Below are positions 1 to 42,338 of a stretch of DNA of 42,338 bases, piece after piece (the first letter of the stretch is position 1; every line of letters begins with the position of its first letter). Source of the DNA: a virus; the IMG/VR virus record IMGVR_UViG_3300028895_000534, positions 1 through 42,338 of that record; one strand, 5' to 3'. The notes beneath the pieces were generated by a model, which saw only the letters and a list, made by a program, of their open reading frames with translations, searched no databases and had not been told where the DNA came from. A program made the translations under genes and the position numbers.

Positions 1-59
1 TATATAGGGGGGACCGAGGTACCCCTGCATAAGTGGTTAGGCGGGTTAGGTCCGTTAGG
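1..59. repeat. Left side of junction inverted repeat, with GTTAGG triplet
   Basis: Bases 28-41 (CATAAGTGGTTAGG) are the exact reverse complement of the last 14 bases of the window. Three GTTAGG hexamers follow at 36, 45 and 54, spaced 9 bases. Bases 7-25 can form a small hairpin (GGGG/CCCC-type stem with an interrupting mismatch). If the two ends are joined, a 27-base G/C-rich spacer lies between the arms. Inference: a junction-proximal protein-binding or cruciform site, possibly tied to replication or packaging. No gene is seen in 1-159. Confidence 0.6.
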
Positions 60-119
60 CGTTACCTCGCTCTATCTTCACCAATCTCTGATAATTAATT
101 TCCTTTTTTCTAGATCGTT

Positions 120-153
120 GAACAAGACACAGTTCGGAAACCGTATCTTGTTC
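120..153. terminator. Hairpin after the 160-372 gene
   Basis: GAACAAGA (120-127) pairs with TCTTGTTC (146-153). Two interrupted inner stems (AC/GT and GTT/AAC) extend it towards a CGGA tetraloop. It lies immediately downstream of the stop of the leftward gene 160-372. No clear run of U follows on that strand, so it could be a processing or stability hairpin instead of an intrinsic terminator. Confidence 0.35.
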
Positions 154-159
154 AAGAAT

Positions 160-372
160 CTATTTTCCTTGTATCATATCTATCAAACGATATATCCACA
201 ATTCAATCTTTGGTTCATCGTTCCTGTGCATGGGTTTAGTATAATGGCATCCATTTTTTGCCAGTATACCCGCTAGTTCATCGCGATTGATTTCAGGATT
301 CTCTGCGAGAATATCCTTGCATTCGGTCATACGCGATACCTGTTGCCTTCCGAGCATCATTTTATAGGACAT
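160..372 (-). CDS. Small hypothetical early protein, 70 aa
   Basis: A short leftward gene with a good ribosome site (AGGAAAAG about 5 bases before ATG). The product mixes a helical N-terminal half (residues 1-42, rich in Asp, Glu and Leu) with a basic, aromatic C-terminal half. No family is recognised. The leader contains an AACCCCT...ATAGGA block that recurs upstream of 450-905 and 37613-37993, suggesting shared control. It follows 450-905 in the same leftward early unit and would be read before the genes at 42 kb if the map is circular. Confidence 0.6.
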   Translation of the reverse strand: MSYKMMLGRQQVSRMTECKDILAENPEINRDELAGILAKNGCHYTKPMHRNDEPKIELWIYRLIDMIQGK

Positions 373-406
373 TATTTCTTTTCCTATCTTAGGGGTTATC
401 GAATTT

Positions 407-436
407 GGGCACGGTCACGCTCTAAAATCCGTGCCC
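407..436. terminator. Intergenic 8-bp hairpin
   Basis: GGGCACGG (407-414) and CCGTGCCC (429-436) form a perfect 8-bp stem with a 14-base loop in the gap between two leftward early genes. No U-run follows on either side. Position fits a partial terminator or an RNase processing site; the sequence does not decide between them. Confidence 0.4.
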
Positions 437-449
437 TGTTCGAGAATCC

Positions 450-905
450 CTAGATTCCCTTTGCGATGTTCAGGTACGTTCGGTCCTCACCGAGGATTTT
501 CGGATACAGCTTAGTGAGGAACGAATCCAGAGTTCCACTCGACATTGCGGCGGCCATCTGATCTGCACAGTTTTCTTGTGCGTACATCATGGCGGCTGAT
601 GTCAGGTGTCGTGGCTTCTCGCGAAGATCATTATTGTTCTTCTCTTTGCCGATTCGCTCGTTGTCGGAGTTCATAAGATTCACGAAGTAAATCCAACCGA
701 GAGAATGCGCCACAGTGCGAACATGATCTTCCGCTGTTACCGTAGTGCTCGTAATCGCTTTCTGATACGTGGCACTTGTTGGCATTTTCTGAAAAGTGTA
801 ATGAATTTCTTCCGGCTTGTAGTGGTTCATTACTTCTTCTCTTGAAGCCACAGCGGTAGTTTTGACTACTTCCGTAGTCCCGTTATCAGTGGTTTTTTGT
901 TCCAT
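450..905 (-). CDS. Hypothetical early protein, 151 aa
   Basis: First gene of the leftward early unit, starting about 75 bases downstream of a consensus-like sigma70 promoter (979-1007). Ribosome site GGAG lies 5 bases before ATG. The N-terminal 20 residues are Thr/Val-rich and look disordered; the remainder is predicted mixed helix with a small hydrophobic patch near residues 70-80 (WIYFVNLM). There is no transmembrane segment or catalytic motif that I recognise. Its promoter-proximal place suggests strong immediate-early expression, such as a host-takeover or anti-defence role, but this is inferred only from position. Confidence 0.65.
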   Translation of the reverse strand: MEQKTTDNGTTEVVKTTAVASREEVMNHYKPEEIHYTFQKMPTSATYQKAITSTTVTAEDHVRTVAHSLGWIYFVNLMNSDNERIGKEKNNNDLREKPRHLTSAAMMYAQENCADQMAAAMSSGTLDSFLTKLYPKILGEDRTYLNIAKGI

Positions 906-937
906 GATAACTCCAATTATAAGGGGTTTACCTTGAA

Positions 938-954
938 GATACTCTAGCAGTATC
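938..954. promoter_or_regulatory. Dyad GATACT-N5-AGTATC, candidate operator
   Basis: A perfect 6-bp dyad with a 5-base spacer, lying about 18-34 bases downstream of the start expected for the leftward promoter at 979-1007. The half-site GATAC/GTATC recurs at 1021, 1056 and 1342 in the same control region, more often than chance would give in about 450 bases. Inferred to be a repressor site; no repressor has been matched to it. Confidence 0.4.
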
Positions 955-978
955 CGTTGTTCTTTACTTATCTACTAC

Positions 979-1007
979 ATTATAGGCTCAACTAGTCAGA
1001 AAGTCAA
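979..1007 (-). promoter_or_regulatory. Leftward sigma70-type promoter P1
   Basis: On the minus strand, TTGACT (1007-1002) and TATAAT (984-979) are separated by exactly 17 bases. This is a near-consensus host sigma70 promoter. It points at gene 450-905 and hence at the whole leftward early unit. Confidence 0.85.
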
Positions 1008-1018
1008 CTACTTTGTTC

Positions 1019-1062
1019 GAGATACTTCGCAGTCTGAGATTCAACTCGCTGGCTTGTATCTC
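1019..1062. promoter_or_regulatory. Inverted repeat GAGATAC...GTATCTC between P1 and P2
   Basis: GAGATAC (1019-1025) and GTATCTC (1056-1062) are perfect inverted copies 30 bases apart. They share the GATAC half-site with the dyad at 938-954. They sit just downstream of the P2 -10 box and upstream of the P1 -35 box, a placement suited to a looping or cooperative regulator. Confidence 0.4.
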
Positions 1063-1078
1063 AATCGTTTACTACGTA

Positions 1079-1107
1079 AGTATAGCACATCGACCCTGAA
1101 AAGACAA
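1079..1107 (-). promoter_or_regulatory. Leftward sigma70-type promoter P2
   Basis: On the minus strand, TTGTCT (1107-1102) and TATACT (1084-1079) are separated by exactly 17 bases. Weaker than P1 by match but with ideal spacing; it gives tandem leftward promoters about 100 bases apart. Confidence 0.65.
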
Positions 1108-1108
1108 C

Positions 1109-1276
1109 CCTAACAAACGCCTATAATGTTATTTCATCTATTCCTATTATTCCGATTATCGTAGCCTTGTACCTAACAGAACCCTAACGTAGTGCCCATA
1201 TCCTAACAAACACCTAACATTGTCCCTACTACCGTACAAATCCCTAACAAACGCTATATCCTAACAGAACCCTAAC
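1109..1276. repeat. CCTAAC iteron array (eight copies)
   Basis: CCTAAC begins at 1109, 1172, 1183, 1202, 1213, 1243, 1260 and 1271. Three pairs (1172/1183, 1202/1213, 1260/1271) are exactly 11 bases apart, one helical turn, so paired protein subunits would sit on the same DNA face. Several copies share the longer form CCTAACA. The array lies in the gene-free divergent control region beside AT-rich DNA, as origin iterons or clustered operators do. The same hexamer appears at both window ends. Confidence 0.75.
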
Positions 1277-1347
1277 AAGACCCCCCACCCCGTCCCCCTC
1301 CTGCGTGTATATAGGACTCCCAGAAATATATGGGAAATTTTGATACT

Positions 1348-1376
1348 TTGACCGGCGTCACAATGTGATGGCTAAT
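1348..1376 (+). promoter_or_regulatory. Candidate rightward (late) promoter with internal dyad
   Basis: TTGACC (1348-1353) and GCTAAT (1371-1376) are 17 bases apart. A perfect dyad TCACA-A-TGTGA (1358-1368) fills the spacer, and a TCCCA/TGGGA inverted repeat (about 1318-1335) lies upstream. The -10 box is weak, which would fit a late promoter needing an activator or alternative sigma factor. It is the only reasonable candidate before the terminase genes. Confidence 0.35.
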
Positions 1377-1387
1377 ACGCTATATGG

Positions 1388-1918
1388 ATGGCGCACCGGC
1401 GCAAGAAACCGCGTTTTCTATTTTCCCTAGTGAGAAAAATAATGAATAAGCTAAAGAGAATGCTGTCCCGGCATCATAGGATGGTGGACTTGATCCTGGC
1501 CGGATTAACGAATAAGGAAATTGCGGAACGGCTGAACTGTACGCCGCAGAATGTTTCTCTTGTACATAAGAGCCCCGTTGTGCAGGCGGAACTCGCAAGA
1601 CGGCGAGAGAATATTGAAAAGAAAACGGATAGTAATCTTGGCGTCGCGATCCAGGACGCGGAAATGATTTTGCAGAAAAACGCGAAGGATGCCGCGCAGG
1701 TGCATGTCGATCTTCTTAAGAGCGAAGATGAGAGTGTTCAACAGAGGAGCGCGAATGCTATTCTGGATCGCGTGGGTATTCACGGAAGAGGTCAAGATAG
1801 CGGGGGCAAGACTATTGTTATAGAAACAGATCAGGTTAATCTTCTTCAGATTGCTATGCAGGAATCGAAGAAGGAAGTTATTGATATACAGCCCCCGGCC
1901 CCCGCGGATTTGACCTAG
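1388..1918 (+). CDS. terS: Terminase small subunit-like DNA-binding protein
   Basis: The product carries a helix-turn-helix at about residues 32-60, in which the segment with NKEIAERLNC and TPQNVSLV matches the recognition region of small terminase subunits. A helical oligomerisation-like region and a polar tail follow. It sits directly before the large subunit, the usual order. Known role of the family: recognising packaging sites on phage DNA and loading the motor. The start is uncertain: neither ATG 1388 nor the in-frame ATG 1442 has a good ribosome site, although a weak GTGAG precedes 1442. The residues before 1442 are basic and may be untranslated. Confidence 0.75.
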   Translation: MAHRRKKPRFLFSLVRKIMNKLKRMLSRHHRMVDLILAGLTNKEIAERLNCTPQNVSLVHKSPVVQAELARRRENIEKKTDSNLGVAIQDAEMILQKNAKDAAQVHVDLLKSEDESVQQRSANAILDRVGIHGRGQDSGGKTIVIETDQVNLLQIAMQESKKEVIDIQPPAPADLT

Positions 1919-1931
1919 GTTAAACTATCTC

Positions 1932-1977
1932 TCCCCGCACAGCGGGAACAGCGATCTTAATATCAAGATTCTAGATA
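1932..1977 (+). promoter_or_regulatory. Leader element, copy 1 (hairpin + ACAGCGATCT)
   Basis: A small CCCGC/GCGGG hairpin (1934-1946) is followed by GGAACAGCGATCT and an imperfect dyad TATCAAG/CTAGATA, then the AAGGA ribosome site of the next gene. A near copy lies at 2199-2232 before the large terminase, and similar elements lie upstream of leftward genes near 41.4 and 42.0 kb. Likely an RNA-level control element; function inferred. Confidence 0.5.
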
Positions 1978-1987
1978 AGGAAAGAAA

Positions 1988-2185
1988 ATGGCAAAAGGTA
2001 AAGTAAGTGCGCAAGAGAAGAAATGGCAAGCAGAAGACGACGCAAGAACTCTTATGGCGGCTGTAGAGATACAGACTAGTAAGCGCCGGATGAGTGCCGC
2101 GAAAAGAGAGTTAAATAATCAAGCGAAGGCTATTAAGAAAGCGGCTAGGATTTCTGCAGGAAGTCTTTCTAAGAAGCGGAAATAG
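1988..2185 (+). CDS. Small Lys/Arg-rich protein, 65 aa
   Basis: Strong ribosome site (AAGGAAAG before ATG). The product is highly basic and probably almost entirely helical, with Lys/Arg clusters throughout and a basic C-terminal end (KKRK). It lies between the two terminase genes. Small basic proteins here could bind DNA or assist packaging, but no family is recognised. Its leader repeat is shared with the following gene, suggesting the two are co-regulated. Confidence 0.7.
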   Translation: MAKGKVSAQEKKWQAEDDARTLMAAVEIQTSKRRMSAAKRELNNQAKAIKKAARISAGSLSKKRK

Positions 2186-2198
2186 TTTTTGTGCAGTT

Positions 2199-2232
2199 GG
2201 AACAGCGATCTCGTTATCAAGGATCTTGATAG
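2199..2232 (+). promoter_or_regulatory. Leader element, copy 2, sequestering the large terminase ribosome site
   Basis: GGAACAGCGATCT matches 1945-1957 exactly, and the following 16 bases match the first copy at 13 positions. Here TATCAAG (2215-2221) and CTTGATA (2225-2231) form a perfect 7-bp stem with a 3-base loop, and the AAGGA ribosome site at 2219-2223 lies inside it. ATG 2234 begins right after the stem. This arrangement would limit terminase translation. Confidence 0.5.
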
Positions 2233-2233
2233 A

Positions 2234-3940
2234 ATGTTGACAGAGAAAATGAGCCCCGCGATGTTAGAAAGCCTCCGTGAGAGGGCGAAGGGGAATTTGT
2301 ACTTCTTCGCGAAGGGCATTCTTGGGTACGATTTCCTGGACCCGATCGTGCACCGCCCCTTGTGCCGCGTTCTCGAACTCTATGACGGATACAACTCCTC
2401 GCTCGATTCCCCGAAAGAAGAGTACGAGGAGGCCCTAAGAGAGGTAATTCTACGACATTCTGCAGTACGCGGGGTTCCTATAACAGAACACGAGATCGAG
2501 GAAAGAATCGAGGAAGCTCTTACAAGAGGAATAAAGAAATGTAAATTCACACTCCCTCGTGGCTGGCTTAAGACAACGGTTTGTTCTATATCCTACCCCC
2601 TATGGCGCTCTATTAGGAATCCCGATGTTAGAGTCCTCCTCACGCAGAATACCTATACAAACGCTTGCTCAAAACTCGCATCAATTAAAGGTCAGGTGGA
2701 ATCAAATGATCTGTTCCGAATCTTGTTCGCGGATCTCTTGCCCGGCGCAAGATCGAAGTGGAAAAGTGACTCGCTCTGTCTTACACGAAAAGGATCTTTC
2801 GCTGAATCTACGTTCGAAGCGGCAGGTGTCCGTACACAAGTTACCTCTCGACACTACGATCTCATCATCGAGGACGATACTGTTGCACCAGAGAGCGATG
2901 ATCTCACCGCTGATGTAGCGTGCCCCTCTCCTGAGGAAATAGCGAAGGCAATTGGCTGGCATAAGCTAACGATACCTTTGCTCGTGGACCCCGGCAAGGG
3001 TCAGAATCTCGTGGTGGGAACACGATGGGCGGAATACGATATTCTTTCCTATATTGATGAAAAGGAGCCCTATTATTGGAGCGTCCAACGAGCCTCCCGT
3101 GAGAATTCCGATGGTACCGAGAATCCCAAGGGAACAATCTGCTATCCCAGTCGCTTCCCCGAGCATGTTCTAAAGAGTATAGAAACATCTCTTGGCCCCT
3201 ATATGTTCGCGGCCCTCTATCGCAATAAACCCATGGCTGCGTCCGACATGACGTTTAAGCCGAGTTGGATAAAGTACTACGAAACCGAGCCACAATCCCT
3301 AATCGTATACACAACCGTTGACCTCGCTACTGATCCCTCTATCGCAAAAGGCTCTAAGCTAGACTACAATGTAGTTCTAACTACTGGAAAATGTCTCATA
3401 AGCGGGGACATCTATATCCTCGATATATGGCGCAAACATGCGAACCCCTCCGAGGTTATTAACGAGATCTTTCGACAAGTGCAAACCTACGGTTCTCTTA
3501 AGGTAGGTGTTGAGTCGGTCGCGTATCAATCCACGATGCTGTATTGGATTCGTGAGAAGCAGCAGGAGAAGAAATATTGGTTCGCTATTGATCCCATTAC
3601 GCATGGGAAAAGAGCAAAGGGTTCTCGTATCCAGGGCCTCCAACCGTTATTCGCGGATGGAAGAGTTCTTCTACGAAAGCATCATGGTGTTCTCGTAAAC
3701 GAACTCCTCTCGTTCCCGATGGGACAAAACGATGACGTAATAGACTGCTTATCTATGCAGCTCCGTTATTGGAATCTCACGAAGAGCGCTAAGGATATAA
3801 AGCAACAAAAGATAAAGGATGATCCTCTTTCCATCGACTTCGCTCTGGAGCAGATTCAGAATCGTGGAAAGAAGAAGGGATTCCCATATGATATCTCCCG
3901 AATAAACAGTCCCTCTACGGGGATACACAGAAGGAATTAA
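2234..3940 (+). CDS. terL: Terminase large subunit (packaging ATPase-nuclease)
   Basis: This is the two-domain packaging motor. With ATG 2234 (568 aa) the ATPase shows a deviant Walker A (LPRGWLKTT, residues about 107-115), Walker B (YDLIIEDD, 208-215) and coupling motif VVGTRW (260-265). The RNase H-like nuclease supplies D363 in VDLATD, E427 in GVES and D500/D501 in NDDVIDC. It translocates DNA through the portal and cuts the concatemer. An upstream in-frame TTG at 2189 would add 15 residues, but that stretch is a near copy of the untranslated leader at 1945-1977, so ATG 2234 is preferred. Next gene starts 4 bases after the stop. Confidence 0.93.
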   Translation: MLTEKMSPAMLESLRERAKGNLYFFAKGILGYDFLDPIVHRPLCRVLELYDGYNSSLDSPKEEYEEALREVILRHSAVRGVPITEHEIEERIEEALTRGIKKCKFTLPRGWLKTTVCSISYPLWRSIRNPDVRVLLTQNTYTNACSKLASIKGQVESNDLFRILFADLLPGARSKWKSDSLCLTRKGSFAESTFEAAGVRTQVTSRHYDLIIEDDTVAPESDDLTADVACPSPEEIAKAIGWHKLTIPLLVDPGKGQNLVVGTRWAEYDILSYIDEKEPYYWSVQRASRENSDGTENPKGTICYPSRFPEHVLKSIETSLGPYMFAALYRNKPMAASDMTFKPSWIKYYETEPQSLIVYTTVDLATDPSIAKGSKLDYNVVLTTGKCLISGDIYILDIWRKHANPSEVINEIFRQVQTYGSLKVGVESVAYQSTMLYWIREKQQEKKYWFAIDPITHGKRAKGSRIQGLQPLFADGRVLLRKHHGVLVNELLSFPMGQNDDVIDCLSMQLRYWNLTKSAKDIKQQKIKDDPLSIDFALEQIQNRGKKKGFPYDISRINSPSTGIHRRN

Positions 3941-3944
3941 ACAG

Positions 3945-4265
3945 ATGAATTTAATTGATTTGATCGAGAACATATCCCCCTCTAGTGGGAACGAAGTAAC
4001 GGCGGTCTCTACTACGGATGCAAACTGGACTAGTATAACACTGGACGATAATGCAGTATTCATAGATGTCTCTCTTTCAGGAGACAGCGCTCATATGGTT
4101 TGCAAGAGTGGAACTCCAACTGGAACAGACACGGGATGTATCTATCTCGCATCTATTCCCGTGAGGCTTCCTTGCAAAAGAGCTACTAAGCTTTGGATTC
4201 GTAGGTCCGGTAGTACAGATGTAACCGCCTATGTAACCGAATACATATCCACCTCCGCGACGTAA
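3945..4265 (+). CDS. Hypothetical beta-rich structural protein, 106 aa
   Basis: Good ribosome site (AAGGA about 8 bases before ATG) just after the large terminase. The composition (Thr, Ser, Val, Ile; alternating hydrophobics; conserved-looking turns such as SGDSAH and GTDTGC) suggests a compact beta-sandwich. Two or three cysteines are present. The position between terminase and portal and the late transcription unit suggest a virion or capsid-accessory protein, but no family is recognised. Confidence 0.65.
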   Translation: MNLIDLIENISPSSGNEVTAVSTTDANWTSITLDDNAVFIDVSLSGDSAHMVCKSGTPTGTDTGCIYLASIPVRLPCKRATKLWIRRSGSTDVTAYVTEYISTSAT

Positions 4266-4279
4266 GAAAGGAAAAGAGA

Positions 4280-4552
4280 ATGTCTGATGATTTCAATCCA
4301 GTAATAGGAACAAGAGAAGTACCTCACGTAACCGGAAATCGGCAAGATATGTCAGTGATTCCTACAAATGGGGCACACTGTGCTATTATCCTGCTCACAG
4401 CGAGCTCTAATAAGCCCGCGATCAGTGTAAAGCTTAAAGAGATAGAAGCTCTCTGCGATACATTTGAGTTAAAGAAATGGTCTGCTTCCTCTCTTCCTGG
4501 AAAAAGTGCGGAAGTAAAAGTATTGGCTCGTGTTAGCAAGTCGAAGGAATAA
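4280..4552 (+). CDS. Hypothetical protein, 90 aa
   Basis: Preceded by AAAGGAAAAG before ATG and followed 3 bases later by the fibre-like gene. The N-terminal half contains a short beta-like stretch (HCAIILLTA) after a polar start; the C-terminal end is basic. It probably belongs to the same small-structural-gene cluster as its neighbours. No recognisable domain. Confidence 0.6.
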   Translation: MSDDFNPVIGTREVPHVTGNRQDMSVIPTNGAHCAIILLTASSNKPAISVKLKEIEALCDTFELKKWSASSLPGKSAEVKVLARVSKSKE

Positions 4553-4555
4553 CTA

Positions 4556-5959
4556 ATGGCTGACAAATATGCAGTAGCAACAGCTAATTGGTCAAGTACA
4601 GATGCTTGGTCGCTATCTAGTGGCGGCCTTCCTGGTGCGGCTAAACCGCAAGCTGGAGAAAGCGTTATCTTTGATGCAAATTCAGGGAATATCACTGTCA
4701 GCCTTGACGAGAATACTGCAAGTCTTGGTGGCCTGAATATGACCGGATTTACTGGAACGCTCGATCTCTTAGGATACAATTGTGATAGTTCTGGAGATAC
4801 GACTATTGATGGAACTTTCACAGGAACAGGAAGTCTTCTTTGCGGCGGGTCATTGGAAATACTAAGCGGGGCATCTTTTGATATTGGTGTGACAACTATA
4901 TTAAATGCGAGCACAGGTTCGCATATATTAACAAGTAATTCAAATACCCTTGGTGGACTAATAATAGATGATAGCGGCGGGGATGCAGTATTCACGTTTG
5001 CAGATGAAATAACTTGCGCGGTATTTATACATCTGGATGGAATAACTACTCTTAGTGAGGACTTAAGTTGTTCTGGTTTCGCAATTGATGGCGGGACATT
5101 CGACGACGATGGAAACAATATATACGCCGCAGGCCCAATTACCAGAACAGGTGGGGTGTTTACATCGTCCGGCAGCCTGACGGTAACCGACAACACGACT
5201 ATATCGGGTGCGAGTACGTCGTTCAACATCAATCATCTGATTATCGCCGCCGATAAGATACTCACGCCGTTGTCGAGTTTTTACGCTAAGAAAGTAACCC
5301 CGACCGGCAACATCGCAGAGACTAGTTATACGATCCTCATAACTGGCGCCTCGGCCGGTTGGTGGGGTTTGCAGGTCGGAACTGTCGCCAGCAACTTGCG
5401 GCTTAGGTTTCCGTCGGCTGGTACGGTGGTTCCCGGTAACGACATCCGACTGGAGAACAAAGGTTTTGAGATAGCGGTGTCCGGTTCCAAGACGTTCGCG
5501 TGGGACGGGAACATCGACCTCGGCGGCGGTGAACTGTACATTAGAGACATCACGGCAGGCTCGCCCAATTACGCCGAGGTGAACATGGGAGCATACTCGC
5601 TGACTAATGCTTCTGTCAAGCTGGGCGATTCCCGGCCCGGTGACTATCAAGGTTCGGGCAAGATTGGGTTCGGTACTGGAAGTCATTCTATCCTATCGCT
5701 TGCCAAGGGTTCCGCCGGTAATGGAGCGAACGAGATAAACTTTGGCTCGTCCGTGGTTGCCTGTTCTGGAATACTTAATGGGGATAACATAACCTGTACC
5801 GCGGATACTGCGATAGTAATAGGAGGAACTCTCTCGAACGTAGATCTTGATAGCGGTCTTCTCCTATACGCCGGATCAACGGACGATGGTTCTAACACCG
5901 GAGATATTCTCCCCTTCTCTGGTTCCCTTAATCTAAGCCCCTCGCTTGGGATGAATTAA
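4556..5959 (+). CDS. Fibre/beta-solenoid-like surface protein, 467 aa
   Basis: The protein is dominated by short Gly/Ser/Thr/Asn-rich beta repeats (for example GTFTGTGSLLCGGSLEIL and SGASFDIG), the signature of a right-handed beta-helix or similar solenoid used by phage fibres and tailspikes. The ribosome site is AAGGA before ATG 4556. Codon choice changes inside the gene: the first 170 codons and the last 60 favour GGA, CTT and AAT like the rest of the phage, while about 5080-5760 favours GGC, CTG, AAC, ACG and GTC. This indicates a swapped middle domain. A receptor-binding or decoration role is inferred; the beta fold is only predicted by eye. Confidence 0.6.
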   Translation: MADKYAVATANWSSTDAWSLSSGGLPGAAKPQAGESVIFDANSGNITVSLDENTASLGGLNMTGFTGTLDLLGYNCDSSGDTTIDGTFTGTGSLLCGGSLEILSGASFDIGVTTILNASTGSHILTSNSNTLGGLIIDDSGGDAVFTFADEITCAVFIHLDGITTLSEDLSCSGFAIDGGTFDDDGNNIYAAGPITRTGGVFTSSGSLTVTDNTTISGASTSFNINHLIIAADKILTPLSSFYAKKVTPTGNIAETSYTILITGASAGWWGLQVGTVASNLRLRFPSAGTVVPGNDIRLENKGFEIAVSGSKTFAWDGNIDLGGGELYIRDITAGSPNYAEVNMGAYSLTNASVKLGDSRPGDYQGSGKIGFGTGSHSILSLAKGSAGNGANEINFGSSVVACSGILNGDNITCTADTAIVIGGTLSNVDLDSGLLLYAGSTDDGSNTGDILPFSGSLNLSPSLGMN

Positions 5960-5989
5960 TAACACAAAACACACTAGGAAACTAAAGGA

Positions 5990-6205
5990 ATGAGTTCATT
6001 GTCATCACAAGACAGAGAGTGGGTTAAAGCTATGATCAAGACCGCATCTGTGGAAATTCTCGAGCAGGTGCGTGTTGCGATAGATGAATCACAGGTCCAT
6101 TGTCCTGTGGTTACTAAACTAAGGAATATCTCCATTGGAATAGGAATAGGGGTATTCATTGCGGGTGGCTCAGCGGGAGCTACTATCGTATCGTTGTTTA
6201 CCTAA
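5990..6205 (+). CDS. Small single-span membrane protein (holin candidate), 71 aa
   Basis: Polar, helical N-terminal half (residues 1-45, including HCPV) followed by one hydrophobic span (about residues 47-70, Gly- and Ile-rich). This architecture occurs in phage holin-like and XhlA-like proteins. It immediately precedes another membrane protein, and no other lysis gene is evident nearby. The ribosome site is AGGAAAC, about 9 bases before ATG. Holin function is an inference from topology and context. Confidence 0.5.
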   Translation: MSSLSSQDREWVKAMIKTASVEILEQVRVAIDESQVHCPVVTKLRNISIGIGIGVFIAGGSAGATIVSLFT

Positions 6206-6218
6206 GAGGAGCATTATA

Positions 6219-6806
6219 ATGACTTCCTTGTTTCATATTGATAAGATTAGTAAGATCTGTGCGTTTCTCCTAGGCGCTATGGCAATCGCGGCACTTGCGA
6301 TTATTATTTCCAGTATCTTCCTCGGGTGTTCTTATTGGGAGGATATATCCGGCCACCGGAGAGAATTTTGGAAAAACAACCCCAATACACCCATTATCGC
6401 GGTCGATGAAGACAATGACGGTGCCCCCGATTATGATTCCCCGGATAAAGATCGAGACGGAGAGCCCGATAAAGATTCGAACGGTAAGCCCATCAAGTTA
6501 CCAAATTCGGAAGAGAACTATCGAAGGTCTAAACTTGTTGACGAAGGTCTCTCTGAGATCTCTCTCTTAATCGCGGCCTTCGGTGTTCCTGGCTTTGGGC
6601 TCGTTAGTACCTATCTAAAGAAGAGAAAAATATTCACGCAACTAACCACGCTAATTAGTTCAATCGAACTCGCGAAAGAAGAGAATTCTACAGAAGGATA
6701 TATCACACTATCGAAGAAAGCCCTCGATACTCTGCTTAAGGAAAAACCTGAACTCATTACGTTAATTGAGAAAATCCAGGCAGATATCGCGAAGAATAAA
6801 TCCTAG
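6219..6806 (+). CDS. Membrane protein with Asp-rich calcium-binding-like loop, 195 aa
   Basis: ATG 6219 follows a GAGG ribosome site; a longer reading from TTG 6159 has none. The N-terminus is a hydrophobic helix ending in FLGC, resembling a relaxed lipobox. Residues about 65-95 hold a run of DxDxDG-type motifs (DEDNDG, DKDRDGEPDKDSNG) like thrombospondin type-3 or EF-hand calcium loops. A second hydrophobic segment (about 113-136) and a Lys/Glu-rich helical tail follow. It may be a spanin-like, lysis or superinfection protein; such Asp-rich repeats are unusual in a phage membrane protein. Confidence 0.6.
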   Translation: MTSLFHIDKISKICAFLLGAMAIAALAIIISSIFLGCSYWEDISGHRREFWKNNPNTPIIAVDEDNDGAPDYDSPDKDRDGEPDKDSNGKPIKLPNSEENYRRSKLVDEGLSEISLLIAAFGVPGFGLVSTYLKKRKIFTQLTTLISSIELAKEENSTEGYITLSKKALDTLLKEKPELITLIEKIQADIAKNKS

Positions 6807-6814
6807 GATAACAA

Positions 6815-8518
6815 ATGCCCAAGAAAGAAAAAACAGCCCAAGAGTGGAGAGAGGCGATTGATAACGGGCTCCGCTATCGCCGCGAATATGGTATGGAAGA
6901 TGCGTGGGCTTCTATCGAGGCTACGTTTTATAACGCGGATACAGATGCCAGAGAAGCGGCGGGGCCTAATATCATCGCCTCCACGGGTGATTCTTTCCTG
7001 AGCGCTTTATCCGTTTCCTATCCTTATCTTAATGTCAAGCCAAGGAGGCCTGAGTATATTAAGAACTCCCCCGTTCTGGAGAGTGTGGATAATTGGCTTC
7101 TTAAGGAGATCGAACTAGATGACGCCGTTGAGAGGGCCGTCACACATGCCTTCCTCTGGGGCGTTGGGATGCTTAAGATCGGTTATGATAGCGAATTCGG
7201 CTATGACCCCGAGAAGGATATCGGTGAGAACCAGCCCCTAGGTATGACCCTTACTCAGTTTGATAAGAAAGGGAACCTAATCGAGTCGGGAATAACTGAT
7301 CCCGGAATGCCTTGGGTTATGCCAGTACTCCCGCACGATATCGTGGTCCCCTATGGGACTATCAAGATAAAAGACGCACCTTGGATTGCGCATAGATTCA
7401 TTCGTCACATCGACGATATCAAGGCCGATCCTAAGTATTCAAACCATAGGGACCTCGTTCCTCAGATATCTACTGAGGACTATACTAAGAGCTATACCAA
7501 GACCCGCCAGTTGCATCGAATCGGAGAGAGTCGCGTTAGAACAAGTGGCTCCGGTAGCGCGGAATACGTAGAATGTTTCGAGATCCATAATCGAAGAAAC
7601 AGAAGGATCTACGTTATAGCAACTGGGCACGATAGGATAATTAGGAAATCCGTTAATCATCTACAACTAGACGGCCTTCCTTTTATTCCTATCGCATTCA
7701 CTCCTAGGGCACGAACATTCTGGACCACCCCGGATGCTTACTATCTCCGTCAGCCCCAGTGTGAGATGGATGATATATCCCTCCAGGCTTCGAAACAAAG
7801 AAGAGCCAGTGTTCTTAAGTTTCTCTATGAAGAGGATACAATAGACGAGACTGAGCTTGATAAGATAACAAGCGGTGACGTGGGGATCGGAGCTAAGGTT
7901 AATGCAGGGAAGAGTATTGGAGATGCTATTCATTTCCTGCATAATGAGAACCAGTCCGCTCTCTATCAAGATGCGGAAGTTATTAGAAGGAATGCCCGAG
8001 AAGTAACCGGCCTATCTCGAAATCAAGCTGGAGAATTCCAGGGCGGAAGAACTACCGCGAAAGAAGTAGCGGTCGTAGATCGCGCGGCCCTCTCACGAAT
8101 GGGTCGGAGACAGAAGATCCTCCGCACAACCTACGAAAAGACATTCAGGAAAATCAATCAAATAATCTTCCGCTACTGGACACAGGAGAGAGTTGCAGAA
8201 TACGTGGGAGAAGAAGGCGCTAGTGAATGGCAGAATTACACCGGAAGTTCTCTCCGAGGAGAATATCAATATGAAGTAGTCTTTAGTGACGAGATCCTAC
8301 CGACAGAATCTGCTGAGAAGAACGAGGCTCTGCAACTCTATATGAACCTCGCTCAAGATCCCTCGATAGATCCCCTCGCACTACGCGAATACCTCGCCGA
8401 TTCTAACAACAACCCTGCATTCAAGAAACTATTTAAGCAAAATGCCAACGTACAAACACAAGTGCCTGGATTGCCAGGCGGAGCTGGAGATCTTTCTCTG
8501 GGTCAAGGACAGGGATAA
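6815..8518 (+). CDS. Portal protein (head-tail connector), 567 aa
   Basis: Length, position before scaffold and capsid, and recognisable portal segments identify it: a helical N-terminus, the GMLKIGYD motif at about residues 117-124, a long helical stem and crown with polar helices (about 330-420), and a flexible C-terminus. Portal dodecamers form the packaging channel and nucleate the head. The last 26 codons, a Gly/Gln-rich low-complexity tail, overlap the next gene in another frame (8442-8518), so the tail looks like a read-on extension. Confidence 0.85.
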   Translation: MPKKEKTAQEWREAIDNGLRYRREYGMEDAWASIEATFYNADTDAREAAGPNIIASTGDSFLSALSVSYPYLNVKPRRPEYIKNSPVLESVDNWLLKEIELDDAVERAVTHAFLWGVGMLKIGYDSEFGYDPEKDIGENQPLGMTLTQFDKKGNLIESGITDPGMPWVMPVLPHDIVVPYGTIKIKDAPWIAHRFIRHIDDIKADPKYSNHRDLVPQISTEDYTKSYTKTRQLHRIGESRVRTSGSGSAEYVECFEIHNRRNRRIYVIATGHDRIIRKSVNHLQLDGLPFIPIAFTPRARTFWTTPDAYYLRQPQCEMDDISLQASKQRRASVLKFLYEEDTIDETELDKITSGDVGIGAKVNAGKSIGDAIHFLHNENQSALYQDAEVIRRNAREVTGLSRNQAGEFQGGRTTAKEVAVVDRAALSRMGRRQKILRTTYEKTFRKINQIIFRYWTQERVAEYVGEEGASEWQNYTGSSLRGEYQYEVVFSDEILPTESAEKNEALQLYMNLAQDPSIDPLALREYLADSNNNPAFKKLFKQNANVQTQVPGLPGGAGDLSLGQGQG

Positions 8519-8702
8519 TTCTCAGAAATGCCCCTCATGTGGGGGCGCTACTGAGAGAATATTCCACGGCGGCTCTATGGTCGAAGTATGGAATCCCATA
8601 ACTCTCGAGCATATTGCTCCCGAACCCATGACCTTTCATTCCAAGAAACAGCTCCAGAGATATTGCAAAGAACATAAGTTATCTAGTGGAGCACTCCTAT
8701 GA
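8442..8702 (+). CDS. FmdB-like zinc-ribbon protein, 86 aa
   Basis: The N-terminus MPTYKHKCLDC and the later CPSCGG give two CxxC pairs spaced as in the FmdB/regulatory zinc-ribbon family (PF09723-like), whose members start MPxYxYxCxxC. The C-terminal half is helical and polar. It starts inside the 3' end of the portal gene (77-base overlap, +1 frame). Such ribbons recur beside phage portal genes; the exact role is not known. Confidence 0.7.
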   Translation: MPTYKHKCLDCQAELEIFLWVKDRDNSQKCPSCGGATERIFHGGSMVEVWNPITLEHIAPEPMTFHSKKQLQRYCKEHKLSSGALL

Positions 8703-8911
8703 GTAAAGAAGAAAAGAAACCTAAGCCGGAAAAGAGTATAGTTCTAAAGTTCTACCCCGAAACCGGTTGGGAGATCAACATGAAGGGCCTTATAACTCTC
8801 CATGATATCCATCGTCTCAATCGAATAATTAAGGTCGCCTACCGTAACCACAGGCATGAACAATTAGTACAAAATAAGCTAAAGGAATTGGAACATGAGA
8901 ACGTTGTATGA
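8699..8911 (+). CDS. Hypothetical protein, 70 aa
   Basis: Starts at an ATGA overlap with the zinc-ribbon gene, and its 3' end overlaps the scaffold gene by 17 bases, so the three are translationally coupled. Residues 1-12 are Lys/Glu-rich; the rest has a beta-strand-like segment (SIVLKFYPETGWEI) and a helical tail rich in His and Asn. No family recognised. Probably a minor head or assembly factor by position. Confidence 0.65.
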   Translation: MSKEEKKPKPEKSIVLKFYPETGWEINMKGLITLHDIHRLNRIIKVAYRNHRHEQLVQNKLKELEHENVV

Positions 8912-9593
8912 TGAAGAAGGTAACCCTGTTGAAATCGACGATACGTCTACTTCTAAGCTGGATACTATAATCGAGAAACTTAACGCGAGCGATGAGACTG
9001 CTAATCAGAAACTTGCTGAGATTCTGGCTGACCCGGATTATCAGAAGGTTCTGGAAGCGAAAGAGAAGGGTGGAGAGATTGTTATCTCGAAAGGGAAGAA
9101 AGATCCAGTTATTGAAGATGAGCCAGTTGATCTGGATGAACTTGATAACCGAGGTCTAGTTAGCCATATCGAGCAGAAACTTGTATCCACCCTTGAAAAG
9201 AAACTCGAAGAGAAGCTAACCCCCGTAAAGGGTTCTCTAGAAGACCTAAATAAAGTCGCGCAGACCGTACAACAGACCGCTACTCGAAAAGAAGCTGATC
9301 GTCTCAGAGGAAAATATTCCGACTTCGATAATTATAAAGACGATATCATAACTCTACATAATACACATCCCACACTTACATTGGAACAATTATATACACT
9401 CGCGTCTGCTGGGAAAGAGAAACCTATTCCCACCCAGGAATTGGGAACAGAGCGACCGGGTTCAACTGTTCACCGCGCTGCGCCTAAGAAACGAGATAAA
9501 CCTCGTTCTCCGGGACGCAAAGGGATAAAAGAAATGATTCGCGAGGGAGCTTCTATTGGTGTAGATAAGGCTCTCGCGGATAACCCCGCGTAA
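8895..9593 (+). CDS. Capsid scaffolding protein, 232 aa
   Basis: Typical scaffold: very acidic, helical coiled-coil-like body (residues about 20-155), then a proline/Lys/Arg-rich linker (about 185-215) and a basic helix at the C-terminus, the region that usually binds coat protein. It lies immediately before the major capsid gene. The ribosome site AAGGA is 8 bases before ATG. The family's known role is to template procapsid assembly and then leave or be removed. Confidence 0.75.
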   Translation: MRTLYDEEGNPVEIDDTSTSKLDTIIEKLNASDETANQKLAEILADPDYQKVLEAKEKGGEIVISKGKKDPVIEDEPVDLDELDNRGLVSHIEQKLVSTLEKKLEEKLTPVKGSLEDLNKVAQTVQQTATRKEADRLRGKYSDFDNYKDDIITLHNTHPTLTLEQLYTLASAGKEKPIPTQELGTERPGSTVHRAAPKKRDKPRSPGRKGIKEMIREGASIGVDKALADNPA

Positions 9594-9608
9594 CAGGAAT
9601 AGAAAAAG

Positions 9609-10637
9609 ATGTCTTTGCCTACTCTTACACGCACGATTGATGACGCGTTCACGCATACTTGGTACGAGATTCGAGCCGAGGCTATTGATAATATCCTCGA
9701 CGCCAATGTAGTGACCGCGGCTCTTCGTGCAAACGGATGTTTCACTCCCCAGACGGGCGGTGAATACATCACACGAACGATTCGTTACGGAGAGAAGTCC
9801 ACTAAGAATGTGAAGAAGGGTGATACTCTTTCACACGGTGAGACTCAGTTGAAAACAATGGCGCGATGGGAGTGGAAGTACATCACTGCCCATATCCAGA
9901 GATCTCTTCAGGATGATCAGAAAAATCAGGGTAAGTTCAAGATTGCTTCTCTTGTAGAGGATCGTATCCAGGCTGCAAAGGAAGCAATGGACGATACGAT
10001 TGAAACTACCCTAATGGCTCTACCGGACCAGACTGGAGGCGCTGCAGAAGATACTCGTATGAGGCTTGAGAGAGATCCGAATTCTCTCTACAACTTCATG
10101 CCGGGTGGAACTGCTCAGGGCGCGGCCCAAGATTTCGACGGTTCATCCTCCTACACCTTTGGAGAAATCGGTCTTGACAATGCTTGGTGGAGAGCTAAGT
10201 ATAAGACCAAGAGCGGTGTCTCCGCTGTGACTCTTCTGGACGATATGAAGAATCACTATAATACAATCGGTGAGAATAAAGCCTATCCAAATCTCATCGT
10301 CACCAATCAAGCGATGTTCGAGGCCTATGAGAACTACGCTCTCGATATGTCCCAGATCGTGAAGGATAACGGAACGAAGCTCGCGGACCTTGGCTACGAG
10401 GTCCTGAAGTTTAAGGGCAAGGATATGGTATGGACCAGTAAGGTCACTACCAATCGCGTCCTGATGTTTAACACTGACTTCATTGAAGTCGTGTATGATC
10501 CTACGTACTGGTTCGATATGACGGAGTGGAAGTTTACTCAGCTCCAGCTTGAGCGTATTGCACATATTGTATCCGCAATACAGGTTATCTGTTCGCAGCC
10601 CCGTCGTCAGGGTTGGATCGGAACATACGCCTCTTAG
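9609..10637 (+). CDS. Major capsid protein, 342 aa
   Basis: The length and position after the scaffold, plus segments such as WEWKYITAHIQRS and the long helix with VEDRIQAAKEAMDDTIETTL, match HK97-fold coats of podoviruses and related siphoviruses (long spine helix, P-domain, terminal strand region with AIQVICSQPRRQG). Codon use is the most biased in the window, with frequent GGT, CGT and ATC, as expected for the most abundant protein. Ribosome site GGAATAGAAAAAG before ATG 9609. Confidence 0.9.
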   Translation: MSLPTLTRTIDDAFTHTWYEIRAEAIDNILDANVVTAALRANGCFTPQTGGEYITRTIRYGEKSTKNVKKGDTLSHGETQLKTMARWEWKYITAHIQRSLQDDQKNQGKFKIASLVEDRIQAAKEAMDDTIETTLMALPDQTGGAAEDTRMRLERDPNSLYNFMPGGTAQGAAQDFDGSSSYTFGEIGLDNAWWRAKYKTKSGVSAVTLLDDMKNHYNTIGENKAYPNLIVTNQAMFEAYENYALDMSQIVKDNGTKLADLGYEVLKFKGKDMVWTSKVTTNRVLMFNTDFIEVVYDPTYWFDMTEWKFTQLQLERIAHIVSAIQVICSQPRRQGWIGTYAS

Positions 10638-10655
10638 AGGAAAGGAAAATAGATT

Positions 10656-11183
10656 ATGTCAATTGATGATCCTAAAACTATTTTCGAAACCGCAATCACC
10701 GAGACTGTCGCTAGTGGCGGTGTAGATAAGGAACAGGTCGGGACAGTTCGTCACGGCCGAGATGGTAAGATCTACCGTTGGGTACAGAATACCCATAGCG
10801 CAGATCTTGCCGTTGGAGATGTTGTTTTCCATGATGGAGCAACGGATTCCACGAATATGTATAAATATGTAGAGGACGGCGCTACTGCAGCCCTGATGTT
10901 CATGGCGGGTGTCGCGATTAGTGCAATTCCTTCTAATGGATTCGGTTGGATTCAGATAGATGGAATCACGAGTGCGTTTAACTTCCTCGGCGCGACTGCT
11001 GGTGGAACAGCTCTCGCGGTTGGTGATACTGTTATTGGCGTAAACGGTCAGACCTATACAACTAGGTCGGAACCTGCTGGAGATCCTCCAGTTTATTCCA
11101 AGTATATTGTTGCTCTCGAGACCGTGGCTACAGCAACTACCCCTGCTGCCGCCACTATCGCGGGCATGATTAAGTGTTTCTAA
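10656..11183 (+). CDS. Capsid-associated (decoration-like) protein, 175 aa
   Basis: Directly follows the capsid gene with strong AGGAAAGGAAAA ribosome site and similarly biased codons, implying high expression. The product is rich in Gly, Ala, Thr and Val, with beta-turn motifs (VGDVVFHDG, VGDTVIGVNGQTY) resembling the small beta-barrels of head decoration or stabilisation proteins. The two VGD-type halves may be an internal duplication. Function inferred from context and composition. Confidence 0.6.
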   Translation: MSIDDPKTIFETAITETVASGGVDKEQVGTVRHGRDGKIYRWVQNTHSADLAVGDVVFHDGATDSTNMYKYVEDGATAALMFMAGVAISAIPSNGFGWIQIDGITSAFNFLGATAGGTALAVGDTVIGVNGQTYTTRSEPAGDPPVYSKYIVALETVATATTPAAATIAGMIKCF

Positions 11184-11203
11184 TCTAGGAAAAGGAAAGA
11201 AAA

Positions 11204-11872
11204 ATGCTGACAATAGGGATACCTCTCGTTGGAGATCTGCCGCAGGAATGCGTGACGGATCTAATAGTAGCCGCAGCCCAAGCAGGGAAGCTCTCGGAGA
11301 GAATCTCCGTGATCTGCCCACAGAACATATTCCCTCATGATCGGGCGCGAGAACTAATCATGACAGAAGCGCTTAAGATGGGAAGTGATTATCTGTGGTT
11401 TATTGATGCAGACACTAGACCGCCTGAAGGTGCATTGGAAAAAATGCTCGCTGTTTTACATGAGACGAAGTGTGCGATGGTTAGTGGTTACTATGTCCAG
11501 CGGGGGTATCCCTTTGTTAGTACATGGTCTAAGGTTCGAAAGGATAAGGTTCAGGATGGAATGGTTGTTATAGAGGAAACTGAGGTTGCGCCGAAGATAG
11601 ATAGTTGTGGCCTCGGTTGTGCTCTTATTGGTCTCAAGTGGGTCCGAGAGAACTTAGTTCCTCCATACTTCCTGATGCACCCTGATCCTGATCTCCCCAC
11701 GATGTTCCGTTGGGAAGATGCTTTTTTCTGTAATAAGATAAAAGAAGCCGGTGGTGCGATCTATGGTACAACCGAGGTATGTTGTATTCATATGGGCCGT
11801 AGGGGAGAACTTACTCCTGAAACCGCAGGACGCCTTCGTGAGCATATTGATCGAGGACAGAGAAATGGTTAG
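11204..11872 (+). CDS. Glycosyltransferase, GT-A fold, 222 aa
   Basis: Shows the nucleotide-sugar site of GT-A enzymes: an N-terminal strand (TIGIPLVGD), then DYLWFIDADTRPP near residues 62-74 containing the D-A-D metal/sugar-nucleotide motif, and downstream a WEDAFFCNKIKEAG segment (about 169-182), which fits the acceptor-site acidic pair. It overlaps by 8 bases the gene for a nucleotidyltransferase, so the two are coupled. Probable role: glycosylating a virion protein, host surface polymer or DNA base. Substrate unknown. Confidence 0.75.
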   Translation: MLTIGIPLVGDLPQECVTDLIVAAAQAGKLSERISVICPQNIFPHDRARELIMTEALKMGSDYLWFIDADTRPPEGALEKMLAVLHETKCAMVSGYYVQRGYPFVSTWSKVRKDKVQDGMVVIEETEVAPKIDSCGLGCALIGLKWVRENLVPPYFLMHPDPDLPTMFRWEDAFFCNKIKEAGGAIYGTTEVCCIHMGRRGELTPETAGRLREHIDRGQRNG

Positions 11873-12545
11873 AGTCCTTATCTTTGCGGCGGGTGAAGGG
11901 CATAGGTGGAATAATTATATGGGCATTAGGAAACAAATGATCCAGATAGATGGAGAAAGTCTATTGGATAGAATGATTCGGCAGTGCCATGAGAGAGTGG
12001 ATTGTGAGATCTTTATTAACGGTCCTCTTTCTCAACCTTGGTTCCAGCGCCCTAGAGCGGTTCTTAATCCTATAGAGATTCCCTCGAACGAGGATCATAG
12101 AGCACATACACTAGACAAATGTTTGAATTCTATTCATCAGTGGAATCAGGAAGATCGTACAGTATGCCTTCTTGGGGATGTTTATTACGAAGATTCCGCA
12201 ATGGATCTTATTCTTAAAAGTCCCCATAGGACCTTTGTGCGTTACGGAAGATCCGAGGGTTCTCATAGAACCGGTAAATGCTGGGGTGAAGATTTCGCGT
12301 GTTCTTTCTATCCCGAGAACCATGAGAAGGTGAAGGAATATCTTGAGAGTTTTACAATCGAGAATTCCCATACCCCCTGGACTAGAGTTGTAGAAAAATT
12401 TCAAGAACAAGATAACCAGCCTCATCATTACGAACTAACGGGCCTAACGGATGATTTCGATCGTCCTTGTGAATATCATAAATGGCTCCAAATGCGGCAG
12501 CGTTATCGAACCGACCTCGAACAAACTGACATCAGGAGTATATAA
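11865..12545 (+). CDS. Sugar-nucleotidyltransferase-like protein, 226 aa
   Basis: The N-terminus has the NTP-transferase signature AAGEGHRW...KQMIQIDGESLLDR, in which the glycine-rich loop binds nucleotide triphosphate and the Lys follows. CLLGDVYY (about residues 102-109) supplies the metal-binding Asp. ATG 11865 has a good GAGG site; longer readings do not. Such enzymes activate sugars to NDP-sugars, the donors of the adjoining glycosyltransferase, so the pair makes a short self-contained pathway placed in the virion gene cluster. Confidence 0.75.
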   Translation: MVRVLIFAAGEGHRWNNYMGIRKQMIQIDGESLLDRMIRQCHERVDCEIFINGPLSQPWFQRPRAVLNPIEIPSNEDHRAHTLDKCLNSIHQWNQEDRTVCLLGDVYYEDSAMDLILKSPHRTFVRYGRSEGSHRTGKCWGEDFACSFYPENHEKVKEYLESFTIENSHTPWTRVVEKFQEQDNQPHHYELTGLTDDFDRPCEYHKWLQMRQRYRTDLEQTDIRSI

Positions 12546-12547
12546 AG

Positions 12548-12823
12548 ATGGCAAGTGGAACTAATCTAACCGAGATTCACCCGCATCAAGCGAATGTTCT
12601 TTTCCAAAAATACCTGGGAACTAGATCTCGTAGAGGGAAAACTGGAACGTCCTTTACAGGAAAGCTGTTCACGAAAGCAGGAGAACCTCAGACAAATACT
12701 TCAGGAGATTCTCCAGGTGTGGCTCCCGCGTGGATCATTGACACGAGCGGCGAGAAGTTGTATTTCTGTAACACATGGACCGATGAGAACACTTTCAACA
12801 TCGTAGCCGTTACCCCCTCTTAA
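12548..12823 (+). CDS. Hypothetical small structural protein, 91 aa
   Basis: Begins 3 bases after the nucleotidyltransferase and precedes the adaptor gene. It is basic in the first half (YLGTRSRRGK) and has a beta-like second half ending in NTFNIVAVTPS. The position between capsid and adaptor genes suggests a head-completion or virion protein. No domain recognised. Confidence 0.6.
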   Translation: MASGTNLTEIHPHQANVLFQKYLGTRSRRGKTGTSFTGKLFTKAGEPQTNTSGDSPGVAPAWIIDTSGEKLYFCNTWTDENTFNIVAVTPS

Positions 12824-12835
12824 GGAGTTCTAATA

Positions 12836-13759
12836 ATGACCAGGGCTGAGATAACTGCAATGATCCAAGATCAGTTCGCTGGTCGTACTGATAAAGATAC
12901 CACCCTTGGATTTGCGATCACGAATGCGCTTAAGGAGATCGGGAAGAGACATGATTTCCAAGAACTGAAGAACATCGAGACAGATGTTGACCTTCTTTCC
13001 CTTGAGGTAGATATCTCCGACGCTACCTGGGATGTCTCGGAACTTACTCTTACAAAGACCGCTGGATTTGCGGACTATACCTACGCTAGTGGTGATATGA
13101 TCCTGATAACAGATGGAACGGATATCACCACTGGATGGGTAGAGATCGCTAGCAAGACGAATGATAATACAATTGTTCTCTCTAGTTCGATCGGCGTAGG
13201 AGATGAAACGGATGTAGACGCTTCTTGGATAGGGACTCCTCAATATGTTTCTCTACCGGATGCTACGCACAAAGTAATGGGCGCGGTTCTCATAGATGGA
13301 TTATCTTCTTATAATCTAGAGATCCGGACAAAAGGTTATGTGGATAAAGTATATCCCGCGCCTGAGACCTGCCTCTCTACGAAACCCGAACTCGCGTATA
13401 GAATGGGATCGAAACTAAGGCTTGCTCCTTACACGGATACAAACTACAAGGTTCGATTGACTTCGATCGATTATCCCTCTCTTGCGGCCGGAGATAGTGC
13501 GGAGCCCACGATAGAGGGAATCGAGGATTGCCTAATCGCGCGGGTCCTAATGGATCTCTACGGTGGCGAGGAATTCGAAAGAACTGCAAGATATTGGGAG
13601 AATCGCTATGAGCGTGCTCTTCAGATTCTTATTCGAGATGATAAGAGAAAGCCTTCTACGGTTCATAAACTTGATACCGGTGGTTCTCTCGGTAAACCTA
13701 ATGCGGTGAGTTCACTCTCTACCGTTCGCTTTGACCCCGGCGATGTGAGGAGGTTCTAG
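12836..13759 (+). CDS. Head-tail adaptor protein, 307 aa
   Basis: The helical ends flank a beta-rich insertion. The N-terminal segment (TLGFAITNALKEIGKRHDFQ) and the C-terminal helix pair (IEGIEDCLIARVLMDL...YWENRYERALQILIRDD) match the adaptor ring family of podoviruses (T7 gp11 / P22 gp4-like), which docks on the portal. The inserted beta domain (about residues 45-150, Thr/Asp-rich) is larger than in the compact family members. Coupled to the next gene with a 1-base gap. Confidence 0.7.
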   Translation: MTRAEITAMIQDQFAGRTDKDTTLGFAITNALKEIGKRHDFQELKNIETDVDLLSLEVDISDATWDVSELTLTKTAGFADYTYASGDMILITDGTDITTGWVEIASKTNDNTIVLSSSIGVGDETDVDASWIGTPQYVSLPDATHKVMGAVLIDGLSSYNLEIRTKGYVDKVYPAPETCLSTKPELAYRMGSKLRLAPYTDTNYKVRLTSIDYPSLAAGDSAEPTIEGIEDCLIARVLMDLYGGEEFERTARYWENRYERALQILIRDDKRKPSTVHKLDTGGSLGKPNAVSSLSTVRFDPGDVRRF

Positions 13760-13760
13760 T

Positions 13761-14501
13761 ATGGCCGATATCCTCCATCCTGTTCTTGAACTCTGGTCGG
13801 AACAAGAGGTAGAGAACGGGGAAGTTATTAACCGCGCATGGCAGGTTCGACAGGGAGTTACTCTCCAGAGCGCGGAACAAGAGAGAGGAGATATCGTTAG
13901 TGGAACAACTTACTACGAGATTCTCTCTAGTTCCATAACCCCGTTGAAGGGAATCTCTCAGAGAATTCTTAGAGTAAAGGGATTCCGGAGCGATCTCTGG
14001 AGCGATGTAGAAAGAACGGATACTTTCAGGGAACTCCTCAATAGTCGTAACGCGGAGATAACTAGAAACCGCGTTATCTATACCCGTAGATGGGAATGCG
14101 ATGATACCGCTATCCAGGAAGATGAAAACGGATGGGGAGCTTCGACAGATAGCTCTAGCGTGGTATCTCAAGCTCTTAAGGTAATAACCTGGGAAAGCGG
14201 TTCGGTCTTTTATCCCGGAATGGTGGGACTTCCGTTAGATTATGCTTCCTCTACAGATGTTAAGGTAGAAAGCTACACCAGTCCTACTTCTATTACTGTA
14301 GATATCAGTCAGACTACCTCTAGTGAGGCTCTTACGTTCCGGGGTCAGTTACCTGCGGAAGTTGGTCAACCTTATGGAAACGGTCTCTGGTCGAATCGAA
14401 TAGAACCTTCCTGTATTCGCGTTATAATTAATCCCGCGTTTACTATAAAGCGCTCTCTTATAACCGCACAATATAGTGCCCCGCGAAGGAGAACAGTATA
14501 A
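13761..14501 (+). CDS. Tail/neck structural protein, 246 aa
   Basis: Lies in the adaptor-to-fibre interval where nozzle or tail-tube components are encoded, overlapping the next gene by one base. The sequence is mostly beta with polar loops, one likely helical stretch near residues 60-95 and a basic C-terminus (SAPRRRTV). No domain is recognised. Late operon placement supports a virion component. Confidence 0.6.
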   Translation: MADILHPVLELWSEQEVENGEVINRAWQVRQGVTLQSAEQERGDIVSGTTYYEILSSSITPLKGISQRILRVKGFRSDLWSDVERTDTFRELLNSRNAEITRNRVIYTRRWECDDTAIQEDENGWGASTDSSSVVSQALKVITWESGSVFYPGMVGLPLDYASSTDVKVESYTSPTSITVDISQTTSSEALTFRGQLPAEVGQPYGNGLWSNRIEPSCIRVIINPAFTIKRSLITAQYSAPRRRTV

Positions 14502-15487
14502 TGGCTGTTGGAACAGGATGGTTTGAGATAGAAAGATCCTACGATAGGGGCGTTGCAGATGCGCAATACTGGACCGGGGTGCGAAGATATGTTGGACCTA
14601 AGAGTACTCTAGACGATAGCGTTACAGAACTAGATGGAGCTACTTGGTCTACTCCAGAAAGCGTTACTCTAATCCCTAGAAAACTCCGGATTTTTCAAAA
14701 TGCTAGGGAAGGTGGTTATGCAGAAAATAGCGAATGCGCAGAGATCGAGGTTCAATATCGAAGTGCGTATAATCCAATAACTCACCCCGTCGGAACCGCT
14801 ACTCTCGCAGTTTCTACAAGACCTCTCCAGTATAGACAGAAAGAGGATATCGCCGGTCTTGTTATAGAAGGTCCGCATAAGACAAAGAAGCGCCATTATT
14901 TCAAAGTCGTGAATGGATCTAATATACGATTCAAACACTTAACTGTTTTCCAAATACGGACTGCTTTTGATATCACAGAGCAGTTTCATAAGACAGGAAA
15001 GACATGGGCTACGTTCTCGGATCTTCTTGATAAGATTAATAACGCAGAAATGTCTAAACTCGGGATAGGAATAGGGCAGGCAAGGCTTATTAACGTAAGT
15101 ATCCCGAAGTATTTTCTCTATAACTCTCCTATCACGCATGTTCCTACGAATTTTACCTTCTGGTATAGTTCAAAGCATTGGAATAAGTTATACGATGATG
15201 CGACTAATTTCGGAACCTGTAGATCGCAATTATTTTACAAGGGTCCGAAATCAGTCCCTGTTATAGATACAATGGATATGAGTAGTACTGAGTCTCTTAC
15301 TTATATTCACAAAGATACCCTCGCTGCAGGAGCGAGTGAAGCTAACGCCAAGCTCGTGATAAGAGAAGATGAAGTAGAGGCTAAGATGGCCGCGGCTCAG
15401 AATAATGGCTATCGTGATCTATTCGATGAAGATGATGGAGACTTCGCGTCTCTTGACGCTAAACTCTGGTGGACTATAACAGTATGA
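14501..15487 (+). CDS. Tail structural protein, 328 aa
   Basis: Overlaps its upstream neighbour by one base and the collar-domain gene by ATGA. The N-terminal third is beta-like with charged turns; a central aromatic-rich region (NFTFWYSSKHWNKLY) suggests a surface or interface domain; the C-terminal 60 residues are acidic (FDEDDGDFAS). Probably a tail or tail-tip component by position; not assigned to a family. Confidence 0.6.
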   Translation: MAVGTGWFEIERSYDRGVADAQYWTGVRRYVGPKSTLDDSVTELDGATWSTPESVTLIPRKLRIFQNAREGGYAENSECAEIEVQYRSAYNPITHPVGTATLAVSTRPLQYRQKEDIAGLVIEGPHKTKKRHYFKVVNGSNIRFKHLTVFQIRTAFDITEQFHKTGKTWATFSDLLDKINNAEMSKLGIGIGQARLINVSIPKYFLYNSPITHVPTNFTFWYSSKHWNKLYDDATNFGTCRSQLFYKGPKSVPVIDTMDMSSTESLTYIHKDTLAAGASEANAKLVIREDEVEAKMAAAQNNGYRDLFDEDDGDFASLDAKLWWTITV

Positions 15488-16494
15488 GTGATATACTAAG
15501 AACAGTTAATCAGATTATTAGCGGTCTTAAGGATCTTGCCCACGATCCTGAACGCCTTGTTGAGAACTTTCAAGATTTCGTTTCCCAACTACCGGATGAG
15601 GTAACCTCGGAAGATACCTCGTATGATGATACCACACTAGAGAGGCCCCTTGAGGAAAGAGTCGCTGATCTTGAAGATACTGTAATGAGGCGACCTGAGG
15701 AACTTAGGATCAAGGATAGTGAGATTCCTAAAATGGAAGGGAACTATATTGAACCTACGCTTGTGGAATATGGTTATGTCAATAGCGCGATAAGTTCTTC
15801 TCTCGATCACATCGATATCCAGCCAAGTGATTTCAGCGGAAACGATGGAGACCTTGGTGTTATTGCTATCGCGACAGGAAGTGATGGGAAGGCGCACTCG
15901 GTAGAACTCGCGCAATACGATCAGGTAATGTTCCTGCGTCTTGAGCGTCCTGTGGTGACAAAAGATAGCACAACTACTGTCTATGGCATTCTCATAGGAA
16001 GAACAGGGCAGGTAGAAGGAGAGCGTGATGTTTGGCAGCCCGGAGATATAAAAACACATGCAGGAAATACAGTACAAAGCGGATGGCTACTATGTGATGG
16101 GTCAGCAGTATCACGTACAACATATGCTAATCTTTTTTCTGCTATAGGAACGTTATGGGGCGTTGGTGATGGTTCAACAACCTTCAACTTGCCCGGCGAT
16201 GGATTAGTCTGGCGAGGATATCAGTCAGGGCACGCAGACTATGGTACGGTAGGTAACACAGCGGGCGTTGAGACGCTCGATTTAGACCATACCCACGTTG
16301 CCTCAACGGTGTCAGAAGTTGATGCTGGAACCGAAACATATGTGTGGCATAATTCAGCATCAAGTTTTCCCAACTGGAACGGGACTCGCAATCCGCCGAC
16401 GATTGACCGCCCTGATAACGCCGGTGAAGCTGACCCACATGAAGTAGATAACCGTGGGCCGTTCGGTGTGGTAAAATATTTAATTAAATATTAA
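15484..16494 (+). CDS. Tail fibre with collar domain, 336 aa
   Basis: The N-terminal 60 residues are helical (virion-attachment-like), followed by beta-rich repeats. From about residue 195 a phage tail-collar domain is evident: GWLLCDGSAVSRTTYANLF...GDGSTTFNLP, the PF07484 pattern. ATG 15484 overlaps the previous stop; the GTG at 15469 is less likely. Codon use changes at about 16030 to CAG-, ACA- and GGT-type codons foreign to the rest of the phage, so the collar tip looks acquired. Role: host binding or fibre trimer assembly. Confidence 0.75.
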   Translation: MSDILRTVNQIISGLKDLAHDPERLVENFQDFVSQLPDEVTSEDTSYDDTTLERPLEERVADLEDTVMRRPEELRIKDSEIPKMEGNYIEPTLVEYGYVNSAISSSLDHIDIQPSDFSGNDGDLGVIAIATGSDGKAHSVELAQYDQVMFLRLERPVVTKDSTTTVYGILIGRTGQVEGERDVWQPGDIKTHAGNTVQSGWLLCDGSAVSRTTYANLFSAIGTLWGVGDGSTTFNLPGDGLVWRGYQSGHADYGTVGNTAGVETLDLDHTHVASTVSEVDAGTETYVWHNSASSFPNWNGTRNPPTIDRPDNAGEADPHEVDNRGPFGVVKYLIKY

Positions 16495-16817
16495 CTATTA
16501 ACTGCCTGATGATTGCTCCCCAAAGGGCAGAAGAGCCGCTGCAAGATATCAATTTGGCGCCAAGACTGGCGTGCTACGCAGCCTGCTGATCGACGCCGGA
16601 TTGAAAATGGAGTAACACATGAGTTTGATACCGGGAATGAGGATAACAACGAGTATATTATTCATAACTACGGTAACATCACAACTTTTCACACAATAGA
16701 TGCAGATACCTATCATATTCTTGCAATAGATCAGCGCGGCCATGTTTCCAAGGTTTCCGCGAATGGAACCGATTGGAAAGAAATGTCCTCTACCCCATAA
16801 TAAGAAGGAAAAAGAAA
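16495..16817 (+). pseudogene. Mosaic joint with 5'-truncated gene remnant (frame 16513-16800)
   Basis: After the fibre stop an unrelated short coding-like stretch (LPDDCSPKGRRAAARYQFGA..., no start, TAA near 16613-16615) is joined to the tail of a different gene whose frame, from about 16615 to 16800, encodes a phage-style protein end (DADTYHILAIDQRGHVSK). The only upstream start in that frame is TTG 16513, without ribosome site. The simplest reading is that the imported fibre tip cut off the front of the next gene. A functional leaderless or rare-start gene is possible but unsupported. Confidence 0.45.
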
Positions 16818-17702
16818 ATGAGTCTAGAAATCATCAGAGTAACAGAACAAGCCGGGATCGACTATATGCTGGATCATATCGTAGCGGACACGGATGAAAC
16901 AAAAGAGGAGATTGTTAGCACGATACGAGACCTCCTTGCGGATCAGAAAGATCGGACACTTATTCTACAAGCCTGGGATGTGGAGGATGAGAAGGAACCC
17001 GTTCTCCAGGCATTTATTATTGCATACGTTCCCCCGAATGGGAACTATTCTTTCATTATACAAGCGTGGAAGATATTGAAGCCAGTGGATTCGCGGGTCA
17101 TGGATAGGCTTTTCTTCAGACTCCAGTACTGGACAGACTCCTGGGGGCGGACAGAGATCCGCGGCGAAACAACTCGTAAGACCGAGCCCTTTTTAAGAAA
17201 ATGGAAATTCGAGCACATTTCAAGTGTTCTTCGATATACGATTCCAGTAGACTTTGAACTACCTCAAGCACAGGATAGAAAAGAAAATGGCAACAGCAAC
17301 GTCGATAGCGTCCTCTCTGGGGAGCAAGAACATAAGAGACAAGGCAGCGAAGTTACTGAACGATACCCCGATAGCGGAGGCGTTCAGGAAGCAACCAGTA
17401 GTACAGAATCAAGTAGCAAGACAGAATACGCAGGCTCAGCAACAGATCGGGGAGGCAAGCGATCAGAGATCGAGATTACAGAATCAGTACGGGGATCTAC
17501 AACCAGAAGCATTGCAGGCAACGGGAGTAGTTCCGGGAGCATTGAATCAAGCCCAGGGACTGGAAGCGATACAGATACAGGAGCAGATCTCGGAGATAGA
17601 AAGACAGAAACAGATAGCGAAAGATCGGTTCCGAACTGGCTTCGAGGATATCTTTCGAATCGGGCAAGAACCCGCGCCCTCGTATCAACAGAGACTAGAT
17701 GA
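16818..17702 (+). CDS. GNAT-like acyltransferase domain with overprinted Ser/Thr-rich tail, 294 aa
   Basis: ATG 16818 has an excellent site (GAAGGAAAAAGAAA). Residues 1-150 resemble a GNAT fold: alternating strands and helices with a hydrophobic beta core (LQAFIIAYVPP) and the terminal FLRKWKFEHISSVLRYTI, typical of the acetyltransferase C-terminus. Phage versions occur before internal virion protein genes. From about residue 157 the protein becomes Ser/Gly/Thr-rich low complexity and overlaps the next gene in another frame for 416 bases. The tail may be a true dual-coded extension; catalysis is unproven. Confidence 0.65.
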   Translation: MSLEIIRVTEQAGIDYMLDHIVADTDETKEEIVSTIRDLLADQKDRTLILQAWDVEDEKEPVLQAFIIAYVPPNGNYSFIIQAWKILKPVDSRVMDRLFFRLQYWTDSWGRTEIRGETTRKTEPFLRKWKFEHISSVLRYTIPVDFELPQAQDRKENGNSNVDSVLSGEQEHKRQGSEVTERYPDSGGVQEATSSTESSSKTEYAGSATDRGGKRSEIEITESVRGSTTRSIAGNGSSSGSIESSPGTGSDTDTGADLGDRKTETDSERSVPNWLRGYLSNRARTRALVSTETR

Positions 17703-18720
17703 ACTAGATATTCCAGGAGTAGCGCCCGAGCATAATATCGACCGTCAGGATTTCATCGAGAAACGGTATAGGGCTACTGTAAGAGAGAATCTTAAGTTCG
17801 CGCAGGATAGGCAGATTAGGTCTCTTGATAATACTCCTAGGGATAGAATTAGTCGTGAAAGCAAGGAGCAACTTGATACTAGGATCATTAATCTTAAGTC
17901 CCTCCAAGCGGCGGGAAAATTGACCGCGCGTGGAAGAGAAGCTCTTGCGAAGTCCTACTTCTATTATAGTAAACGCAATGAAGGGAAGCTGCATCCTGAT
18001 AAGATTCGAGAACAGGAACTCTTTACTGCGAAAGCTAATACGGCGAAGGCGATTCTTCAAAGGGGAAAGAGCAAGGCAATGCTTGATTTTGCTCAGGAAC
18101 TTAATAAACTCGATTCTCCTGAACTTATTAGATCCGTTGCTGAGACACATCCAGAGGGAAGCGCGGAGAGAATCGCGGCTATGAAGAGGGCTAAGGAACT
18201 TGATACCTGGATGCAGAAGGAAGAGAATAAGGGAAAAAGCGCTTTCGACTTTGAGTTAGAAAGAGTAAAGAAACTTTCTTCTGAGGAACAAGCTGCGCAT
18301 TGGGATGCGAGGTTTAATATCGTAAAAGAAGATCCGGGGACCATGTCTCTGAAGGTCGCAGTGCAGGCGTGGCAGAGAATGCAAAAGGGATTTAATGAAT
18401 GGGATATTGCTTCTAGTGATGAAGACTACAGTGATGTTCCTCATCCACTTAATAGATGGAGTATTTTCAAAGATAGGAATTTCAAAACACATCCGATCTC
18501 TAGAGAAGAATTCCTCGCGGTTGCTACCGGGAAGATTGTAGGAGGATTCTCCCCAAAGGGCGGGAAGATTAAGGAGACTCCTGTTACGAAGGTATTCGAT
18601 CCTAAGGGTGGGGCAATTGATCCGGGTTTGATTAATCTAAATCCTGATGGTAGTGAGATAGATACCTCAGGAGCCCCAGTATTTAGTGATGAAGATATCA
18701 GCAAGCACTTTACAGGATAA
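17287..18720 (+). CDS. Helical internal-virion-type protein, 477 aa
   Basis: ATG 17287 follows AGGATAGAAAAG. The product is strongly alpha-helical and Gln/Glu/Lys-rich (residues about 40-130 and 150-330), with no membrane span or enzyme motif. Its place before the giant protein matches the ejection-protein block of T7-like podoviruses (gp14-gp16). The first 138 codons overlap the upstream GNAT-like gene; in that stretch about one codon in nine ends in T, against about one in three afterwards, consistent with dual-coding constraint. Confidence 0.7.
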   Translation: MATATSIASSLGSKNIRDKAAKLLNDTPIAEAFRKQPVVQNQVARQNTQAQQQIGEASDQRSRLQNQYGDLQPEALQATGVVPGALNQAQGLEAIQIQEQISEIERQKQIAKDRFRTGFEDIFRIGQEPAPSYQQRLDELDIPGVAPEHNIDRQDFIEKRYRATVRENLKFAQDRQIRSLDNTPRDRISRESKEQLDTRIINLKSLQAAGKLTARGREALAKSYFYYSKRNEGKLHPDKIREQELFTAKANTAKAILQRGKSKAMLDFAQELNKLDSPELIRSVAETHPEGSAERIAAMKRAKELDTWMQKEENKGKSAFDFELERVKKLSSEEQAAHWDARFNIVKEDPGTMSLKVAVQAWQRMQKGFNEWDIASSDEDYSDVPHPLNRWSIFKDRNFKTHPISREEFLAVATGKIVGGFSPKGGKIKETPVTKVFDPKGGAIDPGLINLNPDGSEIDTSGAPVFSDEDISKHFTG

Positions 18721-18725
18721 CAAAC

Positions 18726-21700
18726 ATGCCTGAATTACAGCCAGGGATATTAAAGCGAAAAGAACTATTCGATCCTCTTGGGCACCTAGAAGGTGCAGAG
18801 TATCAAAAGGCTTATTTCGAGAGACTTGGTAAAAGTGAACTCGCGAAACAGATAACGCCTGAGTTTTATGAACAGAACAAAGCAGTTTTTGATATCACGA
18901 AAGCGGTCCAGAGAACCGCGGTGCAAAGACAATGGGAAGATTCGCAGAAAGAATCTCTTGAGAAAGTTCTCTCGGATTTCGATAAAGAGCAAGGGATCTT
19001 TCTTCCGGCTAGGACTAATGCGATTCCTACGGTGCATAGTCCGCATGTTAGTATCCTGTCCCCGCGTCAGAGAAAGCACCAGATAGCGCGACAAAAGCTC
19101 GCGGCAAGATACGAGAACCCTTTCTTCCGTGATCCGGGCGCTAGGAAGTTTATTGGTAGAGAGGCCGCGAAGGAGGGGTTAACTTCCTATCAGTATAGGA
19201 GACTTAATCCCTATAAGGCCATGCTATTCGAGGCCCAAGCTAAGTTCGGAGATAAGGCACCAAAGGATTTCTGGGAATCTCTTGAGGAGGAAGTTACTAG
19301 TGGCAGGGTGGTTCCCTTTGTGGGAGATATTATTACGATCGCAGATTTCATGAATGTAACTAGAGATCAGCGACTCGCGCAAATGGACCCGGAAATTCGT
19401 AAGGATCAACTAAGGCGTACTGTGCAAGGAATGGTTGCAGCAGATAGACCTATCTATCAAGGAACAGATAAAGAAAGACTAGAAGCCGCAACGGAAGATA
19501 TTAATGCCGCGAAAGAAAGAGTCTCACAGCGTTTTGATAAGATAATCGAGGGCATGACCCGCGGCCAGACTTTTGGCGGTAAGATAGGAACTGGAGTAGG
19601 GGGCTCGGTCCCCTTTATGCTTGAGTTCCTAGCTACCTATGGGCTTGCGAAAACTGCTAAGGCAGCTACGAAGAAAGGCTTTGCTTCGATTGCGAAAAAG
19701 AGAGCGCTTAAGCAGCTTGATAATCTAACTGGAAGAGTGGTTTCTGAGAAAGCGAAAAAGAAACTTGCAGAATACGCGGCGAAGAATATTAAGAAGAATC
19801 TCTTCGTAGATGCAGTAGGGAATGTAGCTGGGGCGTTTCTGCAAACCAGCCTGGGATTCCAGCAGAAGATCGCGGCTGATATGGCGCGGAAGTTTATGCC
19901 CACGGTAGGAGTTAATCCTGAGACCGGGAAACTTACGCTTGTTAACCAAGAGGGAAGCGTTGGGAAAGAATATCTCGATAGCTTCGTTAGTACCTGGATA
20001 GAGAATTTCTCTGAGGTCGCGATCTCTCAAGCGGCATCAAGGGCGGGAAAGGTTCTAGAAAAGGGCGCGAAGAAGATTCCCTTAATCGGTGAGCATACCG
20101 CGAAGATAATGAATGCTCTAGGGAAGTTCAAAGCCGGGGGACCATTCTCGAATATCGCGGAAGAAATGGGAGAGGAGGCGCTGTCTCATTTCCTGCGATA
20201 CGGTGTCGGTGTTGGGGATGTAAAAGATCCCTTTATGTCCTGGGAAGAACTGGGCGTAACGCTTGGAGTAATAACTGCACAGAGCGGTGGGGGTCTTGCG
20301 GTTGGGCGTTCTACTCAAGGAATTCTAAAAGCAATTAATCGAATAGAGAATACCAAGGTTCGGAAGAAAGAAGCTACGAAGGCGCTTGGTTTCGAACCTG
20401 GTACTCCTTGGGATATCGTAGAAAAGCGGCTTAATACTCTTCTCGAACAGGGGCAGAAGGATCTTGAACAGAGATCTAGGAAAAAGAAAGAGGAGAAGAT
20501 AAAGGGTGATCCTATTATTGGAACCACACATACGACGAAACTTAGATTCGTGCCGCAGATTGAAAGACACGGAGAGAAATTTGATGTAATTATCCCCTCG
20601 CGGGGTGAGGATCTCTCGGACTTCGGAGTAGAGACACATTATATTTTTAAAGAAGAAAGTGATGCGAAGGAGTTTCTGAAAAGTGAGAGAGAAAAGTTTA
20701 GGATACAGGATAAAATAGAAACGAAGAAAGCTCAGCAAAAGAAAGAACCCGTTGTTCCGCAGCCGAGAGTTACTCTTACGGTGGATACTCCCGATCTTGC
20801 GAAATTCGGAAAGCCGAGAGTTGTACCGAGGGAAGATGGCGGGGCCGATGTTGTTGAGAACGAAGGCTATGGTTTTACTCTTTATCATAGGTTTGATAAT
20901 GTGGATAGTGCGATTCGTTTCAGGGATAGCCTTGATGCTCAGAGGCCCGCGAGATCTACTTCCTCCGAGAAGGAGCGAAGAGAGGGACCTTTTATTAAAT
21001 CTGTCCAGCAGGCGGAGACAAAAGAGGAGAGTGACGCGGCTAGGGTTGCTATGAACCGGCGCTTGTTCGGGACCCGCACTGTTTTTAGAGATGTAGATGG
21101 TGGAGTAGAGGCGACACTGTTCGAGGGAACAACTCCTCTTGGTACGATGTTCTTTCCCTCGGATAACATAACGGAAGCAATGCAGAGAGCGGAAGTATTC
21201 ATGGAACAGGTCTCGAAGTCGATGGCAAGAGATCCGGTTTCTAAGAGAGCGGGGATAGCTACACAGGCCCCGCGATTGAATATCGCCTGGACGTTGGAAA
21301 ATACTGAGCAAGTTCCTGGGACTCCTTATTATACCGAGTTTCCATCGAATGCTAGTCAGGGATTTCAGGATAGGATTCTGGACAGGGGATATGTGAAAAG
21401 TTTCCTGATACAGATGGAAGGAATTATTGAGAAAACAGGTTCGAGGCTTTATGAAATCGAGGGAAACGTTAATCATAAGAACGCTTCTCTCTTTGGCCTA
21501 CAACTAACGCAGCATGAATATGCATCTATCTTCCCGAACTTCTTCTCGGAGAAAAGTGAGAAGGGGGAGGATATTCTTAGGCCCGCGATCTCCTTTAATC
21601 CCTATATGCATCTTGAGAAAGCAATGACCGCAGAGGGGACAGGGAGAGCGGATGCCAAGGTTAGGAGAGTAGCTGCGATTAATTCTGTAGAGACTCTTCT

Positions 21701-24700
21701 CCATGAATTCGCGCATATTAATATGCTTGATATCGAGCCTGGTCATGTTTCTATGCTCATGGAAGCAGAAATGGCAAGGCTACGTAATATCCTGGGCTCA
21801 GAGTTTTTGAACGAACTTGAAGAACTATTCTATAACCTATACGGAACATTAAACACAGAGGAATTCAGAAATGACGCCAAAGAACTTAAACGAACCTATG
21901 TCAGAGGAAGCAGATCTTCAGAGACAAGTGAGCAAACTCGTGCCGCTGCTCGCGTACAAAGACACCAGAGGCCTAAGCGCAGCGCTGTCGAGGATGCCCC
22001 AGACGATTCGGAAGGAAGTCCTGGAAAAGTCAAGTCATTATCTTCTGAAGAACTGGCCGAAAATGACACCGGCGAGAAAGAGGAAGATCCTCCGGGAATC
22101 ACAAACCCTGACGAAATAGAGAAGGTTAATAATATTGTTAAGAAGATCCGGAGAGTTCATGGGGAATGGTGGGAGTTGGATAAGAAGAGGAAGTTATTGA
22201 AGGAAAAAGGGGAGGAGCTTTCTAGTGACGATAAGGCTAAGTTGGATAAGGCGGATAGGGATAGGAGTAGGCTATGGGGTGTTCTCACTACGGGCGTTAA
22301 TATCGAGGGCCGGAAGTATAAGGCCGCAGAAGGAGAGACGCTACGAGATCCCGGTATGGGGCTTAATTCTAAACAGGTTAGTAAAATGCTCTGGCCAAAG
22401 GGAAAGAGGAAGAGTGGGAAGAATTCTTCTATCTCTAGTTCTCTCCGAAAGGTTGATAAGAAGACGGGGATAGGAGAACTGGCAGAAGCGGAGACATTTG
22501 GGAAGCTACGTAGGCTTGAATCGCATCTTAGGAATTTTCTGCATAGGATCTATGTTGGAAGAGTTACCCCCGCGAAGGCGTTCGAGAGAGTGTTCGGTGA
22601 CGAGGCATATGCTAAGATGATGACTTTTCTCTTCCAGCCTCAGAGTGAGATGGTTAAGTTGTTTGATGCAGAGACTCTTTTGCTAGATCCGGGGTTCTTG
22701 AAGAAGGAGATGGATCTTACGTACAATGCGCTTGGTAGGATGATTGATGTATATGGAAAAGAACATCAGCAGAGATTGATGTATTCCTGGGCGGGAGAAG
22801 CGGTTGAGACGGAGGGGGAAATTGCACAGGAACATGCGAGAGAGAACTTAACAGATCGTGACAAGACGATGGTTAATGATCTCTTTGGGCAAATTAGTAA
22901 GAAAAACTGGGATGATTTGTTTGCTCTCGATCCCACTGTGGATTTCTTTGAGAATTATTTCCTGGGGACTTATAAGAATACCGCAAAACTCCGAGCACTA
23001 TTGAAGGATAGTGTGCTAAGAAAAGTTTCAACCGCGATGAAGAAGAAGAAGAAGATAATGTCCATGGCGGATGCGGTTGAGCATTATGGACTTGAGCCGA
23101 AAACGTGGAACCCGGTTTGGAACCTACGGACAGAATATCTAATGATCGCAAACTATCGTGCGATGATACAACTAAGGGCTTATCTACGAACCCGAACAGA
23201 TATGTATCAGATCGCGGATGCACCGCCCGCGGATGGTTGGGATATTCTTCCAAAGGGAATGGGAGAATTCTTTGGAGAAGGATATTTTCACCCAATCGCG
23301 CGACAGTTGATGTCGAATCTTTATGGAAAGAATGCTTTTTCAAAAGGTGGGTTGAAGCTTATTAGAAGTCTCTGGCAGGTTGCACAAGGCGTAGCATTTA
23401 CCCTGGGACCTATCTTTCACCTCGGAACAGTTACCGCGCAGATGTTAGCAAATGCTCCGATTGGTTCGTTCCTTAGACCGAAGTCTTATAGGAATTTATA
23501 TAGGTTTATGAAGAAATTCCGTCATCCTAGGAACATGGTGGACCCTGCGAATATGACTGTCGAGGATATGAATGTCTTCGCGGAGTTCCTACGAACCGGG
23601 GGAAATATCCGGGACAATCATGCCGCGGAATTTGTAACCGCGTATGAGAACTTTATGACAGGGACTATTAGTGAGAATCTCTATCTCTCGACCGCGGGAG
23701 AACTTGCGAGGCTACCATTAAGGGTCGCTACGATTCCATTCCGGGCACTTTCTCGATGGACCTTCCATGAGTTTATTCCAATGGTTAAGTTTCTGGAATT
23801 CTCGAACTGGTACAAGGACTTTGTTAAGAGAAAGAAACAGGCCCCGACGGATAGGGAGATGATTGAATATAATAATCATCTTCAAAATCTATTCGGGGAG
23901 ATGAATGAAAAGCTCTGGGGCTTTAGTGGTACGGCTACCTCCGCGCTTAGGATAATGTGGATCGCTCCTGGGTTCATGCTTGGTGACTTTCTTACCATGT
24001 TCAAGGCTGGGACACAGTGGAAGGGTGGGCATCATTCGAGGAAGGCAATGTTTCAATACTTCACGGTGAAGGCTGTATTTGCTTCGTTGATAACCTTCTG
24101 GCTTACCGGGAAGTGGAAAGATCCGCCAGAGAAAGTTGAGGATATTCTTGATCTCTGGAAAATTGATACGGGGCAGGTTTATCAAGATGGACCGAATAAA
24201 GGGAAGGAGATAAAGATAGAGACCCTTACTGTTGGTAAGGACTATTCTATTGGTCTCCCCGCTGCGCTTGAGGCATTTAAGGGGAGACCTGGGAAGGGAG
24301 CGTTGCGCCTCCTGGAAGATTTCTCCAAGAGAATGTTTAGCTCGGTAACGGGTGGGATAAAGAGTCTCTCGGATATCGCGGACATAACGGTTCGCGGGAA
24401 GAAGCTGGTGGATTGGAAGAACAAGAGATTGATTAATGTCCATGATACTACCCTGCAGAAGATGGGGAAGTTTTTTATGCAGATATCTAGTAACTTTACC
24501 CCGTATGGTGTAGCTCAGGGAATGAGAGCGAAGCGGAATGGAATGAATGCTTATCAGTCTATTCTTATCGCATTGTCGGGGACACGGCTTGGATTGTCTG
24601 AGAAGGATAAGAGGGAGAATGAACTCGCGCAGTTGATCCGCGCGTATAAGAGCGGTGATGAGAGTTTATATTTTCAGATGTCTAAGAATGGATTCACCGA

Positions 24701-25127
24701 GACAGAGATAGAGGACTGGAACCAGAAGGTTAAGGACTTTATGAGCCTCCCAGAGATTACGCCCGCGAAGATAAAGGAATTCGAGCTGGATAAAAAGCCC
24801 CTTGGAGTTTCGATAGAGGAATATGATGAGTATCTCGCGAAGGAGATGTATTATATCTCGGTCAAAAAGAAGGAGAATCATGGAGAGGAATCCTATGATG
24901 ATCGCCAGAATCTTAACCGCCTCGCGAAAGCGTGGGTCCAGAGGGGTTACGGGGAGAAGGATCTCAAGAATATTATAACAAGAGCGTTGAAGAAGAAGAA
25001 AAAGCCGAAGGGGTATACTCCCTCGGTTATTCGCAGGATTAATTTCCTCCGAAGAAAGAACCCAACGTATCGTGCAAAGGTCACGATTAAGGAATTTAAT
25101 AGCCATAAGCCAGGAGTAGAGAAATGA
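18726..25127 (+). CDS. Giant ejection/internal virion protein with metallopeptidase motif, 2133 aa
   Basis: The largest gene in the window. In order: helical N-terminus; hydrophobic helices near residues 288-305 and 508-525 around the AEEMGEEALSHFL segment seen in large polyvalent phage proteins; three similar beta-beta-alpha modules (about 600-830); a zinc-metallopeptidase motif HEFAH (993-997); a low-complexity linker (about 1051-1131); then long helical regions and hydrophobic segments near 1545-1575 and 1774-1797. Likely injected with the DNA and digesting or crossing the cell envelope, by analogy with T7 gp16 and large polyvalent proteins. The linker is overprinted by the nested gene 21871-22119, suggesting two ancestral genes fused through it. 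Confidence 0.75.
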   Translation: MPELQPGILKRKELFDPLGHLEGAEYQKAYFERLGKSELAKQITPEFYEQNKAVFDITKAVQRTAVQRQWEDSQKESLEKVLSDFDKEQGIFLPARTNAIPTVHSPHVSILSPRQRKHQIARQKLAARYENPFFRDPGARKFIGREAAKEGLTSYQYRRLNPYKAMLFEAQAKFGDKAPKDFWESLEEEVTSGRVVPFVGDIITIADFMNVTRDQRLAQMDPEIRKDQLRRTVQGMVAADRPIYQGTDKERLEAATEDINAAKERVSQRFDKIIEGMTRGQTFGGKIGTGVGGSVPFMLEFLATYGLAKTAKAATKKGFASIAKKRALKQLDNLTGRVVSEKAKKKLAEYAAKNIKKNLFVDAVGNVAGAFLQTSLGFQQKIAADMARKFMPTVGVNPETGKLTLVNQEGSVGKEYLDSFVSTWIENFSEVAISQAASRAGKVLEKGAKKIPLIGEHTAKIMNALGKFKAGGPFSNIAEEMGEEALSHFLRYGVGVGDVKDPFMSWEELGVTLGVITAQSGGGLAVGRSTQGILKAINRIENTKVRKKEATKALGFEPGTPWDIVEKRLNTLLEQGQKDLEQRSRKKKEEKIKGDPIIGTTHTTKLRFVPQIERHGEKFDVIIPSRGEDLSDFGVETHYIFKEESDAKEFLKSEREKFRIQDKIETKKAQQKKEPVVPQPRVTLTVDTPDLAKFGKPRVVPREDGGADVVENEGYGFTLYHRFDNVDSAIRFRDSLDAQRPARSTSSEKERREGPFIKSVQQAETKEESDAARVAMNRRLFGTRTVFRDVDGGVEATLFEGTTPLGTMFFPSDNITEAMQRAEVFMEQVSKSMARDPVSKRAGIATQAPRLNIAWTLENTEQVPGTPYYTEFPSNASQGFQDRILDRGYVKSFLIQMEGIIEKTGSRLYEIEGNVNHKNASLFGLQLTQHEYASIFPNFFSEKSEKGEDILRPAISFNPYMHLEKAMTAEGTGRADAKVRRVAAINSVETLLHEFAHINMLDIEPGHVSMLMEAEMARLRNILGSEFLNELEELFYNLYGTLNTEEFRNDAKELKRTYVRGSRSSETSEQTRAAARVQRHQRPKRSAVEDAPDDSEGSPGKVKSLSSEELAENDTGEKEEDPPGITNPDEIEKVNNIVKKIRRVHGEWWELDKKRKLLKEKGEELSSDDKAKLDKADRDRSRLWGVLTTGVNIEGRKYKAAEGETLRDPGMGLNSKQVSKMLWPKGKRKSGKNSSISSSLRKVDKKTGIGELAEAETFGKLRRLESHLRNFLHRIYVGRVTPAKAFERVFGDEAYAKMMTFLFQPQSEMVKLFDAETLLLDPGFLKKEMDLTYNALGRMIDVYGKEHQQRLMYSWAGEAVETEGEIAQEHARENLTDRDKTMVNDLFGQISKKNWDDLFALDPTVDFFENYFLGTYKNTAKLRALLKDSVLRKVSTAMKKKKKIMSMADAVEHYGLEPKTWNPVWNLRTEYLMIANYRAMIQLRAYLRTRTDMYQIADAPPADGWDILPKGMGEFFGEGYFHPIARQLMSNLYGKNAFSKGGLKLIRSLWQVAQGVAFTLGPIFHLGTVTAQMLANAPIGSFLRPKSYRNLYRFMKKFRHPRNMVDPANMTVEDMNVFAEFLRTGGNIRDNHAAEFVTAYENFMTGTISENLYLSTAGELARLPLRVATIPFRALSRWTFHEFIPMVKFLEFSNWYKDFVKRKKQAPTDREMIEYNNHLQNLFGEMNEKLWGFSGTATSALRIMWIAPGFMLGDFLTMFKAGTQWKGGHHSRKAMFQYFTVKAVFASLITFWLTGKWKDPPEKVEDILDLWKIDTGQVYQDGPNKGKEIKIETLTVGKDYSIGLPAALEAFKGRPGKGALRLLEDFSKRMFSSVTGGIKSLSDIADITVRGKKLVDWKNKRLINVHDTTLQKMGKFFMQISSNFTPYGVAQGMRAKRNGMNAYQSILIALSGTRLGLSEKDKRENELAQLIRAYKSGDESLYFQMSKNGFTETEIEDWNQKVKDFMSLPEITPAKIKEFELDKKPLGVSIEEYDEYLAKEMYYISVKKKENHGEESYDDRQNLNRLAKAWVQRGYGEKDLKNIITRALKKKKKPKGYTPSVIRRINFLRRKNPTYRAKVTIKEFNSHKPGVEK
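21871..22119 (+). CDS. Nested out-of-frame gene, 82 aa
   Basis: ATG 21871 has a textbook ribosome site (GAGGAA, 7 bases away), and the product looks like a real helical protein with regular hydrophobic spacing (LVPLLAYKDTRGLSAALSRM, IRKEVLEKSSHYLL). The enclosing 2133-residue frame over the same bases is low-complexity Ser/Glu/Arg sequence. Only 8 of 82 codons end in T, far fewer than in neighbouring genes, which keeps the enclosing frame free of stops. Either a genuine overlapping gene or the relic of a gene swallowed by the fusion. Function unknown. Confidence 0.6.
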   Translation: MTPKNLNEPMSEEADLQRQVSKLVPLLAYKDTRGLSAALSRMPQTIRKEVLEKSSHYLLKNWPKMTPARKRKILRESQTLTK

Positions 25128-26107
25128 AGATACAGGTAGAGTGCGAGAATGCGTTTAACGTTAGTCTTTGTCAGCAGATGTATCAAGAGGGGGATTTGAT
25201 AGTTGATAAAAACCCGGAGTTGGTGGTAACGGATCGGGATTATAGAGGAGATGTTCCTTTTGTTCGGATAGGGGGAGTTCTTTCGAGGGCGATCTGTAGA
25301 ACACTGGACTTCGAGACGGAGAAGAAACCAGTTTGTTATATCTCGAAGTGGTTTGATAGGTTTAATGGCTGGAGCGATCAGCTTATTATTCTTATCCCGA
25401 TTTTCGGGGTGATGAATGAGGGTCTCGGTGCGGGCGTTTGCACAGGGGCCGCCTTGAGATATATAAATCACTCGATTCTCCAGGAGAGATTTTCGAACGA
25501 GGTCTTAACTGGGATTCTACAAAAGCAGCGGCATACAGGATTTGTCTCAATAGGGCTAAGCGAAGAGGGTGAGTCTGTGGATGTTTCATACGGGATTCCT
25601 TTCTATGGGAACTTGATTGTATTGGAAGGATGTAAGCAGAGATTGAGTGAGTTTTTCACAAACCAGGTTCCGTTGATGGAATCCTGGGCGGTTGGCCTTC
25701 TAGTGACACGGTTCCCGTTCCCCGCGAAGCAGAGCGAGGAGAGGATTTTCATCGAGGGAATTTCTAGATCTATTCAGAAGCATCTTGTGACCCCGTTCGT
25801 GGAATCTTATAAGCATTCGTTTTACACGGATTCTACTATCGTGGCCCTGGCAACAACGTGGGATCTTCGATTGGTTGACGCGAATAAGAGAGCGGTTTCT
25901 ATCGCGAGGAGTCTATTATTCGGGGAGAAACAATTCCGGACTGATCTTAATAGCGCGGTACAGGAGGTCTGGGCGGGACTAATGAGAAGGAATATTATCG
26001 TATCCACTGATAGTAACCCCGCTGACCATCCACCTGAAAGCGAATCTCTCCAGAGGAAATCAGAGTGTGAGTCAGTTCCCCCAGTTCCCGAGAGTTCATC
26101 TGCCTAG
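25124..26107 (+). CDS. Degenerate ATP-grasp (PurD/GARS)-like protein, 327 aa
   Basis: Starts at an ATGA overlap with the giant gene and is the last rightward gene. The central region has a Gly-rich NEGLGAGVCTGAALRY stretch followed by RHTGFVSIGL, which resembles the GPNTGGMGAY...GFLYAGL order of phosphoribosylamine-glycine ligases, but the N-terminal domain and obvious ATP-binding lysines are not clear. The last 35 residues are Ser/Pro/Glu-rich and lie antisense to the helicase gene (113-base tail overlap). The function is uncertain; a virion or nucleotide-metabolism role are both possible. Confidence 0.45.
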   Translation: MKIQVECENAFNVSLCQQMYQEGDLIVDKNPELVVTDRDYRGDVPFVRIGGVLSRAICRTLDFETEKKPVCYISKWFDRFNGWSDQLIILIPIFGVMNEGLGAGVCTGAALRYINHSILQERFSNEVLTGILQKQRHTGFVSIGLSEEGESVDVSYGIPFYGNLIVLEGCKQRLSEFFTNQVPLMESWAVGLLVTRFPFPAKQSEERIFIEGISRSIQKHLVTPFVESYKHSFYTDSTIVALATTWDLRLVDANKRAVSIARSLLFGEKQFRTDLNSAVQEVWAGLMRRNIIVSTDSNPADHPPESESLQRKSECESVPPVPESSSA

Positions 26108-27149
26108 AGAAGTGGCGCTGAAGGTCGCTTACCTTGCATTCGCCTCTTTTACGTATAAACGCCCGGACGAGTTCGATCTTGGAACCGGTCTCTGTGGAGG
26201 TTATAAGAGAAAGAACTTCCACCATGTGGTTCTCTGCGTCGAGGAGCAGTCCATAGGCTTGTTCTATATGACGAAGCTCGATGATCATTTTATCTGTCTC
26301 TGCGACGGAGAAAAGGATCGCGAGCTTTATCATATGGACGTGGCGTCTAGAGGCATAGCCGCTTAGGTATTTATTTTCGTAGAAGGAACTATTGTCATAG
26401 AAGTCATTGTATTGTGTTATATAGAATTCCTTCGCTTCGGGGGATAGTTCCATTTGCCCCTGGAGGGAGGCGATTTTATCTAGACCGATTATGAGCTCGC
26501 TTCTTATGCCGTCATTTTCAGGATTGGATTCCGTCCAGGCTTGTGGAGGGGGTGGGTTCTTTACATAGATGAAGAGAATTCGACTCGTTAGACCCCCGCC
26601 GATAGCGTCTGTAGGAACTGCCTCCCGTATCCACTCGATCGTGGAGCCGCCAAGGAGACCGAGGCAAGTATGTTTTAGTTCCTCTTTTCCTCTGCCCTTT
26701 GTCCGGTATTCGAAAGATTCCTTGCAGTCGTATAGGGAAATCAAAAGAGCAGCGAGACCTTGTTCGTAGGTTCTTTTGTTTAGGAAGTTCGATAGTTCGT
26801 CTACTACAACGAATCCCTGATGGGCAGTTATCTCGTCGTCCTTCTTATCCCGCATTGCCTCTATAAGCGCTTCGGGCGTTATCTTCTGAGCGATTATATT
26901 CGGCTTATTCTCCATACCAGGGAAGAGTTTCTCTATCTGACCGATTGATGTAGATTTCCTACACCGGCCGGACCCCGCTACTAGGACCACGAACATATTG
27001 GGATAGATCCTATACGTTCCCATGTCTACATAGACCCTTCTTCCAAGTGCGGAACTTATGCCACTAAGTCCGCACCATAGTGCGAACATCTCTGGGATTT
27101 CCGTTCCTTGTGAGAGTCCTATGTATTTTCTTATCCAATTATTCTCCAT
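25995..27149 (-). CDS. DUF3987-type replicative helicase/ATPase, 384 aa
   Basis: A P-loop ATPase with Walker A AGSGRCRKST (about residues 58-67) and Walker B GFVVVDELSNFL (about 112-123), in the arrangement of DUF3987/YfjI-like proteins, the stand-alone helicase relatives of primase-helicases. A C-terminal winged-helix-like region (CKVSDLQRHFSRQMNSRELGEL) would bind DNA. Together with the polymerase, Sak4-like ATPase and ssDNA-binding protein it completes a replication set; no separate primase is evident. Its 3' end overlaps the convergent late gene, with no terminator between the two arms. Confidence 0.75.
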   Translation of the reverse strand: MENNWIRKYIGLSQGTEIPEMFALWCGLSGISSALGRRVYVDMGTYRIYPNMFVVLVAGSGRCRKSTSIGQIEKLFPGMENKPNIIAQKITPEALIEAMRDKKDDEITAHQGFVVVDELSNFLNKRTYEQGLAALLISLYDCKESFEYRTKGRGKEELKHTCLGLLGGSTIEWIREAVPTDAIGGGLTSRILFIYVKNPPPPQAWTESNPENDGIRSELIIGLDKIASLQGQMELSPEAKEFYITQYNDFYDNSSFYENKYLSGYASRRHVHMIKLAILFSVAETDKMIIELRHIEQAYGLLLDAENHMVEVLSLITSTETGSKIELVRAFIRKRGECKVSDLQRHFSRQMNSRELGELTHTLISSGEIRFQVDGQRGYYQWIR

Positions 27150-27561
27150 CTATTTCTCTCTTTCTCGTTGGTTCCGTGCGATGCCTCGCCTCTTCTGCTG
27201 CTTGGCGTGTGGATATCTTACGTATCTCCCGAAGTACCCACTCAACACCCGCACGCCACATATGCCCTCCACGGCTCAGACGCGCCTGCGGAAGACCGCA
27301 GTAGAGTCCTTCGAGCGTGTCGGCAGTCTTTCCCGCAACATCACAAATCACGCTACGCAGCTTGTCTGTAATGGCCTGTAGCTCGTCTCGCTCTTTTGTC
27401 ACAGCGGCGAGTTGGCGTTCGTAGCAGTCTGGTACACGTATCAGCCCCCAAAGTTTTACGCCATTTGAGTACGCTTGCGGTTTGGCTTTGTTAAACGACC
27501 CGCATTCCCAATGGGTTGCATCAATAGCTTCTGCTCCGCACTTCGGACATTTATCGCTCAT
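27139..27561 (-). CDS. Zinc-ribbon/coiled-coil protein, 140 aa
   Basis: The N-terminus holds CPKCG and, 15 residues on, CGSF, giving a single zinc-ribbon-like site. A coiled coil (about residues 47-75) and a basic C-terminus follow. The ribosome site AAAGGAG precedes ATG. It overlaps the helicase start by 11 bases. Codon and ribosome-site style differ from the rest of the early arm and match the genes at 27551-28661, so it belongs to an acquired block. Function unknown. Confidence 0.65.
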   Translation of the reverse strand: MSDKCPKCGAEAIDATHWECGSFNKAKPQAYSNGVKLWGLIRVPDCYERQLAAVTKERDELQAITDKLRSVICDVAGKTADTLEGLYCGLPQARLSRGGHMWRAGVEWVLREIRKISTRQAAEEARHRTEPTRKREIDGE

Positions 27562-27733
27562 TGTTGTTCTCCTTTACCGCATTAACTAACGCCTGTTTAG
27601 CAACCCATACCATTTGTTCCGGATAGGTGTAGTCGGGCTGGGTTGAGATGACTCGCAGCGCTTCTCTGAATATCTTATCATTAGCTTCCAGTTTTCTCAG
27701 CCGCTCGTAGTCCTGCTGCGGCCACTCGATCAC
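27551..27733 (-). CDS. Small helical protein, 60 aa, GTG start
   Basis: GTG 27733 has a GAGG site 8-9 bases upstream, and the 3' end overlaps the zinc-ribbon gene by 11 bases. The product is helical and charged (YERLRKLEANDKIFREALRVI). It overlaps the 43-codon gene 27681-27812 in another frame; either one could be the remnant of a frameshifted ancestor. No family recognised beyond resemblance to small phage accessory proteins. Confidence 0.5.
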   Translation of the reverse strand: MIEWPQQDYERLRKLEANDKIFREALRVISTQPDYTYPEQMVWVAKQALVNAVKENNNER

Positions 27734-27812
27734 TAAGCCGCCACCTCATTATCTCCACGCCGATGAACTGCTCCATCTGCTCGTCGGTCCATGTTTTCGG
27801 GTCGGTGCTCAT
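27681..27812 (-). CDS. Small protein, 43 aa
   Basis: Good site (GAAAGGAGAACAAAGC before ATG), the same GGAGAACAA style as the 27139-27561 gene. The product is a short helix-rich peptide (DPKTWTDEQMEQFIGVEIM). Its 3' third overlaps 27551-27733. Short but supported by its ribosome site and by shared style with its block. Confidence 0.5.
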   Translation of the reverse strand: MSTDPKTWTDEQMEQFIGVEIMRWRLSDRVAAAGLRAAEKTGS

Positions 27813-27826
27813 GCTTTGTTCTCCTT

Positions 27827-28012
27827 TCAATTATTACGGTCGCTTATTAATATAAGCCACAAGCACACACCCGCAACAAGTGGCCATCCGAACATGGCGA
27901 ATAGATACAAAAGTGGTGGATCGTTGTTTTCGTCGTCCCAAACACGCATCAATTTTCCTGCCAATACCATCCCCATCAAATACAACAATGTTGCACAAAT
28001 CAAGCTAATCAT
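27827..28012 (-). CDS. Two-span membrane protein, 61 aa
   Basis: ATG 28012 follows AAGGAG, and the start overlaps the upstream stop (ATGATTAG). Two hydrophobic segments (residues 1-19 and about 35-56) flank a charged loop with an acidic stretch (DDENND). Topology fits a class II holin, an inner-membrane toxin-like or a superinfection-exclusion protein. Its place in the early accessory block makes the latter more plausible than lysis. Confidence 0.55.
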   Translation of the reverse strand: MISLICATLLYLMGMVLAGKLMRVWDDENNDPPLLYLFAMFGWPLVAGVCLWLILISDRNN

Positions 28013-28661
28013 CTTTATTCTCCTTCTCTTGTGCCGCCAGAACCTTGATAGCGTTTTCAAGCAGTTCTACAGGGACAGACCACGCCAGCAGCCCGCCCTC
28101 CAGTCGCACCCCATGCTTCCGCAACTCGGCCACTATATCAGAAGCTTCCGGCTCTGGGGCGGGGATGGGCTCGGTCTCAAGTGCAAGCACATCGACTCCA
28201 ATATCAGTCTTGGTTTTATACGGGCGGATTCCGCTTAATCGTATCGTAGGCTCACACCCTAGAGCTTCCAGCACCTGACACCCGATATCTATTTGCTGCT
28301 GAAGGGTGTCGTCTGAATCTCCGATTCTGTCGGGCATGGGGTGCAAGTCGTGGCGTGGTTCTAGAATGACCCTGACGGACCAGTCTGTACCGTCGTCCTC
28401 AAGCTCTTCCTCCACATTCCATATTTTGTGAGTGTTGGGCACAGCCGCCAGCACCTGACGCCCTACCTCTATCCGCTGCTGAAGGGTATCGCTAGGCATG
28501 GGGTGGATGGTGTGCACCGATTTACCCTGCGAGAGCATTCCGCGTTCGATAACAATATCGCCATCCGGGTGCAGATATTTACTGTCCGTAGTTCCTCGTT
28601 TCCCCACCATCCCCACGAACTCATTCTTCTCTGTGTCGTATAGTGCATATTTCTTTTCCAT
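28005..28661 (-). CDS. Accessory protein with duplicated HPMP...TLQQ...VL repeat, 218 aa
   Basis: Two internal repeats are visible, each with HPMP, then DTLQQ(R/Q)I, then G(R/C)QVL (residues about 53-75 and 106-135), separated by an acidic, Trp-containing linker. A C-terminal helical region (ELLENAIKVLAAQEK) follows. Similar DTLQQRIEVGRQVL segments occur in accessory proteins of enterobacterial and Pseudomonas-type phages as I recall them, which may point to the source of the block. Function unknown. Confidence 0.6.
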   Translation of the reverse strand: MEKKYALYDTEKNEFVGMVGKRGTTDSKYLHPDGDIVIERGMLSQGKSVHTIHPMPSDTLQQRIEVGRQVLAAVPNTHKIWNVEEELEDDGTDWSVRVILEPRHDLHPMPDRIGDSDDTLQQQIDIGCQVLEALGCEPTIRLSGIRPYKTKTDIGVDVLALETEPIPAPEPEASDIVAELRKHGVRLEGGLLAWSVPVELLENAIKVLAAQEKENKDD

Positions 28662-28984
28662 TATTTTACTCTTTCTTCTATACAGTTAACCGAGCCGCAC
28701 CGGGGGCAGCAATCGCGGATTTCGTAGTAAGGTGGATCGTCACCGTGGTAAGGATCGAAATGGGGAGGTTGTTCCCGTAAGGCTTCTTCGGGTTCTAGTT
28801 CGCTCTCGCAATAGGTGCAGTAGTAGATCATCTTTTCTTTTACCTCGTGATAGAGTTCGGACCATTTTTCTTTCTCATGTCGCTGCTTCTTTGTCCATCC
28901 TTTTCTTTGCGCGAGCAAATATATTTGGAATTTTACATTCGCGTCACGTATGATAGAGATCTCAATCACTGCCCTGCGTTGCAT
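28661..28984 (-). CDS. Zinc-finger protein, up to 107 aa
   Basis: The C-terminal half has two CxxC pairs (CTYC and CCPRCG) about 40 residues apart, forming a probable zinc ribbon around an acidic, His/Pro-rich linker. The N-terminal half is basic and helical. ATG 28984 has no good ribosome site; an internal ATG before IYYCTYC has an AGG upstream and could start a 56-residue version. It lies between the accessory block and the polymerase. Confidence 0.5.
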   Translation of the reverse strand: MQRRAVIEISIIRDANVKFQIYLLAQRKGWTKKQRHEKEKWSELYHEVKEKMIYYCTYCESELEPEEALREQPPHFDPYHGDDPPYYEIRDCCPRCGSVNCIEERVK

Positions 28985-29026
28985 CGCAACAGAGATGGGG
29001 TTTTAATGTGTGGAATCTTATCATGA

Positions 29027-29212
29027 TTACTCCTCTATTGTTATAAGAATATCGCGAAAACCTGTGCCTTTACAGTATGGGCAAGAAGCTGGGGAATGCA
29101 CAATGTCTCCATAACGAATAGGTTTTCCCTTAAAGGTAAGAGTATCCTCATGCGTGCAGAATTTCTTTCCTTGTATAAAAGGTCCCTTGTCTCCATGTTT
29201 TCGTTCTCTCAT
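29027..29212 (-). CDS. Small zinc-binding-like protein, 61 aa
   Basis: ATG 29212 follows GAGGAG and overlaps the polymerase stop as ATGA. The product is basic and His-rich, with a CPYCKGTG motif like one DnaJ-type CxxCxGxG repeat plus upstream Cys and His that could complete a zinc site. Coupled to the polymerase gene, so perhaps a replication accessory; not recognised. Confidence 0.55.
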   Translation of the reverse strand: MRERKHGDKGPFIQGKKFCTHEDTLTFKGKPIRYGDIVHSPASCPYCKGTGFRDILITIEE

Positions 29213-31599
29213 ATTATGATCTCCTCTTGGTCCCACCAATTGGGGCCGGTTGATATTTCTACGGGGATATCTAGCGGATGTTTTGTAGTATTAAAATTAA
29301 GAGGGCAATGATAAGCATCGCGTAGTACCCGAATACATTCAGGAAGATCTTTTTCAAGAGCCAGGATGTTAATTTCATCATGGACCGGGATAATAGGGAA
29401 AGAACCCTTGGGAAGGTTCTTGTCGCAGAAGGTCCAAGCTCTATGCACGATATCTCCAATTGTGGATTGGGGACGGTATGCATATGCAGAACGGTAGGTG
29501 AACTGGTCGAGGCGGCCAAGGAATTGTCTACGGCGACCGAGTGGAGTCGTGAGAGTTCTTGTTGAGTTAATCTCACTTTCGATTCGTTGCCACCATTGTT
29601 TAATATGGGGTATTCCATTATGGTATCCTTCTAGTGCTAGGGTTGCGTCTTTGACGCTTACTCTATAGGTTGCCGCCGCTAGTTTTGGGCCGAGACCGTA
29701 GTTTCCACCAAGGACTCCTACCTTGGCGATTGATCTCTGGTCCTTTGTTACGTTGTGTTCGTGTATGTGGTAGAGATTTTTCGCTGCGTTCCATTTGTAG
29801 ATATCGAAAGATGGATCGTCCATATAGTGTTCTATTACTTCGTGGACACCAGCGTCCCAGAATACGAATCGTGCCTCAGCTTGGGATAGATCACTGTGGA
29901 GCCAGATGTACCCATCCGGGGCGTGGAACATTCGTCGCATTTCATTTTTAGGGGTTTGTGTGATATTGACCCCTTCTTTCCATAGGGTCTGGCTAGAGGA
30001 CAACCGACCGGTAACAGTACCCGCAATGTTATACGTAGTGAGGGTTTTGCCATCTACTAGATCCTTTTTCAGGAATGTACCGATCATCTTTTTCGCACCG
30101 CGATAGTCGAGGATTTTGTCTATAGTTCCTGATAGGTTTGGAAACTTGCCGCGGATCTTGATGAGAGTCTTCTCGTCTGTTGATGGCTTTTTCGTTTTGT
30201 GGTTTCTATGGATAGGGACTTTTTCCCGGAGGTATAGCCAGTCGTGGACCTGTTTAGGGGAGCAGGGATTGAGATCAAATCCGACTCTTTTAGTAACCTG
30301 TTCCTTTGCGTTAGCAAGTTTGGTTGTCCACTTGTTGAGGAGCTTTTCTCTTTCTTTCTCATCTGTTGGGATTCCTCGATTCTGGGCCCGAGTATAGGCT
30401 ATCATCGCGGGCTCGCTATGTTGTTTGTAGAATGTATAGAGATCGCTGTTCTGGAGATCGGTTGTTAGAACGTCCCTTATCTCTCTAGTAACACAGGCAT
30501 CCATTGCGTTATATTCCCACTCGCTTTGATCGTAGGCTGTGTTGTGGTCGCTATAGAGAGGGGTTTTAGTATAAACCGTGGTCATGAAGTCGAGGTTCTT
30601 GGGGAGTTCGGGGTATAGGACATGTTGTGCGATTAGAGTGTCCATATCTAGGCCGCGGATAACGAAGCCGAATTCCTGCGCAAGGCGCGTGCTATCGAAT
30701 GGGTAGTTCTGGGCAGTTTTCTTTATCAGAGGATTCTTGAAGAACTCGTAGAGTGCGCTTAGAATTTCTTTCTCGTCCTGGAGGTTGTAGAAGTTCCCAT
30801 TAGTGTCCCCCGTGTGGGAGGTTGTTATCAGGGATTTACCACTAGGGTCGGGATGAATTGTGTGGTTAGAGACTGTTATGAAGGGAATACAGATTGCTTC
30901 TAAGGGATCTTTGGATAGAGCGAGACATCTTATAAGCTTATTCGGCATTGTCTCTATGTCGAAGGATACTATGTCGTCTTCTTTTAGGTTCGCTAGATAG
31001 GATAGAACGGTTTCTTTCGAGGGAGCAAGGATGAAGTTTCTTTTCGGAATGTTTATGGAAGGAGTGAATTGCTCTTTATATGCTTTCCGGATGTCGATCT
31101 CTGCGATTGTGCGGTAGATGTAGTTCTTGAGAATTGTGCGTGGGTGATAGGTGGAGATGAATTTTATTTTAGAATTCTCTCGTGGGAGGGGGACATATGC
31201 GCTTGTTTCTAGGATAGAGCCGCGCCATTTATCGACCGATCTTTTTCCGTTATCGAGGGCGCGGAGGGATTCGTTTCCGAAAGCGATTATTATATTAGGG
31301 TTGACGAGGCGGAAGATATCGGAACGAAGTCTCTGGATGGATAGATGAAGACCTTTTCCTCGGTTGCACTGTGCGGGGTCTGTGTAGAAAGTGCGGAAGT
31401 TCCCGCTATATGGGCGCTCGGAGAGAACGCTTGTGACGTAGCAATCGCGAGGGTTTATGGAATTACGTTCGAGCATTTCCTGGAGGAGCCGGCCCTCGGG
31501 ACCGTTGAGGAGAGTTCCTCTATTATTGTCCTCTTTCGAGGGCATGTCTAGGAGGATTAGGATCTTGGCATTTAGGGGGCCACTTGATTGGCAGATCAT
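29209..31599 (-). CDS. Family A DNA polymerase with N-terminal uracil-DNA-glycosylase domain, 796 aa
   Basis: Residues 1-190 resemble a family 4-type uracil-DNA glycosylase (GPEGRLL, IIAFGNESLRAL, then STYHP as the His motif). Residues about 205-370 form the 3'-5' exonuclease (FDIET, NYPFD, AMDACVTREI). The polymerase shows motif A DLSQAEAR (D570), motif B with K626, L630 and Y634, and motif C HDE (740-742). The residue equivalent to Phe762 of E. coli Pol I is Leu630, the variant common in virioplankton polymerases. UDG-Pol fusions are known in SPO1-like phages. It is the replicase; no separate clamp is seen. Confidence 0.93.
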   Translation of the reverse strand: MICQSSGPLNAKILILLDMPSKEDNNRGTLLNGPEGRLLQEMLERNSINPRDCYVTSVLSERPYSGNFRTFYTDPAQCNRGKGLHLSIQRLRSDIFRLVNPNIIIAFGNESLRALDNGKRSVDKWRGSILETSAYVPLPRENSKIKFISTYHPRTILKNYIYRTIAEIDIRKAYKEQFTPSINIPKRNFILAPSKETVLSYLANLKEDDIVSFDIETMPNKLIRCLALSKDPLEAICIPFITVSNHTIHPDPSGKSLITTSHTGDTNGNFYNLQDEKEILSALYEFFKNPLIKKTAQNYPFDSTRLAQEFGFVIRGLDMDTLIAQHVLYPELPKNLDFMTTVYTKTPLYSDHNTAYDQSEWEYNAMDACVTREIRDVLTTDLQNSDLYTFYKQHSEPAMIAYTRAQNRGIPTDEKEREKLLNKWTTKLANAKEQVTKRVGFDLNPCSPKQVHDWLYLREKVPIHRNHKTKKPSTDEKTLIKIRGKFPNLSGTIDKILDYRGAKKMIGTFLKKDLVDGKTLTTYNIAGTVTGRLSSSQTLWKEGVNITQTPKNEMRRMFHAPDGYIWLHSDLSQAEARFVFWDAGVHEVIEHYMDDPSFDIYKWNAAKNLYHIHEHNVTKDQRSIAKVGVLGGNYGLGPKLAAATYRVSVKDATLALEGYHNGIPHIKQWWQRIESEINSTRTLTTPLGRRRQFLGRLDQFTYRSAYAYRPQSTIGDIVHRAWTFCDKNLPKGSFPIIPVHDEINILALEKDLPECIRVLRDAYHCPLNFNTTKHPLDIPVEISTGPNWWDQEEIII

Positions 31600-31919
31600 A
31601 TTGAGAAGTCCTGGAGGTCGCTGATAATTTCCTCGGGGGAATAGGAGAGGGACTGGATTTGTTCTACTAGATCTTCGACCTGGCTCTTTAGTTTTACCTC
31701 GATTGAGTCTTCTGTGTCCCAGCGGACTTGATCAAGTTCTTCCTCGTGTTTTATTTTGAGTTCTTCTATTTTTCCCCCGTGGATGGTTTCGATCTCGGTA
31801 TAGAAATCGCAGTAGAAGTCCTTTTCTGGGCGAGATAAGTATCTCCATTTCTTTGTCTTAATGGGTTGATTATTGTCGTAGAATTGTTGGATGAATGTTT
31901 CTTTCGATGGAGATATCAT
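31596..31919 (-). CDS. Hypothetical coiled-coil protein, 107 aa
   Basis: Overlaps the polymerase start by ATGA and the upstream gene by 4 bases, so it is translationally coupled to both. Residues 45-105 are a Glu/Lys/Gln-rich coiled coil; the N-terminal 40 residues are basic and aromatic. Could be a polymerase accessory by coupling; no family recognised. Confidence 0.6.
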   Translation of the reverse strand: MISPSKETFIQQFYDNNQPIKTKKWRYLSRPEKDFYCDFYTEIETIHGGKIEELKIKHEEELDQVRWDTEDSIEVKLKSQVEDLVEQIQSLSYSPEEIISDLQDFSI

Positions 31920-32101
31920 TCCTCGTTCCTTTTCTGGAGATATTCTCGAACCATGGGGTTGAATTCATTTATCATAGCAAGGGTGGATTCGTAGATTACT
32001 TCCGGCGCTTTGCAGCATAGGTCGATAATCCACCATTCGAGGCGGTTTATTATTTGATCCGCTTCTTTGTGTAGTTGCTCTTCTTTTTCTCTCTCGAACA
32101 A
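31916..32101 (-). CDS. Small helical protein, 61 aa, TTG start
   Basis: An upstream GTG start (32155) would lie in a terminator stem. TTG 32101 has an excellent site (AAGGAGAGAAAA) and is preferred. The product is helical and charged with a hydrophobic centre (LEWWIIDLCCKAPEVIYES). It is the first gene after the terminator at 32124-32155 and is coupled to the next gene by overlap. Function unknown. Confidence 0.55.
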   Translation of the reverse strand: MFEREKEEQLHKEADQIINRLEWWIIDLCCKAPEVIYESTLAMINEFNPMVREYLQKRNEE

Positions 32102-32123
32102 TTTTCTCTCCTTTTTGGAAAAG

Positions 32124-32155
32124 GTGGGGAGGAATTTCTCTTTATCCCTCCCCAC
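32124..32155 (-). terminator. Intrinsic terminator inside the early arm
   Basis: On the minus strand GTGGGGAGG pairs perfectly with CCTCCCCAC (9 bp, 14-base loop) and is followed by CTTTT, 15 bases after the stop of the DUF669-type gene. It probably attenuates read-through from the recombination genes into the polymerase group, allowing different expression levels. Confidence 0.7.
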
Positions 32156-32169
32156 TTTTTCTACTCGGA

Positions 32170-32565
32170 TTATTCAGGCGCGATGAACTGTTTTACCTGC
32201 GCGGTTAAGCGAGGCTTTGCGCCCTCTTCCTTGGGAGTATACATCTCGTGCTTGACAAGGACCTTTACCAGTGTTCCTACGAACTCCGCGAGATCTATTC
32301 CTTCTTCCGAGGGAGTGAGGCCCGCGCTGATGATCATTTTCTTCAGGCTGCGGGCTCCGAGCGGGGTCCATATGCAATGGTTCGCGAAGAGCATACGACC
32401 CTTGTCGTCGCACTCGTCCGTTATGATCATTCGGGCCGCGATCATCTGACCGCCACTCTTCTGTTCTACCGTGGGCTCTTCCTGGATCTCGCAGAGATAA
32501 ACGCCTTCTGCGACGGGAGGATCTTCGTCGGGTACATTGTTGAAGTTAAGATTTACTATAGTCAT
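32170..32565 (-). CDS. DUF669-type single-stranded DNA-binding protein, 131 aa
   Basis: An OB-fold-like protein: N-terminal strand with VAEGVYLCEIQ, central GGQMIAARMII and a Lys-rich strand region, acidic linkers and a short C-terminus (QFIAPE). This matches the DUF669 family, phage ssDNA-binding proteins commonly encoded next to Sak4-like ATPases. Strong site AAGGAAAAAGAAA. It would coat ssDNA in replication and in annealing with the neighbouring Sak4-like protein. Highly expressed by codon and terminator context. Confidence 0.65.
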   Translation of the reverse strand: MTIVNLNFNNVPDEDPPVAEGVYLCEIQEEPTVEQKSGGQMIAARMIITDECDDKGRMLFANHCIWTPLGARSLKKMIISAGLTPSEEGIDLAEFVGTLVKVLVKHEMYTPKEEGAKPRLTAQVKQFIAPE

Positions 32566-32624
32566 TTTCTTTTTCCTTCTATAAGGAGGTTGGGGATAGG
32601 AGGGATACGTTTCCTCTCCTTTTT

Positions 32625-33026
32625 CTAAAATACAATTTCTTCGCCGCTGGATTCTAGGTCATTTAGTTCTCCTATTTCGTGATATTCCGTAGAGAGTTTG
32701 TCTGTTAGTTCTTCGTGCTGTTGCATTAGAAGTTCAACCGCGCGACAGAGATTATCCATGGAGCTCATTAGTTTAGATATTTCTATCGTTAGGGTCTTCA
32801 TCTTCGTTAGCACTACGCTGTCTTCTGCTATTTGTTTGTCTGTTCGTTTTTTCCCAGGATTGCTGCCGTGCGATGCATTTTTCACGAGGTGGTTTTTATT
32901 GTCGATGTTCTCTGTTGTTTTACAATGAGGGAAGGTTGAGCAGCCCCAGAACGCTCCGTATTGGCTCTTGCGTTTCTGCATAGGGGAACCGCAGGATGGG
33001 CATTTTTTCTCTTTTTTCTCTGGCAT
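32625..33026 (-). CDS. Topoisomerase-type zinc finger plus coiled coil, 133 aa
   Basis: N-terminal CPSCGSP...GAFWGCSTFPHCK is the four-cysteine zinc finger of topoisomerase IA C-termini (PF01396), here without any topoisomerase. A basic linker and an acidic coiled coil (about residues 70-130) follow. Such stand-alone fingers bind DNA. The start overlaps the upstream stop. The linker encodes a GCATCGCACGG stretch that also occurs upstream of 33344-34081 and 25995-27149. Confidence 0.7.
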   Translation of the reverse strand: MPEKKEKKCPSCGSPMQKRKSQYGAFWGCSTFPHCKTTENIDNKNHLVKNASHGSNPGKKRTDKQIAEDSVVLTKMKTLTIEISKLMSSMDNLCRAVELLMQQHEELTDKLSTEYHEIGELNDLESSGEEIVF

Positions 33027-33298
33027 TATATTAGCTCCTGGTATAGTTGTTGCATTATGTTGCGGATTCTTAGAGCTTTCTCAGGGGTTTCTGGTATGAT
33101 GTTCTTAGAACTCTGGACCGCCCAGAGAGCTATTTGAGCCAGTTCTAGGTGTGTTATTGGACCTTGGAGATATTGCATGCAGCCGCCAGCATCTTTGGCT
33201 TGTATAGATACTCGGGTTACTGGATTTGTTTTCTTGGGATAGCTATGTTGAAGGAATACGATAGCTCCGCCGCAGCAATAGAGTTCAGAAGAACTCAT
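33026..33298 (-). CDS. Hypothetical protein, 90 aa
   Basis: ATG 33298 has a GGAGGAG site; the ATG at 33313 lies within that site and is rejected. The product has an N-terminal Cys pair (YCCGG), a beta-like segment and a helical C-terminus (ALRIRNIMQQLYQEL). It lies between the Sak4-like ATPase and the zinc finger gene. No family recognised. Confidence 0.6.
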   Translation of the reverse strand: MSSSELYCCGGAIVFLQHSYPKKTNPVTRVSIQAKDAGGCMQYLQGPITHLELAQIALWAVQSSKNIIPETPEKALRIRNIMQQLYQELI

Positions 33299-33343
33299 TC
33301 TCTCTCCTCCCATTCCTCTGGGTCTCTTGTTACTACGTATTCT

Positions 33344-34081
33344 TTAGAACTCATAACCTATTCCTTTCAGGATTTCTGGGAGACCTTTTTTAGCCGATTG
33401 GAGATTTGGGATGTTAAAGCGGGATCGTGCGAGGGTGGATGCGGTGGCCTTTGTCTGGATTAGGAAATCTACCTCGCCCTTCTGGAGGTTTTTTAGCTGC
33501 ATTCTCCATATTTCGTCGAACCAACTGCAGATTTTACCAGGGAGTTTGCGGCCTGGGATTGCGACGCGGATGTCGATCTTGTTGTCGTACTCGATGTAGT
33601 GCTGGTGAGCTACTACGATTACGCAGAGAGGGAGGGCTTTCATAACTGTTAGGAAGTTTTCGACTTGGTTGAATGCGAGACCGTATTCTTGGAGCTGGGG
33701 ATTCTGGCCGATGTGATTGCTTGCACCCTGGACCTGTCGCATTGCGGCGTCTAGAAGAGAGGTTAGGGAGTCTACGCAGAGGGCCTTGAAAGGATAGGTT
33801 CCCTTCTTGCATTTTTCTGTCACGCTGTTTAGATGGATCTTTGCCTCGGTGAAAACGGTTCCGCGTTTGGGATCTTTCTCTTTTAGAGAGATTACGTCTA
33901 CGAGTTGGCGTTGGTCGTAGAAGGAATCCTTTAATGTTCTCCCCGTCATTACGCCATCGTCTAGGTCCATTATCTGGATTCGTTCTCCGAGGGTTTGTAC
34001 GAGCGCGGTTTTCCCTGTTCCGGCGGGTCCGTATAGTAGGATCTTCGGATGGGTTATTTTTATTTCATTTAGTCTTACCAT
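33344..34081 (-). CDS. Sak4-like RecA-fold ATPase, 245 aa
   Basis: Walker A GPAGTGKT (residues about 18-25), Walker B ALCVDSLT (about 98-105), a VVAHQH sensor-like strand (about 156-161) and a basic C-terminus match the phage nucleotide-binding/Sak4 family, short RecA/Rad51-core annealing proteins. With the adjacent DUF669-type ssDNA-binding protein and Cas4-like nuclease it forms a plausible recombination module. Start ATG 34081 is preceded by an AAGAGAGAAAGAG purine run. Confidence 0.8.
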   Translation of the reverse strand: MVRLNEIKITHPKILLYGPAGTGKTALVQTLGERIQIMDLDDGVMTGRTLKDSFYDQRQLVDVISLKEKDPKRGTVFTEAKIHLNSVTEKCKKGTYPFKALCVDSLTSLLDAAMRQVQGASNHIGQNPQLQEYGLAFNQVENFLTVMKALPLCVIVVAHQHYIEYDNKIDIRVAIPGRKLPGKICSWFDEIWRMQLKNLQKGEVDFLIQTKATASTLARSRFNIPNLQSAKKGLPEILKGIGYEF

Positions 34082-34127
34082 TTTTCTCTTTCTCTCTTGG
34101 GATTATGCCGTGCGATGCATTTTCTTT

Positions 34128-34391
34128 CTATTCTAAGGTATCGAGCTTTTCCAGGAACCGTTCCCAGTTTATATCGTTCTTTCTGTAGAGAACGTGGCGC
34201 CCGCTTTTGTGGGAGAGGACGAAGTTCCTGTTCTCTAGGATCTTTAGATGATGGCTTGTTATGGAGGTTTTTAGGTCGAGGAGCTTTGCGATTTTTGTAC
34301 TATTAAGGGCGTTGCGGTTTTTGAGGAGGGATAGGATTCGTAGACGGGTAGGATCGCAGAGGCATTTCATATCGCGGAGGAGATTTTTCAT
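34128..34391 (-). CDS. ArsR-like winged-helix regulator, 87 aa
   Basis: The whole protein is a winged helix: DPTRLRILSLL as helix 1, then the recognition helix SITSHHLKILE, then a wing with SGRHVLYRKN. This is the ArsR/HTH_20 pattern. Of the classic metal-site cysteines only CLC near residue 10 is present, so metal sensing is doubtful. Starts at an ATGA overlap with the Cas4-like gene. A phage-encoded ArsR-type protein probably regulates phage or host promoters; targets unknown. Confidence 0.8.
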   Translation of the reverse strand: MKNLLRDMKCLCDPTRLRILSLLKNRNALNSTKIAKLLDLKTSITSHHLKILENRNFVLSHKSGRHVLYRKNDINWERFLEKLDTLE

Positions 34392-35311
34392 TTCTCTTCC
34401 TCTTTCTTGGGGGCAAAGAGATCGTATTCTTTGACCTCGAATATGTTCTTGAGATCGGTCCAGTTTTCAATTCGACAGAGATCGCAGTAGTCACAGCGGT
34501 AGCCGTGGGAACCGAACTGGCTGTAGGGATGGCAGGCGCTGAGATCTTTCGGGAAGTTCTGGTTTTCCTCACACTGCTTTATGCGGGTTGTTTGTAGTTG
34601 TGCCCATTCTATGAATTCCTCCATCATGGTTTCGCTTATGAGGGCGAGATGGAGGATTACTTCTGCTTTTGTTATCGCGGTTCCGAGGGCCTCGATTATT
34701 GTGCCGCTGATGGTTTCGTCCGGCATGAGCATTTTTAGAATAAGGGCGTAGGATACTGTTTGGGGATTGTAGTCGAAGCCGCTTAGGAAGGTTGCACCGA
34801 GGCGGCTGGAGGTTTTATATTCTACAGCGAAGACGGTATTTAGATCCGTGTGGCGGCCGACTGCGTCGATTTTCCCTACGAACGGGCGATCTAGGCCGAT
34901 GTCAATAGCGAATGCTAGCTCGTCCGGGGATACGGATTCGTCTAGTTCATAGCCTCCTGGCGGGGGTGGAATTATTGTATAGATGGGGTGGCCTCGGTGG
35001 AGGGTTAGGACGTTTTTTAACAGGACCCTTGCGCGAGAGGAGTTTCGTCTGCGATCTTCGCGATTATCGCGATCCTGCCATACGGCTATGAATTCACACA
35101 TAGCGGTTTCGATATCGCCGCGTATTGCGTATGGGATTGCTGCGTGGATTGCGCTGCCGTAGGTCATAGGAAGGGATTCATCAGGAGAGCGGAGGCGACA
35201 GCCGCTACTGTAGAAGAACTTCCTCGGGCAGCGTGCGAAGGATGTTAGACTGCTTATGGAGATGTGATCTTTTTTCTTGTAATGTTCGAAACCTGGCATT
35301 TTAGCTGTCAT
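34388..35311 (-). CDS. Cas4/RecB-like PD-(D/E)XK nuclease, 307 aa
   Basis: The N-terminal ISISSLTSFARCPRKFFY is the first cysteine motif of PDDEXK_1/Cas4-type nucleases. GKIDAV and AVEYKTSS provide the D and ExK catalytic residues (about 142-170). A C-terminal cluster (HPYSQFGSHGYRCDYCDLC) gives the remaining cysteines, as in the Fe-S-containing Cas4 and AddB families. Probable role: 5' end resection feeding the Sak4/SSB annealing module. No Cas1, Cas2 or CRISPR array is present. Confidence 0.8.
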   Translation of the reverse strand: MTAKMPGFEHYKKKDHISISSLTSFARCPRKFFYSSGCRLRSPDESLPMTYGSAIHAAIPYAIRGDIETAMCEFIAVWQDRDNREDRRRNSSRARVLLKNVLTLHRGHPIYTIIPPPPGGYELDESVSPDELAFAIDIGLDRPFVGKIDAVGRHTDLNTVFAVEYKTSSRLGATFLSGFDYNPQTVSYALILKMLMPDETISGTIIEALGTAITKAEVILHLALISETMMEEFIEWAQLQTTRIKQCEENQNFPKDLSACHPYSQFGSHGYRCDYCDLCRIENWTDLKNIFEVKEYDLFAPKKEEEK

Positions 35312-35774
35312 TTTCGAGGTCCTTTATCTGCTGTGCGAGTGCTTCGCATTCTTTTTCTACGTAGGAAAGGGTGCGGTGGATTCCATCTATGGAACTACAG
35401 GAAGCATCTCCCTCGTGGGCACAATCAAAGCCAATCCACCAATTAGATTCTCCGTCAATTGGATAACCCTTGAGATTATCTGAATAGGTTAAAGAACCGT
35501 GAACATCGAAGTAGATTTCGGGGGTTATGTTCTCGGGATCATAGATTAGGACTAAGAGAACACTTCGTTTTCCTCTTTCCTTTTTTTCTTTTTGTTCCCA
35601 TTTTTCTTTGAGAAGAGGGTGGGGTTGGTTGTAGGGGATTTCGTAGAGAAAGTGATCTGATGGGATTTCTACATATCCGCAGCGATGGCTTTTGTTGCGA
35701 ACAAGGAGGCAGGCTGCGCGGAATCCACTCTTTGTTATCCAATCTTTTTCAAGAATATAGGAATTAGCTAACAT
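35301..35774 (-). CDS. Conserved phage hypothetical protein, 157 aa
   Basis: The C-terminal half (YFDVHGSLTYSD...WWIGFDCAHEGDA) is a pattern I recognise from widespread uncharacterised phage proteins with VHG-LTY and GFDCAH-GD motifs, followed by an acidic helix ending in EALAQQI. The conserved His, Asp and Cys could form a metal or catalytic site, but no activity is established. Site GAGGAAG before ATG; overlaps the Cas4-like gene by 11 bases. Confidence 0.7.
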   Translation of the reverse strand: MLANSYILEKDWITKSGFRAACLLVRNKSHRCGYVEIPSDHFLYEIPYNQPHPLLKEKWEQKEKKERGKRSVLLVLIYDPENITPEIYFDVHGSLTYSDNLKGYPIDGESNWWIGFDCAHEGDASCSSIDGIHRTLSYVEKECEALAQQIKDLENDS

Positions 35775-36126
35775 CTTTTTCTTCCTCTCGGAGGATCTCG
35801 AGCGCGGTGTTTATCGCGGTTTCTGTGTCCTCGTCAGTTAGTTCCATTGTTTCGATGTGAGCTAGGATTCTCTGGGTGGGATGGTGGAGGACTATAAGGT
35901 GGCCCTTTTCTCCTGGGAATTGCCAGAGAATGAAGCCGCATCTTTTGTCTGTTAGTTCTTTTCCCTTGTTGTAGAGTTCTTCCGTGGGGCAGGGGTAGAA
36001 GAGGCCTGTGTACTGGCCGTGCGTGGAATGGTATTGTGCTCCGGGGATAAAGAGTTCTTTTTCTTTCTCTTTCTCTTTCTTGAGTTCTTCTCGGACTTTG
36101 TTGAGTTCATCTGGCATACTGATCAT
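35764..36126 (-). CDS. Hypothetical protein, 120 aa
   Basis: Site AAAGGA before ATG 36126; overlaps its neighbours by 11 and 20 bases. A Lys/Glu-rich helix (residues 5-25) precedes a compact domain with conserved-looking aromatic and Cys residues (GLFYPCP, CGFILWQFPGEK, IVLHHPTQRIL) and an acidic helical tail. No family recognised. Confidence 0.6.
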   Translation of the reverse strand: MISMPDELNKVREELKKEKEKEKELFIPGAQYHSTHGQYTGLFYPCPTEELYNKGKELTDKRCGFILWQFPGEKGHLIVLHHPTQRILAHIETMELTDEDTETAINTALEILREEEKDVS

Positions 36127-36526
36127 TTTCTATTCCTTTCAGGCGTTCTAGGATATTTCTAGAGAGCGGGCTTACTCGGGCCCGCGGAATCTCTAGTTCT
36201 CTTGATATTTGTTTATAGGATAGGTTTAGAATGTGGCGGTAGTATAGGATTTGTTGTTCGAGTTCTGTTAGGTTTGCTTTTTCTATAAGGGTTTCGAGAT
36301 CGGTTGTTGGGAGGAGAAATCTAGGCGGGGGCTTTTCTGGGTCGAATAAAAGCCCGCGCATGGGTTTCTTTCTCTTGCGGATTTGATCTAAGATTCTGCA
36401 GCGGATTAGCCAGTTCTTGGGTTGCTTATCCGGGTGTTCCTGGAACCATATCCAGACATCATGGGCGATATCGAGGTGGTCATAGCGGACCATTTTTCTA
36501 GATATGGATAGGATTTTCTTGTACAT
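36107..36526 (-). CDS. Divergent ECF-sigma-like factor, 139 aa
   Basis: Residues about 15-55 resemble sigma region 2 (DIAHDVWIWF...WLIRCRILDQIRKRKK), and residues 85-130 are a region-4-type helix-turn-helix (LTELEQQILYYRHILNLSYKQISRELEIPRARVSPL). It is shorter than classical ECF factors, which are usually 160-200 residues. Plausible job: redirecting host RNA polymerase to late promoters such as that at 1348-1376, whose -10 box is weak. It could instead be a simple HTH regulator. Confidence 0.6.
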   Translation of the reverse strand: MYKKILSISRKMVRYDHLDIAHDVWIWFQEHPDKQPKNWLIRCRILDQIRKRKKPMRGLLFDPEKPPPRFLLPTTDLETLIEKANLTELEQQILYYRHILNLSYKQISRELEIPRARVSPLSRNILERLKGIENDQYAR

Positions 36527-36535
36527 TTTCTTTTT

Positions 36536-36715
36536 CTAGGATTTGGGGGAATTGATCTCGGCTTTTTCTTTTTCTATGGAGGCCTTTAGGTTCTCTAGTT
36601 GTTTTTTGTTCTCAGGAGAGGGGTCGAGGAGGTAGAAGGTTAGAGTGTCTATTCTTTTGTAGAGAGTTAGGACTGCGTTTGTTAGGTTTTGTATTGTTAT
36701 AGAGTCTGGGAACAT
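36536..36715 (-). CDS. Small helical protein, 59 aa
   Basis: ATG 36715 follows GGAATCTAACAAC. The product is two short helices (LTNAVLTLYKRID, ENKKQLENLKASIEKEK) with phage-typical codons. No family recognised. Confidence 0.55.
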   Translation of the reverse strand: MFPDSITIQNLTNAVLTLYKRIDTLTFYLLDPSPENKKQLENLKASIEKEKAEINSPKS

Positions 36716-36719
36716 GTTG

Positions 36720-36938
36720 TTAGATTCCTAGGGCTGCACGCATTTCGGGGGATAGGAGGGAGAGTTTGTCTTTCTGGGTCTTTGTTAGGATTGGTTTCTT
36801 TTTCTTTTTCGTTGTTGTGGGTTTTCTCTTTTTTCTGAGAGGGCGGATTTTGCGCTGTTCTCGGAGATCGAGGAGCCATTCTTCTTTTCTCTCTGGGTAG
36901 GTTATTATGCCGGGGAGGATGTTGCGGGTTTTGCTCAT
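36720..36938 (-). CDS. Small very basic protein, 72 aa
   Basis: ATG 36938 has an AGGA site and overlaps the upstream gene as ATGA; the longer reading from 37010 is rejected. The middle is a Lys/Arg/Thr-rich stretch (KPTTTKKKKKP), flanked by helices; the end LLSPEMRAALGI is helical. Probably nucleic-acid-binding. The sequence allows no closer assignment. Confidence 0.6.
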   Translation of the reverse strand: MSKTRNILPGIITYPERKEEWLLDLREQRKIRPLRKKRKPTTTKKKKKPILTKTQKDKLSLLSPEMRAALGI

Positions 36939-37084
36939 CTCGTTCCTCGATCGTGCTCTTCGCCGCAGAATGGGCAGGCGAGTTCGTTGTCTGTGATTAT
37001 TCCCCCGCAAGCGGGGCAGTTTGTTATTATATCATCGGGTTCTTTTATGTGTTCGGGATATGGTGGGTCGTAGGAATAGGACAT
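36935..37084 (-). CDS. Zinc-ribbon protein, 49 aa
   Basis: Contains two CxxC pairs (CPAC and CPFC) 15 residues apart, a complete small zinc ribbon, after an acidic/proline-rich N-terminus. Coupled to the next gene by ATGA. A short but convincing gene because of the zinc pattern and codon style. Confidence 0.6.
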   Translation of the reverse strand: MSYSYDPPYPEHIKEPDDIITNCPACGGIITDNELACPFCGEEHDRGTR

Positions 37085-37097
37085 TTTTCTTTTTCTC

Positions 37098-37205
37098 CTA
37101 GAGGAATATTGCGAGAAGGATCATGATGAGAAGGCCGAGGGTGAAGAATAGGGCGATCTTTGTCATGGGATCGTAGTTGCGATTTTTCTTGGGAGTGTAG
37201 ATCAT
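37098..37205 (-). CDS. Single-span membrane peptide, 35 aa
   Basis: ATG 37205 follows GAAAGAAA. After 14 polar residues the rest is one hydrophobic span (KIALFFTLGLLIMILLAIFL). Short phage membrane peptides of this kind act in exclusion, inhibition or lysis control; none is indicated specifically here. Confidence 0.5.
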   Translation of the reverse strand: MIYTPKKNRNYDPMTKIALFFTLGLLIMILLAIFL

Positions 37206-37212
37206 TTTCTTT

Positions 37213-37377
37213 CTATACCTCGGTTATTGTTAGGTTAGTGGGCTGAACGTAGGTATCAGGATCGAACGTTGTCCATTCTGCTTCTGTGAGATTTATCACA
37301 GTGTTTCCCTCGACTGTTAGGTAGAGTCTGCGTTTGTATTTGAAAGTATCGCCTTTTGTGAGGTGCTTGATCTTTAC
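37213..37377 (-). CDS. YLT-domain protein without a standard start codon, about 54 aa
   Basis: From GTA 37377 an open frame encodes VKIKHLTKGDTF...RRLYLTVEGNTVINLTEAEW and ends in TAG 37215-37213. The sequence looks genuinely coding and shares the short pattern RxLYLT--GxxxxxNL with the proteins at 38195-38425 and 38060-38194. No ATG, GTG or TTG precedes it in frame before the tRNA-like element, yet GGA sits 7 bases before GTA. Rare initiation, a sequence error, or a processed fusion are possible. Confidence 0.4.
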   Translation of the reverse strand, partial: VKIKHLTKGDTFKYKRRLYLTVEGNTVINLTEAEWTTFDPDTYVQPTNLTITEV

Positions 37378-37416
37378 GCGTTTTTCCTTTTTTTCTAGAG
37401 TATAGGATGTTTAGAT

Positions 37417-37516
37417 AACGGTGGTAGGAGTCGAACCATACAGATCTTGAATTTAGATATCATGTTCTAGATCTAGAACCATGCCATGCTTTCGCTGGGA
37501 TCACTTTCTCACCGTT
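37417..37516 (-). ncRNA. tRNA-like element 1
   Basis: On the minus strand AACGGTG (37516-37510) and CACCGTT (37423-37417) form a perfect 7-bp acceptor-like stem. The T-loop box GGTTCGACTCC is exact, and GTA/TAC extends its stem across a one-base bulge. The middle is abnormal: TTCTAGA/TCTAGAA makes a near-perfect dyad with no 7-base anticodon loop, and the variable region is long, as in Ser/Leu/Tyr tRNAs. No CCA is encoded. Either a degenerate class II tRNA or a tRNA mimic; a standard tRNA call would be wrong. Confidence 0.55.
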
Positions 37517-37612
37517 GTTTGGTTGGAGGGGGTTTGATTATTCCCCTCCAACCGGGTTGGATTCTAGTAGTAAAGAACTCCTAAATTCCTGCTGCTAGAA
37601 TCCCTTTTTCTT

Positions 37613-37993
37613 TTAGTCGAGATCCTCGTCATTGTTATCGTCAATGGGGGTCTCGACGGGTTCGGCTGCCGCGTCCTCGTATTGCTTCTTGAGGATAGCG
37701 GTTTCCTCTGCGATGCGATTCACGAGCCAGGCCTTGTCGCCGGCGTGTGCGGCGATTTCCTCGGGCGGAATTGCCTGGAATGCCTGCATCTGGAGGTCCA
37801 GCTTGGACGGCTTACCTGTGACGGCTGCACGGAGGCGCTGTGCATTCGTCTGTTTAATCTGGGCGTTGATGAATCCGAGGATAATGGATTCGCCCTGATC
37901 TGCGACTGCTTCCTCTACTGTTTCGAAGATAGGGAACGTAGCTGTTCCGACAACTTTTCCGCCACTTCTTACCGGGGTTGAACCTTCTTGCAT
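37613..37993 (-). CDS. Hypothetical acidic protein, 126 aa
   Basis: Site AGGAG before ATG 37993, with a leader shared in part with the genes at 160-372 and 450-905. Biased codons (GCG, GGC, ATC) suggest high expression. The product is helical with a Gln-rich centre (INAQIKQTNAQRLRAAVTGK) and an acidic disordered C-terminus (PIDDNNDEDLD), a combination seen in ssDNA-binding or DNA-mimic proteins. No family recognised. Confidence 0.65.
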   Translation of the reverse strand: MQEGSTPVRSGGKVVGTATFPIFETVEEAVADQGESIILGFINAQIKQTNAQRLRAAVTGKPSKLDLQMQAFQAIPPEEIAAHAGDKAWLVNRIAEETAILKKQYEDAAAEPVETPIDDNNDEDLD

Positions 37994-38059
37994 CTTACGA
38001 CTCCTATAATAGGGGTTATGGGGTGGAGATTCTACATTGATCTCCTTTTCTCTGTTTTC

Positions 38060-38194
38060 TTAGTCTTGGAGGACTAGTTTTCCATTTTCGGTTATATAGA
38101 ATAGGCAGTTTCCGAAGGCGTTACGATCTACGCGGCATTCAATTTGGCCGCGGGGGGTTTTTGTTAAATAGAGTTCTACGGGTTTTTCTTTCCC
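38060..38194 (-). CDS. YLTK-domain paralogue immediately after an in-frame stop
   Basis: Directly after the TAA that ends 38195-38425, and in the same frame, comes an open stretch of 44 codons: KEKPVELYLTK..GQIECRV...GNCLFYITENGKL. It aligns with the upstream protein (KKPERMYLTK..., CLLEITPEGKL). No standard start codon exists in it; GTA 38179 is positioned like the GTA of 37213-37377. Either made by stop read-through as a second domain, by rare initiation, or not translated. Confidence 0.4.
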   Translation of the reverse strand, partial: GKEKPVELYLTKTPRGQIECRVDRNAFGNCLFYITENGKLVLQD

Positions 38195-38425
38195 TTAGTC
38201 GAGTTTGATTTTGCTGCAGGAATCAAGCTGGATGCCTGCGTTCTCTGCGATCTTATTGCTGAAGTGACTCATGCGGATTAGTTTTCCTTCGGGGGTTATT
38301 TCAAGGAGGCAGCTTGCTTGATAAGGTTCACCGAGGTTTATTTGTATTCGGTCTCCGTTTTTTGTTAGATACATTCTCTCGGGCTTTTTTCTTTCTTCGG
38401 TTGATTCGATCGTGATATTTAGCAT
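38195..38425 (-). CDS. YLTK-domain protein, 76 aa
   Basis: Site AAAAGGAAAACAAG before ATG 38425. The domain MYLTKNGDRIQINLG...CLLEITPEGKLIRM is short and beta-rich; a helical C-terminal extension follows. It heads a small paralogous family with the two frames at 38060-38194 and 37213-37377. It is the first gene downstream of the structured RNA at 38466-38692. Function unknown. Confidence 0.6.
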   Translation of the reverse strand: MLNITIESTEERKKPERMYLTKNGDRIQINLGEPYQASCLLEITPEGKLIRMSHFSNKIAENAGIQLDSCSKIKLD

Positions 38426-38465
38426 CTTGTTTTCCTTTTCTTTCTAGGAATAGTGGATAGGGTAT

Positions 38466-38692
38466 AGTGATAGAAGGGATTCGAACCCTTTGTTTTGGTT
38501 CCATCTGGTGGAGTCTGGCGAAGGACTCGGGGCCAGTCTGGTGTGGAGAGAAAGGAGAAAAACTCCACACCGCCGGATCTATCACTCTTTTCCTTGAACA
38601 GGTTCTGTTTGTTCAACTGTTCTCTTTATAGAGAAAGGAATTTTCTATCTCGATCACCTGTCGAGAATAGGGGATTCCTCACCTGTTCAAGG
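38466..38692 (-). ncRNA. Candidate structured RNA with tRNA-like 3' domain
   Basis: No gene lies between 38426 and 38748. Reading on the minus strand: a 12-bp outer helix (38692-38681 with 38603-38592) encloses a hairpin built of AGGAAT/ATTCCT, CTA/TAG and TCTCGA/TCGAGA, and a second hairpin TTCTCT-ATAA-AGAGAA. Five bases later a tRNA-like part begins: acceptor AGTGATAG/CTATCACT, perfect T-arm AAGGG-TTCGAAT-CCCTT (38490-38474), but instead of D- and anticodon arms a 9-bp helix GGTGTGGAG/CTCCACACC and an imperfect 8-bp helix. No CCA encoded. Could be an RNase P/Z-processed regulatory RNA. Confidence 0.65.
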
Positions 38693-38748
38693 GGTGGGAG
38701 AGGGATGCACGCGATCCCTTTTCCCTTTTTCTTTTCTCTTTGTCCATT

Positions 38749-39135
38749 CTATGCACCTTTCTTCTGGAGATAGTAGGATTCTTTCTGGCTGTTTTCTATT
38801 TCTTCCAGGATACGGTAGGTTGGGATCGGTGGGAAGGAATAGAACCATTTCTTGCACTTTCGGCAATGGTAGATTACTTTCTTTTCCTTGTCGTAGGTGT
38901 GGATTCTCATGTCCTCCCGGCAGCATTTTTTATCTTTTGGGAGGCTTTTGTTTTTGTTTATTTGCTGGAGGATTAGATCTACGCAGGAATTTATTGGGGA
39001 GACTTCTAGTTTGCGGTTCTTGACGGTGAAGTTGTTATCTTTCCCGCGGACTGCTTTTCCTATTACGAGATTTTCCCATTTTATTTGGAACGAGTGGGTT
39101 GAGAGCCATTTTGTCTCGATTAATAGACCGGTCAT
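38749..39135 (-). CDS. Hypothetical protein with C-terminal CxxC, 128 aa
   Basis: The N-terminal 60 residues are beta-like and basic; the second half holds CCRED and HCRKCKKWF, which together could form a zinc site, and a helical end. It is the gene immediately upstream of the structured RNA. A 22-codon ATG frame (about 38678-38745) after its stop is very basic and weakly supported, so it is not listed as a gene. Confidence 0.6.
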   Translation of the reverse strand: MTGLLIETKWLSTHSFQIKWENLVIGKAVRGKDNNFTVKNRKLEVSPINSCVDLILQQINKNKSLPKDKKCCREDMRIHTYDKEKKVIYHCRKCKKWFYSFPPIPTYRILEEIENSQKESYYLQKKGA

Positions 39136-39171
39136 TTTCTTTTCCTTTTAGGATAGTAGGGGGAGGTGTTT

Positions 39172-39393
39172 TTATTTCTCTCTTTCCTTTCTAGCAAGGT
39201 CGCCCGCGAGGGATAGTTCTTCAAGAGAGATCGAGAGAGGAATTTCCATTCTCTCGTATTCATCCCACATGAAGGACATGTAGCGTTCTTGGGAGGGAGA
39301 GAGATCGTAGACCCGGATTATCTCGATCCCTCTCGGGACTTTGCGTTCGAGTTGGGCATAGGAGGGGTGAAGGGTTATTTCCCAGTTGGTCAT
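39172..39393 (-). CDS. Hypothetical protein, 73 aa
   Basis: ATG 39393 is chosen because it follows AGAAAGAGAG and lies about 50 bases downstream of a sigma70-type promoter; the longer reading from 39510 would run through that promoter. The product has an N-terminal strand region (NWEITLHPSYAQLERKV), a central YDLSPSQERYMSFMWDEY segment and a charged helical tail. No family recognised. Confidence 0.6.
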   Translation of the reverse strand: MTNWEITLHPSYAQLERKVPRGIEIIRVYDLSPSQERYMSFMWDEYERMEIPLSISLEELSLAGDLARKEREK

Positions 39394-39448
39394 GGTTCTC
39401 TCTTTCTGTTTGTTATCTTGGGGGTTATTTGAGGTGCGGTGATAGGGT

Positions 39449-39477
39449 ATTATAGTTTGATGGGGGTTGGAATTCAA
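39449..39477 (-). promoter_or_regulatory. Leftward internal sigma70-type promoter P3
   Basis: On the minus strand TTGAAT (39477-39472) and TATAAT (39454-39449) are exactly 17 bases apart, in the only sizeable gap of this part of the early arm (39394-39517). It would boost gene 39172-39393 and the RNA element at 38466-38692. Confidence 0.75.
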
Positions 39478-39517
39478 GCAATGGATCGTAAGTCCTTTCC
39501 CTATCGCCACTTATGAA

Positions 39518-39820
39518 TCAACTTTCCTCACTGGACACTTGGTCTATCGAACTAGCGCCGCTCTCTTTTTCCACAAACTCTATGAATTCCTCGAAGGTTT
39601 CCTTGTGGCCGCCGAGTGATTTTACGTAGTCAGATTTGGGGTCGATGGATGTGAGGATAAGAACGGAACCGATTGCGAGGAAGCGTCTTTTCTTCTCGTC
39701 TTGGAGGCTTAGTATTGTTTCTGGGACAGTTTCTCCGAGGACTGCGGAGAGGTTGGAGAGAATTGCGGAGGCTGTTATTATTCCGAGGGTTTCTGTTTTG
39801 GTTGTTTCGGGATCAAGCAT
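39518..39820 (-). CDS. Hypothetical protein, 100 aa
   Basis: Site AAAGGAAACAAA before ATG. Two hydrophobic helix-like stretches (LGIITASAILSNLSAVLG and FLAIGSVLILTSI) with polar surroundings may be buried helices or weak membrane segments; the C-terminus is acidic and Ser-rich. Not recognised. Confidence 0.6.
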   Translation of the reverse strand: MLDPETTKTETLGIITASAILSNLSAVLGETVPETILSLQDEKKRRFLAIGSVLILTSIDPKSDYVKSLGGHKETFEEFIEFVEKESGASSIDQVSSEES

Positions 39821-39832
39821 TTTGTTTCCTTT

Positions 39833-40108
39833 CTAGGAGTTTTGTTCCAGGAATTCTTGATGCGCGGTTAGTTGGCTTTGCTGTTCGAGGGCTTTTTCTA
39901 GGGCGGTTTTCTTCTTTAGGTATCGTTGGTGTTTTAGTAGGCCGCCGAAAGGTTGCATTGTTTTGTTGTAGAGGATACAGGCGTTGGAGAATTTGGTGCA
40001 TTCTCCGACCCAGATTAGTTTTCTGTTTATTTTTATATAGACCTGGTATTTTTCCTTGTTCTTTTTCTTGTAGATATAGGGGGCTTTTTTCTTTTTCTTT
40101 CTAGGCAC
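39833..40108 (-). CDS. AP2-like DNA-binding protein, 91 aa, GTG start
   Basis: A very basic N-terminus (PRKKKKK) is followed by YQVYIKINRKLIWVGECTKFSNACILYNKTMQPFGG, which follows the three-strand-plus-helix pattern of phage AP2-type domains (strand, GK..W(V/L)G, helix with AY.(K/A)...FGG). GTG 40108 is in frame; an ATG two bases earlier is out of frame and gives only 25 codons. Probably binds DNA; AP2 domains are common in phage homing and regulatory proteins. Confidence 0.55.
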   Translation of the reverse strand: MPRKKKKKAPYIYKKKNKEKYQVYIKINRKLIWVGECTKFSNACILYNKTMQPFGGLLKHQRYLKKKTALEKALEQQSQLTAHQEFLEQNS

Positions 40109-40126
40109 ATTTCTTTTCCTTTTTTT

Positions 40127-40411
40127 CTAGAGATTCTTGTTCGCGGCCGGGGTTTCGTAGCCGAATATGGAACCGCTTACTATGCACTCGATTTCCTTTT
40201 CTGTTATATTTAGTTCTTTGTTTAGGAGGTCCATGATGGTTTGGGCTTTTTCTCTTGTGAATGTTTTCGTTAGGTGGACGTGATAGGATCGCTCTCCTGT
40301 GTTTATTCTTATTACTATCCAGCGATCGGGGGCTAGTCTTTTTATGGAATAGCAGTAAGGTGGGAGCTTAGCGATGTTCTCTTGCGCGGTTGTTTTTAGT
40401 TTATTATTCAT
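40127..40411 (-). CDS. Hypothetical protein, 94 aa
   Basis: Site AGAAAGGAAA before ATG. The strand-rich central part (YCYSIKRLAPDRWIVIRIN...YHVHLTKTFTREKAQTIMDLLNKEL) again has a strand-strand-strand-helix order reminiscent of AP2/integrase N-terminal folds. It may be a distant relative of its neighbour 39833-40108. No firm assignment. Confidence 0.55.
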   Translation of the reverse strand: MNNKLKTTAQENIAKLPPYCYSIKRLAPDRWIVIRINTGERSYHVHLTKTFTREKAQTIMDLLNKELNITEKEIECIVSGSIFGYETPAANKNL

Positions 40412-40769
40412 TTTCCTTTCTCTCTTTTGAGATAGATTTATCTAGGTTTTCCATCGCGGTGTTCGCTAGTGCGTTTAGGATTAAGGTGTTTTTTATGTAT
40501 TCTTGTTGGGATCTTTCGAGTTCGAGAGCGATTTCCCACTGGTTTTCATCTGTGGCTTTTTCGGCGCGCCTTTTCGCGCATTTGAGGAGCCGGAGTTGGG
40601 ATTCGCTTTTCGTTTTTATTTGTTCCAGGAGCTCTGTGTCTCCTGGGACGAGTTTTATGTGTCGGGGAGCGTAATGGTTATAGCTGCCGAGCCAGTATTT
40701 TAGGCGGCTTATTTCCTTTGTTATGTATTTATAGTGATGGTTTATGACGATGTTTTCTTTGTATAGCAT
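40404..40769 (-). CDS. Hypothetical helical protein, 121 aa
   Basis: Site AAAAAGAGAAAAAG before ATG; overlaps the next gene by 8 bases. Residues 45-115 are continuous charged helix (LLEQIKTKSESQLRLLKCAKRRAEKA...), the N-terminus aromatic and basic (INHHYKYITKEISRLKYWLGSYNHY). Predicted coiled coil, not assigned. Confidence 0.6.
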   Translation of the reverse strand: MLYKENIVINHHYKYITKEISRLKYWLGSYNHYAPRHIKLVPGDTELLEQIKTKSESQLRLLKCAKRRAEKATDENQWEIALELERSQQEYIKNTLILNALANTAMENLDKSISKERKENE

Positions 40770-40783
40770 TTCTTTTTCTCTTT

Positions 40784-41050
40784 TTAGGAGAGGAATTGAG
40801 TTATTGGATTTACTGGAGATAGGTTTTCTATCGTATTTTCTTTCAGGAAGGCGAAGAATTCGGGGTTGTTTCCGGGATGGAGAGATTGTCCGAGCTTTAC
40901 GAGAATTAGACAGAGGGCGGCTTCTACATCGAGGCTCTTGTGTTTCTCAAATGGCGGGGTTCCGATTGATTTTTCCAAGCAGTCGTGGAAGATTTTCTTG
41001 AATTCTTCTTTGTTGAATGTTATTGTGTTGTTAGGAGGGGGTGATTCCAT
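40784..41050 (-). CDS. Hypothetical protein, 88 aa
   Basis: Site AAGGAAAAGGAACC before ATG; overlaps the upstream gene by 20 bases. Helical (FNKEEFKKIFHDCLEK, EAALCLILVKLGQSL) with a hydrophobic core and Pro-rich start. No family recognised. Confidence 0.6.
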   Translation of the reverse strand: MESPPPNNTITFNKEEFKKIFHDCLEKSIGTPPFEKHKSLDVEAALCLILVKLGQSLHPGNNPEFFAFLKENTIENLSPVNPITQFLS

Positions 41051-41219
41051 CTTTCTGGTTCCTTTTCCTTGCTTCTTCCGTGGCTTCTTCGAATGTGGCG
41101 AAGTATTCCGTATGGATGTTGTTGTTATAAGAGCGCTTGGGATTGTAGACCTTGTATTTCTTCGGGTAGCGCTTTGTATTCAGGACCTTCCACTTGTCTT
41201 CGTTCCAGTCTATGGTCAT
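41031..41219 (-). CDS. Hypothetical protein, 62 aa
   Basis: ATG 41219 follows AAAGGAATAGG; a longer reading from 41237 would include that ribosome site and is rejected. Basic with Tyr/Asn-rich strands (KYKVYNPKRSYNNNIHTEYFATFEEATEEARKR) and a terminal helix, the order seen in phage AP2-like and small DNA-binding domains. Weak resemblance to 39833-40108. Confidence 0.55.
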   Translation of the reverse strand: MTIDWNEDKWKVLNTKRYPKKYKVYNPKRSYNNNIHTEYFATFEEATEEARKRNQKDGITPS

Positions 41220-41223
41220 TTTC

Positions 41224-41400
41224 CTATTCCTTTCCAATCACAATTCTGCCCTTACAGCTTTTCTTTGGACAGGAAATTGCTCTCTCTGTTTTCCCAAGAG
41301 AACGTGTGATCGTTCTCCCGCATTCCGGGCAGTTTACGGTCTTTAGTCTGTAGCAGATTTCACCGTTTAGGATCTTGAAGTTTTTCTTGCTTGTTTTCAT
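41224..41400 (-). CDS. Zinc-ribbon protein, 58 aa
   Basis: ATG 41400 follows GGAAAGGAAAAG; the longer reading from 41463 runs through a leader hairpin and is rejected. NCPECGRTITR and CPKKSCKG supply four cysteines for a zinc ribbon after a basic N-terminus. Likely nucleic-acid-binding. Confidence 0.6.
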   Translation of the reverse strand: MKTSKKNFKILNGEICYRLKTVNCPECGRTITRSLGKTERAISCPKKSCKGRIVIGKE

Positions 41401-41452
41401 TTCTTTTCCTTTCCTTTCCTGAATAGCGGTAGCCGCATAGGAATGCGGGGTT
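41401..41452 (-). promoter_or_regulatory. Leader hairpin element (copy 3)
   Basis: On the minus strand CCCCGCAT-TCCT-ATGCGG (stem 41448-41443 with 41438-41433) is followed by CTACCGCTATTCAGGA and then the ribosome site of 41224-41400. The order and the ACnGC...AGGA bases resemble the leaders at 1932-1957 and 42049-42085. Confidence 0.45.
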
Positions 41453-41887
41453 TTATCTTGCAAGAGCTTTCCTGTGTTCTTCTTTTGATAGAAATACTTT
41501 CATGAATATTGCACGGTTTCCTTTTCGTGCTATGAATTGACTTCTGTGGACCTTTAGTTTCACGATTCTGTCACAGGATTTCATATAGGAACCGGTGCAG
41601 TATTTGTTCAGACAGACGTGGATACCGCGGTTTACGCAGATCACGTTAGAAAGATAATCAATATCAAGGGGATCTTTCCCAAGTTCCTTTTTCTCTCTAT
41701 TCGAGACAATCCAGCCGGGCTTGATTTCGTTGGAATCCCGGTGAACGCAACGATAGGCGGGGATCAGTATATTGCGTTTTTCTATCCTGTCATATATTTG
41801 TTCGTAGAACTTATAGACAAATGCCCAACCGTTTTCGTCGAATTCCATTTCCTGTGGCGGTTTGTTTTTCTTGATTTCTAGGCACAT
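41453..41887 (-). CDS. Hypothetical phage protein, 144 aa
   Basis: A well-formed gene of mixed fold. Conserved-looking features include a WAFVYKFYEQIYDRIEKRN helix, several Cys (RCVHRD, VICVNRG, HVCLNKYCTGS, SCDR) and a GIHVCLN segment like that in small uncharacterised phage proteins with a G(F/I)H pattern. The cysteines could bind metal. It begins the early arm after two leader elements. Function unknown. Confidence 0.6.
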   Translation of the reverse strand: MCLEIKKNKPPQEMEFDENGWAFVYKFYEQIYDRIEKRNILIPAYRCVHRDSNEIKPGWIVSNREKKELGKDPLDIDYLSNVICVNRGIHVCLNKYCTGSYMKSCDRIVKLKVHRSQFIARKGNRAIFMKVFLSKEEHRKALAR

Positions 41888-41995
41888 TTTTCTATTCTTT
41901 CTCCTAAGATTCTTTTCCTAAGATCTCTATACCGCACGTAGAGTGAATTTTATTCTACCACACGTGCCCATATTCTTCTTTCAGAATATCTTTTT
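41888..41995 (-). promoter_or_regulatory. Leader of 41453-41887 with hairpin and partial leader element (copy 4)
   Basis: Contains GCGGTATAGAGATCTTAGGA (minus, about 41935-41916), a partial match to GCGGTACAGCGATCTTAGGA of the neighbouring leader, then a second CTTAGGAG ribosome-type block before ATG 41887. Further upstream a perfect 7-bp hairpin ATATTCT/AGAATAT (41970-41989) follows the micro-ORF 41996-42043. No other gene is seen here. Confidence 0.4.
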
Positions 41996-42043
41996 TCAAA
42001 GACTCTTGCAATGCATATCTCCGATTACTTTTCCTGTTTTCAT
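41996..42043 (-). CDS. Micro-ORF, 15 aa
   Basis: ATG 42043 has an ideal AGGAGAAAAGAA site but reads only MKTGKVIGDMHCKSL before TGA. The first codons match those of 41224-41400 (ATGAAAACA), so it may be a gene remnant or a leader peptide for the next gene. Confidence 0.35.
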   Translation of the reverse strand: MKTGKVIGDMHCKSL

Positions 42044-42048
42044 TTCTT

Positions 42049-42085
42049 TTCTCCTAAGATCGCTGTACCGCTCTACGAGCGGGGA
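42049..42085 (-). promoter_or_regulatory. Leader hairpin element (copy 5)
   Basis: On the minus strand CCGCT-CGTAG-AGCGG (42082-42068) is followed by TACAGCGATCTTAGGAG. The ACAGCGATCT core is identical to the leaders at 1945-1957 and 2199-2211 on the opposite arm. Confidence 0.5.
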
Positions 42086-42096
42086 TTTATCTTAAT

Positions 42097-42248
42097 TCAA
42101 AACCTCGAAGGATCAATACCGCAAGCATTCAGGAATCTTTCCCTATCAAACCTGGGATTCTCTCTTCCTATCGTTATCGCAATTTGTCTCGCGGTCTTTG
42201 CTCGTTGTCTTCGATGGTTTCTAAAAGATCGCGGGCCAGTTTCTCCAT
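42097..42248 (-). pseudogene. Frameshifted small phage gene
   Basis: From ATG 42248 the frame reads MEKLARDLLETIEDNEQRPR and stops at TAA 42176-42174. Continuing one frame over without a start comes AITIGRENPRFDRERFLNACG, ending at TGA 42099-42097. The second part closely matches the ENPRFDR.RFL.ACG C-terminus of many small phage proteins, and the first part is a natural N-terminus for it. Either a single-base indel, a sequencing error, or ribosomal frameshifting; no classic slippery heptamer is present. Confidence 0.55.
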
Positions 42249-42298
42249 CACTCTTTTTGTTATCTATTCCTTCCTAGTAGTGGCAAAAAGATCGGCGG

Positions 42299-42338
42299 CC
42301 TAACGTCCTAATCGCCCTAACCAACCTAACCACTTATG
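42299..42338. repeat. Right side of junction inverted repeat, with CCTAAC array
   Basis: CCTAAC/CCTAAT copies begin at 42299, 42307, 42316 and 42325, spaced 8-9 bases. The last 14 bases are the exact reverse complement of 28-41, and similarity continues into both hexamer arrays. With the left side this makes a large dyad centred on the joined ends. Confidence 0.6.

Follow-up and report, generated by a model that had tools for sequence, protein, structure and literature searches.

Two non-coding elements in a tailed-phage genome, which we call TLS1 and TLS2, carry a tRNA-like acceptor stem and T-arm around unrelated hairpins, lie between genes on the coding strand, and have a pairing potential seldom matched by chance. 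In our best explanation, which we hold with about even confidence, these are tRNA-shell RNAs that RNase P of the host cuts out of the early message. Beyond this genome, we recovered a set of phage RNAs in which a constant tRNA-Leu shell encloses changing inserts; tRNA-shell RNAs are probably a real and largely uncharted phage class, with a putative function in message cutting or as stable small RNAs, and the class itself is the more interesting result than the single window element.

The window—by which we mean the whole stretch analysed, 42,338 bases—is the complete IMG/VR virus record IMGVR_UViG_3300028895_000534. The genome is that of a tailed phage, with a terminase, portal, major head protein, and family-A DNA polymerase among the proteins scanned; it also encodes a DNA primase/helicase, a Sak4-like protein, and an exonuclease, and is distantly akin to Microcystis phage Mel-JY34 and other phages of ~40-44 kb. 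TLS1 and the folded domain preceding it occupy the gap between minus-strand genes 38749-39135 and 38195-38425, with every part on the minus strand, which is the strand of the flanking genes and the coding strand here; the early-gene location claimed for the RNA at 38466-38692 was supported. One early gene (36107-36526, minus strand) encodes a sigma-70 region 4 domain (PF04545), possibly that of a phage transcription factor. On the same strand, 41880-42060 holds two gene leaders that have a common GATCTTAGGA(G)AAAAGAA-type sequence with a hairpin before it (fold z -5.8), and at ~37215-37375 an open frame (VKIKHLTKGDTFKYKRRLYL...) lies 3' of an AAGGA motif and starts with GTA rather than ATG, GTG, or TTG. 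The features of the TLS1 region are as follows.

38749 to 39135, minus strand: gene of 128 aa on the upstream side of TLS1, without a family match
38592 to 38692, minus strand: multi-helix domain preceding TLS1, with a 12-bp closing helix (38681-38692 with 38592-38603)
38587 to 38591, minus strand: 5-nt spacer between the upstream domain and TLS1
38466 to 38586, minus strand: TLS1 (tRNA-like element 1), 121 nt, comprising acceptor stem, two replacement hairpins, and T-arm
38579 to 38586, minus strand: 5' strand of the TLS1 acceptor, AGTGATAG
38540 to 38571, minus strand: arm A of TLS1, where a D-arm would be, a hairpin of 9 bp (GGTGTGGAG/CTCCACACC)
38511 to 38528, minus strand: arm B of TLS1, where an anticodon arm would be, a hairpin of 5 bp (GAGTC/GACTC)
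38474 to 38490, minus strand: T-arm of TLS1, AAGGG-TTCGAAT-CCCTT, abutting the acceptor without a gap, as in tRNA
38466 to 38473, minus strand: 3' strand of the TLS1 acceptor, CTATCACT, with ATACCC next and CCA absent
38195 to 38425, minus strand: gene of 76 aa on the downstream side of TLS1, without a family match, starting ~40 nt past TLS1

The TLS1 acceptor (AGTGATAG/CTATCACT) is fully paired (8/8), as is its T-stem (5/5), and the minus strand of the 261-nt region folds with an MFE z of -5.3 against dinucleotide shuffles (plus strand of the TLS1 region, 281 nt: z = -3.9). The original prediction had described a 12-bp outer helix, a 5-base spacer, an 8-bp acceptor, and a perfect T-arm, the D- and anticodon arms being substituted by other helices; all of these are present on the minus strand, arms A and B are folded where the missing arms would be (z about -3.6 for these replacement helices), and the TCACCTG loop repeat noted on the plus strand reads CAGGTGA on the minus strand at 38654-38660. 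That description, correct in its coordinates and parts, overlooked TLS2 and did not anticipate that the TLS1 T-arm is outcompeted when the element is folded without constraints: the acceptor forms, but the T-arm is absent from the MFE structure and has a probability of about 0.26, the rival pairing being GAACC/GGUUC in an unmodified thermodynamic ensemble that leaves tRNA-type modification and tertiary contacts outside the model. This predicted low T-arm population is a real weakness of the tRNA-like reading. Nor is there an evident GG in a D-loop with which the T-loop could pair.

ARAGORN at default settings found no tRNA or tmRNA in the TLS1 region, an Rfam scan returned no family at threshold for that region, and the general tRNA model matched neither window element, in agreement with the earlier view that this is neither an ordinary tRNA nor a tmRNA. 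An intron-containing tRNA was rejected because ARAGORN called one only weakly, at a lowered threshold, and a tmRNA because the permuted call appeared only at the 70% threshold and ran off the sequence, with no tag reading frame identified. By ARAGORN and the Rfam tRNA model, TLS1 lacks the full cloverleaf with D-arm and anticodon arm; what it has is an acceptor directly adjoining a 5-bp T-stem with a TTCRANY loop, and thus the RNase P-type substrate outline that had been proposed for it is present in the structure. One could instead suppose a former phage tRNA gene whose D- and anticodon arms have degenerated and which is now functionless. Phage tRNA genes are easily gained and lost, and in relatives intact genes for tRNA-Leu(UAA) lie close to the polymerase; decay, however, would not spare both sides of the acceptor and T-stem while leaving the rest unrecognisable, the replacements are themselves strong helices, and the same plan is present twice, so that we consider a decayed gene improbable.

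The second instance of the plan came from a fold scan of the minus strand, which picked out the gap 37417-37602, 1 kb downstream of TLS1.

37613 to 37993, minus strand: gene separating TLS1 from TLS2, with homologues in L107, L087, and L005
37521 to 37602, minus strand: two hairpins just upstream of TLS2, one with an 8-bp core (37595-37602/37560-37567), the other of 11 bp (37543-37553/37521-37531)
37417 to 37516, minus strand: TLS2 (tRNA-like element 2), 100 nt, comprising acceptor, arms A and B, and T-arm
within 37417 to 37516, minus strand: TLS2 acceptor of 7 bp, AACGGTG/CACCGTT
within 37417 to 37516, minus strand: TLS2 T-arm, GTA(T)GG-TTCGACT-CCTAC, with one bulged U

Both the acceptor and the T-arm of TLS2 appear in the unconstrained MFE structure (probabilities at least 0.8 and about 0.7, respectively). 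TLS1 and TLS2 follow one plan—a hairpin domain, then acceptor, two arms, and T-arm, then a small open frame shortly downstream—and their inserts have nothing recognisable in common.

We evaluated chance occurrence with a textbook tRNA criterion, the element having been picked by eye beforehand: a 7-bp acceptor with at most one G-U, an adjoining 5-bp T-stem (one bulge allowed and penalised), and GTTCRANYC, a TLS1-grade score requiring 7 Watson-Crick acceptor pairs, 5 Watson-Crick T-stem pairs, and GTTCRANYC within 160 nt. Among 6000 first-order Markov versions of the window, scored by a scheme set after TLS1 was known and with a bulge rule set after TLS2 was known, 101 held any match, 22 a score of at least 15, and 2 a score of at least 17, and only 5/6000 held two or more matches of any score; the real window has two, scoring 17 and 15. 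(An earlier estimate with looser criteria is superseded by this test.) Overlapping open reading frames in the TLS1 region reach at most 0.03 bits/codon, against 0.18-0.39 for 16 genes, and the stretch is thus gene-free as originally described. The observation is correct and better than chance; the interpretation first given to it finds partial support.

No homologue of TLS1 was found in phage records by DNA similarity (E<=1), and searches for close relatives through the polymerase or a neighbouring gene in viral contigs, and through the polymerase in bacterial genomes, found none, the nearest relatives having a polymerase identity of 40% or less; with no homologues of TLS1 or TLS2 found, covariation support for the two elements themselves is absent. 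In L107 and L005, which carry homologues of gene 37613-37993, inspection of the syntenic gap revealed no tRNA-like element, which makes the element accessory. Distant relatives were reached by polymerase alignment, and 2.4 Mb of their DNA was scanned for an acceptor with T-arm. Strict matches (score of at least 19) were absent from shuffles, and non-tRNA elements were found in five contigs, all sharing the polymerase gene's strand and all lying between inferred genes, some overlapping alternative open reading frames that we judged spurious.

L038, 7190 to 7318 and 7805 to 7948, polymerase-gene strand: two acceptor and T-arm elements
L100, 7841 to 7901, polymerase-gene strand: one acceptor and T-arm element
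L119, 3708 to 3773, polymerase-gene strand: one acceptor and T-arm element
L122, 6285 to 6354 and, weaker, 1796 to 1861, polymerase-gene strand: two acceptor and T-arm elements
L096, 912 to 1094, polymerase-gene strand: one acceptor and T-arm element

Ordinary tRNA-Leu genes that encode CCA occur in L072, L123, L124/L125, and L130, and near 2667-2740 (minus strand) of L145 lies a tRNA-like sequence of ~70 nt with encoded CCA and no evident anticodon arm.

Structured RNA is common in the gap after the SSB-like gene across phages of this polymerase group; in L013, L024, L054, L094, L098, L100, and L124, for example, the gap contains hairpins of high stability, closed folds with several branches, genes for tRNA-Leu, or tRNA-like elements, and its counterpart in the window is a 12-bp hairpin downstream of gene 32170-32565. 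As a common position for the elements, this slot holds for L038, L100, L122, and several tRNA-Leu genes and not for the window elements. Three relatives with 70-80% DNA identity to one another differ here—L100 has a tRNA-like element, L094 a short hairpin, and L098 a larger closed fold—so the tRNA-like part is dispensable or exchangeable in those phages, and its occupation of a slot held elsewhere by a hairpin favours a role at the level of RNA processing. The abundance of stable hairpins in these gaps, notably after the SSB-like gene, and their exchange for other folds between close relatives also suit a simpler account, that the window elements are generic intergenic hairpins (an RNase III-type site or an mRNA stabiliser) whose tRNA-likeness is accidental. 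Against this stand the 2/6000 chance of a TLS1-type match for TLS1 alone and the recurrence of similar elements on the coding strand in distant relatives, and we think this account unlikely to be right.

The first L038 element carries a tRNA-Leu-type D-arm, and we therefore looked in viral contigs for the same D-arm with a T-arm downstream, ~22-56 nt farther away than normal, obtaining at least 120 matches. Among the matches listed, 68 of 80 sites combine acceptor pairing of at least 6/7 at the exact tRNA positions with a full T-stem, and ARAGORN at default settings called an ordinary tRNA at none of the 68; the general tRNA model of Rfam did place several above threshold, with a large insertion. 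In these RNAs (L264-L343; for example L290, L304, L314, L331, and L339), of which L038 element 1 is a member, acceptor, D-arm, and T-arm are intact and 62-92 unrelated bases, with no common sequence, stand where the anticodon and variable arms would be. With inserts removed, 40 distinct members show 98.8% of cells paired, 175 two-sided changes, and a covariation of 0.764, compared with 0.171 when shuffled and at most 0.14 when slid, so that the shell covaries strongly and, as judged from these alignments, the acceptor/T-arm layout covaries in other phage RNAs. An 8-bp acceptor was considered as a hallmark and rejected: a -1:73 pair is present in 32/40 members, but ordinary tRNA genes often have U-1/A73 as well. 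Within the inserts, 6-bp crossing helices can form in 22/65 against a shuffled mean of 8.8, simple helices being enriched too, and those of L290, L331, and L339, for example, contain a possible pseudoknot (AAGGTTA/TAACCTT with GATAAC/GTTATC). Like the window elements, these RNAs have a tRNA acceptor and T-arm, unrelated sequence in the anticodon region, and no default ARAGORN call; unlike TLS1 and TLS2, they have retained, next to the acceptor on its 3' side, a D-arm of the Leu type, TGGCGRAAYNGGYAGACGC. The window elements lie outside the strict shell class, lacking this D-arm, its one defining sequence feature.

The same search of bacterial genomes gave 36 members without an ARAGORN call, including Nostoc, Riemerella, and Planctomycetota; the set is mixed, and part of it resembles tRNA-Leu whose anticodon loop has grown. 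The bacterial contigs (L383-L500), among them L387 and L433 from cyanobacteria, L409 and L415 from Planctomycetota, and L420 and L431 from Alphaproteobacteria, carry tRNA-Leu-like genes in which the anticodon region is enlarged or replaced, and in some of these genes the anticodon stem is retained around a short insertion. Of 80 viral T-arms sampled independently, each matching the one in the window exactly, 67 belong to ordinary tRNAs, 4 to elements with acceptor and T-arm that receive no tRNA call, and 9 lack both such a call and a 5' acceptor that matches. These last (9/80) demonstrate that fragments consisting of a T-arm and 3' acceptor exist in phages, as would be needed if TLS1 were an attP-like tRNA 3' fragment serving integration. 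TLS1, however, has a 5' acceptor strand that is fully complementary, no integrase was found in the subset of ORFs whose proteins were scanned, and a search of viral contigs found its exact 3' end in none; we regard an integration site as very improbable.

The layout is also found in T4 RNA C (rnaC, species 1 RNA, 139 nt), and in this respect the description of TLS1 as a new structured RNA needs amendment: a non-coding multi-helix RNA on a tRNA-like acceptor and T-arm it is, but the layout is already that of RNA C, and a far wider shell class occurs among viral contigs. RNA C was confirmed by northern blot during infection in a 2022 transcriptome paper, where its function was called unknown (PMC9697503); in the literature covered, which stops short of older T4 work, we found no paper on its tRNA-like ends, and we claim no priority. 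Across five T4-like phages of different genera, 3/12 pairs show two-sided compensatory changes, and 3/500 shuffles reach the covariation score: the T-stem is paired in 5/5 with 2/5 pairs changing on both sides, and in the acceptor one A-U pair is exchanged for G-C. With n=5 sequences, these changes provide modest evidence that the predicted helices are maintained. The T4 gene itself corresponds to L137 2409-2547, with relatives in L138-L143; Enterobacter phage IME523 has a changed T-loop (TGCATGC) on a stem that is still paired.

How might such elements act? The acceptor stem with T-arm is the minimal outline for bacterial RNase P. Several non-tRNA phage RNAs, M3 RNA and C4 RNA among them, are processed by this enzyme (PMC11143913), and E. 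coli processes engineered tRNA scaffolds that have the anticodon arm replaced and that are stable there (PMC3753655); together with the minimal outline, these precedents suggest that the window elements are excised by tRNA enzymes. In the tRNA-shell reading, for which we infer transcription, RNase P processing, and stability, TLS1 would be a tRNA acceptor stem stacked on a T-arm, with unrelated hairpins inside and a separate folded domain before it, transcribed together with the early genes. Host tRNA-processing enzymes would recognise the acceptor/T-arm stack, RNase P cutting ahead of the acceptor at about 38586/38587 and tRNA 3' nucleases trimming near 38465, such that the polycistronic message would be split between two small genes and a compact RNA of ~120 nt released, protected by its tRNA-like ends. 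TLS2 (37417-37516) may act likewise 1 kb downstream.

Alternatively, the tRNA-like ends might only protect and mature a stable trans-acting RNA whose product acts elsewhere, by base pairing, by protein binding, or as a decoy—in the last case, bait for tRNA-binding or tRNA-cutting host defences. A constant shell around wholly different inserts, as in the shell class, is what varied cargo would produce; RNA C was seen as a separate RNA on the northern blot (PMC9697503), and tRNA-targeting defences are known, with phage tRNAs proposed as decoys (PMC13096335). On the other side, no target or partner was identified, the TLS1 and TLS2 inserts bear no recognisable likeness to each other, and a CCA tail is not encoded, which leaves trans action a doubtful proposition at roughly one chance in several, ahead of the other alternatives.

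It is conceivable, though we would put it somewhat below an even chance, that the window elements, T4 RNA C, and the tRNA-Leu-shell RNAs represent one widespread phage strategy, in which unrelated functional RNAs are wrapped in a tRNA shell and host tRNA enzymes excise and protect them. If so, Rfam has no separate family for this strategy and default tRNA finders miss it, a warning that many tRNA-like phage genes are passed over. With the RNA C layout present in unrelated phages, twice in this window, and a strongly covarying shell around unrelated inserts in many viral contigs, what was an orphan becomes a class open to comparative testing, by the logic that the shell is constant and the cargo changes.

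Among known systems, RNA C resembles the window element in layout: an acceptor-like stem sits directly on a perfect T-arm (CCGGG-TTCGAAT-CCCGG), a long multi-helix domain replaces the D- and anticodon arms, CCA is absent, and the gene is intergenic. The resemblance is not one of homology, as the two have no sequence similarity and the window element matched no phage record at E<=1, whereas rnaC, at the end of a tRNA cluster, was found in 718. The T4 acceptor also contains two U-U mismatches, although in Yersinia phage TG1 7/7 acceptor pairs form. The tRNA-like domain of tmRNA likewise combines acceptor and T-arm without an anticodon arm, but the window element is far too short for a tmRNA and no tag reading frame was identified in it. 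In mitochondria, tRNA structures between genes mark where a polycistronic RNA is cut (PMC8601606); that punctuation uses real tRNAs, whereas the window has tRNA-like elements only and their cutting is putative. Finally, the engineered tRNA scaffold (Ponchon/Dardel type) would have its counterparts in nature in tRNA-shell RNAs; the scaffold likewise carries RNA cargo at the anticodon-arm site and uses tRNA ends for processing and stability, and differs in being artificial and in retaining the D-arm (PMC3753655).
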